Of a stretch of DNA of 45,016 nucleotides, positions 1-45,016 are shown piece after piece. The stretch is from an uncultured Acidobacteriota bacterium (GTDB taxonomy: Bacteria; Acidobacteriota; UBA6911; CAINFC01), in assembly GCA_903847975.1 (NCBI GenBank), contig CAINFC010000205.1, positions 1-45,016 on the forward strand, in the 5' to 3' direction. The translations under genes and the position numbers were made by a program. Numbering within the stretch: position 1 is the stretch's first letter; the number at the start of each line of letters is the position of its first letter. Below the pieces are notes generated by a model. The model was not told where the DNA came from, ran no database searches, and saw only the letters and a list, made by a program, of their open reading frames with translations.

Positions 1-75
1 GGGGTAGCGCCTGTGCGGCGCAACCCCGGGCTGTGATCCGGAACCCCTTTCGGGGTTCCTTTTTGCCGGTTTGTC
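1..75 (+). repeat. Hairpin-array repeat, copy 1 (right end, cut by window edge)
   Basis: This is the right-hand end of the large intergenic repeat also found near 8101, 13499, 33891 and 44771. It carries half of the GGGGTAGCGCC / GGCGCAACCCC hairpin and the terminal GGAACCCC-TTTC-GGGGTTCC hairpin. The flank after the last hairpin (ttgccggtttgtc) resembles the flank of the copy at 33891-34171 (taccggtttatc), so the unit probably extends a little past the hairpin. Confidence 0.85.
40..64 (+). terminator. Terminator-like last hairpin of repeat copy 1
   Basis: An 8-bp perfect stem (GGAACCCC / GGGGTTCC) with loop TTTC is followed at once by five T residues, the form of a rho-independent terminator on the plus strand. 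It is part of the repeat. The gene it would serve lies outside the window. In the other copies a run of T follows a few bases later. Confidence 0.5.
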
Positions 76-107
76 AGGGTTGACAATCTCGCAAAAAGTT
101 TTTGTTC

Positions 108-179
108 AGAGTACAAGCTTTAGCTTGCTTGGCACAAGCGGAAACCTGCTTGCAGCGCGCAGCCTGAAGGCTGTACTCT
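108..179. repeat. Cloverleaf-like structured intergenic element
   Basis: Terminal inverted repeats AGAGTACA (108-115) and TGTACTCT (172-179) enclose three small hairpins: CAAGC-TTTA-GCTTG (114-127), CAAGC-8 nt-GCTTG (135-152) and CAGCC-TGAA-GGCTG (160-173). The outer stem and the first and last hairpins share one or two bases. Folded, it would give a four-way junction, but it has none of the conserved tRNA bases. A related fragment, CCACC-TGAA-GGTGG followed by AACTCT, is at 33813-33832. It probably is a mobile or REP-like intergenic element; its function is unknown. Confidence 0.6.
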
Positions 180-286
180 AAACGGATTTCGTTTGGGCGT
201 TTGTTTTCGGGTGTTTCTCAGAATTTTTGTTAGAATATCCGGCTTGGCGAGTTTGCAAATACATGGATGGCTGTGAAAAGATGGGG

Positions 287-326
287 CTCACAGGAAGAAA
301 GGAAGAGCGGGAAGAAAAGCGGAAGG
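287..326 (+). repeat. Purine-rich 40-bp repeat, copy 1
   Basis: This 40-base purine-rich segment begins CTCACAGGAAGAA. It matches 13417-13456 at 39 of 40 positions (A300 is T13430). Looser relatives, in pyrimidine-rich orientation, are at 13831-13873 and 22833-22866. It lies 38 bp beyond the stop of the first minus-strand gene. The rest of 180-363 shows no gene or clear signal. Confidence 0.7.
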
Positions 327-363
327 CCTTGTCGAATGAAGATGGTGGCTTTTTCCCGGTTTG

Positions 364-1761
364 TCAGGCTTCGGCAAATTCCAATCGGGAAATCCCTTTC
401 GGCAGATCGAAGCAGGCCGTGGACTGACGGCCTTCGGCAATCCAGGCCCCGGAGCGCAGCAGGAGCGGCGCGGAAACGCGTTTCAGGGGCAGAGTCTGAT
501 CCTGGTGGCGGAGCCGAAGGCCGCCAGGCGTTTCCCCTTCCCACTGCATGGTGAAATCCGGGCAGGCGTAGGGCGCCCGGAAAACGACGGCCCCGGTTTC
601 CCGCTCCATGCGGGTCAGCTCCCGCGCGGCCCAGTAGCGGGCGATTTCGCTCAGCTTCATCCAGATCAGGTGATCGTAGCGGGAGCCCAGCCGGCGGACC
701 ACCTCCTGAAAAATGTGGAAGCCCAGTTCCTGCCCGTTCCAGTAAATGCCCGTCCAATGGCAGACCATGACTGCCGGCTCTTTTCGACCAATCACCTCCA
801 CCAGCCTTCCCTGCTGCAGGTCCGCGGTAATAAAACGGTCGGCTCCTCCCGGCGTGGTGTTGTCCCAGCCGCCGGTCCAGTCGCTGGTGCAGCCGACGAT
901 GCTCACCACGCAGCGCGGATCGGCGCTCTCCAGGCCGGAGGCCAGCTCCACACGCGGAGTAACGGCGGCCGTGCCGCGGTCCACCAGGTCGAGAAAGTAA
1001 TGCGGAATTTCCGCGGCAAAAATGTCGCGGACCGCCTGGCCGACTGCCCGGGCCAGCTCCGGGCGGGCGCGGCTTCCGAACCCGCCGGGGCTGGTAACTC
1101 CTTCGCATCGCAGGCCGACATTCTTCAGGATACTCAGGGCATAGCGCAGATAGGCGCCGATTTCGTCCGCCGATTTTCCGGTGGTCCATTCCCAGTTTTC
1201 CATGAAATTCAGGGAAGTCTCCGGGTAAGGATGCCCGGTCTTCAGGTCGATGACCCGGGTGTGGGTGATCATCTCCGGGTGAAAGTCCCAGTTCGGAGCC
1301 AGCAGCGTGCGCACCAGCTCCAGGCTGGCATCCAGCTCCGATGGCGACCACCCGGGCAGCAGCCGGTCCAGCCGCCCGACGCAGGCCGGATAGGGCACCA
1401 CGCTGAATTTCCCTTTAACCCCCTGCTCCGCGCACCACTCGCCAAACCTGCTCACGAAAGAATCGGGGATCTCCGCCGGCCACTCCCTCCAGTTCCGGAG
1501 GTAGGCCGGATTCTTTCCGCCGTGGGCCAGGTCGAACTGCGGCATGGCAAACCGGTTGAGGTTGACCAGGCAGGTGGAATCGTCGATGATCAGGCTGACC
1601 GGCACGCGGCCGCACGGATTCAGGATGGTCAGACCAGCCGGCCGGTCCGGGCGGTCTCCGGGCTGCGGCCCGGGCGGCGGTGTCTGCCGGGCTGCCATTC
1701 CGGGGAGGGCCACGCCCGTCATGGCCTGCGATACAAACCGGCGTCGATGCAAGGTTTTCAT
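364..1761 (-). CDS. Tat-exported protein, possible polysaccharide-deacetylase-like fold
   Basis: The 465-residue product starts with a twin-arginine-type leader (MKTLHRRRFVSQAMTG, then a hydrophobic stretch and AARQ), so it probably acts outside the cytoplasm. A TTG start at 1785 would overlap the upstream kinase stop, but ATG 1761 has a GGAG site 9 nt upstream and gives a proper leader. The N-terminal strand VSLIIDDST and the later SPGGFGSR and VMVCHWTGIYW segments recall NodB/GH57-type deacetylase barrels. This is only a resemblance, because I cannot place a metal-binding triad. It is the last gene of the corrinoid-protein operon, so it may act on a methylated or glycosylated substrate taken up by that system; that is inference. 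Confidence 0.55.
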   Translation of the reverse strand: MKTLHRRRFVSQAMTGVALPGMAARQTPPPGPQPGDRPDRPAGLTILNPCGRVPVSLIIDDSTCLVNLNRFAMPQFDLAHGGKNPAYLRNWREWPAEIPDSFVSRFGEWCAEQGVKGKFSVVPYPACVGRLDRLLPGWSPSELDASLELVRTLLAPNWDFHPEMITHTRVIDLKTGHPYPETSLNFMENWEWTTGKSADEIGAYLRYALSILKNVGLRCEGVTSPGGFGSRARPELARAVGQAVRDIFAAEIPHYFLDLVDRGTAAVTPRVELASGLESADPRCVVSIVGCTSDWTGGWDNTTPGGADRFITADLQQGRLVEVIGRKEPAVMVCHWTGIYWNGQELGFHIFQEVVRRLGSRYDHLIWMKLSEIARYWAARELTRMERETGAVVFRAPYACPDFTMQWEGETPGGLRLRHQDQTLPLKRVSAPLLLRSGAWIAEGRQSTACFDLPKGISRLEFAEA

Positions 1762-1781
1762 CCGGCGATTCTCCAGGGAAG

Positions 1782-4091
1782 TCAACAGGGAAAAGAAGGC
1801 CGGTTCTCCAGTGCCTCCCGCACCTTGGCGATCACGTCCTTCAGGGAATAGGGCTTCTCGATGAAACAGACTCCTTGCTGCAGCACGCCATGCTCGGCAA
1901 TGACATCGGCAGGGTAGCCGGAGGTGAAGATGCAGCGGATCTCGGGGTGCCCGGCCAGCAGTTTTTCGGCCAGATCCCGGCCGTTCATCTCCGGCATCAC
2001 CACGTCGGTCATCAGCAGGTCGATGGCCTCGGAATGTTTTTCCGCCAGGCGCATGGCTTTTCCCGGGGTATCCGCTGCCAGCACCGTATAGCCCTGGTTG
2101 CTGAGGATTGCCTCGGTAAGTTTCAGGATCGCCGGTTCATCCTCCACCAGGAGGATCGTTGCCTTGCCTTTCCGCGGCGGGTGCGACCTTCCGTCCGGTT
2201 CCGGCCACAGCGCGGCCATCTGGCTTTCCCTTTCCGGCGGAAGGTAAATCGCGAAGGTGGAACCCTGTCCGGGGTTGCTGGAAACATGGATAAAGCCGTT
2301 GTTCTGTTTGACGATGCCGTATACCGTGGACAGCCCCAGGCCGGTTCCCTTGCCGAGGCCTTTGGTGGTAAAGAAAGGCTCGAAAATATGAGACAGCGTT
2401 TCGGCATCCATGCCGCAGCCGGTATCGCTCACCGCCAGGCGGATATAATCTCCGGCCAGGAAGTCGGGATGCGCTTCGCAGAACTTCCGGTCGACGGTGC
2501 TGTTTCCGGTTTCTATGGTGATGGTGCCGACGCCGGCGATGGCGTCACGGGCATTGATGCACAGGTTGGTCAGGATCTGGTTGATTTGCGAGGGGTCCAG
2601 CCTGACCCGCCCCAGGTCCCGGGCCGGATTCCAGAGCAGCTGGATGTCCTCCCCGATCAGGCGCTCGAGCATTCGCAGCATGGTTTCGATGGTCAGGTTC
2701 AGATCGAGCACCCGGGGCGAAACCGTCTGCTTTCGCGCAAAGGCCAGCAGTTGCCGGGTCAGCTCCGCAGACCGCTCCGCAGCTTTTCGAATGGCTTCCA
2801 CATCCTCGCTTACCGGATCGGAAGGGCGGATCCGGTCGAGGGCCATTTCCGCGTGGCCCAGGATCACGTTAAGCATGTTGTTGAAATCGTGGGCCACGCC
2901 GCCCGCCAGCCGGCCCACCGATTCCATTTTTTGCGCCTGCTGCAGCTGGTTTTCCAGCCGGGTTTTTTCCTCTTCGGCCCTCTTGCGCCCGGTGATATCC
3001 ACCAGAGCGCCGAACAGGCTGTGGTGTCCGGGGCATTCCTCCGACCGTATGCACTCGGCATACGAAGTCAGAACCACCAGGCCGCCGTTCCGATGGCGGA
3101 TGCGGAGTTCGCAGGAGGCCTGGCCTCCCGGCTGCAATCCGATGACGTTGCGGTCAAACAGAGGGTAGTCCTCTTCCACCACCAGGAAGCGCCAGCAGCG
3201 GCGTGCCTGGATCTCCTCGATGGAGTAGCCGCAGATCCTTTCGGCCGCTCCGCTCATCCAGTTGATGCTGTATCCTCCCTCCTCCGAGCGGGTGCAGGAA
3301 TAGGTGATGTCCGAGATCATGGAAGAAACGCGCCGGAACCTTTCTTCGCTTTCCCGCAGGGCCTCTTCCGCTTTTTTCCTCTCCGAAAGCTCGTGCTGCA
3401 GCTGCTGGTTGGACAAGGTCAGGTCGCCGGTCCGCTCCCTGACCCGGGTCTCCAGGTCCTCGTTGGAAAGGCGCAGCTGCTCTTCCGCCTGTTTGCGAAC
3501 CAGGATTTCCTGGGCCAGCTGTTCGTTGGTCCCGGCCAGCCGGTCACAGGCCTGCCGGATCTGGGTGTGACCCTGGATTTCGTTTTTCAGAATGCTGGCG
3601 GCAAAGGAGAAAAATACACTCAGGAGGTCATAGATCTGGCGCGAGGACAGGTGCAGATTTTCCAGCTTCAGGACTCCCACCCGCTCCCCGCCGGTGCACA
3701 AGGGAAATACCCAGGTGTAGGCCTTGGAAAATTCCGGTGTCTGCATCCGGGTGGCCTTAAAATCGCCTTCCTTTTCCGTGCCGACACGATCCTCGAAGGC
3801 CTGGCGGACCAGGGGGTCCTCGATCCGCTCCAGACGGGTGCGCCTGCCGAAAAGGTCCGCGTAGTGCAGGTCCTGGTCGATCTGATAATAAAGGATGACG
3901 TTGGTTCCGCCGATGACTTCGAGAACATTCTTCAGCAGAGCATCGATCACGGAATCCAGGCCGGAGGCGGCGTTCACCTTGCTCATCAGATTGAGGACGA
4001 GCTGCAGGTGGGATTTGTCGGTCGCCAGCTTCCGGATCCGCTCTTTCAGATGCTCCACATCTTCCGGGTCCATCGGAGGATTTTCAATCAT
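1782..4091 (-). CDS. Hybrid sensor histidine kinase (GAF-PAS-HisKA-HATPase-REC)
   Basis: The 769-residue protein has no transmembrane segment, so it is a cytoplasmic sensor. Domains in order: GAF-like (about 30-175), coiled coil (about 180-250), PAS (about 250-370), HisKA with H-box GGVAHDFNN (H401), HATPase with N-box NARDAI (N513), DTGCGMD and GKGTGLGLS, then a receiver with LLMTDVVMP (D696). The H401 and D696 sites are intact. Its ATG overlaps the stop of the DUF1638 gene as ATGA, showing translational coupling inside the methyltransferase operon. No DNA-binding response regulator is nearby, so its output partner is unknown. A sensor kinase linked to corrinoid methyltransferases recalls MsmS/RdmS of Methanosarcina, though there is no evidence here for heme. 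Confidence 0.93.
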   Translation of the reverse strand: MIENPPMDPEDVEHLKERIRKLATDKSHLQLVLNLMSKVNAASGLDSVIDALLKNVLEVIGGTNVILYYQIDQDLHYADLFGRRTRLERIEDPLVRQAFEDRVGTEKEGDFKATRMQTPEFSKAYTWVFPLCTGGERVGVLKLENLHLSSRQIYDLLSVFFSFAASILKNEIQGHTQIRQACDRLAGTNEQLAQEILVRKQAEEQLRLSNEDLETRVRERTGDLTLSNQQLQHELSERKKAEEALRESEERFRRVSSMISDITYSCTRSEEGGYSINWMSGAAERICGYSIEEIQARRCWRFLVVEEDYPLFDRNVIGLQPGGQASCELRIRHRNGGLVVLTSYAECIRSEECPGHHSLFGALVDITGRKRAEEEKTRLENQLQQAQKMESVGRLAGGVAHDFNNMLNVILGHAEMALDRIRPSDPVSEDVEAIRKAAERSAELTRQLLAFARKQTVSPRVLDLNLTIETMLRMLERLIGEDIQLLWNPARDLGRVRLDPSQINQILTNLCINARDAIAGVGTITIETGNSTVDRKFCEAHPDFLAGDYIRLAVSDTGCGMDAETLSHIFEPFFTTKGLGKGTGLGLSTVYGIVKQNNGFIHVSSNPGQGSTFAIYLPPERESQMAALWPEPDGRSHPPRKGKATILLVEDEPAILKLTEAILSNQGYTVLAADTPGKAMRLAEKHSEAIDLLMTDVVMPEMNGRDLAEKLLAGHPEIRCIFTSGYPADVIAEHGVLQQGVCFIEKPYSLKDVIAKVREALENRPSFPC

Positions 4092-4687
4092 GGAACGTGT
4101 CTCCGTGAGTCCCCCAGGGATGTTTCCAACAGGGATTCCAGGTGGTCCAGGGATGCATGGTGCCAGCGGAGCGGCAGCCCGACCAAGCTCCCTGCGGATT
4201 GGGCCCCCGTGCGGAAATCCCCGGAACAGGGAGTGGTGATGCAGAGCAGGTGGCTGCGCTCCTGGCGCATGATGTCCTGCAAAACTGCGCGGTTTCTTCC
4301 GAACAGGCCGGTCAGGGAGTGCTCCCAGCCGCCCGTCCAGTCCTCGAGCAGAAAAAGCGCACCCTCGCTTAGGGCTTTGAGATAGAGGTCCGGCCCAAGC
4401 AGCATTTCGAGGCAGTTTCTGGCCGGCATCCGACGGGCATGGCGGGACTCCAAAAGGGAGTCGATGTCCGGATGGCAGTCGCCGTAGCAGACGAGAGTTC
4501 CGCCCGGCCGGCAGAAGTCCAGCGCCACGGCCAGCGCCGCGGCCAGCCGGTCAAAATCCACATGGAGGGAAGAGTCCAGAAAGAGGGGTTCCACGGGCCA
4601 CCGGTTCTTTTGAATCAAGAAACTAATTTCTTTGCGGAGGACCCCGCAACCGATCATCTGCCGGGGTAGAGTTTCCGGATTCAACAA
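4088..4687 (-). CDS. DUF1638 family protein
   Basis: The 199-residue protein carries the features I associate with DUF1638: an early GCGVLRKEI segment, a central YGDCHPDIDSLL, then RNCLEMLLGPDLY and a late FLLEDWTGGWE. The family has no firm biochemical role but commonly sits beside corrinoid proteins and URO-D-type methyltransferases, exactly as here. The start is TTG 4687, supported by a GGGAGGGAG-like site 7 nt upstream; it overlaps the end of the methyltransferase gene by 7 nt. ATG 4657 is an alternative but lacks a ribosome site. It probably assists the corrinoid methyl-transfer system. Confidence 0.75.
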   Translation of the reverse strand: MLNPETLPRQMIGCGVLRKEISFLIQKNRWPVEPLFLDSSLHVDFDRLAAALAVALDFCRPGGTLVCYGDCHPDIDSLLESRHARRMPARNCLEMLLGPDLYLKALSEGALFLLEDWTGGWEHSLTGLFGRNRAVLQDIMRQERSHLLCITTPCSGDFRTGAQSAGSLVGLPLRWHHASLDHLESLLETSLGDSRRHVP

Positions 4688-5718
4688 ACGGTTTCTCCCT
4701 CCCCGAATTCGCAGGCGGCTTCCAGCATGACGCGGATGTTGTCTTCGGGAATCGTGAAAGGCATGACCAGGGTTCCGAAAAGGAAGCGGCCTCCCGGCTT
4801 TCCGGCCTCGATGATCCGCCGGACCTCCGCCCGGACCTGTTCCCTGGTCCAGTCGATCAGCAGGATGTCGTTAATGACCCCGCAGGTCAGGCCTCGCCCG
4901 GCCACCCTGCGCTTTCCCGTGCGGATGTCGTCCATCGGGCTCAAATAAAAAACCTGTATTCCGAGATGCTCAATCACCGTTTCGATCACATCGTTGAACG
5001 GAGAGCTGCCACAGTAATAGACCACGCCGGCGGTGCCACCCGGCTGGAGATCCTTCTGCATCCAGGGCAGGGAGAGCTCCTGGAAAATTTTGGGGGTGAT
5101 GAAGTCCGTCGAGCCGAAGGGATTGGAATAGACCAGGACATCGGCGCCTGCCTGGCGATAGGCTTCGATCTCCCTTTGGAAAAAAAGGGAGCATTTGTGG
5201 AGCAGCTCGTCCCGGAGGGCCGTCGGGCCGGTCAGCAGAAGGGACATCCACTTTTCCATCCCCATCAGAATCGCGGGCAGGGTCATGGATGCGGTCAGGT
5301 AGGCGCAGATGGGATATTTGCCGCCGGCTTCGTCCCGCAGGATGCGCAGGCACTTGCGCTGCTCCTCGAAAGCGGGGTGCGAGTAGATGTCATCGGGCAC
5401 CTGCAGAGCGGGAATGTCCTCCGGTCTGCGGAGGACCATCTCCCCCACGTTGGGCGGGCCGTCCTTGGCGAAAATCATCCGGCGGCACCCCAGAAGTTCG
5501 GCCTCCTTGCCCACGTAAAAAAGGCTCCAGAGATTGTCGTACCCGTACTTCTCGCGCATCTTCAGCTGCCCTTCGGCAACGTATTCCCCTTTGGAATAAT
5601 ACTCCTCCAGGGAAAGGTTCAGCTCCCGGGCGCCCTGGTCCAGCAGATTGCAGAAGATCGGGATGCGGTCCGCGGGCTTCCCCTGGATTGCGGCCACGAG
5701 TCGTTCCATGCTGTTCAT
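4681..5718 (-). CDS. URO-D-fold corrinoid methyltransferase-like protein (MtaA/CmuA family)
   Basis: The 345-residue protein has the N-terminal pattern of the uroporphyrinogen-decarboxylase superfamily (RLVAAIQGKPADRIPIF) and the usual family length. It directly follows the corrinoid protein gene (ATGA overlap at 5715-5718), so the likely role is methyl transfer to or from that corrinoid, not heme synthesis. The zinc ligands of MtaA-type enzymes (His-x-Cys plus a distal Cys in a GC-rich loop before the P-E-N motif) are changed. Here the first motif reads YYCG (Y234, C236) and the distal loop reads FGTLVMPFTIPEDN with no Cys. Either the metal site is rebuilt or the substrate differs. The family call is firm; the reaction is not known. 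Confidence 0.85.
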   Translation of the reverse strand: MNSMERLVAAIQGKPADRIPIFCNLLDQGARELNLSLEEYYSKGEYVAEGQLKMREKYGYDNLWSLFYVGKEAELLGCRRMIFAKDGPPNVGEMVLRRPEDIPALQVPDDIYSHPAFEEQRKCLRILRDEAGGKYPICAYLTASMTLPAILMGMEKWMSLLLTGPTALRDELLHKCSLFFQREIEAYRQAGADVLVYSNPFGSTDFITPKIFQELSLPWMQKDLQPGGTAGVVYYCGSSPFNDVIETVIEHLGIQVFYLSPMDDIRTGKRRVAGRGLTCGVINDILLIDWTREQVRAEVRRIIEAGKPGGRFLFGTLVMPFTIPEDNIRVMLEAACEFGEGETVC

Positions 5719-6458
5719 CGGCGTTGCACCTCCCGGATGAGTCCGGTGATCACCTTCCCCGCAGCGATTCCGTTTTCGGCGCAGGCATCCGCGCCGACCT
5801 GCCGGTAAAGGTCCGGGTTAAACCGATAGGGGGCTCCGCCCACGGCAATGCGGAAGCGTTCCTCCAGGCACTGCTCTTTCAGGATCTGCCGGACTTTTCG
5901 GCAGCCATTCTCGCCGCGGGCGGTGTGAATCATCATTGCGGAAATGCCGATTACCTGGGCGTTAGCCCGCAGGGCGGCTTCGACAAACTGCTCCGGGGCG
6001 ACGTTCAGCCCCAGGTCGAACACTTCCACCATCATGGCCTTCAGGCATCCGATGACAATTCTTTTTCCCAGGCCGTGAAAATCGCCCGAGGCGGTTCCGA
6101 TGACCACTCTCCCGACCATGTCCGGGGACTGGCGGAACCGGGGTATCAGTTCCTCGACGACCTCAGAGGCGATCTGGGAGGCGATGAAGTATTGGGCCAG
6201 GCTGATGTCCCGCGCTTCGCTTACCGAAACCATGATCTGCTCAATAGAGGGGAGTACGATTTTAAAAAGGATCTCCTCCGGAAGAATCCCCTGCTCCAGG
6301 CCTTCGGTTACCACCTGCCGGGCAAAGGGATGATCGGTGTCGAGAATCGCTTCGTGGTACCGGCGGATGAACGGCGAAAGAAAAACCTGGCGCGCGGCGT
6401 CCATCTTTTCATCAGGCCGGTCTTCCACCCCGGTTTTGATGCCGCTGCCGCTTTGCAT
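5715..6458 (-). CDS. Corrinoid (B12)-binding methyltransferase subunit, MtaC/MtbC type
   Basis: The 247-residue protein has the two-part build of methanogen-type corrinoid proteins: a helical cap (about 25-110) and a Rossmann-like B12 domain (about 115-247). The cobalt-ligand motif D-x-H-x-x-G is present as GDFHGLGK (D126, H128, G131), followed by GISAMM and GG at 207-208, so base-off/His-on binding is expected. It would carry the methyl group between the neighbouring URO-D-type protein and another methyltransferase. No second, substrate-specific methyltransferase such as MtaB or MttB is in the window. The start is uncertain: ATG 6458 has no clear ribosome site and ATG 6404 (MDAARQVF) is possible. 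It is the first gene of the five-gene operon. Confidence 0.9.
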   Translation of the reverse strand: MQSGSGIKTGVEDRPDEKMDAARQVFLSPFIRRYHEAILDTDHPFARQVVTEGLEQGILPEEILFKIVLPSIEQIMVSVSEARDISLAQYFIASQIASEVVEELIPRFRQSPDMVGRVVIGTASGDFHGLGKRIVIGCLKAMMVEVFDLGLNVAPEQFVEAALRANAQVIGISAMMIHTARGENGCRKVRQILKEQCLEERFRIAVGGAPYRFNPDLYRQVGADACAENGIAAGKVITGLIREVQRR

Positions 6459-6518
6459 GATCGGAAATGCTGTATGCTTCTTTTTCGTGTAAAGGTCCCT
6501 TAAAATATTACCCCAAAG

Positions 6519-6547
6519 TTGAACTTAAAAGGATGTTTTAGTATTAT
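6519..6547 (+). promoter_or_regulatory. Sigma-70-type promoter for the secreted protein at 6650
   Basis: TTGAAC (6519-6524), a 17-nt spacer and TATTAT (6542-6547) form a near-consensus promoter reading toward the 6650 gene. The predicted start near 6554 gives a leader of about 95 nt. That leader begins with the hairpin CCCGGCT-TTTC-AGCCGGG (6552-6569). Confidence 0.6.
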
Positions 6548-6649
6548 TCTGCCCGGCTTTTCAGCCGGGATGCGCGGGGGGGAACGAACTCCTGTGCATC
6601 CGGTCGCCCGGCACACGGCGGGCCGATGAAAATAAGAACAGGAGTGGAA

Positions 6650-8071
6650 ATGCGGTTATTGAAATGGAAACGATATCTTGTGGTTGGGAGTCTATTTTCT
6701 ATTGCTCTTTGGGGAAGGGTGGCCGGACAGAGTGCCGTCCCGGAGAAGGCCGGTTCGGCGCAGGCCTCGCTGACCCTCCATTTTCCCCGGATGGTAAGCA
6801 ACAGCGGAGAATGGACCGGCTTTGCCATTGTGAACTTTGGCAAAGCCGCGGCGAATCTAACTTTGACTGCTTATGAGGGGACCGGAAAGCTGAGCGCCAC
6901 CGCGGCTCCCGGCAAAAATCCGACCCGCCTGACCCTGCCTGCCGGCCAGCAGTACTCGGCCGTTGCCTTCCAGATTTTCGGCGATTCTCTGAACACCAGC
7001 GGGAGCTGGGTACAGGTGGTCAGCGACCAGTCGGAAGTGGCCGGCTTCTTTCTGACCTTTGATCCGGAGCTCAACACCATGGATGGGACGGATGTTAGCG
7101 ACCGTCTGTTCACTCCCCTGATTTTCACCGAGTCGGACAACACGGAAATCTCGCTGGCCAACCCCAGCGAAACTCTGTCTGCCGATGCCGCCATCCACTT
7201 TATCACCAATCAGGGCGCCGAACCGCTGAAAGCGGTGAGTGTTACCATCCCGCCCAAGGGCCGCTACAGGGCGGTTACCCCGAGCCTTTTCCCCTCGGAC
7301 ACGCTGAAAGAAGGCGGCTACTATCAGGTGACCTCCACGCTGGGACTGGCCGGTGTGCAGGTGCAGAACACGCCGCGATTCAACACCTGGGCGCTGCAGG
7401 CGGTCGACGGCAGCTCCCAGGGGGGTGCCCGGTTGCTGTATTCTCCCCAGTACGTCGTCGGCTTCGGCTACCGTACCTCGATGACCGTCGTCAACCTGGA
7501 AAGCGCGCCGGCCGTGGTCACATTGACCTGGATCAACGATCAGGGCTCGGTCCTCGGCGTGCCGGTCAGCCTGATTCTGCCGGCCATGGGACGGAAGGTG
7601 ATCACCGATCCCAACCTTTTCCAGGCATCGGTGCCCAATTCCGGCTATGTGCGCGTGGAGAGCGACCGCCGGATTACCGGAACGGTCCGGTTCGGAGATG
7701 AAACCGGCCTGATGCTGCAGACCTCGCTGCCTTTTGTGTCGACGGCGCGCCGGGAGGTGATTTATTCCCAGGTGGTGCAGGATGCCACCTTTTTTACCGG
7801 CGTGGCGATCACCAATCCGAATGCCGAGGAAGCCACCGTGGTACTTTCCATTTACGATGTGGACGGCAGGATTCAGGGAGCGGGCACGGAAAAGATCGCC
7901 CCGGGGGCCCGGATTTCAAAAATTCTGAACCAGGTTGTACCAAACCTTCCCGCCATGGGCAAAGGTTATTTCCGGGTGGCCTCCACGGTGCCGGTCTTCA
8001 GCTTTGCGGTGTTCGGCACGCAGAACTTCACGGTGCTGTCCGCGGTGCCCCCGCAGCCGGTAACTCCCTGA
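6650..8071 (+). CDS. Secreted beta-repeat protein of unknown function
   Basis: The 473-residue protein begins with a Sec signal peptide (MRLLKWKRYLVVGSLFSIA, cleavage probably near WGRVAGQS). ATG 6650 is chosen over ATG 6626 because AGGAG lies 5 nt upstream and the signal peptide then starts cleanly. The rest is a row of beta-sandwich-like units with a recurring pattern of a GFAIVN/ISLANP/TSMTVVN/TGVAITNP strand, then a loop ending in prolines, then a GYxRVxS strand. The last unit reads GVAITNPNAEEATVVLSIYD and ends in FAVFGTQNF. No catalytic motif is visible. Such proteins are frequent in Acidobacteriota-like genomes and are probably cell-surface or outer-membrane-associated; the function is unknown. 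Confidence 0.8.
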   Translation: MRLLKWKRYLVVGSLFSIALWGRVAGQSAVPEKAGSAQASLTLHFPRMVSNSGEWTGFAIVNFGKAAANLTLTAYEGTGKLSATAAPGKNPTRLTLPAGQQYSAVAFQIFGDSLNTSGSWVQVVSDQSEVAGFFLTFDPELNTMDGTDVSDRLFTPLIFTESDNTEISLANPSETLSADAAIHFITNQGAEPLKAVSVTIPPKGRYRAVTPSLFPSDTLKEGGYYQVTSTLGLAGVQVQNTPRFNTWALQAVDGSSQGGARLLYSPQYVVGFGYRTSMTVVNLESAPAVVTLTWINDQGSVLGVPVSLILPAMGRKVITDPNLFQASVPNSGYVRVESDRRITGTVRFGDETGLMLQTSLPFVSTARREVIYSQVVQDATFFTGVAITNPNAEEATVVLSIYDVDGRIQGAGTEKIAPGARISKILNQVVPNLPAMGKGYFRVASTVPVFSFAVFGTQNFTVLSAVPPQPVTP

Positions 8072-8100
8072 GAGCGGAACTCTCCGCCTGACGGCACCGC

Positions 8101-8346
8101 AAAAGTCCGAAGTTCTCGCGGAAGCCCCGAAGGGGCTTCGGATCGCAGCCCGGGGTTGGCGCGCTTCGCGCCTGCCCCGGGTAAGGATGTTCGGATAGAA
8201 CAACCCTGAAAGGGTTGCGCAAAATCCAGCAATACCGGGCGCTTGCGCAGCCCTTACCGGGCTGATTTTTAAACAAATCCGTCCACCCGGGGTAGCGCCT
8301 GAGCGGCGCAACCCCGGGCTGTGTTCCGGAACCCCTTCGGGGTTCG
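8101..8346 (+). repeat. Hairpin-array repeat, copy 2
   Basis: This full-length copy holds six hairpins in order: GAAGCCCC/GGGGCTTC; CCCGGGG/CCCCGGG around a GGCGCGC-TTC-GCGCC tip; CAACCCT-GAA-AGGGTTG; CAGCCC/GGGCTG; CCCGGGG/CCCCGGG around a GCGCC/GGCGC tip; GAACCCC/GGGGTTC. It fills most of the gap between the secreted protein gene and rimO. Short open frames inside it recur with every copy and are not genes. Confidence 0.85.
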
Positions 8347-8510
8347 AAAAACTTTTTGCGAGAATATCAGCTATAATTTCCCCTCTGGCTTATGGGTTCC
8401 ATGGCAGGATTCGATATCTGGAAATTGGCAATCGGTTTGACGAAACAGCTTGAAAAGCGGTCTTTCCCCCCGGCAGGCGGGGGAGATATGCCTTCTGGAG
8501 CTTGCCGGCC

Positions 8511-9902
8511 ATGACCCTGAAAATCGGATTTGTCAGCCTGGGCTGCCCGAAAAACCTGGTGGACAGCGAGGTCATGATGGGTCAGCTGTCCCGGGAGGGT
8601 TTCGAGATTACCGCCGACAGGAGCGAGGCGGATATCCTGGTGGTCAACACCTGCGGCTTCATAGAGCCGGCCAAGGAGGAATCCATTCAGAATATTCTCG
8701 AGATGGCCGAAATGAAAAAAAGCGGCCGCTGCCGGAAGCTGATCGTTGCCGGCTGCCTGGCCGAAAGGTACCGGCCGCAGGTCCGCAAGGAAATCCCGGA
8801 GGTTGACGCCGTTCTGGGAGTCCATGAACTCGACCAGATCGTTACCCTTTGTACGGAGGAAGCGCCCGGGAAAAAGCCGGACCGGTCGCGAAAGCACGAT
8901 CCGGTGCCGCCGCGCAAATTGACCACCCCCGGCCACAGCGCCTATCTCAAGATTGCCGAAGGGTGCGGCCATGAATGCGCTTTCTGTGTCATTCCGCAGA
9001 TACGGGGGCCGCACCGCAGCCGTTCGATGAGCTCCATCCTGCGCGAGGCCGAACAGCTGGCGGATTCCGGCGTAGTGGAACTGAACCTGGTCTCCCAGGA
9101 TACCACCGCCTACGGGCAGGACCGCAACCTGGAGCACGGCCTGGCGCGCCTTCTGGAAAAGCTGGCGCAGATACCCGGCGTCCGCTGGATACGATTTCTG
9201 TATGCCTACCCGAGCACGCTGGACCCGGCCGTGCTGGAGCTGATGGCCTCGGAACCCAAGATCTGCCGCTACCTGGATCTGCCCCTGCAGCACGCCTCGG
9301 GGCGCATCCTGCACCGCATGCGCCGCGGCGGGACGCGGCGCTCGCTGGAGCGGCTGGTGGGCCGCATACGCCGGGCCGTTCCGGCTGTGTCCCTGCGAAC
9401 CGCCATGATTGTTGGCTATCCGGGGGAAACCCGGGAGGACTTTCAGGAGCTGATGGACTTCTGCGCAGAAATGCGCTTCGAACACCTGGGTGTTTTTCTT
9501 TATTCGGATGAAGAGGAAACCGCATCTTTCCGGGAAAAAAACAAGATTCCGCGGCGCACCATGGAGAGCCGGCAGATGCGCCTGATGACGCAGCAGGCGC
9601 GGATCTCGCGGAAAATCAACCGCGCCTTTCTGGGAAAAGAGGTGGAGGTGCTGCTCGACGGCGTGCATCCGGAAAGCGAGTGGCTTTTCCAGGGCCGGAT
9701 GGCCGGGCAGGCGCCGGAAATCGACGGCACCGTGCTGATCAACGAGGCGGAGATCCCGGAGGTGCGGGCGGGATGCTTCTACCGGGTGCGGATCACCCAG
9801 GCCCTGGACCACGACCTGGTCGGGACCATCGTTACCGGGACCCCGCCGGCGCCGGCCGAGCATGCCGCCGGGCGGAGCAAAAAGGTATGGACGGAAAAGT
9901 AA
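8511..9902 (+). CDS. rimO: Ribosomal protein S12 (Asp89) methylthiotransferase RimO
   Basis: RimO is a radical SAM enzyme with two [4Fe-4S] clusters that adds a methylthio group to Asp89 of ribosomal protein S12. The 463-residue product has the UPF0004 N-terminal domain with its three cysteines (SLGCPKN, NTCGF, AGCLAERY), the radical SAM motif CGHECAFC followed by VIPQIRG, and a C-terminal TRAM domain. SLGCPKNLVDSE is typical of RimO rather than MiaB. ATG 8511 is preferred to the TTG at 8502 because GGAG lies 10 nt upstream and the protein then opens MTLKIGF as in the family. It overlaps pgpA by 16 nt. Confidence 0.96.
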   Translation: MTLKIGFVSLGCPKNLVDSEVMMGQLSREGFEITADRSEADILVVNTCGFIEPAKEESIQNILEMAEMKKSGRCRKLIVAGCLAERYRPQVRKEIPEVDAVLGVHELDQIVTLCTEEAPGKKPDRSRKHDPVPPRKLTTPGHSAYLKIAEGCGHECAFCVIPQIRGPHRSRSMSSILREAEQLADSGVVELNLVSQDTTAYGQDRNLEHGLARLLEKLAQIPGVRWIRFLYAYPSTLDPAVLELMASEPKICRYLDLPLQHASGRILHRMRRGGTRRSLERLVGRIRRAVPAVSLRTAMIVGYPGETREDFQELMDFCAEMRFEHLGVFLYSDEEETASFREKNKIPRRTMESRQMRLMTQQARISRKINRAFLGKEVEVLLDGVHPESEWLFQGRMAGQAPEIDGTVLINEAEIPEVRAGCFYRVRITQALDHDLVGTIVTGTPPAPAEHAAGRSKKVWTEK

Positions 9903-10360
9903 GGCAGCGGCTGGACCTGTTTTTTGCTACCGGGCTGGGCCTCGGTTTTTTGCGCGGTCCCACGGGAACCTATGGGGCTATCCTGGGCCTTGGCCTGTAC
10001 GCCCTGCTGGCCCGGTGGGTGCCGCTGATGGTGCATGCCGGCCTGGCGGTGCCGCTTTTTTTCTATTCCGTCCTGTCGGCCGGCAGCGCCGCCCGGCAGC
10101 TGGGGAACAAAGATCCGAAAGAAGTGGTCTGCGATGAAATCTTCGGCCAGTGGTTCACCCTCCTGTGGCTGCCCTTTCACTGGCCGACGGCCCTGATCGG
10201 ACTGCTGGCTTTTCGCTTCTTCGACATCGTCAAGCCTTTCCCCGCCCGGCGCCTGGAGCATCTGCCCGGCGGATGGGGGATCGTCATGGATGACCTGATG
10301 GCGGCTATTTACGCCCACCTGCTTCTGCAGGTCCTGTTTCACTTTCGCATCCTGCACTAA
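9887..10360 (+). CDS. pgpA: Phosphatidylglycerophosphatase A
   Basis: PgpA removes the phosphate from phosphatidylglycerophosphate in the inner membrane to give phosphatidylglycerol. The 157-residue product has the family pattern GFLRGPTGTYGAI near the N-terminus, DPKEVVCDEIFGQ in the centre, and FRFFDIVKPFPARRLEHLPGGWGIVMDDLMA toward the end. Three to four hydrophobic segments are visible. ATG 9887 lies inside the end of rimO (16-nt overlap), so the genes are probably translationally coupled. cinA follows after 18 nt. Confidence 0.93.
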   Translation: MDGKVRQRLDLFFATGLGLGFLRGPTGTYGAILGLGLYALLARWVPLMVHAGLAVPLFFYSVLSAGSAARQLGNKDPKEVVCDEIFGQWFTLLWLPFHWPTALIGLLAFRFFDIVKPFPARRLEHLPGGWGIVMDDLMAAIYAHLLLQVLFHFRILH

Positions 10361-10378
10361 GGAGTGCCTTTCACTTTT

Positions 10379-11614
10379 ATGCCCACGTCGGAAATCATCG
10401 CCGTCGGCTCGGAGCTGCTGACTCCGCTGCGGCTGGATACTAATTCTCTTTATATCACCCGCCGGCTGAACGATATCGGCATCCTGGTCCAGAGAAAGTG
10501 GGTCGTCGGCGACGAGCCTGCTTCCCTGGAAGAGGCCCTGCGCATTGCCATGAGGCGGGTCAGTACAGTCCTGATCACCGGCGGGCTGGGGCCCACCGAG
10601 GACGATATCACCCGGAAAGTGGCGGCCCACGTGCTCGACCGCCAGCTGATCTACAACGAGGAGATCGCCCAGAAGCTTCGGGAGCGGTTCGCCCGGGTCG
10701 GCCGGGCGCTGGCGGAAAACAATTTGCGCCAGGCACTGGTGCCGATGGGAGCGATCATTCTGCCCAATTCGGTGGGCACCGCGCCCGGCCTCTGGCTGGA
10801 GGAAGGGAAGAAGAAGATCGTGCTTCTTCCGGGTCCGCCGCGGGAGATGAAGCGGATGCTGGACGAACACGTCATCCCGCGGCTCGCATCGGCCACCCGG
10901 GGCGAGCCCATTCTCCGGCGGGTGATCAAGCTGGCGGGAATTCCCGAGTCGACCGCCGACGAGCGCATTGCGCCAATCTACCTGGGGTATCCCAAGATCC
11001 AGACCACCATCCTGGCGGCGCCGGGCCAGATCGAAGTGCACCTCACTGCGGTTAAATCGATTCATCCCCAGGCGGAATACGACCTGGACCGGTTGCAGGA
11101 CCAGATCGAAGAAGCCCTGGGGGACAAGGTGTTTTCCACGGAGGACAAGACCCTGGAGGAAGTGGTCGGCATTTTCCTGGGAATGCGCCAGGGAACACTG
11201 GCGGTGGCCGAATCCTGCACCGGGGGGCTGATCGCCAAGCGGCTGACGGACGTTCCCGGAAGCTCCCAGTATTTCAACGGCGGCGTGGTCACCTACAGCG
11301 ACCAGTCGAAAATCGATTTGCTGGGAGTGGATCCGGAGCAGCTTCGGCAGCATGGCGCGGTCAGCGCCGTGGTGGCCGAGCAGATGGCCGATGGCGTGCG
11401 GCGCCGCTTCGGCAGCACCTTCGGCCTGAGCGCCACCGGAATTGCCGGCCCCTCCGGGGGCAGCGAGGAAAAGCCGGTGGGCCTGGTTTTCCTGGGATGG
11501 AGCGATTCCGCCCACTGCCACAGCGAACGGATCCAGTTCAACGGCGACCGCGAGCTGGTGCGGCAGTTCGCGGCGCAGAACGCATTGAATATGGCCCGCC
11601 GCAACCTGGTATAA
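10379..11614 (+). CDS. cinA: CinA-like protein (MoCF domain plus nicotinamide-nucleotide amidase domain)
   Basis: The 411-residue length is normal for CinA. The N-terminal molybdopterin-binding-like domain opens EIIAVGSELL and has TGGLGPTEDDITR. The C-terminal amidohydrolase domain has AESCTGGLIAKRLTDVPGSS, GVVTYSD and SATGIAGPSGG. The known role of the C-terminal domain is NMN deamidation in pyridine nucleotide recycling, and the N-terminal domain can hydrolyse ADP-ribose. ATG 10379 gives the family N-terminus. The nearest AAGGAG (10359-10364) is 14 nt away, longer than usual. GTG 10364 would overlap that site and is unlikely. It is the last gene of the rimO-pgpA-cinA group. Confidence 0.95.
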   Translation: MPTSEIIAVGSELLTPLRLDTNSLYITRRLNDIGILVQRKWVVGDEPASLEEALRIAMRRVSTVLITGGLGPTEDDITRKVAAHVLDRQLIYNEEIAQKLRERFARVGRALAENNLRQALVPMGAIILPNSVGTAPGLWLEEGKKKIVLLPGPPREMKRMLDEHVIPRLASATRGEPILRRVIKLAGIPESTADERIAPIYLGYPKIQTTILAAPGQIEVHLTAVKSIHPQAEYDLDRLQDQIEEALGDKVFSTEDKTLEEVVGIFLGMRQGTLAVAESCTGGLIAKRLTDVPGSSQYFNGGVVTYSDQSKIDLLGVDPEQLRQHGAVSAVVAEQMADGVRRRFGSTFGLSATGIAGPSGGSEEKPVGLVFLGWSDSAHCHSERIQFNGDRELVRQFAAQNALNMARRNLV

Positions 11615-11670
11615 ATCGGCCGGGTTTTACCGCTTTTGTATTGCCCGGCACAGCCTCCCTTGCGGTTTTG

Positions 11671-11711
11671 CCGCATGATGGAGTCGGTGACGAACCGATT
11701 CCATCATGCGG
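11671..11711 (+). promoter_or_regulatory. Long hairpin just upstream of the fibronectin-type gene
   Basis: CCGCATGATGGA (11671-11682) is exactly repeated in inverted form at 11700-11711. The inner bases continue the stem through one G-U pair, giving 18 bp with a 5-nt loop (GACGA). It begins 57 nt after the cinA stop and ends 5 nt before the GGGAGG ribosome site of the next gene. No T-run follows, so a plain intrinsic terminator is unlikely. Translational control or an mRNA end structure is possible. Confidence 0.6.
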
Positions 11712-11731
11712 GTTGCGGGAGGAAAATTCCG

Positions 11732-13399
11732 GTGAGAAAAAAAGATCTGTTTCCTTGGATAAGCGGCCTTATTTTTCTTGGTCTGCTGGGAGTGGCTCTG
11801 TTTGCGCCCGATGCGGAGCTGAATCCCCTTGGCGTCAGGCGGGCCTTTGCCGTGACCGCCTATCCGCCTTACCCGGCTTCCGACCTGAGTGCCAGCAACG
11901 GCCTGTTCATGGACCTGGCCCGGGTGATCTGGTCTCCGAAAAAAACCTCCGCCCTCACCTATTATAAAATCTACCGCAGCGCCTCCAGCGACTCCGCATC
12001 CGCCGCGGTGCTGGGCCAGGTTACGCCGCCGTACCCCCCGCCCGCTTCCCTGACATACGACGACACCTCCGCGGTACCCGGAACCCTTTTTTATTACTGG
12101 GTGCGCAGCTTCAACAGCGAGAGCGATTTCAGCAGCCTGAGCAACAGCGATGCCGGATTTTCCAGCGGGGATCTGAAAGCGGCGAGCGGCCGTCTCGGAG
12201 ACCGGATTGTACTCACCTGGAAGGGGAGCGCCAATGTGGCCGGGTATGAGCTGTGGCGCGATTCCAGCCTTCTCACCCAGGTGGCAGTCCTGAATTCGCC
12301 CCCTTATCCGGCGCCTAGAAATTTCTCCTACGAGGATCAGTCCGGGCTGCAGCCCTCGGTTACTTACACCTACCGGATCCGGGCCTACGACAGCCAAAGC
12401 AACAGGGGAAATTTCAGTGCCACGGCCACCGGCTCCCTGCAGACGGGATTTCGCGTCTTTCTTCCGGCGCTGTTCGCCGGAGTCGGCCCTTCGATCGGTA
12501 CCACCACCACCACGACCCCTTCCGCCACGACTACCACGCTGGCCGCGCCGCTGGCCGCCCCCGGCAGCTTGACCGCTTCTACCGGCACCCTCTCCGGGAA
12601 AGTCCGGCTGAGCTGGAGCAGTGTCGCCGGCGCCACTTTATACAAAGTTTTTCGTGGCACAGCCAACAACTCGGCGGTTGCGTCGCAGGTCGGCAGCAGT
12701 GCGTCGACGACCTTCGACGACACGTCCGCCGCTCTCGGGAGCGCTTATTACTACTGGGTGAAAGCCTCCAACGGGGCCGGGGAAAGCGGTTTCAGTATTG
12801 TGGCTTACGGATATGCGGCGCTGGCAGCCCCCTCCAACCTGCAGGCTTCCCAGGGGACTTCTTCCCTTTGGGTTGCCCTGAGCTGGAGTTCGCCGGGCGG
12901 GGCGGTGTTGAGCTATCGGATCTTCCGCAGCGAATCTTCCGATCCCGCCGCCGCCCAGCTGTTGGGCAATGGAACGGGAACCTCCTACCAGGACGCGGAA
13001 TCCGGGCTGGTTCCGGCCAAAGCCTATACCTATTGGGTCAAGGCGGTATTCCCGGCGGGGGAAAGCTCCTTCAGTGCGGCGGCCACCGGCTATCGGGCGC
13101 TTGCGGCACCGACCGGTCTGTCGGCCACATCCAACGACTACTGCAAGGTGGCACTCTCCTGGAGCGCCTCGGCCGGCGCGGCCGGCTATAAGATCTACCG
13201 CTCCACGACCAACAGTTCCTCTTCCGCCCAGATGATCGGAACCGGCACGGCAACGGCCTATGACGACAAAACCGCGGTGGCCGGAACGGGCTACTATTAT
13301 TGGGTGAAAGCCTACTCCGGATCGGTGCAAAGCGACTTTTCCAACAGCGCCACGGGAAAGAAGCTGGCCACGGCATACCCGGTGTGTCCCGCGCAGTAG
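11732..13399 (+). CDS. Secreted multi-domain fibronectin type III protein
   Basis: The 555-residue product starts at GTG 11732 with GGGAGG 9 nt upstream. This yields a positively charged signal peptide (KKDLFPWISGLIFLGLLGVALFA). Five fibronectin-III-like repeats follow, each with a YKIYRS/YKVFRG strand, a DDTSA-type turn and an FYYWVRS/YYYWVKA strand. Repeats 2 and 3 are separated by a linker with FRVFLPALFAG and a Thr-rich run. No enzyme motif is seen, so a surface or extracellular binding role is likely. The FLPALFA segment resembles the LPLLxR endings of two other exported proteins in this window. Hairpin-array repeat copy 3 lies about 100 nt downstream. Confidence 0.85.
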   Translation: MRKKDLFPWISGLIFLGLLGVALFAPDAELNPLGVRRAFAVTAYPPYPASDLSASNGLFMDLARVIWSPKKTSALTYYKIYRSASSDSASAAVLGQVTPPYPPPASLTYDDTSAVPGTLFYYWVRSFNSESDFSSLSNSDAGFSSGDLKAASGRLGDRIVLTWKGSANVAGYELWRDSSLLTQVAVLNSPPYPAPRNFSYEDQSGLQPSVTYTYRIRAYDSQSNRGNFSATATGSLQTGFRVFLPALFAGVGPSIGTTTTTTPSATTTTLAAPLAAPGSLTASTGTLSGKVRLSWSSVAGATLYKVFRGTANNSAVASQVGSSASTTFDDTSAALGSAYYYWVKASNGAGESGFSIVAYGYAALAAPSNLQASQGTSSLWVALSWSSPGGAVLSYRIFRSESSDPAAAQLLGNGTGTSYQDAESGLVPAKAYTYWVKAVFPAGESSFSAAATGYRALAAPTGLSATSNDYCKVALSWSASAGAAGYKIYRSTTNSSSSAQMIGTGTATAYDDKTAVAGTGYYYWVKAYSGSVQSDFSNSATGKKLATAYPVCPAQ

Positions 13400-13416
13400 T
13401 GCCCCCGCGGGGAAGG

Positions 13417-13456
13417 CTCACAGGAAGAATGGAAGAGCGGGAAGAAAAGCGGAAGG
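13417..13456 (+). repeat. Purine-rich 40-bp repeat, copy 2
   Basis: It is identical to 287-326 except for one base. It lies 18 nt after the stop of the fibronectin-type gene. Both copies are in intergenic DNA near a repeat of the hairpin-array family. Confidence 0.7.
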
Positions 13457-13498
13457 GCAGGGAACGGAGATGCCGGACCGGTCCGCGATAGGCCGGTA

Positions 13499-13756
13499 AA
13501 AAGTCCCGCACCTGTGGATTTCCGTTGGGGAAAGCCCTGCAAGGGCTTCGTAACACAGCCCGGGGTTGGCGCGCTTCGCGCCTACCCCGGGTAGGATTGT
13601 TCGGAGGAGACAACCCTGAAAGGGTTGCGCAAAATCCAGCCATGGCAGGTGTTTGCGCAGCCCTTTCAGGGCTGCTTTTCAAAAAAATCCGCTTGCCCGG
13701 GGTAGCACCTATGCGGCGCACCCCCGGGCTGTGATCCGGAACCCCTTTGGGGTTCC
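13499..13756 (+). repeat. Hairpin-array repeat, copy 3
   Basis: This copy has the same six-hairpin order as the one at 8101-8346: AAGCCCT/AGGGCTT, CCCGGGG/CCCCGGG with GCGCGCTTCGCGC tip, CAACCCTGAAAGGGTTG, CAGCCCTTTCAGGGCTG, CCCGGGG/CCCCCGGG, and GGAACCCC/GGGGTTCC. It lies between convergent genes (fibronectin-type gene and glmM). The opening aaaaagtccc is shared with copy 4. Confidence 0.88.
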
Positions 13757-13830
13757 AGCTGCTTTTTACACCTTCATCGTTCCTGATGGCGCACGCAAAA
13801 AGTACCGCTGCCCTTCCGAAATGCCCTGAC

Positions 13831-13873
13831 TTCTTCTTTCTTCCTTCCCGGTCTTCCCGTCTTCCTGTGAAAA
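13831..13873 (-). repeat. Degenerate purine-rich repeat, inverted
   Basis: Read on the minus strand this gives TTTTCACAGGAAGA and further GGGAAGA/GGAAGAA units. It is a looser relative of the 40-bp repeat at 287 and 13417. It lies between hairpin-array copy 3 and the 3' end of glmM. Nothing else is seen in 13757-13903. Confidence 0.45.
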
Positions 13874-13903
13874 GATCGGGAGTGCGGAAAGCAGGCGGGG
13901 CGG

Positions 13904-15250
13904 TCAGCCCAGGCAGCTTTGCACCACGCCGGCCAGGGCGGAGCAGACGCTTTCGGTTTCCCCGGCAGTGGGCCCTTCCACCATCACGCGGCACATCTGC
14001 TGCGTGCCGGAATAGCGCACCAGGATGCGGCCCCTTTCCCCCATCCGCTCTTCCGCCTGGCGGATGGCGGCGGCGAGAGCCGGCACCTCCTCGAGAGGCG
14101 GCTTGCTTTTCACCGGAACATTGATCAGCTTCTGCGGAAAGACGCTCATCACTCCCAGCTCGGAGAGCGGCCGGCCCTGTTCGCAGACCACCCGCAGCAG
14201 CTGCAGGGCGGCTACGATCCCGTCCCCGGTGGAGTGATGATCCAGAAAAATCAGGTGGCCGGATTCCTCTCCGCCCAACACCGCCGCGCGCGCGCGCATC
14301 TCTTCCAGCACGCAGCGGTCGCCGACGTTGGTCTCCAGGTGAAGGATTCCCAGCTCTTTCAGGGCCACCTTGAGCCCCAGGTTGCTCATTACCGTGCTGA
14401 CCACCCGGTCGTTCTTCAGCCGGCCCTGCCGCTTCATGGCAGAGGCGCAGAGGGCCAATATCTGGTCGCCGGTCCACATGCCGCCCTTATCGTCGACGGC
14501 GATCACCCGGTCGCCGTCCCCGTCGAAGGCAAAGCCCGCGTCGGCCCGGTTGCGGATCACCGCCTCGGTCAAGGCTTCGACGTGCTGCGAGCCGCATTTT
14601 TGATTGATGTTCTTGCCGTCCGGCTCGTGAAAAAGGGCTACCACCTCCGCTCCCAGCTCGAAGAACACCGAGGGGGCCACGCGGTAGGTGGCGCCGTTGG
14701 CGCAGTCCAGCACCACTTTGCGCCCCTCCAGGGTCAGCTCTTCCGGAAAGGTGTTCTTCAGAAAAACGATGTAGCGTCCCCGGGCGTCCTCGATCCGGTA
14801 GGCCTTGCCGATTTCCCGGGAGGAAACGGCCAGCTTCTCCAGCTCCCCGGAAAAAACCAGCTCCTCGATCTCCAGCTCCCGCTCGTCCGGGAGCTTGTAG
14901 CCCGTCTTGGAAAAGAGCTTGATGCCGTTGTCCTCATAGGGGTTGTGCGAGGCGGAAATGACGATTCCGGCATCGGCGCGCATGTTGGCCGTGATGAAGG
15001 CCACCCCGGGCGTGGGCATGACCCCGATCAGCAGGGCTTCCGCGCCCATGGCGCAGACGCCGGAAACCAGGGCGTTCTCGATCATGTAGCCGGAAAGGCG
15101 GGTGTCCTTGCCGATGACGATCCGCGGTACGTGTCCCGGGCGGCGGCACAGGTGGGCAATGGACATCCCGACTTTCAACGCCATTTCGGCGGTGATGGGG
15201 AAGGAGTTGGCGACTCCGCGAATTCCGTCCGTTCCGAACAATCGGCTCAT
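13904..15250 (-). CDS. glmM: Phosphoglucosamine mutase
   Basis: GlmM interconverts glucosamine-6-phosphate and glucosamine-1-phosphate in the cytoplasm for UDP-GlcNAc synthesis. The 448-residue protein has the family N-terminus MSRLFGTDGIRGVAN, the phosphoserine loop VISASHNPYEDNGIK, the metal loop DGDGDR and the C-terminal phosphate-binding loop. That last loop reads RYSGTQQMCRVMVEG instead of the usual RxSGTEP, which is a divergence to note but not a clear inactivation. The ATG lies one base after the stop of the glmS-like gene (TGAAATG), so the two are translationally coupled and act in consecutive steps. Confidence 0.96.
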   Translation of the reverse strand: MSRLFGTDGIRGVANSFPITAEMALKVGMSIAHLCRRPGHVPRIVIGKDTRLSGYMIENALVSGVCAMGAEALLIGVMPTPGVAFITANMRADAGIVISASHNPYEDNGIKLFSKTGYKLPDERELEIEELVFSGELEKLAVSSREIGKAYRIEDARGRYIVFLKNTFPEELTLEGRKVVLDCANGATYRVAPSVFFELGAEVVALFHEPDGKNINQKCGSQHVEALTEAVIRNRADAGFAFDGDGDRVIAVDDKGGMWTGDQILALCASAMKRQGRLKNDRVVSTVMSNLGLKVALKELGILHLETNVGDRCVLEEMRARAAVLGGEESGHLIFLDHHSTGDGIVAALQLLRVVCEQGRPLSELGVMSVFPQKLINVPVKSKPPLEEVPALAAAIRQAEERMGERGRILVRYSGTQQMCRVMVEGPTAGETESVCSALAGVVQSCLG

Positions 15251-15251
15251 T

Positions 15252-18200
15252 TCAGGTCCTTTCCGGTTGAGGGCTGATTCTTTCCACCAGGATTTCCACC
15301 GCCTCTCCCAGCAGGGTTTTGACGGACAGGCCGGCCAGAAATTCGTCGTTCCAGGCCCGGTTTTTCTCGTTCATCAGGTTGCGGATGTCCCAGTATTTTT
15401 CGTCCAGCAGCTCTCTCTTCTGCAGGAAGGAGAGCGCTTCATTGAAAGCGACGTGCAGCAGCAGGAGATGGTCCAGAAGCCGGGGAGGGCGGCGCAGAGG
15501 AAGGATCAGGATGGAGGCGTCGTCGGACTTACCGCTGCCGGCGTAGATTTCCCCGGTCCGGGCGATGGTCCGCTTGGTTCCCAGCAGGGGAGCCCGGCCC
15601 GCCACCCTCGACGGCATGTTTTCCGAAATCCCCCCCCGCCGGACGATCGAGATGGTGGTGTCCTCGGCCGGCTTTCCCTCCGGGTCCAGCCCCTCCAGCC
15701 GGTACAGGGTGTATCCCAGGATCGATTGCACGGCCGGCTGCAGCCGTTTGAGATGCAGGATGTCCCGGGCGGCCAGGTTCTCCTGGGAGAAGCCGCATCC
15801 CGCCAGGGCATCGAAAAGCACGCCGCGCAGTTTTTCCGCCTTGCGGCTGGTGCCGACGGTGACGGTTTTGGCCTGGTGGCGGATGGCATCGATCGGCCGG
15901 CTGAACTCATCCATGGCCCTTCCCAGAACCATGTCCATCGTCTCCAGGGGAGAGGCGGGAAAGCTGCCGCCCCGGAAATCTTCGGCAAAATCCTCGACCG
16001 GCAGCTTTCCCTGCAGGTATTTGAGCAGCAGGGTCAGCTCGGCCGCGGTTTCCACATGCATGGCGGTCAGGCAGCCTTCCGAGCGCCAGGAGTGAAATTC
16101 CGCGGAAAAAGGCCCCACCAGGCGCTTCAACTCGGCGCTGCCGATGCTTTCGTAAAAAGTAAGCCCGCGCAGCCGGTGGGCGGAAACCATTTCGCCCAGG
16201 CGGGTGCGGAACTCCTTGAACCGCCCGGACTGTTCGTCCAGGCTGCAGGCGGCGAAGTAGCCCCACAGGTGGCCCGCCAGGGCGTTCATCAGGATGGACA
16301 CCGGAAAAGGGGCTCGCGGCACGCGGATCACATGATCGGCGACGGCGTCGAAACGGCTTTCGCCTTCATCGGCCACCACCACGGCCCGGGCGGAATGGGC
16401 CTTGAAAATGGCGGTATCCTTGACGATGTCTTCCTTTACCACGTCCGGGCTTCCGGCCGCCAGCACCAGGACCAGCGGCTCCGAGGAGAGATCGATGTGC
16501 TTTTTGTCTTCGATGATGTCGGAGGATATGGTCTTGTAGCAGAGCTCCGAAAGCTTGATGCGGATTTCGTCGGCGGCCACTTTGTTGGCGCCGCTGCCGA
16601 CCACCGCCCAGTAGCGCTTCCGGCGGACGACCTCCCAGGCTGCCTGCCGGATATCCTCCCGCTGTCCGATCACCCGGCCCATCCATGCGGGGGTCTTCTC
16701 CAGATGGCGAAGCGCTTCGACCAGCCGATCGTCCGGACAGGTTCCCAGGAGCTGGGCGAGATAGAGGGCCAGAACCTGCCCGGCGACGATCTGGGAATAG
16801 AAGGCCTTGCTGGAAGCGACCGACATTTCGATGTCCCGTCCGTCGCTGGTGTACAGCACGCCGTGGGCCTTGGTGGTGATGTCCGACTGCCGGCGGTTGA
16901 CGATGGCGATAACTCCGGCCCCGCTCTCTCGCGCCAGGGCCACGGCCCGGTTGGTGTCGGTGGTGGTCCCGGACTGGGTGACGGCCAGGACCAGCGACCG
17001 GCTCAGCTCATCCCGGCCGGCAAACCCGCTCAGGTCAGACGCTTTCTGGGCCTGGATGCGCAGTCGGGCTCCCTGGAGATAATGGCTCAGGGCTTCGGCC
17101 ACCGCGGCTCCGGCCACGGCGGCCGTCCCCTGCCCGATGACGAATATATTCTCCGTTCTTCCTTCCTTCAGGGCACGGGCGATCGATTCGGGAAAAACGT
17201 CCTCCCCGAAGTTGAAAACCACCCGGCGGTCCGAAATGCGGTACTTTCCGCGCAGGGTTTTGCGGATCGAATCGGGCGCGTCGAGGATCTCCTTGAGCAG
17301 GTAGTGGCGGAATCCCCGGCGGTCGATGTCCCGGGTGGTGATTTCCGCTTTTTGAATGGCCGTCGGGCCGAGCTCCAGGGGGAATCCGTCGTAATGGCAG
17401 GCTTCGATGTCCTGCAGGCCGCCGCCCCGGCCGGAGTGCAGCCGGAAGATCTGCCCCCGGCTTTCCGCCGGGCCGTCGGGACGCGGACTTTCCCCGTTCA
17501 TTTTCAGAAAACAGGGCGTTTCCTCGATCAGCCCGTAGACTTCCGAGGCAAAGGAATACTGGTTTTCCGCCAGCCCGACGAAAAGAGCCTGGCCGCTGCC
17601 GCGCAGGGCCAGAAAGGTCTGGCCGGGCTCCAGGCTACTCTCCATCGCGATGGCATGGGAGCCTTCGAAATCGTTGAGCGCCAGCCGGAAGGCGGCGGCG
17701 AGGTCCTGCCCCTCGAGAAGGTACTTTTCGATCTGCAGCGGAATCACCTTGGTGTCGGTGGTGACGCGCTGGTCGACCAGCCGGCCGGCCGCTTCGGCCT
17801 CCGACTTCAAAGCCTGGTAATTGTCGATGTCGCCGTTCAGCGCGGCATGAATGAACCAGCGTCCCGTGCCGTAGCGGGGGTAGTGACGCACCGGCCAGGA
17901 GGCGGACCCTTCCGCCGGCAGGGTGAAGTGGTTGACCGGATGGCAGTTGGAGATGGTGATGGCTCCCACCGATGCCCAGCGGGTGTGCGCCAGGTAGCGG
18001 TCGCGGTCCCCGGCGCGGGAGACAAATTCCCTGAAAAGATCATCCCTGCGGATCCGGTCGCGAAGAGCGCGGCAGTTCTTCCCCAGTTCCCCGGTGATGG
18101 AGGCGGTCTTGTAGGTGAAAGTCACTCCGCCGGGGAACAGGCTGATGGAGTCGTCCGCCAGGTCCCCTTCCCGGGTCCGCCGGCGGAACTCTTCGATCTG

Positions 18201-18905
18201 CCCGGGGTCCGATACCGCACGAAGGATTTCTTCTTCTTCGCGGGCGGGGAACTCCAGGGTGACCTGGATGCCCGTGGAGTCGCGGCCTCGCACTTCCAGG
18301 CGGTCCAGGGAGTTGAGCAGCTGGTTCAGCCGGAGGTACTTCCGGAAAACGGCCGGGGAATCGGCGCAGGGACCTCCGGCCAGATGAAGGATCTTTTCCT
18401 GGTTCTTCAGAAGATCCTCCCGCAGGCCCCAGGCGATATCCTTGATCCGGATCAGGCACTGGGAGCTTCTCTCCAGCTCCTGCGTGGAGCAACCGGATGC
18501 GTCCTTTTCCAGGGCTGCCTCTTCGGTGCGGACGAAGTCCTCCATCGAGTCGGCCAGGTTTCTCCATCGGTCCAGGCCGCCGTTCCTGTGCCACCGGAAC
18601 TGCTCGTCGGCGTCCTGCTTGATTTGGTAAAGGATTTTTTCCATTTCCCCGATTACCAGGGCTGGAGGGCGGCCGTTTCTATCGGCGTCCTGCCGTTCCG
18701 CGCCGCGTAGCTCCATGAAATGACCCGAAAGCGACGAAAAGCGGTCCGGCGGCTCCTGCTCTTCCCGCTTCAGGGCCAGTATGCCCGCCAGCCCGCAGCA
18801 GAGGCGGGACGGGCGCAGAGGAAACAGAATGAGGGCCGGTCCGGCGACACGCCGCGGGTCGCGGCCGACAGTGATTTTCCAGCTTCTCCAAGTCGGATGG
18901 AACAT
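15252..18905 (-). CDS. Giant GlmS-like glutamine:fructose-6-phosphate aminotransferase
   Basis: At 1217 residues it is about twice the length of ordinary GlmS (near 610). Core parts are present: class II amidotransferase loop CCGLAGILA (C37), RLEVRGRDSTG (203-212), AHTRW (306-310), LNGDIDNY (N357-G358), TTDT (D384), first SIS domain with VTQSGTTTDT (642-651) and SVASSKAF (695-702), second SIS domain with KLSELCYK (784-791), and QAKTVTV (1011-1017) matching the GlmS C-terminal LAKSVTVE with its substrate lysine. Extra parts are a 36-residue stretch before the Cys, a helical insert (about 48-195), an insert after SIS2 (about 890-1003) and a 200-residue tail. ATG 18905 has AAGGGG 7 nt upstream. 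No start codon lies beside the Cys. Coupling to glmM supports a UDP-GlcNAc role. Confidence 0.85.
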   Translation of the reverse strand: MFHPTWRSWKITVGRDPRRVAGPALILFPLRPSRLCCGLAGILALKREEQEPPDRFSSLSGHFMELRGAERQDADRNGRPPALVIGEMEKILYQIKQDADEQFRWHRNGGLDRWRNLADSMEDFVRTEEAALEKDASGCSTQELERSSQCLIRIKDIAWGLREDLLKNQEKILHLAGGPCADSPAVFRKYLRLNQLLNSLDRLEVRGRDSTGIQVTLEFPAREEEEILRAVSDPGQIEEFRRRTREGDLADDSISLFPGGVTFTYKTASITGELGKNCRALRDRIRRDDLFREFVSRAGDRDRYLAHTRWASVGAITISNCHPVNHFTLPAEGSASWPVRHYPRYGTGRWFIHAALNGDIDNYQALKSEAEAAGRLVDQRVTTDTKVIPLQIEKYLLEGQDLAAAFRLALNDFEGSHAIAMESSLEPGQTFLALRGSGQALFVGLAENQYSFASEVYGLIEETPCFLKMNGESPRPDGPAESRGQIFRLHSGRGGGLQDIEACHYDGFPLELGPTAIQKAEITTRDIDRRGFRHYLLKEILDAPDSIRKTLRGKYRISDRRVVFNFGEDVFPESIARALKEGRTENIFVIGQGTAAVAGAAVAEALSHYLQGARLRIQAQKASDLSGFAGRDELSRSLVLAVTQSGTTTDTNRAVALARESGAGVIAIVNRRQSDITTKAHGVLYTSDGRDIEMSVASSKAFYSQIVAGQVLALYLAQLLGTCPDDRLVEALRHLEKTPAWMGRVIGQREDIRQAAWEVVRRKRYWAVVGSGANKVAADEIRIKLSELCYKTISSDIIEDKKHIDLSSEPLVLVLAAGSPDVVKEDIVKDTAIFKAHSARAVVVADEGESRFDAVADHVIRVPRAPFPVSILMNALAGHLWGYFAACSLDEQSGRFKEFRTRLGEMVSAHRLRGLTFYESIGSAELKRLVGPFSAEFHSWRSEGCLTAMHVETAAELTLLLKYLQGKLPVEDFAEDFRGGSFPASPLETMDMVLGRAMDEFSRPIDAIRHQAKTVTVGTSRKAEKLRGVLFDALAGCGFSQENLAARDILHLKRLQPAVQSILGYTLYRLEGLDPEGKPAEDTTISIVRRGGISENMPSRVAGRAPLLGTKRTIARTGEIYAGSGKSDDASILILPLRRPPRLLDHLLLLHVAFNEALSFLQKRELLDEKYWDIRNLMNEKNRAWNDEFLAGLSVKTLLGEAVEILVERISPQPERT

Positions 18906-18942
18906 TCTTTATCCCCTTTTGAAGTTCTCCAGGAATGTTATC

Positions 18943-18972
18943 TTGAAGTCGCTGGAATTCCAATTCTATAAT
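18943..18972 (+). promoter_or_regulatory. Promoter for the NamZ-like gene
   Basis: TTGAAG (18943-18948), an 18-nt spacer and a perfect TATAAT (18967-18972) read toward the gene at 18992. The leader would be only about 13 nt and includes the GGAGGG ribosome site at 18983-18988. The divergent glmS-like gene starts at 18905, so both use the same 86-bp region. Confidence 0.65.
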
Positions 18973-18991
18973 CCACCTTTGCGGAGGGCTT

Positions 18992-20161
18992 ATGTCGGTA
19001 ACATTGGGGTTGGAACGGCTTTTTCAGGACTTTCCCGGCAGCTGCAGCGGCGCCCGGGTCGGAATCATCTGCAACCATGCCTCGGTGGACCGGCAGTACC
19101 GGCATGCCGTCGACCTGTTTGCGGACTGCTCCCGGTTCCGCCTGACCACCGTATTCGGCCCGCAGCACGGGGCTCGCGGAGACAAGCAGGACAACATGAT
19201 CGAATCGGATCACTACCGCGATCCGCAGCGGGATGTCCCCGTCTACAGCCTTTACGGCGAGCACCGCAAGCCGACTCCGGAGATGCTCGATTCGCTGGAT
19301 ATTCTCTTTTGCGACCTGACGGATGTCGGCGCCCGGATCTACACGTTTATCTATACGATGGCGCTGGCCATGGAAGCCTGCGCGGAGCGCGGCAAGCGCT
19401 TCGTGGTTCTCGACCGCCCCAATCCGATCGGCGGAACCGAGGTGGAGGGCAATGTCCTGGATCCCGCATTCCGCTCCTTCGTCGGTCTTTTTCCCATTCC
19501 CATGAGGCACGGAATGACGATCGGAGAGCTGGCCTGTTTATTCAACCGGGAATTCGGGATCGGAGCCGAGCTGGAGGTGGTGAGGGCCGCAGGCTGGCAG
19601 CGCGATGCCTGGCTTTCCGAAACCGGCGTATCCTGGGTGATGCCGTCGCCAAACATGCCGACCCTCCAAACGGCGGCCGTTTATCCGGGGGCGGTGCTGG
19701 TCGAAGGGACTCACCTGTCGGAAGGGCGCGGAACCACCCAGCCCTTCGAGCTGATCGGGGCGCCCTATATCGACCCCTACCTGCTTTCCCGGGAGCTGAA
19801 CGGACACCGGTTGCCGGGAGTTCATTTCCGCCCCTGTTTTTTTCGGCCGACGTTCCACAAGTGGGCCGAAGAGCTCTGCGGCGGCGTGCAGATCCACGTA
19901 ACCGACCGCGCGTCCTTCCGGCCGTTCCTGGCCGGGCTGGCTGTACTGAGGGAAGTCCTGCGCCTCTACCCGGAGCGGTTCGCCTGGCGAAAGCCGCCCT
20001 ACGAGTACGAGTATGAGAAGATGCCGATCGACATCCTTCTGGGAACCGATTCGCTGAGGCGCAGCCTGGAGGCGGGAGAGGAACTCCGGGCGATGGAGGA
20101 AAGCTGGCAGGCGGATCTGGGCCGATTCCTGGAAAAGCGCCGCCGCTACCTGCTGTACTAA
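18992..20161 (+). CDS. NamZ/DUF1343 exo-beta-N-acetylmuramidase homologue
   Basis: The 389-residue protein matches the DUF1343 family, whose characterised Bacillus member NamZ releases terminal MurNAc from peptidoglycan fragments. Visible family segments are RVGIICNHASVD, TTVFGPQHGARGD, DILFCDLTDVGARIYTFIYTM, VLDRPNPIGG, PNMPTLQTAAVYPGAVLVEGTHLSEGRGTTQPFELIGAP and FRPTFHKW. No signal peptide is seen, so it appears cytoplasmic, unlike the secreted Bacillus enzyme. That suits muropeptide recycling next to glmS and glmM. GGAGGG lies 3-4 nt from the ATG, a short spacing. The stop overlaps the convergent TPM gene stop by 3 nt. Confidence 0.88.
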   Translation: MSVTLGLERLFQDFPGSCSGARVGIICNHASVDRQYRHAVDLFADCSRFRLTTVFGPQHGARGDKQDNMIESDHYRDPQRDVPVYSLYGEHRKPTPEMLDSLDILFCDLTDVGARIYTFIYTMALAMEACAERGKRFVVLDRPNPIGGTEVEGNVLDPAFRSFVGLFPIPMRHGMTIGELACLFNREFGIGAELEVVRAAGWQRDAWLSETGVSWVMPSPNMPTLQTAAVYPGAVLVEGTHLSEGRGTTQPFELIGAPYIDPYLLSRELNGHRLPGVHFRPCFFRPTFHKWAEELCGGVQIHVTDRASFRPFLAGLAVLREVLRLYPERFAWRKPPYEYEYEKMPIDILLGTDSLRRSLEAGEELRAMEESWQADLGRFLEKRRRYLLY

Positions 20162-20625
20162 TTTCCGCGGAAGGAAATCTGGTCGGTGAGCTCGTTCCGG
20201 TCGTCGGTCTGGCGCGGGAAATGAGTCGCCAGCTGAGTGCCGATCTGCTCCACGGCCAGGCAAAGTCCGGCGGAAAGGCGTTTGCCCCGAATCTGCTCCA
20301 GGACATCGGCCGCCAGCTTCCGCCAGAAGGCGTCCCCGACCCGCTGATGGATTCCGGCGTCGCCGTAGAGGGCGAACTTGCGGTCCTCGAGAGCGCAATA
20401 GACCAGGACGCCGTTCCGCTCCATGGTCTTCCTCATTCCCAGCCGGTCGAATACCCGGGCGGCGCGCTCCAGCGGATCCCGGCGGCAGCGCATCTCGATG
20501 TGCACCCGCACCTCGCCGGAGGTTCTCTCCTCGGCGGTGCCGATGGCTGCGACCACTTCCGCCTGTTCCTCGGAACTCATAAAATCCTGCAGCTGTCTGC
20601 CTCGAAACCAGTCTTTCCAGCTCAT
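20158..20625 (-). CDS. TPM-domain protein without signal peptide
   Basis: The 155-residue product starts at ATG 20625 (MSWKDWFRGRQL). Upstream in the same frame lies only translated sequence from the Gly-rich tail region of the preceding gene, so longer starts are rejected. It shows the TPM fold pattern: SEEQAEVVAAIGTAEERTSGEVRVHIEMR, then ERNGVLVYCALEDRKFALYGDAGIHQRVGDAFW. No export signal and no membrane segment are seen. It is the last gene of the HD-lemA-TPM-TPM group, 41 nt after the previous one. TPM proteins next to LemA are common; the biochemical role is not established. Confidence 0.8.
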   Translation of the reverse strand: MSWKDWFRGRQLQDFMSSEEQAEVVAAIGTAEERTSGEVRVHIEMRCRRDPLERAARVFDRLGMRKTMERNGVLVYCALEDRKFALYGDAGIHQRVGDAFWRKLAADVLEQIRGKRLSAGLCLAVEQIGTQLATHFPRQTDDRNELTDQISFRGN

Positions 20626-20666
20626 ATCCGTTTCCTGCTGATCATGGATTCCATCGGTTGGAAGGT

Positions 20667-21437
20667 TTACCAGCTGCCGCTGGCTCCGCCGCCTCCGGAA
20701 GATCCGCCCCCTCCGGAGAAAGAACCGCCGCCTCCCCAGGAACTGCCGCCGCCTCCCCAGGAGCCGCCTCCTCCGCCCCAGCTGCTGCCACCGCCCCATC
20801 CGCTGCGGTGGTAGCCGTCATGTCCGACGGTCCAGCCGGCTCCCCGCCGCTTCAGGGCGGACAGAATGACCGGGAGCAGGAAAAACAGTATGACCAGGGT
20901 CAGGCCGACTGGCCCGGCGTTGTTTTTAGAGGACCGGGAACGCTTGGGAGTACCTTGGTACTCTCCGCGTGTGGCGGCAATGATCTGCTCAAAGGCGGTG
21001 TAGATCCCCTCGAAGTATCTCCGGTTACGGAATTCGGGGGTGAGCGTCTCCCGAAGGATCGCGGAGGAGATGGCATCCGTGAGGCGGCCCTCCAGGCCGT
21101 AGCCCACCTCGATGCGCATGCGCCGGTCCTCCATGGCCAGAACCAGCAGCACTCCGTTATCTCTTTTCTGGTCGCCCAGCTTCCACTTCTCAAAGAGCCG
21201 GACGGCGTAGGTTTCGATGGCTTCTCCTTCCAGGCTGGGGACGGCCGCCAGCACCAGCTGGTTGCTGCTCTCCTCCTCGTAGGATTTCAGCAGCGCTTCC
21301 AGGCGGGCCTCCTGATCGGCCGAGAGCAGGCCGGCCAGGTCGTTGACCCGGCCGTGGAGCTCCGGAAGTCCGGCGGCGCCCATGGCCGCCCGGAGGCTGA
21401 GGAAAAAGAGAATCGATAAGAGCAGGGAGCGCTTCAT
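20667..21437 (-). CDS. Exported TPM-domain (YgcG-type) membrane protein with Gly/Ser/Trp-rich tail
   Basis: The 256-residue protein has a signal peptide (MKRSLLLSILFFLSLRAAMGA), a TPM domain (about 28-155: VNDLAGLLSADQEARLEALL, DNGVLLVLAMEDRRMRIEVGYGLEG), one transmembrane segment (VGLTLVILFFLLPVIL, about 178-195) and a low-complexity tail made of SWGGGG-type units to the end. This is the standard YgcG layout: TPM domain outside the inner membrane and the tail after the membrane span. Its ATG overlaps the lemA stop as ATGA, so LemA and this protein are translationally coupled. Confidence 0.88.
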   Translation of the reverse strand: MKRSLLLSILFFLSLRAAMGAAGLPELHGRVNDLAGLLSADQEARLEALLKSYEEESSNQLVLAAVPSLEGEAIETYAVRLFEKWKLGDQKRDNGVLLVLAMEDRRMRIEVGYGLEGRLTDAISSAILRETLTPEFRNRRYFEGIYTAFEQIIAATRGEYQGTPKRSRSSKNNAGPVGLTLVILFFLLPVILSALKRRGAGWTVGHDGYHRSGWGGGSSWGGGGGSWGGGGSSWGGGGSFSGGGGSSGGGGASGSW

Positions 21438-22045
21438 TGGAACGACACTTTGGGCGCCCGATCGGCGCCGGTTTCGGCCTCGAAATAGGTTTTGGTTTTA
21501 AAGCCGGAATAGCCGGCCACAATACTGTCCGGAAAGCGGCGCACGGCCACGTTGAATGTCCGGGCCGCTTCGTTGAAGCGCATCCGCTCGGTGGAAATGC
21601 GGTTTTCCGTTCCCTCCAGCTGGGACTGCAGCTGCAGGAAGTTCTGGTTGGCTTTGAGATCCGGATAGTTTTCGGAGATGGCCAGCAGGCGGCTCAGAGC
21701 CGAAGAAATTTCCCCCTGGGCCTTCTGGAAGCGGCTGAAGGCCTGGGGGTCGTTGAGCACCTCCGGGGTGACCTGGATGGATCCCGCCCGGGCCCGGGCT
21801 TCAGCCAGGTTCTCGAAGGTCTGGTTTTCATGGGCGGCATATCCCTTCACCGTTTCCACCAGGTTGGGAATCAGGTCCATCCGCCGCTGGTACTGGTTTT
21901 GAACCTGGGACCACTTTTCATTGACCTGCTCTTCCAGGGTGACGAAATTGTTTCGCAGGGAGATGGCCCAGAAGACCACTCCGACGGCAACAAGAATGCC
22001 GATGACCACCAGGGCCAGGCATCCGATGGCAAATATCTTCTTCAT
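21434..22045 (-). CDS. lemA: LemA family protein
   Basis: The 203-residue protein has one N-terminal transmembrane segment (IFAIGCLALVVIGILVAVGVVFWAI) and the LemA helical domain with VNEKWSQVQNQYQRRMDLIPNLVETVKGYAAHENQTFENLAEARA and FPDSIVAGYSGFKTKTYFEAE. AAAGGAG lies 7 nt before the ATG. LemA proteins are inner-membrane proteins of unclear role, often paired with TPM proteins as here. The HD-hydrolase gene ends 12 nt upstream, so all four genes probably form one transcript. Confidence 0.93.
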   Translation of the reverse strand: MKKIFAIGCLALVVIGILVAVGVVFWAISLRNNFVTLEEQVNEKWSQVQNQYQRRMDLIPNLVETVKGYAAHENQTFENLAEARARAGSIQVTPEVLNDPQAFSRFQKAQGEISSALSRLLAISENYPDLKANQNFLQLQSQLEGTENRISTERMRFNEAARTFNVAVRRFPDSIVAGYSGFKTKTYFEAETGADRAPKVSFQ

Positions 22046-22057
22046 TGTCTTGCTCCT

Positions 22058-22627
22058 TTATGGTATCTGTCTGCCGGCCAGGCCCAGCGCCGGCGCAATT
22101 TCCCGCATGGCGGCGATCACCGCCGCAATGTGCTCCTCCAGGGGGATGCCGAGCACCTCGGCTCCTTCGCGTATCCCTTCGCGGCTCACCGCCCGGGCAA
22201 AGGCTTTATCTTTCATCCGCTTGATGACCGAGGAGGCCTCCAGGGCCAGGATGGACTTGTCGGGCCGGATCAGGGCGGCGGCCGTGATCATGCCGGCCAG
22301 TTCGTCCACGGCGTACAGGGCCTGGGCCAGCCGGGTGGTGCGCGGCACGCCGGTATGGTCGCCGTGCCCGAGGATGGCGGTCACCACGTCTTCCGGGAAA
22401 CCCTTGCCGCGCAGGATCTCCGCGCCTTTGACCGGATGGTCTTCGGGCTGCGGATAGCGCTCGTAGTCAAAATCGTGAATCAGTCCGGTGACTCCCCAGT
22501 AGTCTTCATCCTCTCCCCAGAGCCGCGCGTAATAGCGCATGGCCGCCTCCACGGAAAGCGCGTGCTTGCGCAGACTGTCGTTCCGGGTGTATTCCGTCAG
22601 CAGTTCCCAGGCTTCCTCCCGATTCAT
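22058..22627 (-). CDS. HD-domain phosphohydrolase
   Basis: The 189-residue protein has the HD pattern: H in SLRKHALSVE, the HD pair in TGLIHDFDYERYP, a following EDHPVKGAEIL, then ILGHGDHTG and YAVDELAGMI. It belongs to the small soluble HD hydrolases (YedJ-like, HDIG-type) that act on phosphate esters or nucleotides. The substrate cannot be read from sequence. It is the first gene of the lemA/TPM group. The gap upstream (22628-23039) separates it from a divergent gene. Confidence 0.85.
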   Translation of the reverse strand: MNREEAWELLTEYTRNDSLRKHALSVEAAMRYYARLWGEDEDYWGVTGLIHDFDYERYPQPEDHPVKGAEILRGKGFPEDVVTAILGHGDHTGVPRTTRLAQALYAVDELAGMITAAALIRPDKSILALEASSVIKRMKDKAFARAVSREGIREGAEVLGIPLEEHIAAVIAAMREIAPALGLAGRQIP

Positions 22628-22832
22628 AAGCGATCCGTGTCCTTTCCGTTCGATAAAAAATACCGTTGCGGTTGAAAAATTATTCGCCGGTCCCAGAAGG
22701 AATATATCACAACCGCTCCCCGGACCGAATGACGGGGGGGGAGGGACGTTGGCATCCAGGCATGAATAATCCTGAGAAGCAGGATATCCCGGAAAAAAAA
22801 GGCGGTCGTATCCTTGTCTCGAAGCCCTTTGG

Positions 22833-22890
22833 CTTTTCTTTCCGTCCTTCCTTACCTCTTCCTGTGGGCCCGGACTTTTTCACAGGAAGA
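22833..22890. repeat. Inverted pair of purine/pyrimidine-rich repeat arms
   Basis: TCTTCCTGTG (22857-22866) and CACAGGAAGA (22881-22890) form a perfect 10-bp inverted repeat with a 14-nt loop. The left arm extends into a pyrimidine run and the right into a purine run, so it looks like two facing copies of the CACAGGAAGA repeat seen at 287, 13417 and 13831. The remainder of the 22628-23039 gap shows only the promoter given separately. Confidence 0.5.
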
Positions 22891-23002
22891 AGGGAAAAAC
22901 AGGATGAAAGAAGCAATCAGGACGTTTCGGACGAGGTAAAAAAGCATGTGTGCCGCGCGGGGGGCGGAACATCGGATTCACAGCTTCTTCCGAAAAAGAT
23001 CC

Positions 23003-23031
23003 TTACCAGGAAAAGGCGGCAACGTTATAAT
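23003..23031 (+). promoter_or_regulatory. Promoter of the MaoC-like gene, implying a leaderless mRNA
   Basis: TTACCA (23003-23008), a 17-nt spacer and a perfect TATAAT (23026-23031) point to a transcription start near 23038. The first ATG of the gene is at 23040, so the transcript would have almost no leader. No ribosome site is seen before that ATG. Confidence 0.55.
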
Positions 23032-23039
23032 TGAACCGT

Positions 23040-23462
23040 ATGTATGTCAGCAAAAGTATTGAGGAAATTGCTCTCGGAGAAAAGATCTCCTATACCAGGT
23101 GTTTTACCGAGGAGGATGTGGTCAAGTTCGCCGAGGCCACCGGGGACTTCAACCCGATCCACCTGGACCCGGAATATGCCGCCGACAGCATCTTCGGGGC
23201 CCGGATTGTCCACGGATCCCTGACCACCTCCCTGGCCAGTGCGGCGCTGGGAACCCAGCTGCCCGGTCTGGGAACGATCGCCTTTGACATGCAGTGCCGG
23301 TTCCGCCAGGCGGTCTACCTGGGAGACACTGTCACCTTCACCGCGGAGGTAGTTGAAAAAAACGAACAGAGGAACCTGGTGACCTTTGACTGCATTTGGA
23401 TCAACCAGACCGGAATGAAGGTTGCCACCGGCCGCGTGACGGTTATGCCTCCGCGCAAATGA
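23040..23462 (+). CDS. MaoC-like (R)-hydratase / hot-dog fold protein
   Basis: The 140-residue protein carries the hydratase-2 motif as ATGDFNPIHLDPEYA, followed by FGARIVHG. It has the usual length of single-domain (R)-specific enoyl-CoA hydratases (PhaJ/MaoC type), which hydrate trans-2-enoyl-CoA to (R)-3-hydroxyacyl-CoA. No fatty-acid or polyester genes are adjacent, so the actual acyl substrate is unknown. ATG 23040 is the first ATG in frame; TTG 23031 would fall inside the -10 box and is rejected. Confidence 0.88.
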   Translation: MYVSKSIEEIALGEKISYTRCFTEEDVVKFAEATGDFNPIHLDPEYAADSIFGARIVHGSLTTSLASAALGTQLPGLGTIAFDMQCRFRQAVYLGDTVTFTAEVVEKNEQRNLVTFDCIWINQTGMKVATGRVTVMPPRK

Positions 23463-23549
23463 GACCTTGTCTTGGAACCATTTCCACCTGGGGAAGCTCC
23501 GGATGCCATGTTAAAATCATAATAAAATTTGGAATGGAGGCCGACACGC

Positions 23550-24350
23550 ATGTCTTTCCCTCTTATTGCTTTCCTGACCGACTTCGGGTACCAGGATTTT
23601 TATGCCGGGATCATGAAAGGAGTGATTCACTCCATCACTCCGGAAGTTCAATGCCTCGATCTGACCCACGGAATCCCCCGCGGGGACGTACGTGCGGCCA
23701 GCTTCGCCCTGCGCCACTGCTATAAATATTTTCCTTCGCACACCATTTTTGTCTGCGTGGTCGATCCGGGGGTCGGCGGCAGCCGGCGCCCGCTCATCGT
23801 TTCCACCGAACAGCACCTGTTTGTCGGTCCGGACAACGGCATTTTCTCGGGGGTCTATGAGAGCGAGGAAAGCTTCACCGCCTATGAAGTCACCTCCGAT
23901 CACTACTTTCGAAAACCGGTCAGCCGGACCTTTCATGGCCGGGATATCTTCGCCCCTGTTGCCGGCTGGCTGGCGAAGAATATCGAGCTCTGGAAATTCG
24001 GGGATGTGATCCGCAACCCGGTCCGCCTGGAAAAATTGCAGCTTCGCCGCATCGCCGAAAGAGAATTTCACGGGAGCATCCTGTACACGGATGTCTTCGG
24101 CAACCTGATCAGCAACTTTCCGGCAGCGGACGTCGAACGGGTGGCGAGCCAGGGAACGATCCCGGTCTCCTTTTACTTCAAGGATCAGGTTCGGATTCCC
24201 TTCTGCCACAGCTATGAACAGGGATCGGACAGCTCGGTGTTCGCTGTTTCCGGGAGTTCCGGGCTGATTGAGTTCGCGGTGCGCAACCGCTCTGCGGCGG
24301 CCATGACCGGGGCCCGTCCGGGTGATCCGGTTCGGTTGCTGTTCGGCTAA
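23550..24350 (+). CDS. SAM hydroxide adenosyltransferase (DUF62 family)
   Basis: The 266-residue protein matches the DUF62 family, which splits S-adenosylmethionine with hydroxide to adenosine and methionine and is related to fluorinases and chlorinases. Visible segments are LIAFLTDFGYQDFYAGIMKG, the DLTHGIPRGDV loop, VVDPGVGGSRRPLIV, FVGPDNGIFS, FHGRDIFAPVAGWLA and TDVFGNLISNF. The residues D, R and H expected for the hydroxide-activating site fall in VDPGVGGSRR and FHGRD. GGAGG lies 9 nt before ATG 23550. It is a soluble enzyme. The neighbours are an acyl hydratase and an exported protein, with no obvious pathway link. Confidence 0.92.
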   Translation: MSFPLIAFLTDFGYQDFYAGIMKGVIHSITPEVQCLDLTHGIPRGDVRAASFALRHCYKYFPSHTIFVCVVDPGVGGSRRPLIVSTEQHLFVGPDNGIFSGVYESEESFTAYEVTSDHYFRKPVSRTFHGRDIFAPVAGWLAKNIELWKFGDVIRNPVRLEKLQLRRIAEREFHGSILYTDVFGNLISNFPAADVERVASQGTIPVSFYFKDQVRIPFCHSYEQGSDSSVFAVSGSSGLIEFAVRNRSAAAMTGARPGDPVRLLFG

Positions 24351-24403
24351 ATCGAGTTTATTGAATCCAGGAAAGCAACCTGGGCGTTCAAAAGGAAAAG
24401 CAA

Positions 24404-25225
24404 ATGCGCCTGAGATATTTATTGCTGCTGTCGCTCCTGGGCTTACTTCCAGCGAAGGCCCTGGGGGCCGAAAACGTCAATGACCTGATCGCCCGGCACC
24501 TGAAGGCCCGGGGGGGCGAGGAAAAACTGCGCGCCATGCAGAGCCTCCGGATGTCGGGAACTCTCAAGAGCCTGGCCGGGGGGGAGGGCAGCTTCGAGAT
24601 GCTTCAGAAGCGGCCCAACAGCATACGGCAGCAGCATCTGCAGCCGGGCAAGAAAATGATCATCGGATTCGATGGGAAACAGGCATGGGCCATTGACAAC
24701 AGCAGCGGCTCGGACGCTCCCTTCGTTCTCAGCGGGATCCAGGCGGACCTCATCCGGCTGCAGGCCGATTTCGACGGCGTGTTCCTGGACTGGGCCAGGA
24801 AAGGACACAAGGTTAGCTATGTCGGGCCGGAAGCCCTGAATAATCGTAAAGTGCACCATATCAAGGTTCTTCGGCAGGACGGCAAAGTGCAGCACTTTTT
24901 CCTGGATGCCGAGACGTTCCTGGATCAGAAAATATCTCTGGAGGTGGTGCAGGGGGGAACCCCGCTGGTCCTGGAAAGCCTGCTGTCGGACCATAAGCCG
25001 GCCGGGGGAATCGTTCTTCCGCATGTCATCGAGTCAGTGGTCAACGGCCGCCCGCAGTCGAAGCTGATTCTCGGTAAAATCGAGGCGGACCCGGTGCTGG
25101 ACGACAGCCTGTTCCGGATGCCTCCGCCTCCCGCGGATCCGGGTAAAGACAAAAAACCGCCGGCGCCCAAAAGCACCGTGCCGGCCAAGCCGGCCAAGGC
25201 CGCTCCGCCGGCCCCTAAAAGCTGA
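24404..25225 (+). CDS. Exported LolA-like / outer-membrane lipoprotein-sorting-type protein
   Basis: The 273-residue product has a signal peptide (MRLRYLLLLSLLGLLPAKALGAEN) with AAAGGA 7 nt upstream. The mature part starts NDLIARHLKARGGEEKLRAMQSLRMSGTL, a pattern common to LolA/DUF4292-like single-domain beta proteins, and continues with IGFDGKQAWAID, a beta-rich body and PVLDDSLFRMP. The last 40 residues are a Pro/Lys/Ala-rich linker tail. It is probably periplasmic and may bind a lipid or lipoprotein. This is a fold-level suggestion only. Confidence 0.65.
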   Translation: MRLRYLLLLSLLGLLPAKALGAENVNDLIARHLKARGGEEKLRAMQSLRMSGTLKSLAGGEGSFEMLQKRPNSIRQQHLQPGKKMIIGFDGKQAWAIDNSSGSDAPFVLSGIQADLIRLQADFDGVFLDWARKGHKVSYVGPEALNNRKVHHIKVLRQDGKVQHFFLDAETFLDQKISLEVVQGGTPLVLESLLSDHKPAGGIVLPHVIESVVNGRPQSKLILGKIEADPVLDDSLFRMPPPPADPGKDKKPPAPKSTVPAKPAKAAPPAPKS

Positions 25226-25284
25226 AGGCCGGTGCTGAACCATCCTGCCTTAGGCTAAGTCTAATATAATCCGGGGATGTAAAA

Positions 25285-25944
25285 ATGTGGCGTTTCACGG
25301 AAAGATCGATTCGATGGCTTCTGCTTTCGGGCATCGCGGGTCTGATTTTCCTCTCGGCCGGCCAGATCCCCTTCGCTGCGGAGAAAAAGGAGACGGCCCG
25401 GTTTTCGGTGCGCAAAGCGGAGGAATACACCGCACGGCAGAAAAGCGATGAGGTGACCATCGCCGCGGAACTCTTCCGCTCCGACTCCCAGTGCCAACAG
25501 GTTTTCGGGATCAAGAACATGGTCAGCCGCGGGGTTTTACCCGTTCTGGTGGTGGTCGAAAACGGTGGAAAAACAGCCATCGAAATGGACAGCCGGTTCA
25601 TCTATCTGACGCTGCCGGAATCCAGGCAGCAGCCGCTCGAAATGCCTCAGCTCCTCGGACTTCTCAAGCAGAAATCGTCGAGCATCCCTATCCCGCTGCC
25701 CATCCCGCAGATTTCCCTCTCGGGAGCGAATCCTTACCCCCTGCTGGAAAGCAAATTATTTGATGTCAAGCAGATCCCGCCGGGGCAGTCCGACTATGGA
25801 TTCGTTTTTTATCACATGCCGCGCCGTGATATGTGGAAGCAGGTCCGGAATCTCTACCTTCCCCGGGTGATCAATATGGTGACGCATGAAAGCCTTCTGT
25901 ATTTTGAAATTCCCTTTTTACCGCTCTCGGAATCTACGTCATGA
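25285..25944 (+). CDS. Exported protein of unknown function
   Basis: The 219-residue protein has a signal peptide (MWRFTERSIRWLLLSGIAGLIFL, cleavage near PFAAEK). The mature part includes DEVTIAAELFRSDSQCQQVFG, LVVVENGGKTAIEMDSRFIYLTLP, a Pro-rich hydrophobic stretch near residues 130-145 and a C-terminal PRVINMVTHESLLYFEIPF strand. I do not recognise the family. TATAAT at 25265-25270 lies just upstream with no good -35 box. It overlaps the next gene by ATGA (25941-25944), so the two exported proteins probably work together. Confidence 0.7.
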   Translation: MWRFTERSIRWLLLSGIAGLIFLSAGQIPFAAEKKETARFSVRKAEEYTARQKSDEVTIAAELFRSDSQCQQVFGIKNMVSRGVLPVLVVVENGGKTAIEMDSRFIYLTLPESRQQPLEMPQLLGLLKQKSSSIPIPLPIPQISLSGANPYPLLESKLFDVKQIPPGQSDYGFVFYHMPRRDMWKQVRNLYLPRVINMVTHESLLYFEIPFLPLSESTS

Positions 25945-26654
25945 GGTTCGGGATGTCTGATATGAACGGCATGAAATGCAGGCGGCCGCTTCTCCTCCTC
26001 CTGTTTGTTTTCCTGGGAGTACGTTTGATGGCCCAGCAGGTGAACGAAACCTTTCCCCTCCAGGAGCCGGAAGCTCCGGCCGGAAAACCTGCCGCCATCC
26101 TTCCGAAGCGGACCGAGATTGTCCTGGATCTGAAGAGCACCGTCAGCACGCGCACAGCCATGGTCGGCGACAAGTTTTACGGCCAGGTGGCCGTACCGGT
26201 AGTCCATGAGGACCGCATTGTCGTGCCGGTGGGCTCCTGGGTGGTCGGCGAGGTCCGCTCCTCGCAGCGTGCCGGGCGGATTCGGGGCCGGGCGGAGCTG
26301 CAGCTGGGTTTCAACAGCATCATTTTGCCCAGCGGCGAGACCCGGCAGATTGTCGGCCGCATGCGCCAGGTGGATGGCTACAAGAGCGCGGAAATCGACC
26401 GGTCCGAAGGGCAAATCCGCCAGGAAAGCCAGAAGGGCGAGGATGCCGCAACCGTAGCCAAGGGTGCGGCGCTGGGCTCGATCGTGGTGGGCTCGGCTTC
26501 GCAGAGCATTCGAGGCGCGGCCATCGGCGGCGCCGGCGGAGCCCTGGCCGGCCTGGGCCTGACCATGCTCGGAAGGGGAGACGAGGTGGAGCTCCACAAG
26601 GGAACCCAGATCACCCTGATCCTGGATCAGGACGTTGTCCTGGTAAAAAAATAG
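25941..26654 (+). CDS. Exported protein with glycine-zipper segment
   Basis: The 237-residue reading begins at ATG 25941, coupled as ATGA to the previous gene. ATG 25962 or 25971 (MKCRRPLLLLLFVFLGVRLMAQQ) would give a cleaner signal peptide and may be the true start. The mature part has a beta-rich region (PKRTEIVLDLKSTVSTRTAMVGDKFYGQV, GSWVVGEVRSSQRAGRIRGRAEL) resembling conjugation/secretion-associated TrbI-like beta domains. It then has a glycine-zipper-like helix pair (AALGSIVVGSASQS, AAIGGAGGALAGLGLTML) and ends in ITLILDQDVVLVKK. Membrane association is likely. The function is unknown. Confidence 0.65.
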   Translation: MRFGMSDMNGMKCRRPLLLLLFVFLGVRLMAQQVNETFPLQEPEAPAGKPAAILPKRTEIVLDLKSTVSTRTAMVGDKFYGQVAVPVVHEDRIVVPVGSWVVGEVRSSQRAGRIRGRAELQLGFNSIILPSGETRQIVGRMRQVDGYKSAEIDRSEGQIRQESQKGEDAATVAKGAALGSIVVGSASQSIRGAAIGGAGGALAGLGLTMLGRGDEVELHKGTQITLILDQDVVLVKK

Positions 26655-26664
26655 AACCGCGTTT

Positions 26665-28152
26665 TCAGGCCGGGGCGCCCGCCGTCCAGGGCCGGGCGGC
26701 CAGGAAGGCCCTTAGCCTCCGCAGGCACGCCTCTTTTCCAAGGATTTTCATCAATTCGAAGAGTCCGGGTCCGTCCGTCCGCCCGCTGACTCCCAGGCGG
26801 GTGGGGTGAATGATTTTTCCGGCCCCCAGCCTCCGATCTTCGGCCATCCGGCGCACAACCGATTCGATTGCCTCATGGGAAAATTCCGGAAGCGCTTCCA
26901 GAGAGGCGATCAGTTCCTGGAGCAGCCCTTCCAGATCCGGCGTTTTCAGGCAGTTTTTCAGCCCTTTTTCATCGTACCCGGCGGGGTCGGCGAAAAAATA
27001 GGGTACCTTCTGGGTGATATCCGAAAGCACTTCCAGCCGCTCGCGGAAAAGTCCGGCCATTTCCGCCAGTTCCTCGGCGGAGTATTCCCCCGGAAAGCCG
27101 GGGACCGGATCCAGGAAAGGCCGGCAGAGGGGAAGCAGCGACTCGCCGGACAGGGCCTTGATGTACTGCTGGTTCATCCACTTCAGCTTGGCCATGTCGA
27201 AAATGGCTCCGTGGGAGGAAACCCGGTCCAGATCGAAGAGGGAAACCAGCTCCTCCCGGGAGAAGAGCTCCCGGTCATCCGGCGAGCTCCATCCCAGCAG
27301 GGCCAGGAAGTTCAGGAAGGCCTCCGGCAGGTATCCCTGGTTCTGGTACTCGATCACGCTGGTGGCCCCATGCCGCTTGCTCATCTTGGACCGGTCCGTT
27401 CCCAGGATCATGGGAATGTGTCCGAAGCGCGGCAGCTCCAGCCCCAAAGCCCGGTATATCAGAATCTGCTTCGGTGTATTGGAGATATGGTCTTCGCCGC
27501 GGATCACATCGGAAATCCGCATGTGGAAGTCGTCGACCACCACCGCGAAATTATAGGTGGGAAAGCCGTCGGACTTGACCAGCACCAGGTCGTCCAGCAG
27601 ATCGCTGTTGATGGAGATTTCCCCCTTGCAGGCATCGGTCCAGGAAATCATCTCGCCCGGCTCTACGGCCAGCCTGAGCCGCACCAGGTAGGGCTCGCCG
27701 GAAGCCATCCGCCGGGCGGCTTCCTCCGGGTCGAGATTCCGGCAGCAGCCGTCGTAGCGGGTCTGCAGTCCGGCCTGGGACTGCTGCTCCCGCATGGCTT
27801 CCAGCCGCTCCGCGGAGCAGAAACAAGGGTAGGCCCGGCCCCGCCGCTGCAGCAGGTCGGCCGCCTCCGCATAGGTGTTCATCCGCTGGCTCTGGAAGTA
27901 AGGCCCCACCGGCCCGCCGGCTTCCGGACCCTCATCCCAATCCATTCCGAGCCAGCGAAGGCCGTCCAGGATGGAGCGCGTGAATTCCGGGCGGTTGCGC
28001 TCCTGGTCGGTGTCCTCGATGCGCAGCAGGAACGTCCCCCGGTGATGGCGGGCATAGAGCCAGTTGAAAATCGCGGTGCGGGCGCTGCCCACGTGCAGAT
28101 TGCCGGTCGGGGAAGGGGCAAAACGAACTCGTACGGGCCGGTCGGAAGTCAT
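26665..28152 (-). CDS. gltX: Glutamate--tRNA ligase
   Basis: GltX charges tRNA-Glu with glutamate, and in many bacteria also tRNA-Gln. The 495-residue product has the class I HIGH-type motif in RFAPSPTGNLHVGSARTA, the LLRIEDTDQERN segment, the zinc-site-like cysteines CFCS and CC, and the KMSKS-type motif SKMSKRHG. ATG 28152 has AAGGA 9 nt upstream, 20 nt after the glnS stop. A TTG start at 28197 inside glnS is rejected. Having both gltX and glnS suggests a discriminating GltX and direct tRNA-Gln charging, unless gatCAB exists elsewhere. Confidence 0.96.
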   Translation of the reverse strand: MTSDRPVRVRFAPSPTGNLHVGSARTAIFNWLYARHHRGTFLLRIEDTDQERNRPEFTRSILDGLRWLGMDWDEGPEAGGPVGPYFQSQRMNTYAEAADLLQRRGRAYPCFCSAERLEAMREQQSQAGLQTRYDGCCRNLDPEEAARRMASGEPYLVRLRLAVEPGEMISWTDACKGEISINSDLLDDLVLVKSDGFPTYNFAVVVDDFHMRISDVIRGEDHISNTPKQILIYRALGLELPRFGHIPMILGTDRSKMSKRHGATSVIEYQNQGYLPEAFLNFLALLGWSSPDDRELFSREELVSLFDLDRVSSHGAIFDMAKLKWMNQQYIKALSGESLLPLCRPFLDPVPGFPGEYSAEELAEMAGLFRERLEVLSDITQKVPYFFADPAGYDEKGLKNCLKTPDLEGLLQELIASLEALPEFSHEAIESVVRRMAEDRRLGAGKIIHPTRLGVSGRTDGPGLFELMKILGKEACLRRLRAFLAARPWTAGAPA

Positions 28153-28171
28153 GCGTGTCAATCCTTTTGGC

Positions 28172-29881
<1,710 letters not shown>

Positions 29882-29927
29882 GTTCCGATAACTCCCTGTT
29901 GAAAAAGAATCGCTGCGGCTGCCTTGA

Positions 29928-30893
29928 TCAGGCGGGCACGAACTGCCGCAGGTAGCGCAGCCCCATGCGAAAGCCGGTTTTAAAGTCCTCGCTGAAATTG
30001 CCGTCGGGAAGGGTTCGCCCGTAGGTCTCGTCCTCGTGCTCGATATTCATCGACCCTTCGTACCCGGCATCCATCAGCACGGTGAACACCTCGGCCCATT
30101 TGATCTGGCCGTAGCCCGGTATGCGGTAGCGCCACCAGCGGGTGCGGTTGGGGGGGGTGATCCCGCAGCGCTTCAGCGTATCCCAGAAGATCTCGGTATC
30201 CTTCAGGTGCATGTTGTATATTTTGTCCATGTAGTCGCGCATGCAGGCAATGGGATCCATGAACTGGCGCACCAGGTGGGAGGCATCAAACTGAATGCCG
30301 ACATAGGGGGAATTCCCGAACCCCTTGAAAAGAGCATCGTAGCCGATGGGTCCGGTGGCCAGGTTGGGCCCGTCGGGCCAGGGTTCCCACAGCAGCCGCA
30401 CTTTGTGCTTTTCGCAGAGCGGAAAATATTTTTCGTTGTACACCCGGATGATTTCGTCGATCTGCTCCTGGAACGGGCGGCCCGGCATGTGGCCGCTCAT
30501 GGTGGAGATGTAGGGCACGCCCATTCTGCCGGCCAGCTCGATGACCTTGCCGAAATAGGTGTGGACCCGGGTCCGCTCGGCCGGGTCGGCGGGGGTGTGG
30601 TTGGCGGTGTAGCCCAGCACCGAGGCTTCCAGGCCGACGCGGTTGATATGCGCCTTGATTTTTTCCAATTCCTCATCGGTGACCGTGGAGGCATCCAGGC
30701 GGCTTCGGGGGGAGGCGGAAAGCTCCAGGCTCTGGAAGCCTTCGGCGGCGGCGAAATCGATATTGGCTTCCGTGTAGCGGCACAGAACTCCGATCTTGGG
30801 CTTCCAGCTTTTCGCCGGAGCGGCCATAGCCCGCGGCGCCACGGTGGCGGCCAGGGGCAGGGCGGCAAGCAACTCTCTTCGGGTAGGGTTCAT
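29928..30893 (-). CDS. Tat-exported sugar isomerase/epimerase-like TIM-barrel protein
   Basis: The 321-residue protein starts at ATG 30893 with AAAGGA 7 nt upstream and a twin-arginine leader ([24 protein letters not shown]). The mature part is an AP-endonuclease-family-2/xylose-isomerase-like barrel: [80 protein letters not shown] and [10 protein letters not shown]. The Glu, Asp and His residues in the last four segments are those expected to hold the metal. It probably interconverts a sugar or cyclic polyol in the periplasm. The LacI regulator upstream and the rhamnose mutarotase beyond support sugar metabolism; the substrate is not shown. Confidence 0.85.
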
Positions 30894-31062
30894 AGGATAA
30901 TCCTTTGTAGCTAAATAGTATTTCCGAAAAAACAATGCGGTTCTTTCGCCGGGCCAAGGCTGGCCTGGCGCGATGAAGGTGGTCTTTCGCAGCGCCGCCC
31001 GCGGCGGAGCGCTTCCGTGTGGGATTCCGTTGGCCTCCTGCGGTTTGCCCACCTCGCCGTGG

Positions 31063-32091
31063 CTATCCCTTCTTCCCTTTGGGGCGCAGTGTGGACGCCC
31101 GGACGATCAGGCTTGGGGGCACCAGGATGGTCCGTGGGTGGGCGGGCGTTTTGGAGGCCACCATCTGCAGGGCCAGCCGGCCGGTGCGCTCCCCGATGAA
31201 CTCGCTGTTCTGATCTACGGTGGACAGGGGAATGCGCAGGAAGTCGGAATACAGGAAGTTCCCGCAACCGATCACCGCGATATCGGCGGGAACCCGAATC
31301 CCTTCCGCGGACAGGGCCCGCATGGCGCCCAGGGCGGTAGGATCATTAAAGCAGAAAAGCCCATCCGGCCGCGGCTTTCGGCCCAGCAGCTGCTGCATCA
31401 TCCGGAAGCCGCCCTCGATGGCGTCCGTATCGCCGAAGGATCCGCCGACGATATGGTCCTCGCAGGGCTTCTGCTTCCATTCCGCCAGGGCCTTCCGGTA
31501 TCCCTCCCGCCGGAGAAGGGAAGTGCTGACCGGCGGGCCGCAGATGTGCGCAATCCGGGTGCATCCCAGTTCCAGGAGGTGCCGGGTGGCCATCCTTCCG
31601 ATGGCGGCATCGTCCACGCCGACAAAGTTGGCATGCAGGCCGGGGAAGTTGCGGTCTACCAAAATGAAGGGGATTTTCTGTTCCTCCAGGGAGTGAAAGC
31701 TTTCCGCGCTCTGCTGCGAGGAGGCGACAATCAGCACATCCACCCGCCGGGAAATCAGGTTGTTGATCTCCTGCTTTTCGATGTCCGGGTCGTCCATGGA
31801 AGTGGTGATCAGCAGGCCGTACCCCTTGCGGCGCAGCGTGAAATGAATCCCCTTGGCAACCTGGGCGAAAAAAGGATGGGTCAGATCGGGAACCACCAGC
31901 CCGACGGTCAGGGTGCGGCCGGTCACCAGCGCCCGCGCAGCCAGATTGGGCTGGTAGTTCATCTCCTTCATCCGCTTGAGGACGCGCTGCCTGGTTTCCT
32001 CGCTGATGTCGCTGTGTCCTCGGAGAACTTTGGAGACGGTGATGATCGAGACTCCCAGGTCCCCCGCTATGTCTTTCAAACGTACCGGCAT
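31063..32091 (-). CDS. LacI-family transcriptional regulator
   Basis: The 342-residue protein has the LacI helix-turn-helix at its N-terminus (VRLKDIAGDLGVSIITVSKVLRGH, then ISEETRQRVLKRMKEMNYQPNLAARAL hinge) and a periplasmic-binding-protein-like effector domain (TVGLVVPDLTHPFFAQVAKGI, VDVLIVASS, IPFILVDR, GCTRIAHICGP, DGLFCFNDPTALGAMRAL). ATG 32091 begins the helix-turn-helix correctly; a start 16 codons upstream adds unrelated residues. It lies between the TIM-barrel gene and the divergent rhaM. An effector sugar such as L-rhamnose is plausible but unproven. An AT-rich segment just before the ATG may be a -10 region that leaves almost no leader. Confidence 0.95.
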   Translation of the reverse strand: MPVRLKDIAGDLGVSIITVSKVLRGHSDISEETRQRVLKRMKEMNYQPNLAARALVTGRTLTVGLVVPDLTHPFFAQVAKGIHFTLRRKGYGLLITTSMDDPDIEKQEINNLISRRVDVLIVASSQQSAESFHSLEEQKIPFILVDRNFPGLHANFVGVDDAAIGRMATRHLLELGCTRIAHICGPPVSTSLLRREGYRKALAEWKQKPCEDHIVGGSFGDTDAIEGGFRMMQQLLGRKPRPDGLFCFNDPTALGAMRALSAEGIRVPADIAVIGCGNFLYSDFLRIPLSTVDQNSEFIGERTGRLALQMVASKTPAHPRTILVPPSLIVRASTLRPKGKKG

Positions 32092-32183
32092 GGCCCTATA
32101 TTTTATCTTACTTTTTTTCGGAAAAGAACCGCAGGCCAAAATCGTCGGGTTCTCCCTTGATTCCGCGGGCCGCAGAAGATACC

Positions 32184-32208
32184 CTCTTGTTCATACCATG
32201 AATACAAA
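32184..32208. promoter_or_regulatory. Imperfect palindrome, possible LacI-type operator
   Basis: In the divergent region between the LacI gene and rhaM, TTCAT-ACC-ATGAA (32190-32202) is a perfect inverted repeat. The flanks CTTGT and ACAAAG extend it imperfectly. Its position about 40 nt before rhaM fits an operator, but the centre differs from the usual CG-centred LacI site. This is a weak call. Confidence 0.25.
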
Positions 32209-32245
32209 GTCGGAAAATCCGCTTGAGGAAAAGGAGAAACAGCTC

Positions 32246-32569
32246 ATGAAACGCTATGGAATGATGATCGGCCTCCGGCCGGAAGCCGTCGAAAAATACA
32301 AGGAGTATCATGCCGAAGTGTGGCCGGGGGTGCTGAAGACGATCCGGGAGTGCAACATCCGGAATTACACCATTTTCCTGAAGGACAACCTGCTTTTCGG
32401 ATACTACGAATACCACGGGTCGGACCACCAGGCGGATATGGCCAGGATGGCCGCCTGCCCCAAAACCCGGGAGTGGTGGGCGATCATGGAGCCGATGCAG
32501 CAGCCGCTGGATAATCGCGATCCCGGCGACTGGTGGACGCAGATGGAAGAGGTGTTTCACACGGAGTGA
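32246..32569 (+). CDS. rhaM: L-rhamnose mutarotase
   Basis: RhaM interconverts the alpha and beta anomers of L-rhamnose. The 107-residue protein has the family length (about 104) and pattern: MKRYGMMIGLRPEAVEKYKEYHAEVWPGVLKTI, then IRNYTIFLKDNLLFGYYEYHG and KTREWWAIMEPMQQPL with WWTQMEEVFH at the end. The Y and H of YKEYHA and the WW pair lie in the active-site region. AAGGAG lies 9 nt before ATG 32246; ATG 32198 upstream would add 16 unrelated charged residues. The selenoprotein candidate starts 28 nt after its stop, so the two may be co-transcribed. Confidence 0.92.
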   Translation: MKRYGMMIGLRPEAVEKYKEYHAEVWPGVLKTIRECNIRNYTIFLKDNLLFGYYEYHGSDHQADMARMAACPKTREWWAIMEPMQQPLDNRDPGDWWTQMEEVFHTE

Positions 32570-32597
32570 TTCCGTGAATTTGCAGCGAGGATTTTGC

Positions 32598-33692
32598 ATG
32601 ACCGTGAAAAGCCGATGGCTTCCTCTCCTTGTCTGGTCGGGAATCGGCCTGCTGGCCGCGGGCCCGCTGCGGGCTGCCCCGGGCGGCTCCGCAGCGCGAG
32701 CGTCCGAGCGCCTGGTGGTGCTGGAAGGGTTTTATAATCCGCTTTGAGGCTACTGCCAGGCTGCCGGTCCGGTAGTCGATCAGCTGGCCGCAGACATGGC
32801 GTCGCAGCCCGTAGTTTTCCTGGAGCAGGACGTCCGCTCCCCGCTCGGCAACCGCCTGGGGCGCTTCTGGGCGGCATTCGGGTTGGCGACGGCGTATTAT
32901 CCGCTCCTTATTGTCGACAGTGGACACCAGGTCACCAGCGGCTACTCCTACGACCTGTACAGCCGTTACCAGAACATGGTCCTTGCGGAACTGCCCCGGC
33001 CCCCCCAGGCGGAGCTGCAGCTCTTCACCTGGCAGACCGGGAACCGCATTCATTTTTTTGCCAAGGCGACCAACCTGACCGGGACGGCGCTCAGCGCGAC
33101 GCGCAACGGCGCCTCCTTCAGCGCCCTGGTTTATGAGGATATCCATTATGGCGTCACCTCACGTTTTGTGCGTGCCGTGGTGGATAGGCCCGTTTCCTCG
33201 GAGATGGCTCCCGGCGGAACTGCCGCTTTCAGCGGTCAGACCCCGGAGCTCACTTCCGTGGATTGGGCCCGAACGCACACCGTCGGGCTGATCGATTATC
33301 GGCCGGCGGGGAACACCGGTCCCTATGACATGCTCCAGGCGGTGCGGGGGCTGGCGCCCACCTTGACCCTCCATCCCCGGGAGCTGGTCTTTCTCGTTTC
33401 GCCGGATTCCGCCCAGGTGCCACCTCAGGCCGTCGCTCTGGAAGGTCCGGCTGTCTTTTCCTGGACCGCATCCTGGACGGCCCCGTGGATTGCGGTGAGC
33501 CCGGCGAGCGGCCCGATGTCGGCCGCGCCTTCGGTGACGGTCCTTTCCGCCGCCTTGTCGCCCGGGTGGCAGGCAGCCCAGGTAACCATGACCGCCTCGG
33601 ACGGCGACGGTTTTTCCCTGACGCAGGTTCTGGAAGTGCGGGCTCTGCTGACCGGGCTGAGCCGGGTCTATCTGCCCCTGCTGGCCAGGTGA
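32598..33692 (+). CDS. Probable exported thioredoxin-like selenoprotein (UGA at codon 50)
   Basis: ATG 32598 has GAGG 7 nt upstream and opens a signal peptide (MTVKSRWLPLLVWSGIGLLAA, cleavage near LRAAP). The frame meets one TGA at 32745-32747 and then runs on to a stop at 33690-33692, for 364 residues if UGA is read as Sec. The UGA is the first position of a redox motif, U50-G-Y-C53, placed as in thioredoxins: after strand ERLVVLEGFYN and before helix QAAGPVVDQLAADM. A later YYPLLIVDSG resembles the cis-Pro strand. A beta region with FVRAVVDRPV recalls Omp28-related proteins. The end (about 250-355) is BACON-like (SWTAPWIAVSPASGPM), closing with VYLPLLAR. A SECIS-like hairpin follows the UGA. 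A plain nonsense mutation is the alternative. No selA, selB, selC or selD is in the window. Confidence 0.82.
32759..32777 (+). promoter_or_regulatory. Bacterial SECIS-like hairpin
   Basis: Eleven bases separate the UGA from the stem GGCUGCC (32759-32765), loop GGUCC (32766-32770) and closing arm GGUAGUC (32771-32777). All seven pairs form, two of them G-U. The E. coli fdhF SECIS upper stem-loop likewise begins 11 nt after its UGA and has loop GGUCU. The loop lies 18 nt after the UGA, inside the 16-37 nt range usual for bacterial SECIS elements. Confidence 0.78.
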
Positions 33693-33812
33693 TGGCCCGG
33701 GGGGGGCGGTAGCCCGCCTCCCGGTTGGTTCTTGTCGGTGCCGGAGCAAAATCGGTTTGGAGTTCATGCTTCAGACATCTGCGCGGCGCAAACGGAATCC
33801 CCTCGCAGCACG

Positions 33813-33832
33813 CCACCTGAAGGTGGAACTCT
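33813..33832 (+). repeat. Fragment related to the cloverleaf-like element
   Basis: CCACC-TGAA-GGTGG (33813-33826) followed by AACTCT resembles the right arm of the element at 108-179 (AGCC-TGAA-GGCT then GTACTCT). Only this part is recognisable. It lies between the selenoprotein candidate and hairpin-array copy 4. Confidence 0.35.
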
Positions 33833-33890
33833 CTACGATTTTCTTTTATGAATCGGATCCGGATTGACTCGTGATCAAGGATGAAGGTGC

Positions 33891-34171
33891 AAAAAGTCCC
33901 ATATCTGGAGATTTCCGTTGGGGAAAGCCATTAAAGGGCTTCGTAACACAGCCCGGGGTTGGCGCGCTTCGCGCCTACCCCGGGAAGGGACACCCTTAGG
34001 CTTCAGCCCGGAAAGGGTTGCGCAAAATCCAGCCACATCAGGTGTTTGCGCAGCCCTTTCCGGGCTGTATTTTAAACAAATCCGCCTACCCGGGGTAGCG
34101 CCTATGCGGCGCAACCCCGGGCTTTGATCCGGAACCCCTTTCGGGGTTCCAGACTTTTTACCGGTTTATCA
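33891..34171 (+). repeat. Hairpin-array repeat, copy 4
   Basis: This full copy begins aaaaagtccc, as in copy 3, and has the six hairpins in the same order, ending GGAACCCC-TTTC-GGGGTTCC then AGACTTTTT. The third hairpin is altered (the usual CAACCCTGAAAGGGTTG is replaced by a diverged left arm). It lies between the convergent selenoprotein candidate and the gene at 34322. I see nothing further in 33693-33812 or 34172-34321. Confidence 0.88.
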
Positions 34172-34321
34172 TCGAGGGGGGAGGCGCAAAAAGTGGTGGA
34201 CGAGTCCGGTTCTGCCGTCCCGATGGGACTTGCCGCGTGCCTGGCCGAGCCGGCCCGACCAGCATACAAACCGCACATTTCGCCAGTGCGGAATAGCCGC
34301 TGTGCGGCTCAGGTCGTGGAA

Positions 34322-35026
34322 TTACATCGCCAGCTTCAGGAAGTTGCTGTCGATGATATGAACATTAATTTCTTTGGCGGCGACCTGCAGATCTTTCGTG
34401 CCCGCATACCAGATGCCATCCGGCAGATTTTCAAAATCCACCCGCAGGATTACCTTTTCTTTTTCTTCATCCAGAAAGGTGTCCACCTTGAATTGGCGGA
34501 TTTGCTTGGCGGCGGTGTCCAGGGTGATGGAAACCAGGTCGCCGGTTTTCACGTAATTTTTAAACTGCAGGAGAATGGCGTCGGATCCCTGCGGGCTGAA
34601 GGAGAGGTTGCCTTGGGCGACCGCCGACTGGATCAGCTCGCCCTGCGGCGGCACGTAGCGATGCACCAGGGAGGATACCCGGTCCATGTAGTCCTTCATT
34701 TCTTCGGTTTTTTTCTCTACGATTTTCTTTTTCAGGCCGCGCATTTCCTTTTTTGCCGGAGGATCCGAGAGAAGAGTTTTCTGAACTTTGCCGTCCGGTC
34801 CATAGCGGCAGGATTCGATCTTGCTGCTCTTGACCTCTCCTTTCAGTTTTATCTGCGTGGTTTCCGTCCAGGTATAGGAACGCAAGGCCTTCTGATTTTC
34901 GGCGATCGACTGTTGAAAAGCGGCCACTTTTTGCTGCATGACCTGCTTGGGATCCTGCGCCCCGACAGGCAGCATCCAGGCCATAAGGTTCATAAGAAAA
35001 AGAAAAATAAGAAAACTCCGTTTCAT
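34322..35026 (-). CDS. Exported protein of unknown function
   Basis: The 234-residue product starts at ATG 35026 with AAGGAG 6 nt upstream and a signal peptide (MKRSFLIFLFLMNLMAWMLPVGAQ). The mature part opens with a helical segment (PKQVMQQKVAAFQQSIAENQKALRSYTW) and a strand pair with TTQIKLKGEVKSSKIESCRYGPDGK. It then has a Lys-rich helix, a beta-rich region with LVSITLDTAAKQIRQFKVDTFLD, and ends LQVAAKEINVHIIDSNFLKLAM. The overall pattern recalls periplasmic LolA-like single-domain proteins, but I do not recognise the family. Upstream, 35027-35376 holds a palindrome CAGTATACTG (35101-35110) and the hairpin listed separately. Confidence 0.65.
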   Translation of the reverse strand: MKRSFLIFLFLMNLMAWMLPVGAQDPKQVMQQKVAAFQQSIAENQKALRSYTWTETTQIKLKGEVKSSKIESCRYGPDGKVQKTLLSDPPAKKEMRGLKKKIVEKKTEEMKDYMDRVSSLVHRYVPPQGELIQSAVAQGNLSFSPQGSDAILLQFKNYVKTGDLVSITLDTAAKQIRQFKVDTFLDEEKEKVILRVDFENLPDGIWYAGTKDLQVAAKEINVHIIDSNFLKLAM

Positions 35027-35219
35027 GCCTCGCTCCTTTTTCTGAGTGAAAGGGAAATTGTTCCTTGCGGATTTTTCTGTCCTGCATCCGCCTGCCTGAA
35101 CAGTATACTGCAAGAAGGTGTTCCTGCGGATACCCGTCTCCGGCTACAAGCCATTTCCCTATCGTTCTTGCTTTTAACGAGCCGGTTCGATAAAGTTACA
35201 TCATTATACTTTTTGCTGC

Positions 35220-35243
35220 CGGTGCAGAAGAGGCACTGCACCG
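35220..35243 (+). promoter_or_regulatory. Hairpin upstream of the 35377 gene
   Basis: CGGTGCAG (35220-35227) and CTGCACCG (35236-35243) form a perfect 8-bp stem with an 8-nt loop. It lies in the 350-bp gap between divergent genes, about 130 nt before the plus-strand start. It could be a leader structure or a protein site. No convincing full promoter was found in this gap. Confidence 0.4.
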
Positions 35244-35376
35244 CCCTGTTAAAACTGTCCTGGAGAACCATTTCGGGGAGCGGATTGGAGCCGGGAGCTT
35301 CCTGAACCACAACGCCGACACAGCTGTGCCTGGGGCTCTCAAACGGTGAAGTGTCCGCCTGGAGAGGAGAAATGAA

Positions 35377-36486
35377 ATGAAGCGCCGCATTCCTGCCTTA
35401 TCCGCACTTCTGTTGCTGTTCTGCTTTCCTGCGATGCCGGTCGCTCAGGAGAGCCAATCGGTCATTTTGCCGGGGCCCTGGACGGCCCGGCTGGGAGGGC
35501 AGCTGATCTATTTCTTTGAGGACGGTAACTCCAATGCCGGCACTCCCGGCGGCAGCCGCGGAAATTGGAGGTCCAGCCTGGTGCTGACCAATGTACACCC
35601 TACCGCCAAAGTGAAGATTCTGTTTCAGTTCTATACCCCGTCCTTGGTTGCCGTCATGGATTTTGCCGACTTTGTGGCGGCTTCGCAGCAGGTGACCATC
35701 GATCCTCAGGATATCCGCAGGCCCTCGGACAACGGATATCTGGGTAAGGTTTCCGACGGTATTTACGTGCTGACGGCTACACCGGTAAATGAGGATTACC
35801 CCACCAACCCCAAAGCCATTCCATTTAACTGGCTGGGGGGGGGAATTTCCATTCGATGTCTGGTGAACAACAGCGTTGCGGTTTACAACGCCGTTTCCCG
35901 CCAGGCCGTTTTCCGCGACGGCTCGTCGATCAATCCGAGCTATACCAGCGTAGCCGGCAAGGAGGGCGTTGTTTTTTACCTCGACGGCGTCAACCGCCTC
36001 TTTCAGCTTTTTCGGCCGGGTCTCCTTTCGATCAGCCGATTGAATTCCCCGGGGTCACTGGCCGGCGGAGTGCCTTTCGGCAACCGGTTGTCCTTTTTCA
36101 GCTTTCAGGACGTTTACAGCAATCCCCTTTATCCGCTGCTGCTTTCCGCATCCACCGCGAGTGTGTCTTCGTTTGTATTTGACACGGGCGAATCCGCGCT
36201 GTCTCTTCCGAACAGAAGTCTTAGCGGTTTGAAGGAATACACTATCATTCCGAACACGGTCGGTGCGGCCGGGAATTTCCCTGACTTCCTGGGGATTGCC
36301 TACGCATCGCACCTCAGCAGTGGAGGATGGATCCGAATGACGGTGGGTTCTCTGCCGACCGGAGCCTGTAACCTGCTGGGATGGTTTTCCCAGGTACCGA
36401 ACGGCGCCGAGGGTGGGGGTACTCTTTTAACGGCCTCCAGCCGTCAGAGCACCACGCTTCCCGGCAGCGCCTCAGAATTGAAGTAG
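35377..36486 (+). CDS. Secreted protein, paralogue of the N-terminal part of the next gene
   Basis: The 369-residue protein has a signal peptide (MKRRIPALSALLLLFCFPAMPVAQ). It shares a clear pattern with residues 1-390 of the product at 36533: PGPWTARLGGQLIYFFEDGN, RGNWRSSLVLTN, PFGNRLSFFSFQD, GNFPDFLGIAYASHLSSGGW and LLGWFSQVPNGAEGGGTLL. The family is unknown to me. The N-terminal and central beta-rich pattern also recalls the secreted protein at 6650. It ends without an anchor motif. The next gene starts 46 nt downstream in the same direction, so tandem duplication and co-transcription are likely. Confidence 0.8.
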   Translation: MKRRIPALSALLLLFCFPAMPVAQESQSVILPGPWTARLGGQLIYFFEDGNSNAGTPGGSRGNWRSSLVLTNVHPTAKVKILFQFYTPSLVAVMDFADFVAASQQVTIDPQDIRRPSDNGYLGKVSDGIYVLTATPVNEDYPTNPKAIPFNWLGGGISIRCLVNNSVAVYNAVSRQAVFRDGSSINPSYTSVAGKEGVVFYLDGVNRLFQLFRPGLLSISRLNSPGSLAGGVPFGNRLSFFSFQDVYSNPLYPLLLSASTASVSSFVFDTGESALSLPNRSLSGLKEYTIIPNTVGAAGNFPDFLGIAYASHLSSGGWIRMTVGSLPTGACNLLGWFSQVPNGAEGGGTLLTASSRQSTTLPGSASELK

Positions 36487-36532
36487 AGTTTCCGGTATTT
36501 CATCCGAATGGCCCCTTTCCCCTGGAGGCATT

Positions 36533-39500
36533 ATGCCATATAGACAACGAGTTGTCTGGCTTCTGCTTTTCTGTATTTTGGAGGTCGGTGCCCAGGACCG
36601 TATGTCCCCGACTATTCCCGGCCCATGGGTAAACCGGCTGGCGGGACAATTGATATATTTCTTCGAAGAAGGGGATACCAGCCCAAGAGGGAACTGGAAA
36701 ACCTACCTGGCAATTACCAACAATTCGCTCGACACCTTCGTGGCCGTGCACTACCAGATTTATTTCCAGCAATCCGGAGTGGGCCTTACGGAGTGGCTCG
36801 ACTATGTGGACATTCTCACCCCGTGTCAGACCTTCCAGATCGATCCGGCGGAAATCCGGCTTACCTCTCTGGCTTATTCGCCAAACGCGCTTCGGGGTTC
36901 GGCGACCAATGGCCGCTTTGTCATGACGGCTACTCCCATCGATCCGCAGAACGAGCCGTCAGACATGCGCGCGATTGCCTTTAATTACCTCAGCGGGCAG
37001 ATCAACACCACCCACCTGGGAATCGGTTCCACCTTCACCATGAATGCCATCGGGCGCATGGCGGTTGATGCGTTTGGGTCCCCCGTCGCTCATACCAGCA
37101 CCGCATATGACTACGGCCGCGACCAGATGCCTGCCAACGTGCTATATGCCACCGGCAACCTCATCGATGGCACCACCCGGCTGTTTCAAAAGATAAGGCC
37201 GGACACGCTGATCCTGGCGTCTTTTCTGCCCACTTCCGCTGCCTCCGGAAAGGTCACCCAGGGAATGCCCTTCGGCAACCGGCTTTCTTTCCTGGCATTT
37301 AAAGACAATTACAATTTGTATCGGTTGGAGGAAGATGCCGCCACCGTCACGCCGAATGCCTACAATGGAAGGATCCCCTCCTCCCTTTTGACCGGGGCGC
37401 CGTTACGCGTATCGGGATTAACCGAATTTACAGTCGCTCCGCCGACGCCGGTAACCGGAAACTTTCCCAACCTCTTCGGCACCGCCGATACCCGCTCCCT
37501 GGAGCTGAGCGGCGGGTGGCTGCTCAACCAGGTGGTTCCCGGCAGTTCCGACGTCAACCTGGTCGCCTGGTTTTCACAAAACGGACCCTCCGGCAATGGG
37601 GGAGATTACCTGATCGGCGTGGGGACCCGGATAGAAACTTCCGGCGCCTTATACGCGGTAGATCCTTTCCTGGGAAACATGAGACGGGTGCCTGCCGGCA
37701 TGTTTACCCAGGGTACGCCCCAGGCGGAGGTCGGGCGGGCTTCCCCGGAGGGGCCGCAGTTTCAACACACCCTCACCAGAGACCTGGCGGTGATGGAAAC
37801 GGAGGTAACCCGCCAGATGTGGACCAATTTGAAGGCCGTACAACCGAATTTGCCGACGGATCCGACCAATACGGCCGCCGGAGCGGGTGCCGATTGCCCG
37901 GTGCAGAACCTCACCTGGTACCAGGCGGTTCTGTTCGCCAACCTGTTATCCAGGCAGATGGGGCTGAACGCCGCTTATTACAAGGATTCGCAGTGGAGCC
38001 AGCCGGTCGATATCGGAAACTATGCCGCAGAACCGATTTACTTCAATTACAATGCCGACGGTTACCGCCTGCCGTCGGAAGGGGAGTGGGAGTATTTCGC
38101 CAGGGCCGGAAAGACCGGGCCCTTTTCCGTGGAGGAACCGGCTTATGGTGCGGGCACCTACCAGTCCTGTACACCGGCCGTATTGACCGCCCTGGAAAAA
38201 GTCGCCTGGTTTTGCGCCAACTCGACTTCGGCATCCAGTGCCGTTGGCGCCAAGTCCGCGAATCCCTGGGGGCTGAAGGATATTCACGGAAACGTGGGAG
38301 AGTGGTGCTGGGACTGGTCGGGCGCCTATCCCGCTGTCGCCCAGACCAATTACCTGGGGCCGGCTGCGGGGACCAGCCGGGTCTTTCGGGACTCGGGATG
38401 GAACAGCCAGCCGGTGGATATCCGCTCCGGCAGTCGCGGCTCGGCGGGCCCGTCGAGTACCGGCAGCACCCGGGGCTTCCGCCTGGTAAGATCGATTGCG
38501 GTTTCAACGCCGGGACAGTCTGCGGTTCCCAAATCGAAGGACGTCTGGCCGCGGCAGGGACTCGACAATGTGACGAATGAAGTGACCCTGACCGGCAGCG
38601 GGTTTGTGGATGGAGCCAATGCCAGTTTGAGGAACGCAGCGGTCAGCGGTTCTTCGAAAGGGCCTGTCCGCTGGAGTTCCAAGGCCAACCCGGCCTATGC
38701 TCTGCCCCAGTCCGCTCAGTTGAGCGTCACCCTGCAGACCACCTTTGTGAGCCCGCGCGAATTGCGGGTCGTCGTCCCGAACGGATTGATTCCCGGTAAA
38801 TACGAAATCGACGTGACCAATCCGGATAACAGCCAAACCTCCGCGGCCGCCTCCTACACCGTTCTGGACAGCCAATCGCCTACCTTGAACGATCTTTACG
38901 GAAACAGCTTTGGGCTCTGGACCTCGCCGATGAATCCCGCGACCGGAACGGCGGTCTCCCTGGGCCTTATTGTCCATCGTACCGGAGGGACCAGCACACT
39001 GAGTAACATCGAGGTGAGCTTCCGGCTGAGCAGCTGCGCGAGCGGGGATTTGCTGGGCACCGGCCTGGTAAGCGTGCTTGGTCCCAACGGCACCGCCAGT
39101 ACCACCGGGATCACCTGGACTCCCAATGCCACCGGAAACACGACGATCTGTGCCGTGATTGATCCCCGGGGTGTCATCAGCGAGAGCTCCAAGGACAACA
39201 ACCAGATCTCCAGTTCCTTCAACGTGCTTCCGGTCATGCCGGACCGGGTGGCCCCGCATGTGGATAGCTTTGCCGTTCAGAAGGGGGCCCTGTCGACGGC
39301 CATCCTGGATGTCATCCTGGACACCTCGGCAAGCGATCCGGCGCCGAGCTCCGGTATCGCGGCGCTCTATTTTCAGGAATTCGAATTTCATCCGGGGGCC
39401 CGATACTGGATTCCGATTCACCAGTCTGAAAAATGGGAGCCCTATTCCGCGTCTTCTGCGGACTATTCCTGGACACTGGTTCCCTTTGTGGGGCTGCACC

Positions 39501-40012
39501 ACCTTCAAGTCTGGGCGCTTGATTATGCCGGCAACATTTCTCTGTTCCCTTACAAGGCAGCGATCAATTATATTCCGGCCAGCGATCTCATCGAGCGCCA
39601 GCAGGTACGCATTTACCGGCCGCAGAAATTAAAAGCAGGCCAGACGCTTACAGCCATCCTGACACCCGTCTGGGGGGATCCGGATCTCTATATCTGGCCT
39701 CCGGGCAGCACGGCTTCGATCAGCAACACCCGCCCGCCGTGGGTCAGCAACCTGGCCAGCGGAACGGACGAAATCAGCATTGCCGTTCCGATCGAAGGGG
39801 CCTATCAGGTGGAAGTGCACGGCAATACCCGCGCCCAGTATCGGCTGATAATCCACGTCGGCAATGAGGCGCCCGGCTCCACCGGCAACTCCGGGGAAGG
39901 GAAGGTCAAGGCCGGTGCGCCGCTGGTTTCTCCCGACAATGAGCCGGATAACCAGGTCAATGTGCCGACGGTGGAGCGCTGGGCTCTTCGGCTGCCGTTG
40001 ATCCTGCGGTGA
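36533..40012 (+). CDS. Large secreted protein with FGE-like, TIG-like, CARDB-like and PPC-like domains
   Basis: The 1159-residue protein has a signal peptide (MPYRQRVVWLLLFCILEVGAQ) and a mosaic layout. Residues 1-385 match the preceding paralogue. About 390-655 is an FGE/SUMF1-type domain (RVPAGMFTQGTP, MWTNLKAV, YRLPSEGEWEYFARAG, GLKDIHGNVGEWCWDW, GFRLVR). About 665-780 resembles an IPT/TIG domain, about 790-910 a CARDB domain, and about 1020-1100 a PPC domain (KAGQTLTAILTPVWGDPDLYIWPPG). It closes with LRLPLILR. The stretch before GFRLVR (GWNSQPVDIRSGSRGSAG) lacks the cysteine pair of true formylglycine-generating enzymes, so it is unlikely to oxidise cysteine; a binding role or another SUMF1-fold activity is more likely. 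Confidence 0.85.
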   Translation: MPYRQRVVWLLLFCILEVGAQDRMSPTIPGPWVNRLAGQLIYFFEEGDTSPRGNWKTYLAITNNSLDTFVAVHYQIYFQQSGVGLTEWLDYVDILTPCQTFQIDPAEIRLTSLAYSPNALRGSATNGRFVMTATPIDPQNEPSDMRAIAFNYLSGQINTTHLGIGSTFTMNAIGRMAVDAFGSPVAHTSTAYDYGRDQMPANVLYATGNLIDGTTRLFQKIRPDTLILASFLPTSAASGKVTQGMPFGNRLSFLAFKDNYNLYRLEEDAATVTPNAYNGRIPSSLLTGAPLRVSGLTEFTVAPPTPVTGNFPNLFGTADTRSLELSGGWLLNQVVPGSSDVNLVAWFSQNGPSGNGGDYLIGVGTRIETSGALYAVDPFLGNMRRVPAGMFTQGTPQAEVGRASPEGPQFQHTLTRDLAVMETEVTRQMWTNLKAVQPNLPTDPTNTAAGAGADCPVQNLTWYQAVLFANLLSRQMGLNAAYYKDSQWSQPVDIGNYAAEPIYFNYNADGYRLPSEGEWEYFARAGKTGPFSVEEPAYGAGTYQSCTPAVLTALEKVAWFCANSTSASSAVGAKSANPWGLKDIHGNVGEWCWDWSGAYPAVAQTNYLGPAAGTSRVFRDSGWNSQPVDIRSGSRGSAGPSSTGSTRGFRLVRSIAVSTPGQSAVPKSKDVWPRQGLDNVTNEVTLTGSGFVDGANASLRNAAVSGSSKGPVRWSSKANPAYALPQSAQLSVTLQTTFVSPRELRVVVPNGLIPGKYEIDVTNPDNSQTSAAASYTVLDSQSPTLNDLYGNSFGLWTSPMNPATGTAVSLGLIVHRTGGTSTLSNIEVSFRLSSCASGDLLGTGLVSVLGPNGTASTTGITWTPNATGNTTICAVIDPRGVISESSKDNNQISSSFNVLPVMPDRVAPHVDSFAVQKGALSTAILDVILDTSASDPAPSSGIAALYFQEFEFHPGARYWIPIHQSEKWEPYSASSADYSWTLVPFVGLHHLQVWALDYAGNISLFPYKAAINYIPASDLIERQQVRIYRPQKLKAGQTLTAILTPVWGDPDLYIWPPGSTASISNTRPPWVSNLASGTDEISIAVPIEGAYQVEVHGNTRAQYRLIIHVGNEAPGSTGNSGEGKVKAGAPLVSPDNEPDNQVNVPTVERWALRLPLILR

Positions 40013-40091
40013 ATACACTTCCGAACGGATCGTGCCGGGGGGCCGCGCCACAGGGCGTACTGTGCGGCTCCGCTGCTCCTGCGGAAGGGAA

Positions 40092-40120
40092 TTGCCCGGT
40101 TCATGCCGACCGAGTACAAT
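40092..40120 (+). promoter_or_regulatory. Promoter of the secreted glycosidase gene
   Basis: TTGCCC (40092-40097), a 17-nt spacer and TACAAT (40115-40120) read toward the gene at 40152. This suggests the glycosidase has its own transcript despite lying 139 nt after the previous gene. Confidence 0.5.
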
Positions 40121-40151
40121 ACATGCCGGATCGGATATTGGAAGGAAGAGT

Positions 40152-42542
40152 ATGAACCGGGATACATATTTTGTCTTGCTGCTGCTACTGTTGTTTCCCT
40201 CCGGCCTGCTGTCGGCCGTGCCGGGTTCCCGTGCTCCCGGCGCGGAGCCGGTTCTTCTTTTCGAAGCCGGATCCGGGACGGGGGCGGCCCGGCTGCTCGC
40301 GGCCCAAACGGCGCGGACCCGGACGGAAGGAGGCGTGCAGATCCTCGATATCCCGGAAGGGACCGATCCATACGGCCGGACGGAGTGGCTGTTTCGCTTC
40401 GACCCCGGCGTGCTCCGGGGCTGGAGCCGCATGGCGCTGGAAATCGAGTTCCTCGATCAGGGCGCGGGTGTCATCCAGCCGTCCGTGCTGAAAGATGCCC
40501 GCTGGAACGGCGAGTGGCTGGACCCTGCGAAAAAGGTCTCCTTTACCAGGCTGAATACCGGGCGCGCACGGCGCGCTCTTTTCGAATTCTATCCCTTGCT
40601 TCTGGATGCGCCCCCGGAGGGGAAGCCCAACCTGAAAATCGCCGGGCTGCAGGGACTGAAGCGCATGCAGGCCTGCCCGTCCTTTTCCGAAGAGGAATGG
40701 AAGAGGGCCAGGGATTCCGTGCCGGTGCTGGTGGAGCCGATGGTCCGCCTGTCGCGGCCCATGGAGATCCACGCCACCGTGGGAATTCCGGACATCGGCA
40801 ATCCCCCGCCGCTGGAGGTCGCCCTGGACCATATCCGCGAGTACGCCCCTCTGGCCCGCCTCCTGGGATTCACTTCCGTGGAGTGCTACGTCCGCTGGGA
40901 CCTGATCGAGCCCCAGCCGGGGAAGTTCGATTTCCGCCACTACGATTTGCTGGTGGATGCCATCCGCCGCCGCGGACTGCGCTGGTTTCCCAACCTGGTC
41001 ATCACTTCGGCCTACGCGCTCCCCTCGTGGCACTTCGAGAGCCGCGAAAATCAGGGGATGATCTGCCTGGAGCACGGCGAGGTCAACCAGGTCCCCAGCA
41101 TATGGAACCCGGCCAACCGCGCTCATGTCTCCCGCGTGCTGCGCGAATTCGCCGGTCACTACGCGCCGATGCAGGTTCTCGAGGCGGTGCGCCTGGGCCC
41201 CAGCGGAAATTTCGGCGAAGCGCAATACCCGGCCGGGGCGGGGAGCGCCCTGGGCTACCAGGGCCGGCGCATGCACGCCCACATCGGCTGGTGGGCCGGG
41301 GATGACTATGCCGCCGCCGACTTCCGGAAATACCTGGCCGGGCGATATGCGACGGTCGAGGAGCTGAACCGGGCCTGGGAAAGCTCCTTCCGCGCCTTTG
41401 CGGACATCCGTCCGGCCCTGCCCGAGACCTACCGCACCCGCCGCGGCCGGCTGGACATGACCGGGTGGTATACCGATTCGATGAGCCTCTGGTGCGCCTT
41501 CTGGGCCCGGGAAGCGCGCCGGGCCCTGCCGGAAACCCGGATTTACCAGTCGTCGGGGGGATGGGGCTACCGGGAGGCGGGGACCGATTTCACCGCCCAG
41601 GCGGAGGCGATGAAGGAAGTGGGCGGCGGCATTCGCCTGACCAATGAAACCGATAGCTTCGAGCAGAATGTATATGCCACCCGGCTGGCGGCCACCGCCG
41701 CCCATCTTTTCGATATCCCCCTGGGTTCCGAGCCGGCCGGATTTCACAGCGCCCGCGGCACCGTGGCCCGCTTTTTTCACGCCCTCACCAGCAACCTGGA
41801 CAACCTTTTTACCCGGCACGGGGTCCTGTTTACGGATTCGCTATCCGTCCGGAACTGGCTTCGCGACTACCCGCTGCTTGACCTGCGCCGCAGGCCGCTG
41901 GTCGAAATTGCGGTCTACTACCCGGAGACTATGAACCAGCTGGAGGACAGCGCTTTCCGCTACCTGTACGCCTGGGGATTCAACGCCCGTGCGGCGGAGG
42001 TCCGCCGGCGGACGGACGTGCACTACCTGGACGAGCGGCTGATCCGGCGTGGCTTCCTGGACCGGTATAAAGTGCTGGTTTTCTGCTGGGGGAACATCCT
42101 GGAGAAGGATGTCCTGGAAGCCGTCGACCGCTGGATACGGGCCGGGGGGACGGCCGTTTTCCCGAATTATCCCAAAGGCTACTACGAGTCGGTGGAAGGC
42201 GACTCCTCCCTGTTTCAGGCCTGGCAGCGGGGGGATACCGGAAAGGGCTCCTTCCGCCGCTTTGCGGGAGACATGGAGCCCATTGCGCTGTACGGAGATT
42301 ACCTCGAATCGGTACTGACCGGGGTGCGGAACCTTCATCCCTGGACCAGGGCGGCCCTCCGGGTGGAGCATCCTCCCCGGGTTTTCCTGAGCGTCCTGGA
42401 GGACGGCCACCTCGCGTTGCTGAACTACAATGATTCGCCCGCCGAGGTCCGGCTCCCGGGCGAATTCCAGGACACCCTGCCCCCTTACACGATCCGCGTA
42501 AAGGCTCTTAAACCGGCCGGTCCGGCACCTTCCGGAAATTAG
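40152..42542 (+). CDS. Secreted glycoside hydrolase, GH42/GH14-like barrel
   Basis: The 796-residue product starts at ATG 40152 behind an AAGGAA site and has a signal peptide (MNRDTYFVLLLLLLFPSGLLSAV). After an N-terminal beta domain comes a barrel with VRWDLIEPQPGKFDFRHYDLLVDAIRRRGLRWFPNLV, typical of beta-galactosidase (GH42) and beta-amylase (GH14) relatives. It then has LGPSGNFGEAQYP (E356, likely acid/base), GWYTDSMSLWCAFWAREAR and LTNETDSFE (E499 or E504 as possible second glutamate). A later domain (VAVYYPETMNQLED, VLVFCWGN, GGTAVFPNYPKGYYE) resembles the GH42 trimerisation domain. Substrate is not readable from sequence. Its stop overlaps that of the convergent radical SAM gene by 3 nt. 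Confidence 0.82.
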   Translation: MNRDTYFVLLLLLLFPSGLLSAVPGSRAPGAEPVLLFEAGSGTGAARLLAAQTARTRTEGGVQILDIPEGTDPYGRTEWLFRFDPGVLRGWSRMALEIEFLDQGAGVIQPSVLKDARWNGEWLDPAKKVSFTRLNTGRARRALFEFYPLLLDAPPEGKPNLKIAGLQGLKRMQACPSFSEEEWKRARDSVPVLVEPMVRLSRPMEIHATVGIPDIGNPPPLEVALDHIREYAPLARLLGFTSVECYVRWDLIEPQPGKFDFRHYDLLVDAIRRRGLRWFPNLVITSAYALPSWHFESRENQGMICLEHGEVNQVPSIWNPANRAHVSRVLREFAGHYAPMQVLEAVRLGPSGNFGEAQYPAGAGSALGYQGRRMHAHIGWWAGDDYAAADFRKYLAGRYATVEELNRAWESSFRAFADIRPALPETYRTRRGRLDMTGWYTDSMSLWCAFWAREARRALPETRIYQSSGGWGYREAGTDFTAQAEAMKEVGGGIRLTNETDSFEQNVYATRLAATAAHLFDIPLGSEPAGFHSARGTVARFFHALTSNLDNLFTRHGVLFTDSLSVRNWLRDYPLLDLRRRPLVEIAVYYPETMNQLEDSAFRYLYAWGFNARAAEVRRRTDVHYLDERLIRRGFLDRYKVLVFCWGNILEKDVLEAVDRWIRAGGTAVFPNYPKGYYESVEGDSSLFQAWQRGDTGKGSFRRFAGDMEPIALYGDYLESVLTGVRNLHPWTRAALRVEHPPRVFLSVLEDGHLALLNYNDSPAEVRLPGEFQDTLPPYTIRVKALKPAGPAPSGN

Positions 42543-44257
42543 GCTACGGTTTTTTCTTCCAGGAGCTCGGGCTTTTCGACCGAGATCGGCACCCGCAGCG
42601 GATATTCCGTGCGGATGGTCGGCGGCTGGCGCATGACGGTGCCGTGCTTGCGGATCCTCCGGTTCTCGATCCAGGAGGAAACGCGGACGTAGGCAGCCAT
42701 CGCCCTGTCTTTCCAGGAGAGAGGTCCGAAGGTTTCCTGGTATTCCGCGATAAGGCGCCGGCACTTTTCTGCAGCGGCCCGATTGGGCGCGTAGCGGAGC
42801 ATGGCGGCCATCGCCGGACGGAACCGCGTGGCGTTGCGGCGCATGACTTCCAGCCGCAAATGCATATAATCATCGCGCCCTCCGGCGTCTCCGGGGGAGT
42901 AACGCAGCGTGGCGGGATTCCAGACCAGGCCCGACTTTTCCCGTTCTTCGATCTGGGCTCGCATGGTCCGGTAGCCCTTCAGGGCGGTCCAGGCCATGTT
43001 CATGACTCCCGGGCCCTGGGCGTGATATTTGCGGGTGAACGCGTCGATCAGGTAGCGGGAGGATTCCTCCGCCGTGAAGTGCGGGTGGTGGAACCAGATC
43101 GTGTTCTGGCCGTGCTTGATGGTCCAGCTGACGTCGTTCCGCAGCTTTCCCAGAGCGTCGTAGTCCTCGTAAAGCCGCGTTCCCGGCATAGGTCCCCACT
43201 GCATGAACTGCATCAGGTCGGACTCCAGGCCGATGGCCCAGTTGATGTCTTCTTCAATGGTGTTCTTGTCGTGGTGCTCCAGGAAAAGGATGGCCGAAGC
43301 CAGCACGGTAATGCCGTGATTCTGCAGGTCGGCAATCAACGCCTTCAGGTCGATGCCCCGCGTTTTCTCGAACAGGTCGGCTTTGGATTCCACTCCGATC
43401 CACAGAAAGGTCACCCCCATCCGCACCAGGAAGTCGATGCCCATCTTTTTGATGGTCTCCGCCGAGGAAAAAGTGGAGAAGGTGTAGGCCTTCTTCCCCG
43501 ATTCCATTTCCGCGAGCAGCTCCGTGGCCCGGCGGGGATTCTTGAAAAAATTCTCGTCCATCAGGCCGTAGTCGTTCACCCGGTAGGCCTTTTCGGCCTT
43601 GTGGCAGGCGTCGTAGAGATCCCGTCCGTTGTGCAGGAAGGAGGTGTATTTCTTCTCGAACTTGTGCGAGGTGGCGCAGAAGCGGCACGAGTTAGTGCAG
43701 CCCACGCCGGTGATCAGGATACCTGCTTTTTCCAGGATGGGAGCGCCGTAAATGTAGCTGTTGACGCTGGTGAGCAGGGTCGGGTGGATCAGCGGCCGGT
43801 CGGGATCTTCGCCGAAGTATTGCCGCAGCCAGCTTACGCCCTCCCCGCGGCAGATTTCATCGTAAACGATCATTTCCTCCAGGTTGGGAATCGCCGTGCC
43901 GTGGCCTCCCAGGATAATTTTGATGTTCGGGTGGCGCGTGCGGATATACTGCGCCATGCGTCCGGCCTTGAGCACGTTGGGGACAATAAAGGAAATGCCC
44001 ACATGGGTGTACTGGCCGGAATCGACCTCCCGGGTGAATTCGTCCCAGGTGGGGAAATCCAGCACAGTGGTGGCCACATGGATGTTTTCGGCCATCAGGT
44101 ACAGTCCGTAGCTGTAATTGTTGGACCGGGGAGAATGAACTCCCTGCTCCCGGGTGACCTGGTTGTTCAATAACTCCATGGTGCACAACGCGTCGCCGTA
44201 TTCATCGTCCACCACGCCGTAGGGCTTAACCACCCCGCATAATAATATTTTAGCCAT
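42539..44257 (-). CDS. B12-binding-domain radical SAM protein
   Basis: The 572-residue protein has an N-terminal cobalamin-binding-type Rossmann domain (about 60-150: THVGISFIVPNVLKAGRMAQYIR, IKIILGGHGTAI) and a radical SAM barrel with CTNSCRFC (C187, C191, C194), then FLWIGVESKADLFEKTRGID and TVLASAILFLEHH. The C-terminal 150 residues are helical and Arg-rich. Such enzymes perform radical methylations or ring rearrangements (BchE, hopanoid and antibiotic methylases). No biosynthetic neighbours reveal the substrate. It is a single gene, convergent with the glycosidase. Cobalamin use links it loosely to the corrinoid operon at the other end of the window. Confidence 0.88.
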   Translation of the reverse strand: MAKILLCGVVKPYGVVDDEYGDALCTMELLNNQVTREQGVHSPRSNNYSYGLYLMAENIHVATTVLDFPTWDEFTREVDSGQYTHVGISFIVPNVLKAGRMAQYIRTRHPNIKIILGGHGTAIPNLEEMIVYDEICRGEGVSWLRQYFGEDPDRPLIHPTLLTSVNSYIYGAPILEKAGILITGVGCTNSCRFCATSHKFEKKYTSFLHNGRDLYDACHKAEKAYRVNDYGLMDENFFKNPRRATELLAEMESGKKAYTFSTFSSAETIKKMGIDFLVRMGVTFLWIGVESKADLFEKTRGIDLKALIADLQNHGITVLASAILFLEHHDKNTIEEDINWAIGLESDLMQFMQWGPMPGTRLYEDYDALGKLRNDVSWTIKHGQNTIWFHHPHFTAEESSRYLIDAFTRKYHAQGPGVMNMAWTALKGYRTMRAQIEEREKSGLVWNPATLRYSPGDAGGRDDYMHLRLEVMRRNATRFRPAMAAMLRYAPNRAAAEKCRRLIAEYQETFGPLSWKDRAMAAYVRVSSWIENRRIRKHGTVMRQPPTIRTEYPLRVPISVEKPELLEEKTVA

Positions 44258-44587
44258 CTAATTCCTGTTGATTCTCCAAGTTGGAAGTAAACAAAAAGAT
44301 ATCGACCATGGATGATAACTCATAAATAATCAAGATTCATCATAAACATGCAGGCGCTCCTGAGGACGGCGCTTTGCGGGGTATGTCCCGGTTTACAAAT
44401 TTTGTCATCGGCCGAGCGGAGTTCCGCCGGGGGGGCGGAGGGATACGATCCATTTCACCGGAAGAGGGGAAGATCAGGAAGGACGAAATCAGCCATTCGT
44501 CTGTTTGGGGAGAGGAAAAGAACTCTTTGCCGGGCCAGCACGTCGGATAATCTCGCAAAAAGGCCAAGGGCCAAAGGCCCGGCACAT

Positions 44588-44627
44588 AATAGCCCGGGGC
44601 TCCGCTGCGATGCAGCCCCAGGCTATT
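44588..44627. repeat. Long GC-rich hairpin
   Basis: AATAGCC (44588-44594) pairs with GGCTATT (44621-44627) and, after one mismatch, GGGGCT (44596-44601) pairs with AGCCCC (44614-44619), leaving a 12-nt loop. It resembles part of the hairpin-array repeat (CAGCCCGGGG / CCCCGGGCTG) but stands alone. No T-run follows. The rest of 44258-44770 shows no gene; short frames there lack family features. Confidence 0.5.
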
Positions 44628-44770
44628 GTATCAGCGGGCCTTCCGCCTGCTTTGCTCAATACAAATCCTTGACGGCCCGCACGTCCTCCTCGGGAGACGG
44701 AAAGGCCTCTTCCGGAAGGCATCAGTCCGATTTTTTAGGAAGCCATCAAGATGGAGGTGTAAAAAATAGC

Positions 44771-45016
44771 AGGAACCCCAAAGGGGTTCCGGTACACAGC
44801 CCGGGGTTGCGCCGCAGTCGCTACCCCGGGTATGCGGATTTGTTTGAATATCAGCCCTGTAAGGGCTGCGCAAAAACCTGGTATTGCTGTATTGTGCGCA
44901 ACCCTTTTTGGGGTTGTCGCCTGCGGGTGTGCCTACCCGGGGTAGGCGCGAAGCGCGCCAACCCCGGGCTGTGTACCGAAGCCCTTTCAGGGCTTTCGGC
45001 AACGGAAATTCGAAGA
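44771..45016 (-). repeat. Hairpin-array repeat, copy 5 (inverted, reaches window edge)
   Basis: Read on the minus strand, this has the same order as the other copies: AAGCCCTGAAAGGGCTT, CCCGGGGTTGGCGCGC with its partner arm, CAACCCC/AGGGTTG, GCGCAGCCCTTACAGGGCTG, CCCGGGG/CCCCGGG and GGAACCCCTTTGGGGTTCC. It is the only copy in the opposite orientation and lies upstream of the radical SAM gene. Confidence 0.85.

Follow-up and report, generated by a model that had tools for sequence, protein, structure and literature searches.

Class II amidotransferases act through the free alpha-amino group of their first residue, Cys1, which takes part in catalysis, and GlmS is the usual example of an enzyme of this class for which removal of the initiator Met alone is needed. 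Use of an N-terminal Cys by the class is likewise described in a published account (PMC7948480). The question raised by the present locus is how a giant GlmS-like protein, in which the Cys does not directly follow the initiator Met but is residue 37, could expose such a nucleophile. The protein is encoded within a stretch of 45,016 nucleotides from an uncultured Acidobacteriota bacterium, which is referred to as the window, and an earlier note on this DNA had offered two explanations, namely a cleaved propeptide or a sequence error at the true start. Comparison of the protein with its relatives strongly supports the former, and the latter fails since 63 of the 64 full-length relatives of the first round carry the leader with the same spacing.

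Architecture of the locus

The gene starts with an ATG preceded by a good ribosome site (AAAAGGGGATAAAGA-ATG), has an in-frame TAA two codons 5' of this ATG and runs for 1,217 codons; reading of the open frame confirmed the coordinates, strand, length and start assigned to it by the earlier note. The Cys pair occupies residues 36–37 (18800–18795) and is preceded by a CTC codon, again as first described, and the assertion of a doubled size holds with 1,217 aa vs 608–609 for the E. coli chains. The glmM gene follows at the 3' side after a gap of 1 bp, and a NamZ-type exo-muramidase gene lies divergent near the giant glmS. The features of the locus are as follows:

15252..18905, minus strand: giant GlmS-like protein of 1,217 aa, glutaminase and double-SIS sugar isomerase with extra stretches (open reading frame, Pfam, structural matches)
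18798..18905, minus strand: 36-residue leader 5' of the catalytic Cys, a probable propeptide, with conserved marks G14 (−23) and P29 (−8)
18795..18797, minus strand: Cys37, the predicted N-terminal nucleophile once the leader is removed (Cys in 108/108 distinct rows, window included)
18351..18767, minus strand: helical insert, residues ~47–185, from the Cys strand to the RGRDS motif
17331..18350, minus strand: rest of the class II glutaminase domain, residues ~186–525 (VIA-align to 1xff)
16230..17327, minus strand: double-SIS sugar isomerase domain, residues ~527–892 (VIA-align; PF01380)
15876..16229, minus strand: extra, mostly helical stretch, residues ~893–1010, from the isomerase fold to the C-terminal lysine segment
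15855..15875, minus strand: QAKTVTV segment including K1013 (K in 108/108 rows)
15255..15854, minus strand: C-terminal tail of 200 aa (model mean pLDDT 89)
13904..15250, minus strand: glmM, phosphoglucosamine mutase, the next step of the same pathway (TIGR01455, 588.8 bits)

All the GlmS landmark motifs that had been noticed could be placed in the protein, i.e. RGRDS (206–210), HTRWASVG (307–314), NGDIDNY (357–363), TDTK (383–386) and QAKTVTV (1011–1017). The helical insert claimed between the Cys loop and RGRDS agrees with helices predicted by the structure model over residues 55–176 (55–68, 81–97, 99–108, 111–138 and 141–176), and the 200-residue tail after QAKTVTV is present as well. No Pfam family was recorded above the cut-off for the insert (17900–18800), nor any for the extra stretch before QAKTVTV (15863–16250). 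Judged against the E. coli spacing that we assume, surpluses of ~55 residues between RGRDS and HTRW and of ~110 mostly helical residues between the end of the isomerase fold and QAKTVTV were also observed, both absent from the earlier note.

Structure model

The AlphaFold model of residues 1–1200 has a mean pLDDT of 82. Residues 185–892 aligned to GFAT-1 in VIA-align with a Z of ~38 (577–593 residues aligned, rmsd 4.3–5.3), the isomerase part alone reached a Z of 38.2 (rmsd 2.3–2.4), and Z values of 35–38 were obtained for this domain against the human, Candida and E. coli GFAT/GlmS isomerase domains. Residues 188–523 matched the GlmS glutaminase domain 1xff (Z 25.8, rmsd 2.1, 231 aligned), and the folds of both a glutaminase and a double SIS are thereby found in the model. 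Two strands are predicted in the leader (10–13 and 24–28) with modest confidence. Since the mean pLDDT falls to 54 at residues 31–40 and 65 at residues 41–50, and the GFAT alignments start at ~185, the model neither supports nor contradicts a position of Cys37 in the active site; it is uninformative on the leader at the Cys and silent on the scissile bond.

The 200-aa tail folds confidently when modelled alone, and no Pfam family was matched by it at E up to 10. The best Foldseek E-value was 0.005, the best VIA-align match was to residues 173–361 of the large glutamate dehydrogenase 7jsr (Z 10.0, rmsd 4.1, 157 aligned), and the other matches (Z ≤7.1) were mostly GAF, PAS, LOV or related sensor domains. 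The modelled tail weakly suggests a PAS/GAF/ACT-like arrangement, and no homology is claimed.

Conservation of both active sites

It can be seen from the alignment of 108 distinct rows that 18 of the 19 checked catalytic positions are invariant in every row, the remaining one, T643, being S in 55 and T in 53. The class II glutaminase residues C37, R309, N357, G358, D384 and W310 are all kept; we take the first five to be E. coli Cys1, Arg73, Asn98, Gly99 and Asp123, and W310 to be the gate Trp74. Equally constant are the isomerase and sugar-phosphate residues K784, E787, H803, K1013, T594, Q644, S645 and T648, of which the first four presumably correspond to E. coli Lys485, Glu488, His504 and Lys603. 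A595 is found in all the rows at the position of E. coli Ser303, the Ser there being assumed.

The giant protein as the probable GlmS of its genome

In Pfam the giant protein scored above gathering for SIS (51.5 bits), GATase_6 (30.2) and GATase_7 (26.2). With 208.1 bits vs a cut-off of 418.05 in TIGR01135, about half, it falls short of the GlmS equivalog model, and it likewise reaches 231.9 bits in PRK00331, where the cut-off is 381. No glmS above the TIGR01135 cut-off was present in its own genome, where the giant protein is the best match to the glmS model. An ordinary GlmS elsewhere in that genome was considered and rejected, as the remaining matches are weak and none passes the cut-off: contig C138 has a PurF-like protein, C132 a frame of 232 aa with a Met-Cys protein, and C35 a SIS frame of 382 aa. 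Among the genomes of the relatives, 24 of 80 were examined (completeness unstated) and none of the 24 has a glmS above this cut-off, which was passed in 14 of the 14 control genomes. One exception of another kind was genome G082, which has, besides the giant protein, a frame of 358 aa with a match to the C-terminal half (213.4 bits).

Going by these model scores, the giant protein looks like the only enzyme of its genome for the first cell-wall amino sugar, and the giant form is probably the GlmS of the genomes examined. The NCBI curated glmS models would then miss their own cut-offs on the probable GlmS of these genomes.

Two N-terminal states in the family

Comparison of the N-termini of long GlmS homologues, which the earlier note had proposed, resolved the family into two states. 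The 115 rows, window included, comprised 97 with a leader of the P-x7-Cys kind, 17 starting exactly with Met-Cys and one untyped; all 97 leader rows have Pro at −8 and all 17 Met-Cys rows Met at −1, and the untyped row, L198, is truncated where its contig ends. No third N-terminal pattern was seen among the 115. Exclusion of six duplicates and L198 leaves the 108 distinct rows, 92 with a leader and 16 with Met-Cys, and Cys37 aligns with the post-Met Cys of these 16 leaderless rows. The first round had provided 64 relatives with a single intact full-length frame, in all of which the Cys was found. A further 40 5' ends were Met-Cys in 12 cases, leader in 26 and devoid of the start region in 2; several of these genomes were later taken at full length and are counted within the 115.

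The leader has a hydrophobic core and a fixed spacing to the Cys. Among the 92 distinct leader rows, P at −8 is universal, 85 rows have G at −23, 91 have F or L at −9 and 90 have L, F, I or V at −2; the residues that occur at −1 are limited to C, S, N, F, Y, G, H, P, A and Q. No M, V or L, no Ile and no charged residue is found at −1 in these 92 rows, and hence no possible start codon. Across 18 close pairs, chosen by hand, dN/dS was 0.277 for the core leader, 0.469 for the outer leader, 0.11 over 12 codons from the Cys onward and 0.44 over the start of the insert, vs 1.066 for the upstream control, which was compared without gaps and may be inflated by indels. The core of the leader is, on these substitution ratios, under purifying selection, and together with the missing start codon before the Cys this argues that the leader is translated and selected. 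Many relatives carry additional residues 5' of the leader, which on visual inspection look hydrophobic or amphipathic.

Loss of the leader

When the leader columns were left out, the tree of the 108 rows required three changes between the two states, of which the starred branches force two. A single clade for all the Met-Cys rows was rejected in the AU test (p 1.9e-25, 54 rows), but was not rejected once L034 was set apart (p 0.062); the test therefore establishes two independent switches and no more than hints at a third. As read from this tree, Met-Cys forms arose inside the leader type at least twice. With the rows of f52, a family of genomes in the window's phylum, as outgroup the number of changes needed becomes four (119 rows, in a tree that bears a long-branch warning for L061).

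The possibility of a leader hidden by a frameshift 5' of the Met-Cys forms was rejected, as the leader motif was found in 0 of 17 such rows over 300 nt in all forward frames and the same motif was detected in 97 of 97 leader rows. The ATG of the Met-Cys forms is preceded by purine-rich sequence, e.g. AAAGGA or GGAGG. Met-Cys and leader rows carry identical catalytic residues, and by our thresholds no more than two positions, V/I and L/M, separate them systematically; a core that begins with Cys is therefore evidently functional. A leader that is translated, with Met-Cys standing in its place wherever it is lost, is the pattern predicted by a removable propeptide.

In the earlier note, close homologues starting with Met-Cys at this point were held to speak for a start codon lost here by an assembly error. 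A minority of the sequences do start in this manner, but they are nested within the leader type and have no remnant upstream, so the leader is to be regarded as losable rather than the start codon as lost.

Proposed mechanism and alternatives

We consider it likely, with good though not complete confidence, that the giant protein is the precursor of the glucosamine-6-phosphate synthase of its genome and that residues 1–36 are a propeptide removed most likely by autocatalysis; that the leader is cleaved, that it is cleaved autocatalytically and that the enzyme is active are all things that we infer. The protein would be synthesised as a precursor, residues 1–36 would be removed, most likely autocatalytically by Cys37, and Cys37 would then become the N-terminal nucleophile. 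The mature glutaminase would release ammonia to be channelled to the double-SIS domain, where fructose-6-phosphate would be converted to glucosamine-6-phosphate, and GlmM, encoded next door, would perform the following step. Judging from the aligned sequences, the leader must very probably be cut off before the glutaminase Cys can work.

The surprising conservation of the leader suggests that it may do more than hide the Cys, with a function in either structure or control. It could tentatively be proposed, as an idea that we hold to be possible but rather doubtful, that the leader is a folded activation module and the first committed enzyme of the cell-wall amino-sugar pathway a zymogen, with the glutaminase held off until the giant subunit folds or assembles; the leader would then predate the split of the two main clades and would have been lost repeatedly where such control was unneeded.

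Compared with the PurF leaders read here, that of the giant GlmS is better conserved and more hydrophobic, so a structural role is possible and it could stay in place. Under this alternative, which we hold to be improbable, it would never be removed and would serve as a structural N-terminal element of an enzyme that uses an internal Cys, or free ammonia and not glutamine; its strong conservation, its fixed spacing with P at −8 in 92/92 and the two predicted strands would fit such a role, and E. coli PurF without its Cys is reported to retain the use of ammonia (PMC3261824). Invariance of the Cys, the checked glutaminase residues and the channel Trp in 108/108 rows would, however, not be required by ammonia-only use, and all of the 16 distinct leaderless rows place Met immediately before the Cys. 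The class need for a free alpha-amino group on Cys1 also argues against a retained leader.

A targeting or membrane-binding segment cut by a host protease, to which the hydrophobic core of the leader and the amphipathic or hydrophobic upstream residues of many relatives would lend themselves, is a very unlikely reading, given that the conserved part reaches right up to the Cys at a fixed spacing and that the pathway is cytoplasmic. A sequence or start-site error, with a true Met-Cys start and an untranslated leader, has the existence of Met-Cys relatives as its sole point in favour and is rejected as scarcely credible in view of the leader conserved across relatives, the 0/92 leader rows with a possible start codon at −1, the purifying selection and the agreement of many separate assemblies.

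Distribution and origin

One scan of genome contigs returned 108 relatives, of which 80 were kept. Their titles read Syntroph- or Smithella- in 26 cases, Desulfo- in 26 (one being Candidatus Desulfatibia) and only Deltaproteobacteria in 23, the rest being three Proteobacteria, one 'bacterium' and one Riflebacteria. By sequence match, giant GlmS occurs commonly in assemblies that bear Syntrophales or Desulfobacterales in the title. The glmM gene was found within the available DNA of 10 of the 80 loci, many of which are short, and its linkage to the giant glmS is, on these loci, not general. L052 comes from a Desulfobacterales genome, and of the 291 genomes sampled from the class of that genome 275 had a match and 16 had none, with frames of at least 1,086 aa for all among the matches listed; in eight of the 275 even the best E-value was weaker than 1e-120, and these may represent fragments or ordinary GlmS. 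A large bacterial group appears to rely on a giant GlmS that has a conserved leader, and some relatives have dropped this leader to start with Met-Cys.

In the class and phylum sample of the window's own genome (60 genomes, own included), 52 had a match, and at the matches in the other 59 the open frames are at most 685 aa. Of 247 genomes sampled from the phylum, own included, 12 matched residues 1–400 at E 1e-12, these being the own genome and 11 of the f52 family, the frames of which are 1,151–1,398 aa long and start with Met-Cys in 11/11. A misbinned contig was considered in light of the short frames of the 59 genomes and rejected by a shared repeat: a dispersed repeat of the window has at least ~40 copies on other contigs of its own genome (40 of 531 candidates scored) and weak matches in seven other genomes, indicating that the contig belongs to the genome. 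In the tree, the gene of the window falls together with L007 and L008, and a donor near the Syntrophales-type clade may accordingly have supplied it.

Comparison with known systems

Like GlmS/GFAT (1jxa, 2j6h; human GFAT-1, 6r4e), the giant form combines a class II glutaminase with a double-SIS isomerase and has glmM as its neighbour, and the checked positions of both active sites are kept or conservative except for S303, which is A595 here. Unlike the E. coli chains of half its length, and unlike GlmS/GFAT at large, it has a leader that precedes the Cys, as well as the extra stretches and the 200-aa tail. A separate GlmS-like family of ~1,500 aa (L206, L207) also unites matches to glutaminase and SIS within a single long frame, but differs in its sequence and starts with Met-Cys. 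GltB, the large subunit of glutamate synthase, has a longer propeptide before its class II Cys.

Autocatalytic removal is stated for class II amidotransferases generally in a review of human Ntn hydrolases (PMC9140057), and some members of PurF expose the Cys by Met removal and others by cleavage of residues (PMC3261824). Leader removal is, in these sources, reported for related enzymes and was not found reported for GlmS, and no title on a GlmS propeptide was found in the open literature searched.

PurF offers a parallel, with two states, Met-Cys and leader, within one class II amidotransferase family, and the PurF-like protein of the own genome carries a leader too. PurF leaders were readable in 15 of the 20 genomes tried (five were not found and are possibly of another kind) and are variable in length and sequence, position −2 being E in 14 of them and D in one, whereas the leader of the giant GlmS is long and hydrophobic with an invariant Pro at −8 and a fixed spacing. 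The division of the giant GlmS family into leader and Met-Cys forms offers a natural experiment on why some class II amidotransferases are made as precursors.

Other genes and repeated elements

The following features were located in the window besides the giant glmS gene:

about 13487-13792, dispersed repeat of ~270-300 bp
18992-20161 (+), gene for a NamZ exo-beta-N-acetylmuramidase, transcribed divergently to the giant glmS
36533-40012 (+), gene whose product of 1,159 aa contains one sulfatase-modifying-factor-like and one CARDB domain
44567-44622 (-), Acido-Lenti-1 RNA (RF01687), 39.8 bits

With NamZ and the giant glmS, a turnover gene and a synthesis gene for cell-wall sugar stand side by side. 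The Acido-Lenti-1 RNA was matched 46 times in the window's own genome, several of the matches lying close to contig starts, and was found in 17 of the 60 genomes of a phylum sample (own genome included). The RNA may move along with a repeated element. At least ~40 copies of the dispersed repeat were observed on other contigs of the same genome at 80-91% identity, while elsewhere only weak matches were obtained, in 7 of 59 other genomes. The repeat also partially matches its own reverse strand.

N-termini of related proteins

A second GlmS-like family of ~1,500 aa, represented by L206 and L207, has Met-Cys starts, the Cys directly following the initiator Met, and the two genomes in which it was seen also possess the shorter giant of the window's type. 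Among the distant long GlmS-like proteins of f52, a family within the window's phylum (L213-L223), the Met-Cys start was seen in all 11 found. In L003, the PurF-like protein of the window's own genome, the stretch from the first Met to the Cys of CGIFGIF spans ~31 residues.

Follow-up and report, generated by a model that had tools for sequence, protein, structure and literature searches.

One gene of the window (the whole stretch of DNA analysed here, 45,016 nt in length) very probably makes an exported redox protein in which an internal stop codon is read as selenocysteine (Sec). Specifically, we put at roughly 95% the probability that its product is an exported selenoprotein with hairpin-directed Sec at residue 50, in which a thioredoxin fold carrying the motif U-G-Y-C is combined with Omp28-related and BACON-like domains, and which has a redox role outside the cytoplasm. 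The Sec assignment is very well supported by computation because the support covers the conserved in-frame UGA, the exchange of Sec and Cys at this position, a hairpin that is present in 16 genes and more conserved than their protein coding would require, and the Sec machinery, with selB found in seven genomes.

An in-frame UGA and the domains around it

The gene occupies positions 32598-33692 of the plus strand as one 364-codon frame whose sole interruption is a TGA at 32745-32747. An ATG at 32598 opens 49 sense codons, the TGA is codon 50, another 314 sense codons follow, and the gene terminates with a TGA of its own at 33690-33692. The initial annotation had thus placed the internal TGA correctly but described the part ending in it as 50 codons long; its statements that the same frame continues for 314 codons, and that the TGA replaces the first residue of a thioredoxin-type CxxC (here UxxC, U-G-Y-C, residues 50-53), agree with the sequence. 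Since TGA ends neighbouring genes (for example 26665-28197 and 29928-31052) as well as the window gene itself, being an ordinary stop here as previously claimed, a recoded genome is not the explanation. Gene callers would split the gene at the UGA and lose both the signal peptide and the active site. The features discussed below are the following.

32246-32569, plus strand: L-rhamnose mutarotase-like upstream neighbour (TIGR02625, E 1e-13, below cut-off), ending 28 nt before the selenoprotein start
32598-33692, plus strand: selenoprotein gene, 364 residues on read-through, with relatives that align on both sides of the TGA
32598-32681, plus strand: putative signal peptide region, about residues 1-28, read by eye from a charged start, a hydrophobic core (LLVWSGIGLLAAG) and an AxA-like site, LRAAP
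32706-32980, plus strand: thioredoxin-like domain, about residues 37-127, with UxxC at 50-53 and invariant Pro102 (Pfam, PDB profile match, invariant C and P columns)
32745-32747, plus strand: UGA codon very probably read as Sec, residue 50 (of the 27 family members, 16 have TGA here and 4 have TGC; the genome encodes Sec machinery)
32759-32777, plus strand: bSECIS hairpin, beginning 11 nt downstream of the UGA, with the loop GGUCC on a 7-bp stem; conserved and in line with published bSECIS rules
32981-33362, plus strand: second domain, equivalent of the Omp28-related C-terminal domain (the hhalign match spans the thioredoxin domain and continues through most of these positions)
33363-33659, plus strand: BACON-like beta domain (BACON_2 below cut-off; residues 225-350 match repeats in the phylum)
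33666-33689, plus strand: C-terminal VYLPLLAR, read from the sequence; the relative L049 ends with the similar VFVPLVMMAGQ

The N-terminus, again read by eye, combines a hydrophobic stretch with an AxA-like site (LLAAGPLRAAP), and a hydrophobic leader also starts the relatives L025, L049 and L038. Pfam Thioredoxin (PF00085) matches the window protein at 20.6 bits (E 4.6e-4), below its gathering cut-off of 23.5, and a profile of the family matches thioredoxin 6zom in the PDB at E 4.5e-5. Two columns of the family alignment are invariant, namely the Cys that closes the motif and a Pro some 50 residues further; the latter, Pro102, is probably the counterpart of the thioredoxin cis-proline. An AlphaFold model built from a two-sequence alignment had a mean pLDDT of 36.

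The Omp28-like domain proposed earlier was borne out at the profile level. Comparison of the family with Omp28-related proteins by hhalign gave 98.2% (E 5.6e-14) over 170 columns, extending past the thioredoxin domain, and a second set of Omp28-related proteins gave 98.7%. Of the BACON-like domain, likewise proposed in the initial annotation, a Pfam BACON_2 match can be recovered (16.7 bits, E 0.0072), but it is weak and below the cut-off of 25; at E 1e-9 to 1e-4, residues 225-350 also match repeats that large proteins of the phylum contain. This tail is absent in L049 and L038, and in the members from G300, G380, G463 and G466 the thioredoxin part lies about 300-430 codons into a longer frame. 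The terminal VYLPLLAR (33666-33689) is possibly a surface-sorting motif. A similar short tail, RLPLILR, is carried by a second window protein (36533-40009), and the two tails may perhaps represent a C-terminal sorting motif.

Conservation of the UGA, its hairpin and the Sec machinery

A search of the read-through protein against 297 relatives returned a 41% identical protein from another bacterial family, with a TGA inside, together with a Cys paralogue from the window genome; scanning genome contigs added a third relative, L049 (in a record titled Anaerolineae bacterium), with 43% identity and again a TGA. Two profile searches, one of 396 genomes of the phylum and the other of 149 genomes of the class richest in matches, brought the family to 27 members. 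These come from several bacterial families, share 29-48% identity with the window protein over the core and are conserved on both sides of the motif. The selenoprotein family spans distantly related bacteria. No relatives were found in viral contigs or plasmids.

At the UGA position, 16 members have TGA, four have Cys (TGC) and seven have Gly, so that homologues with Sec or Cys at residue 50, which the initial annotation had named as a test of its reading, do exist. The motif reads UGYC, UPSC, UGPC, UTIC, UPIC, UPVC, UPTC or UGVC in 14 of the 16 TGA genes, and CGHC, CPVC, CTVC or CPAC in the four Cys homologues. Because seven relatives carry Gly, the site cannot be indispensable throughout the family. 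The Cys (CGHC) paralogue of the window genome, which sits on a long branch, is encoded on the minus strand of another contig (L038:1465-2262, G000 C81) and is flanked by NAD-kinase-like and TruA-like genes, names that we assigned from reading the sequences.

Downstream of the window UGA, the 5′ arm GGCTGCC (32759-32765), the loop GGTCC (32766-32770) and the 3′ arm GGTAGTC (32771-32777) form all seven stem pairs, and the 19-nt hairpin has a fold energy of -9.9 kcal/mol; a 7-bp stem with a GGUCC loop 11 nt past the UGA had indeed been described before. Among the TGA triplets of the window (1034, counting both strands), only the site in this gene combined seven of seven pairs at 11 nt with a loop beginning in GG. 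The upper stem of the E. coli fdhF SECIS likewise begins 11 nt after the UGA and its loop starts with GGU; its stem sequence is unrelated and its host protein is a formate dehydrogenase. An Rfam search of the window site gave no match above chance. Published bSECIS rules call for a loop of 3-9 nt, a stem of 4-16 bp, a G in the first two loop positions, a distance of 16-37 nt from the UGA and an MFE of at most -7.5 (PMC13188914), and the window hairpin agrees with them (7 bp, 5-nt loop, GG, 18 nt from UGA to loop, -9.9 kcal/mol).

In each of the 16 TGA genes a hairpin follows the UGA at a distance of exactly 11 nt, and its loop opens with GG; pairing is complete (7/7) in 13 of them and 6/7 in three. 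As a coding null, synonymous codons were redrawn 20,000 times per gene according to each gene's own usage. The TGA genes form 109 of 112 pairs, compared to a null mean of 82.9 and a null maximum of 97 across the 20,000 shuffles, a comparison that gives no clean probability since the 16 hairpins are not independent (the genes are related, and several that resemble the one in G271 are near copies). For single TGA genes, the shuffle P is about 0.04-0.4, and part of the stem is favoured by conserved Ala-Gly codons. Among six diverse members, all 42 cells pair, with three of the seven pairs changed on both sides. Hairpin pairs in the four Cys genes are at or below the synonymous-codon null, without excess. 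Computation thus supports conservation of the hairpin beyond protein coding. The Gly gene of G356 forms 6/7 pairs and was considered as a candidate for a fossil SECIS, an idea that was dropped since 43% of the synonymous shuffles pair equally well.

The genome that holds the window (contig 205) is an 8.13-Mb draft, 99.1% complete and 1.8% contaminated. It encodes selA (544 bits), selB (343.7) and selD (357.7), each over its curated cut-off, along with a tRNA-Sec (77.1 bits) that ARAGORN also calls as tRNA-SeC with anticodon UCA; the Sec machinery that the initial annotation had suggested looking for is therefore present. Similarly, selB exceeds the cut-off in six further member genomes (G271, that of L049, G374, G300, G380 and G356) and hence in 7/7 member genomes examined, all of these being drafts in many contigs and probably mostly metagenome-assembled.

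These data bear on two other readings of the TGA. A Cys-type thioredoxin gene might have decayed through a TGC-to-TGA change into a pseudogene or a truncated protein restarting at ATG 32796, where a 298-aa ORF does begin inside the window gene, and a Cys paralogue (CGHC) does exist in the same genome. However, 15 other genomes have TGA at this codon, in genes that are 35-48% identical and keep the frame open before and after it, an agreement that also removes the read error that the initial annotation had wished to see checked. Conservation of the hairpin beyond coding points the same way, and a protein started at 32796 would have neither signal peptide nor first strand nor active site; decay is already refuted by this conservation, and we give it next to no weight. 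Alternatively, the TGA could be read as Trp or Cys, through a changed code or a near-cognate suppressor, and insertion of Cys would be chemically sensible as it is standard in four homologues. Yet TGA terminates the window gene and its neighbours, the Sec machinery of the genome is complete and includes a tRNA-Sec with anticodon UCA, and the SECIS hairpin accompanies exactly the UGA genes, making this reading highly improbable.

With Sec at residue 50 as the preferred reading, SelB and Sec-tRNA(UCA) would bind the hairpin just 3′ of the UGA at 32745, leading to Sec insertion. To judge from the motif, the Sec50 selenolate would then attack a substrate disulfide (or an oxidised thiol) outside the cytoplasm, and Cys53 would resolve the mixed selenosulfide. 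Export, redox direction, electron donor and substrate all belong to the inferred part of this scheme, in which the protein would act as a thiol-disulfide reductase or isomerase and its C-terminal domains would anchor it or position it on a surface or glycan substrate.

Relation to described selenoproteins

An Omp28-related UxxC selenoprotein is already described, so the kind is not without precedent. GOS_C was first reported as a thioredoxin-like protein with UxxC (Zhang & Gladyshev 2008, PMC2398784), and the NCBIfam model NF045500, named Omp28-related selenoprotein, is entered as GOS_C in a published selenoprotein list (PMC13188914). The initial annotation, which knew of no described selenoprotein with this architecture, has to be qualified in that respect, although the window protein is unmatched by the model: it gives no match at E ≤ 10, and a search of its own genome with the model did not pick up the window gene. 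All 27 members score far below the NF045500 cut-off of 200 bits, two of them matching at E about 0.06, and the cut-off was reached in none of the 396 genomes of the phylum.

We therefore have to weigh whether this is a real selenoprotein but merely an unrecognized member of NF045500 (GOS_C), with nothing new to it. Both share UxxC and, as far as sequence profiles tell, a thioredoxin-like fold, as well as a superfamily, judging by profile comparison with the Omp28-related proteins of the phylum, and the two weak matches at E about 0.06 would fit. Against membership stand the failure of the window protein and of all 27 members to approach the model as just described, and the tree, in which the 27 members form a clade apart from the Omp28-related proteins of the phylum (support 100/99, with a long-branch warning). 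The window family further differs in its BACON-like tail and in having Sec, Cys and Gly variants. We consider simple membership unlikely, and regard the window family as a new family or a deep subfamily of a known kind.

Other relatives of known type differ as well. Thioredoxin/PDI selenoproteins (PF00085, UxxC) are in the published list (PMC13188914) and resemble the window protein, with its predicted thioredoxin fold, in having UxxC in such a fold, with Sec in place of the attacking Cys; however, the match covers only about 35-45 residues around the motif, below the Pfam gathering cut-off, and the window protein has a leader peptide and a further domain in addition. Omp28 family outer membrane lipoproteins (NF033782) and Omp28-related proteins share the combination of a thioredoxin and a C-terminal domain with CxxC in the same place, but the Omp28-related proteins of this phylum mostly have Cys and are about 17% identical to the window family. 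No Pfam or NCBIfam family model searched covers the window family, no entry of the 119-family prokaryotic selenoprotein list (PMC13188914) was matched to the window protein, and a literature search joining selenoprotein with Omp28 found nothing. Within Pfam, NCBIfam and the literature searched, the family looks new, as do its BACON-like tail and its spread over Sec, Cys and Gly.

Sec is used by Omp28-related exported proteins in several separate lineages. A second exported TGA family, GEYFTNLF-U-TSCATTGPVVEQ, occurs at L117:1549 (G466 C220), L118:1549 (G465 C12) and L119:1549 (G380 C118); it is more clearly Omp28-like, carries a hairpin of its own (GACCACGGGNCCCGTGGTC) that follows the UGA at a similar distance, and matches NF045500 only weakly (E about 0.004-0.05). 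Another Sec lineage is represented by an Omp28-related protein whose motif, KFTSTN-U-PNC, contains a TGA (L140:1537-1539, G157 C134).

Sec, Cys and Gly variants and their gene neighbourhoods

The family tree requires three separate changes to account for its four Cys members, and the Gly members form one group (support 94/89 and 93/91 in trees with or without the Omp28-related outgroup). The deep order of this tree allows only a tentative reading of the direction in which Sec and Cys were exchanged. One could propose that Sec was the founding state, that Cys took its place independently three or more times, and that a single clade, whose gene accompanies MauE/DoxX-like and DsbG-like genes, exchanged it for Gly; the family would then mark an undescribed selenium-dependent extracytoplasmic thiol-redox pathway; we see this as possible but would not favour it. 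The natural Sec/Cys/Gly series at one active site offers a test of what selenium adds to an exported thiol oxidoreductase.

No operon partner is common to all Sec members. The rhamnose mutarotase-like gene upstream of the window gene is not a conserved neighbour of the family and says little on function. In four genomes, genes of the Gly clade adjoin those for a DsbG-like thioredoxin and a membrane protein of MauE/DoxX-like type, which places this branch in a thiol-redox setting. These Gly-type loci (L087, L086, L124 and L126, in G356, G374, G495 and G459) form a conserved block comprising a TPR and probable beta-barrel protein (recognized by eye), the MauE/DoxX-like protein, the DsbG-like protein, which weakly matches the Rcas_1661 family, and the GxxC protein. 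Downstream of the Sec members in L084 and L120, too, a gene related to the one for the TPR/barrel protein is present.
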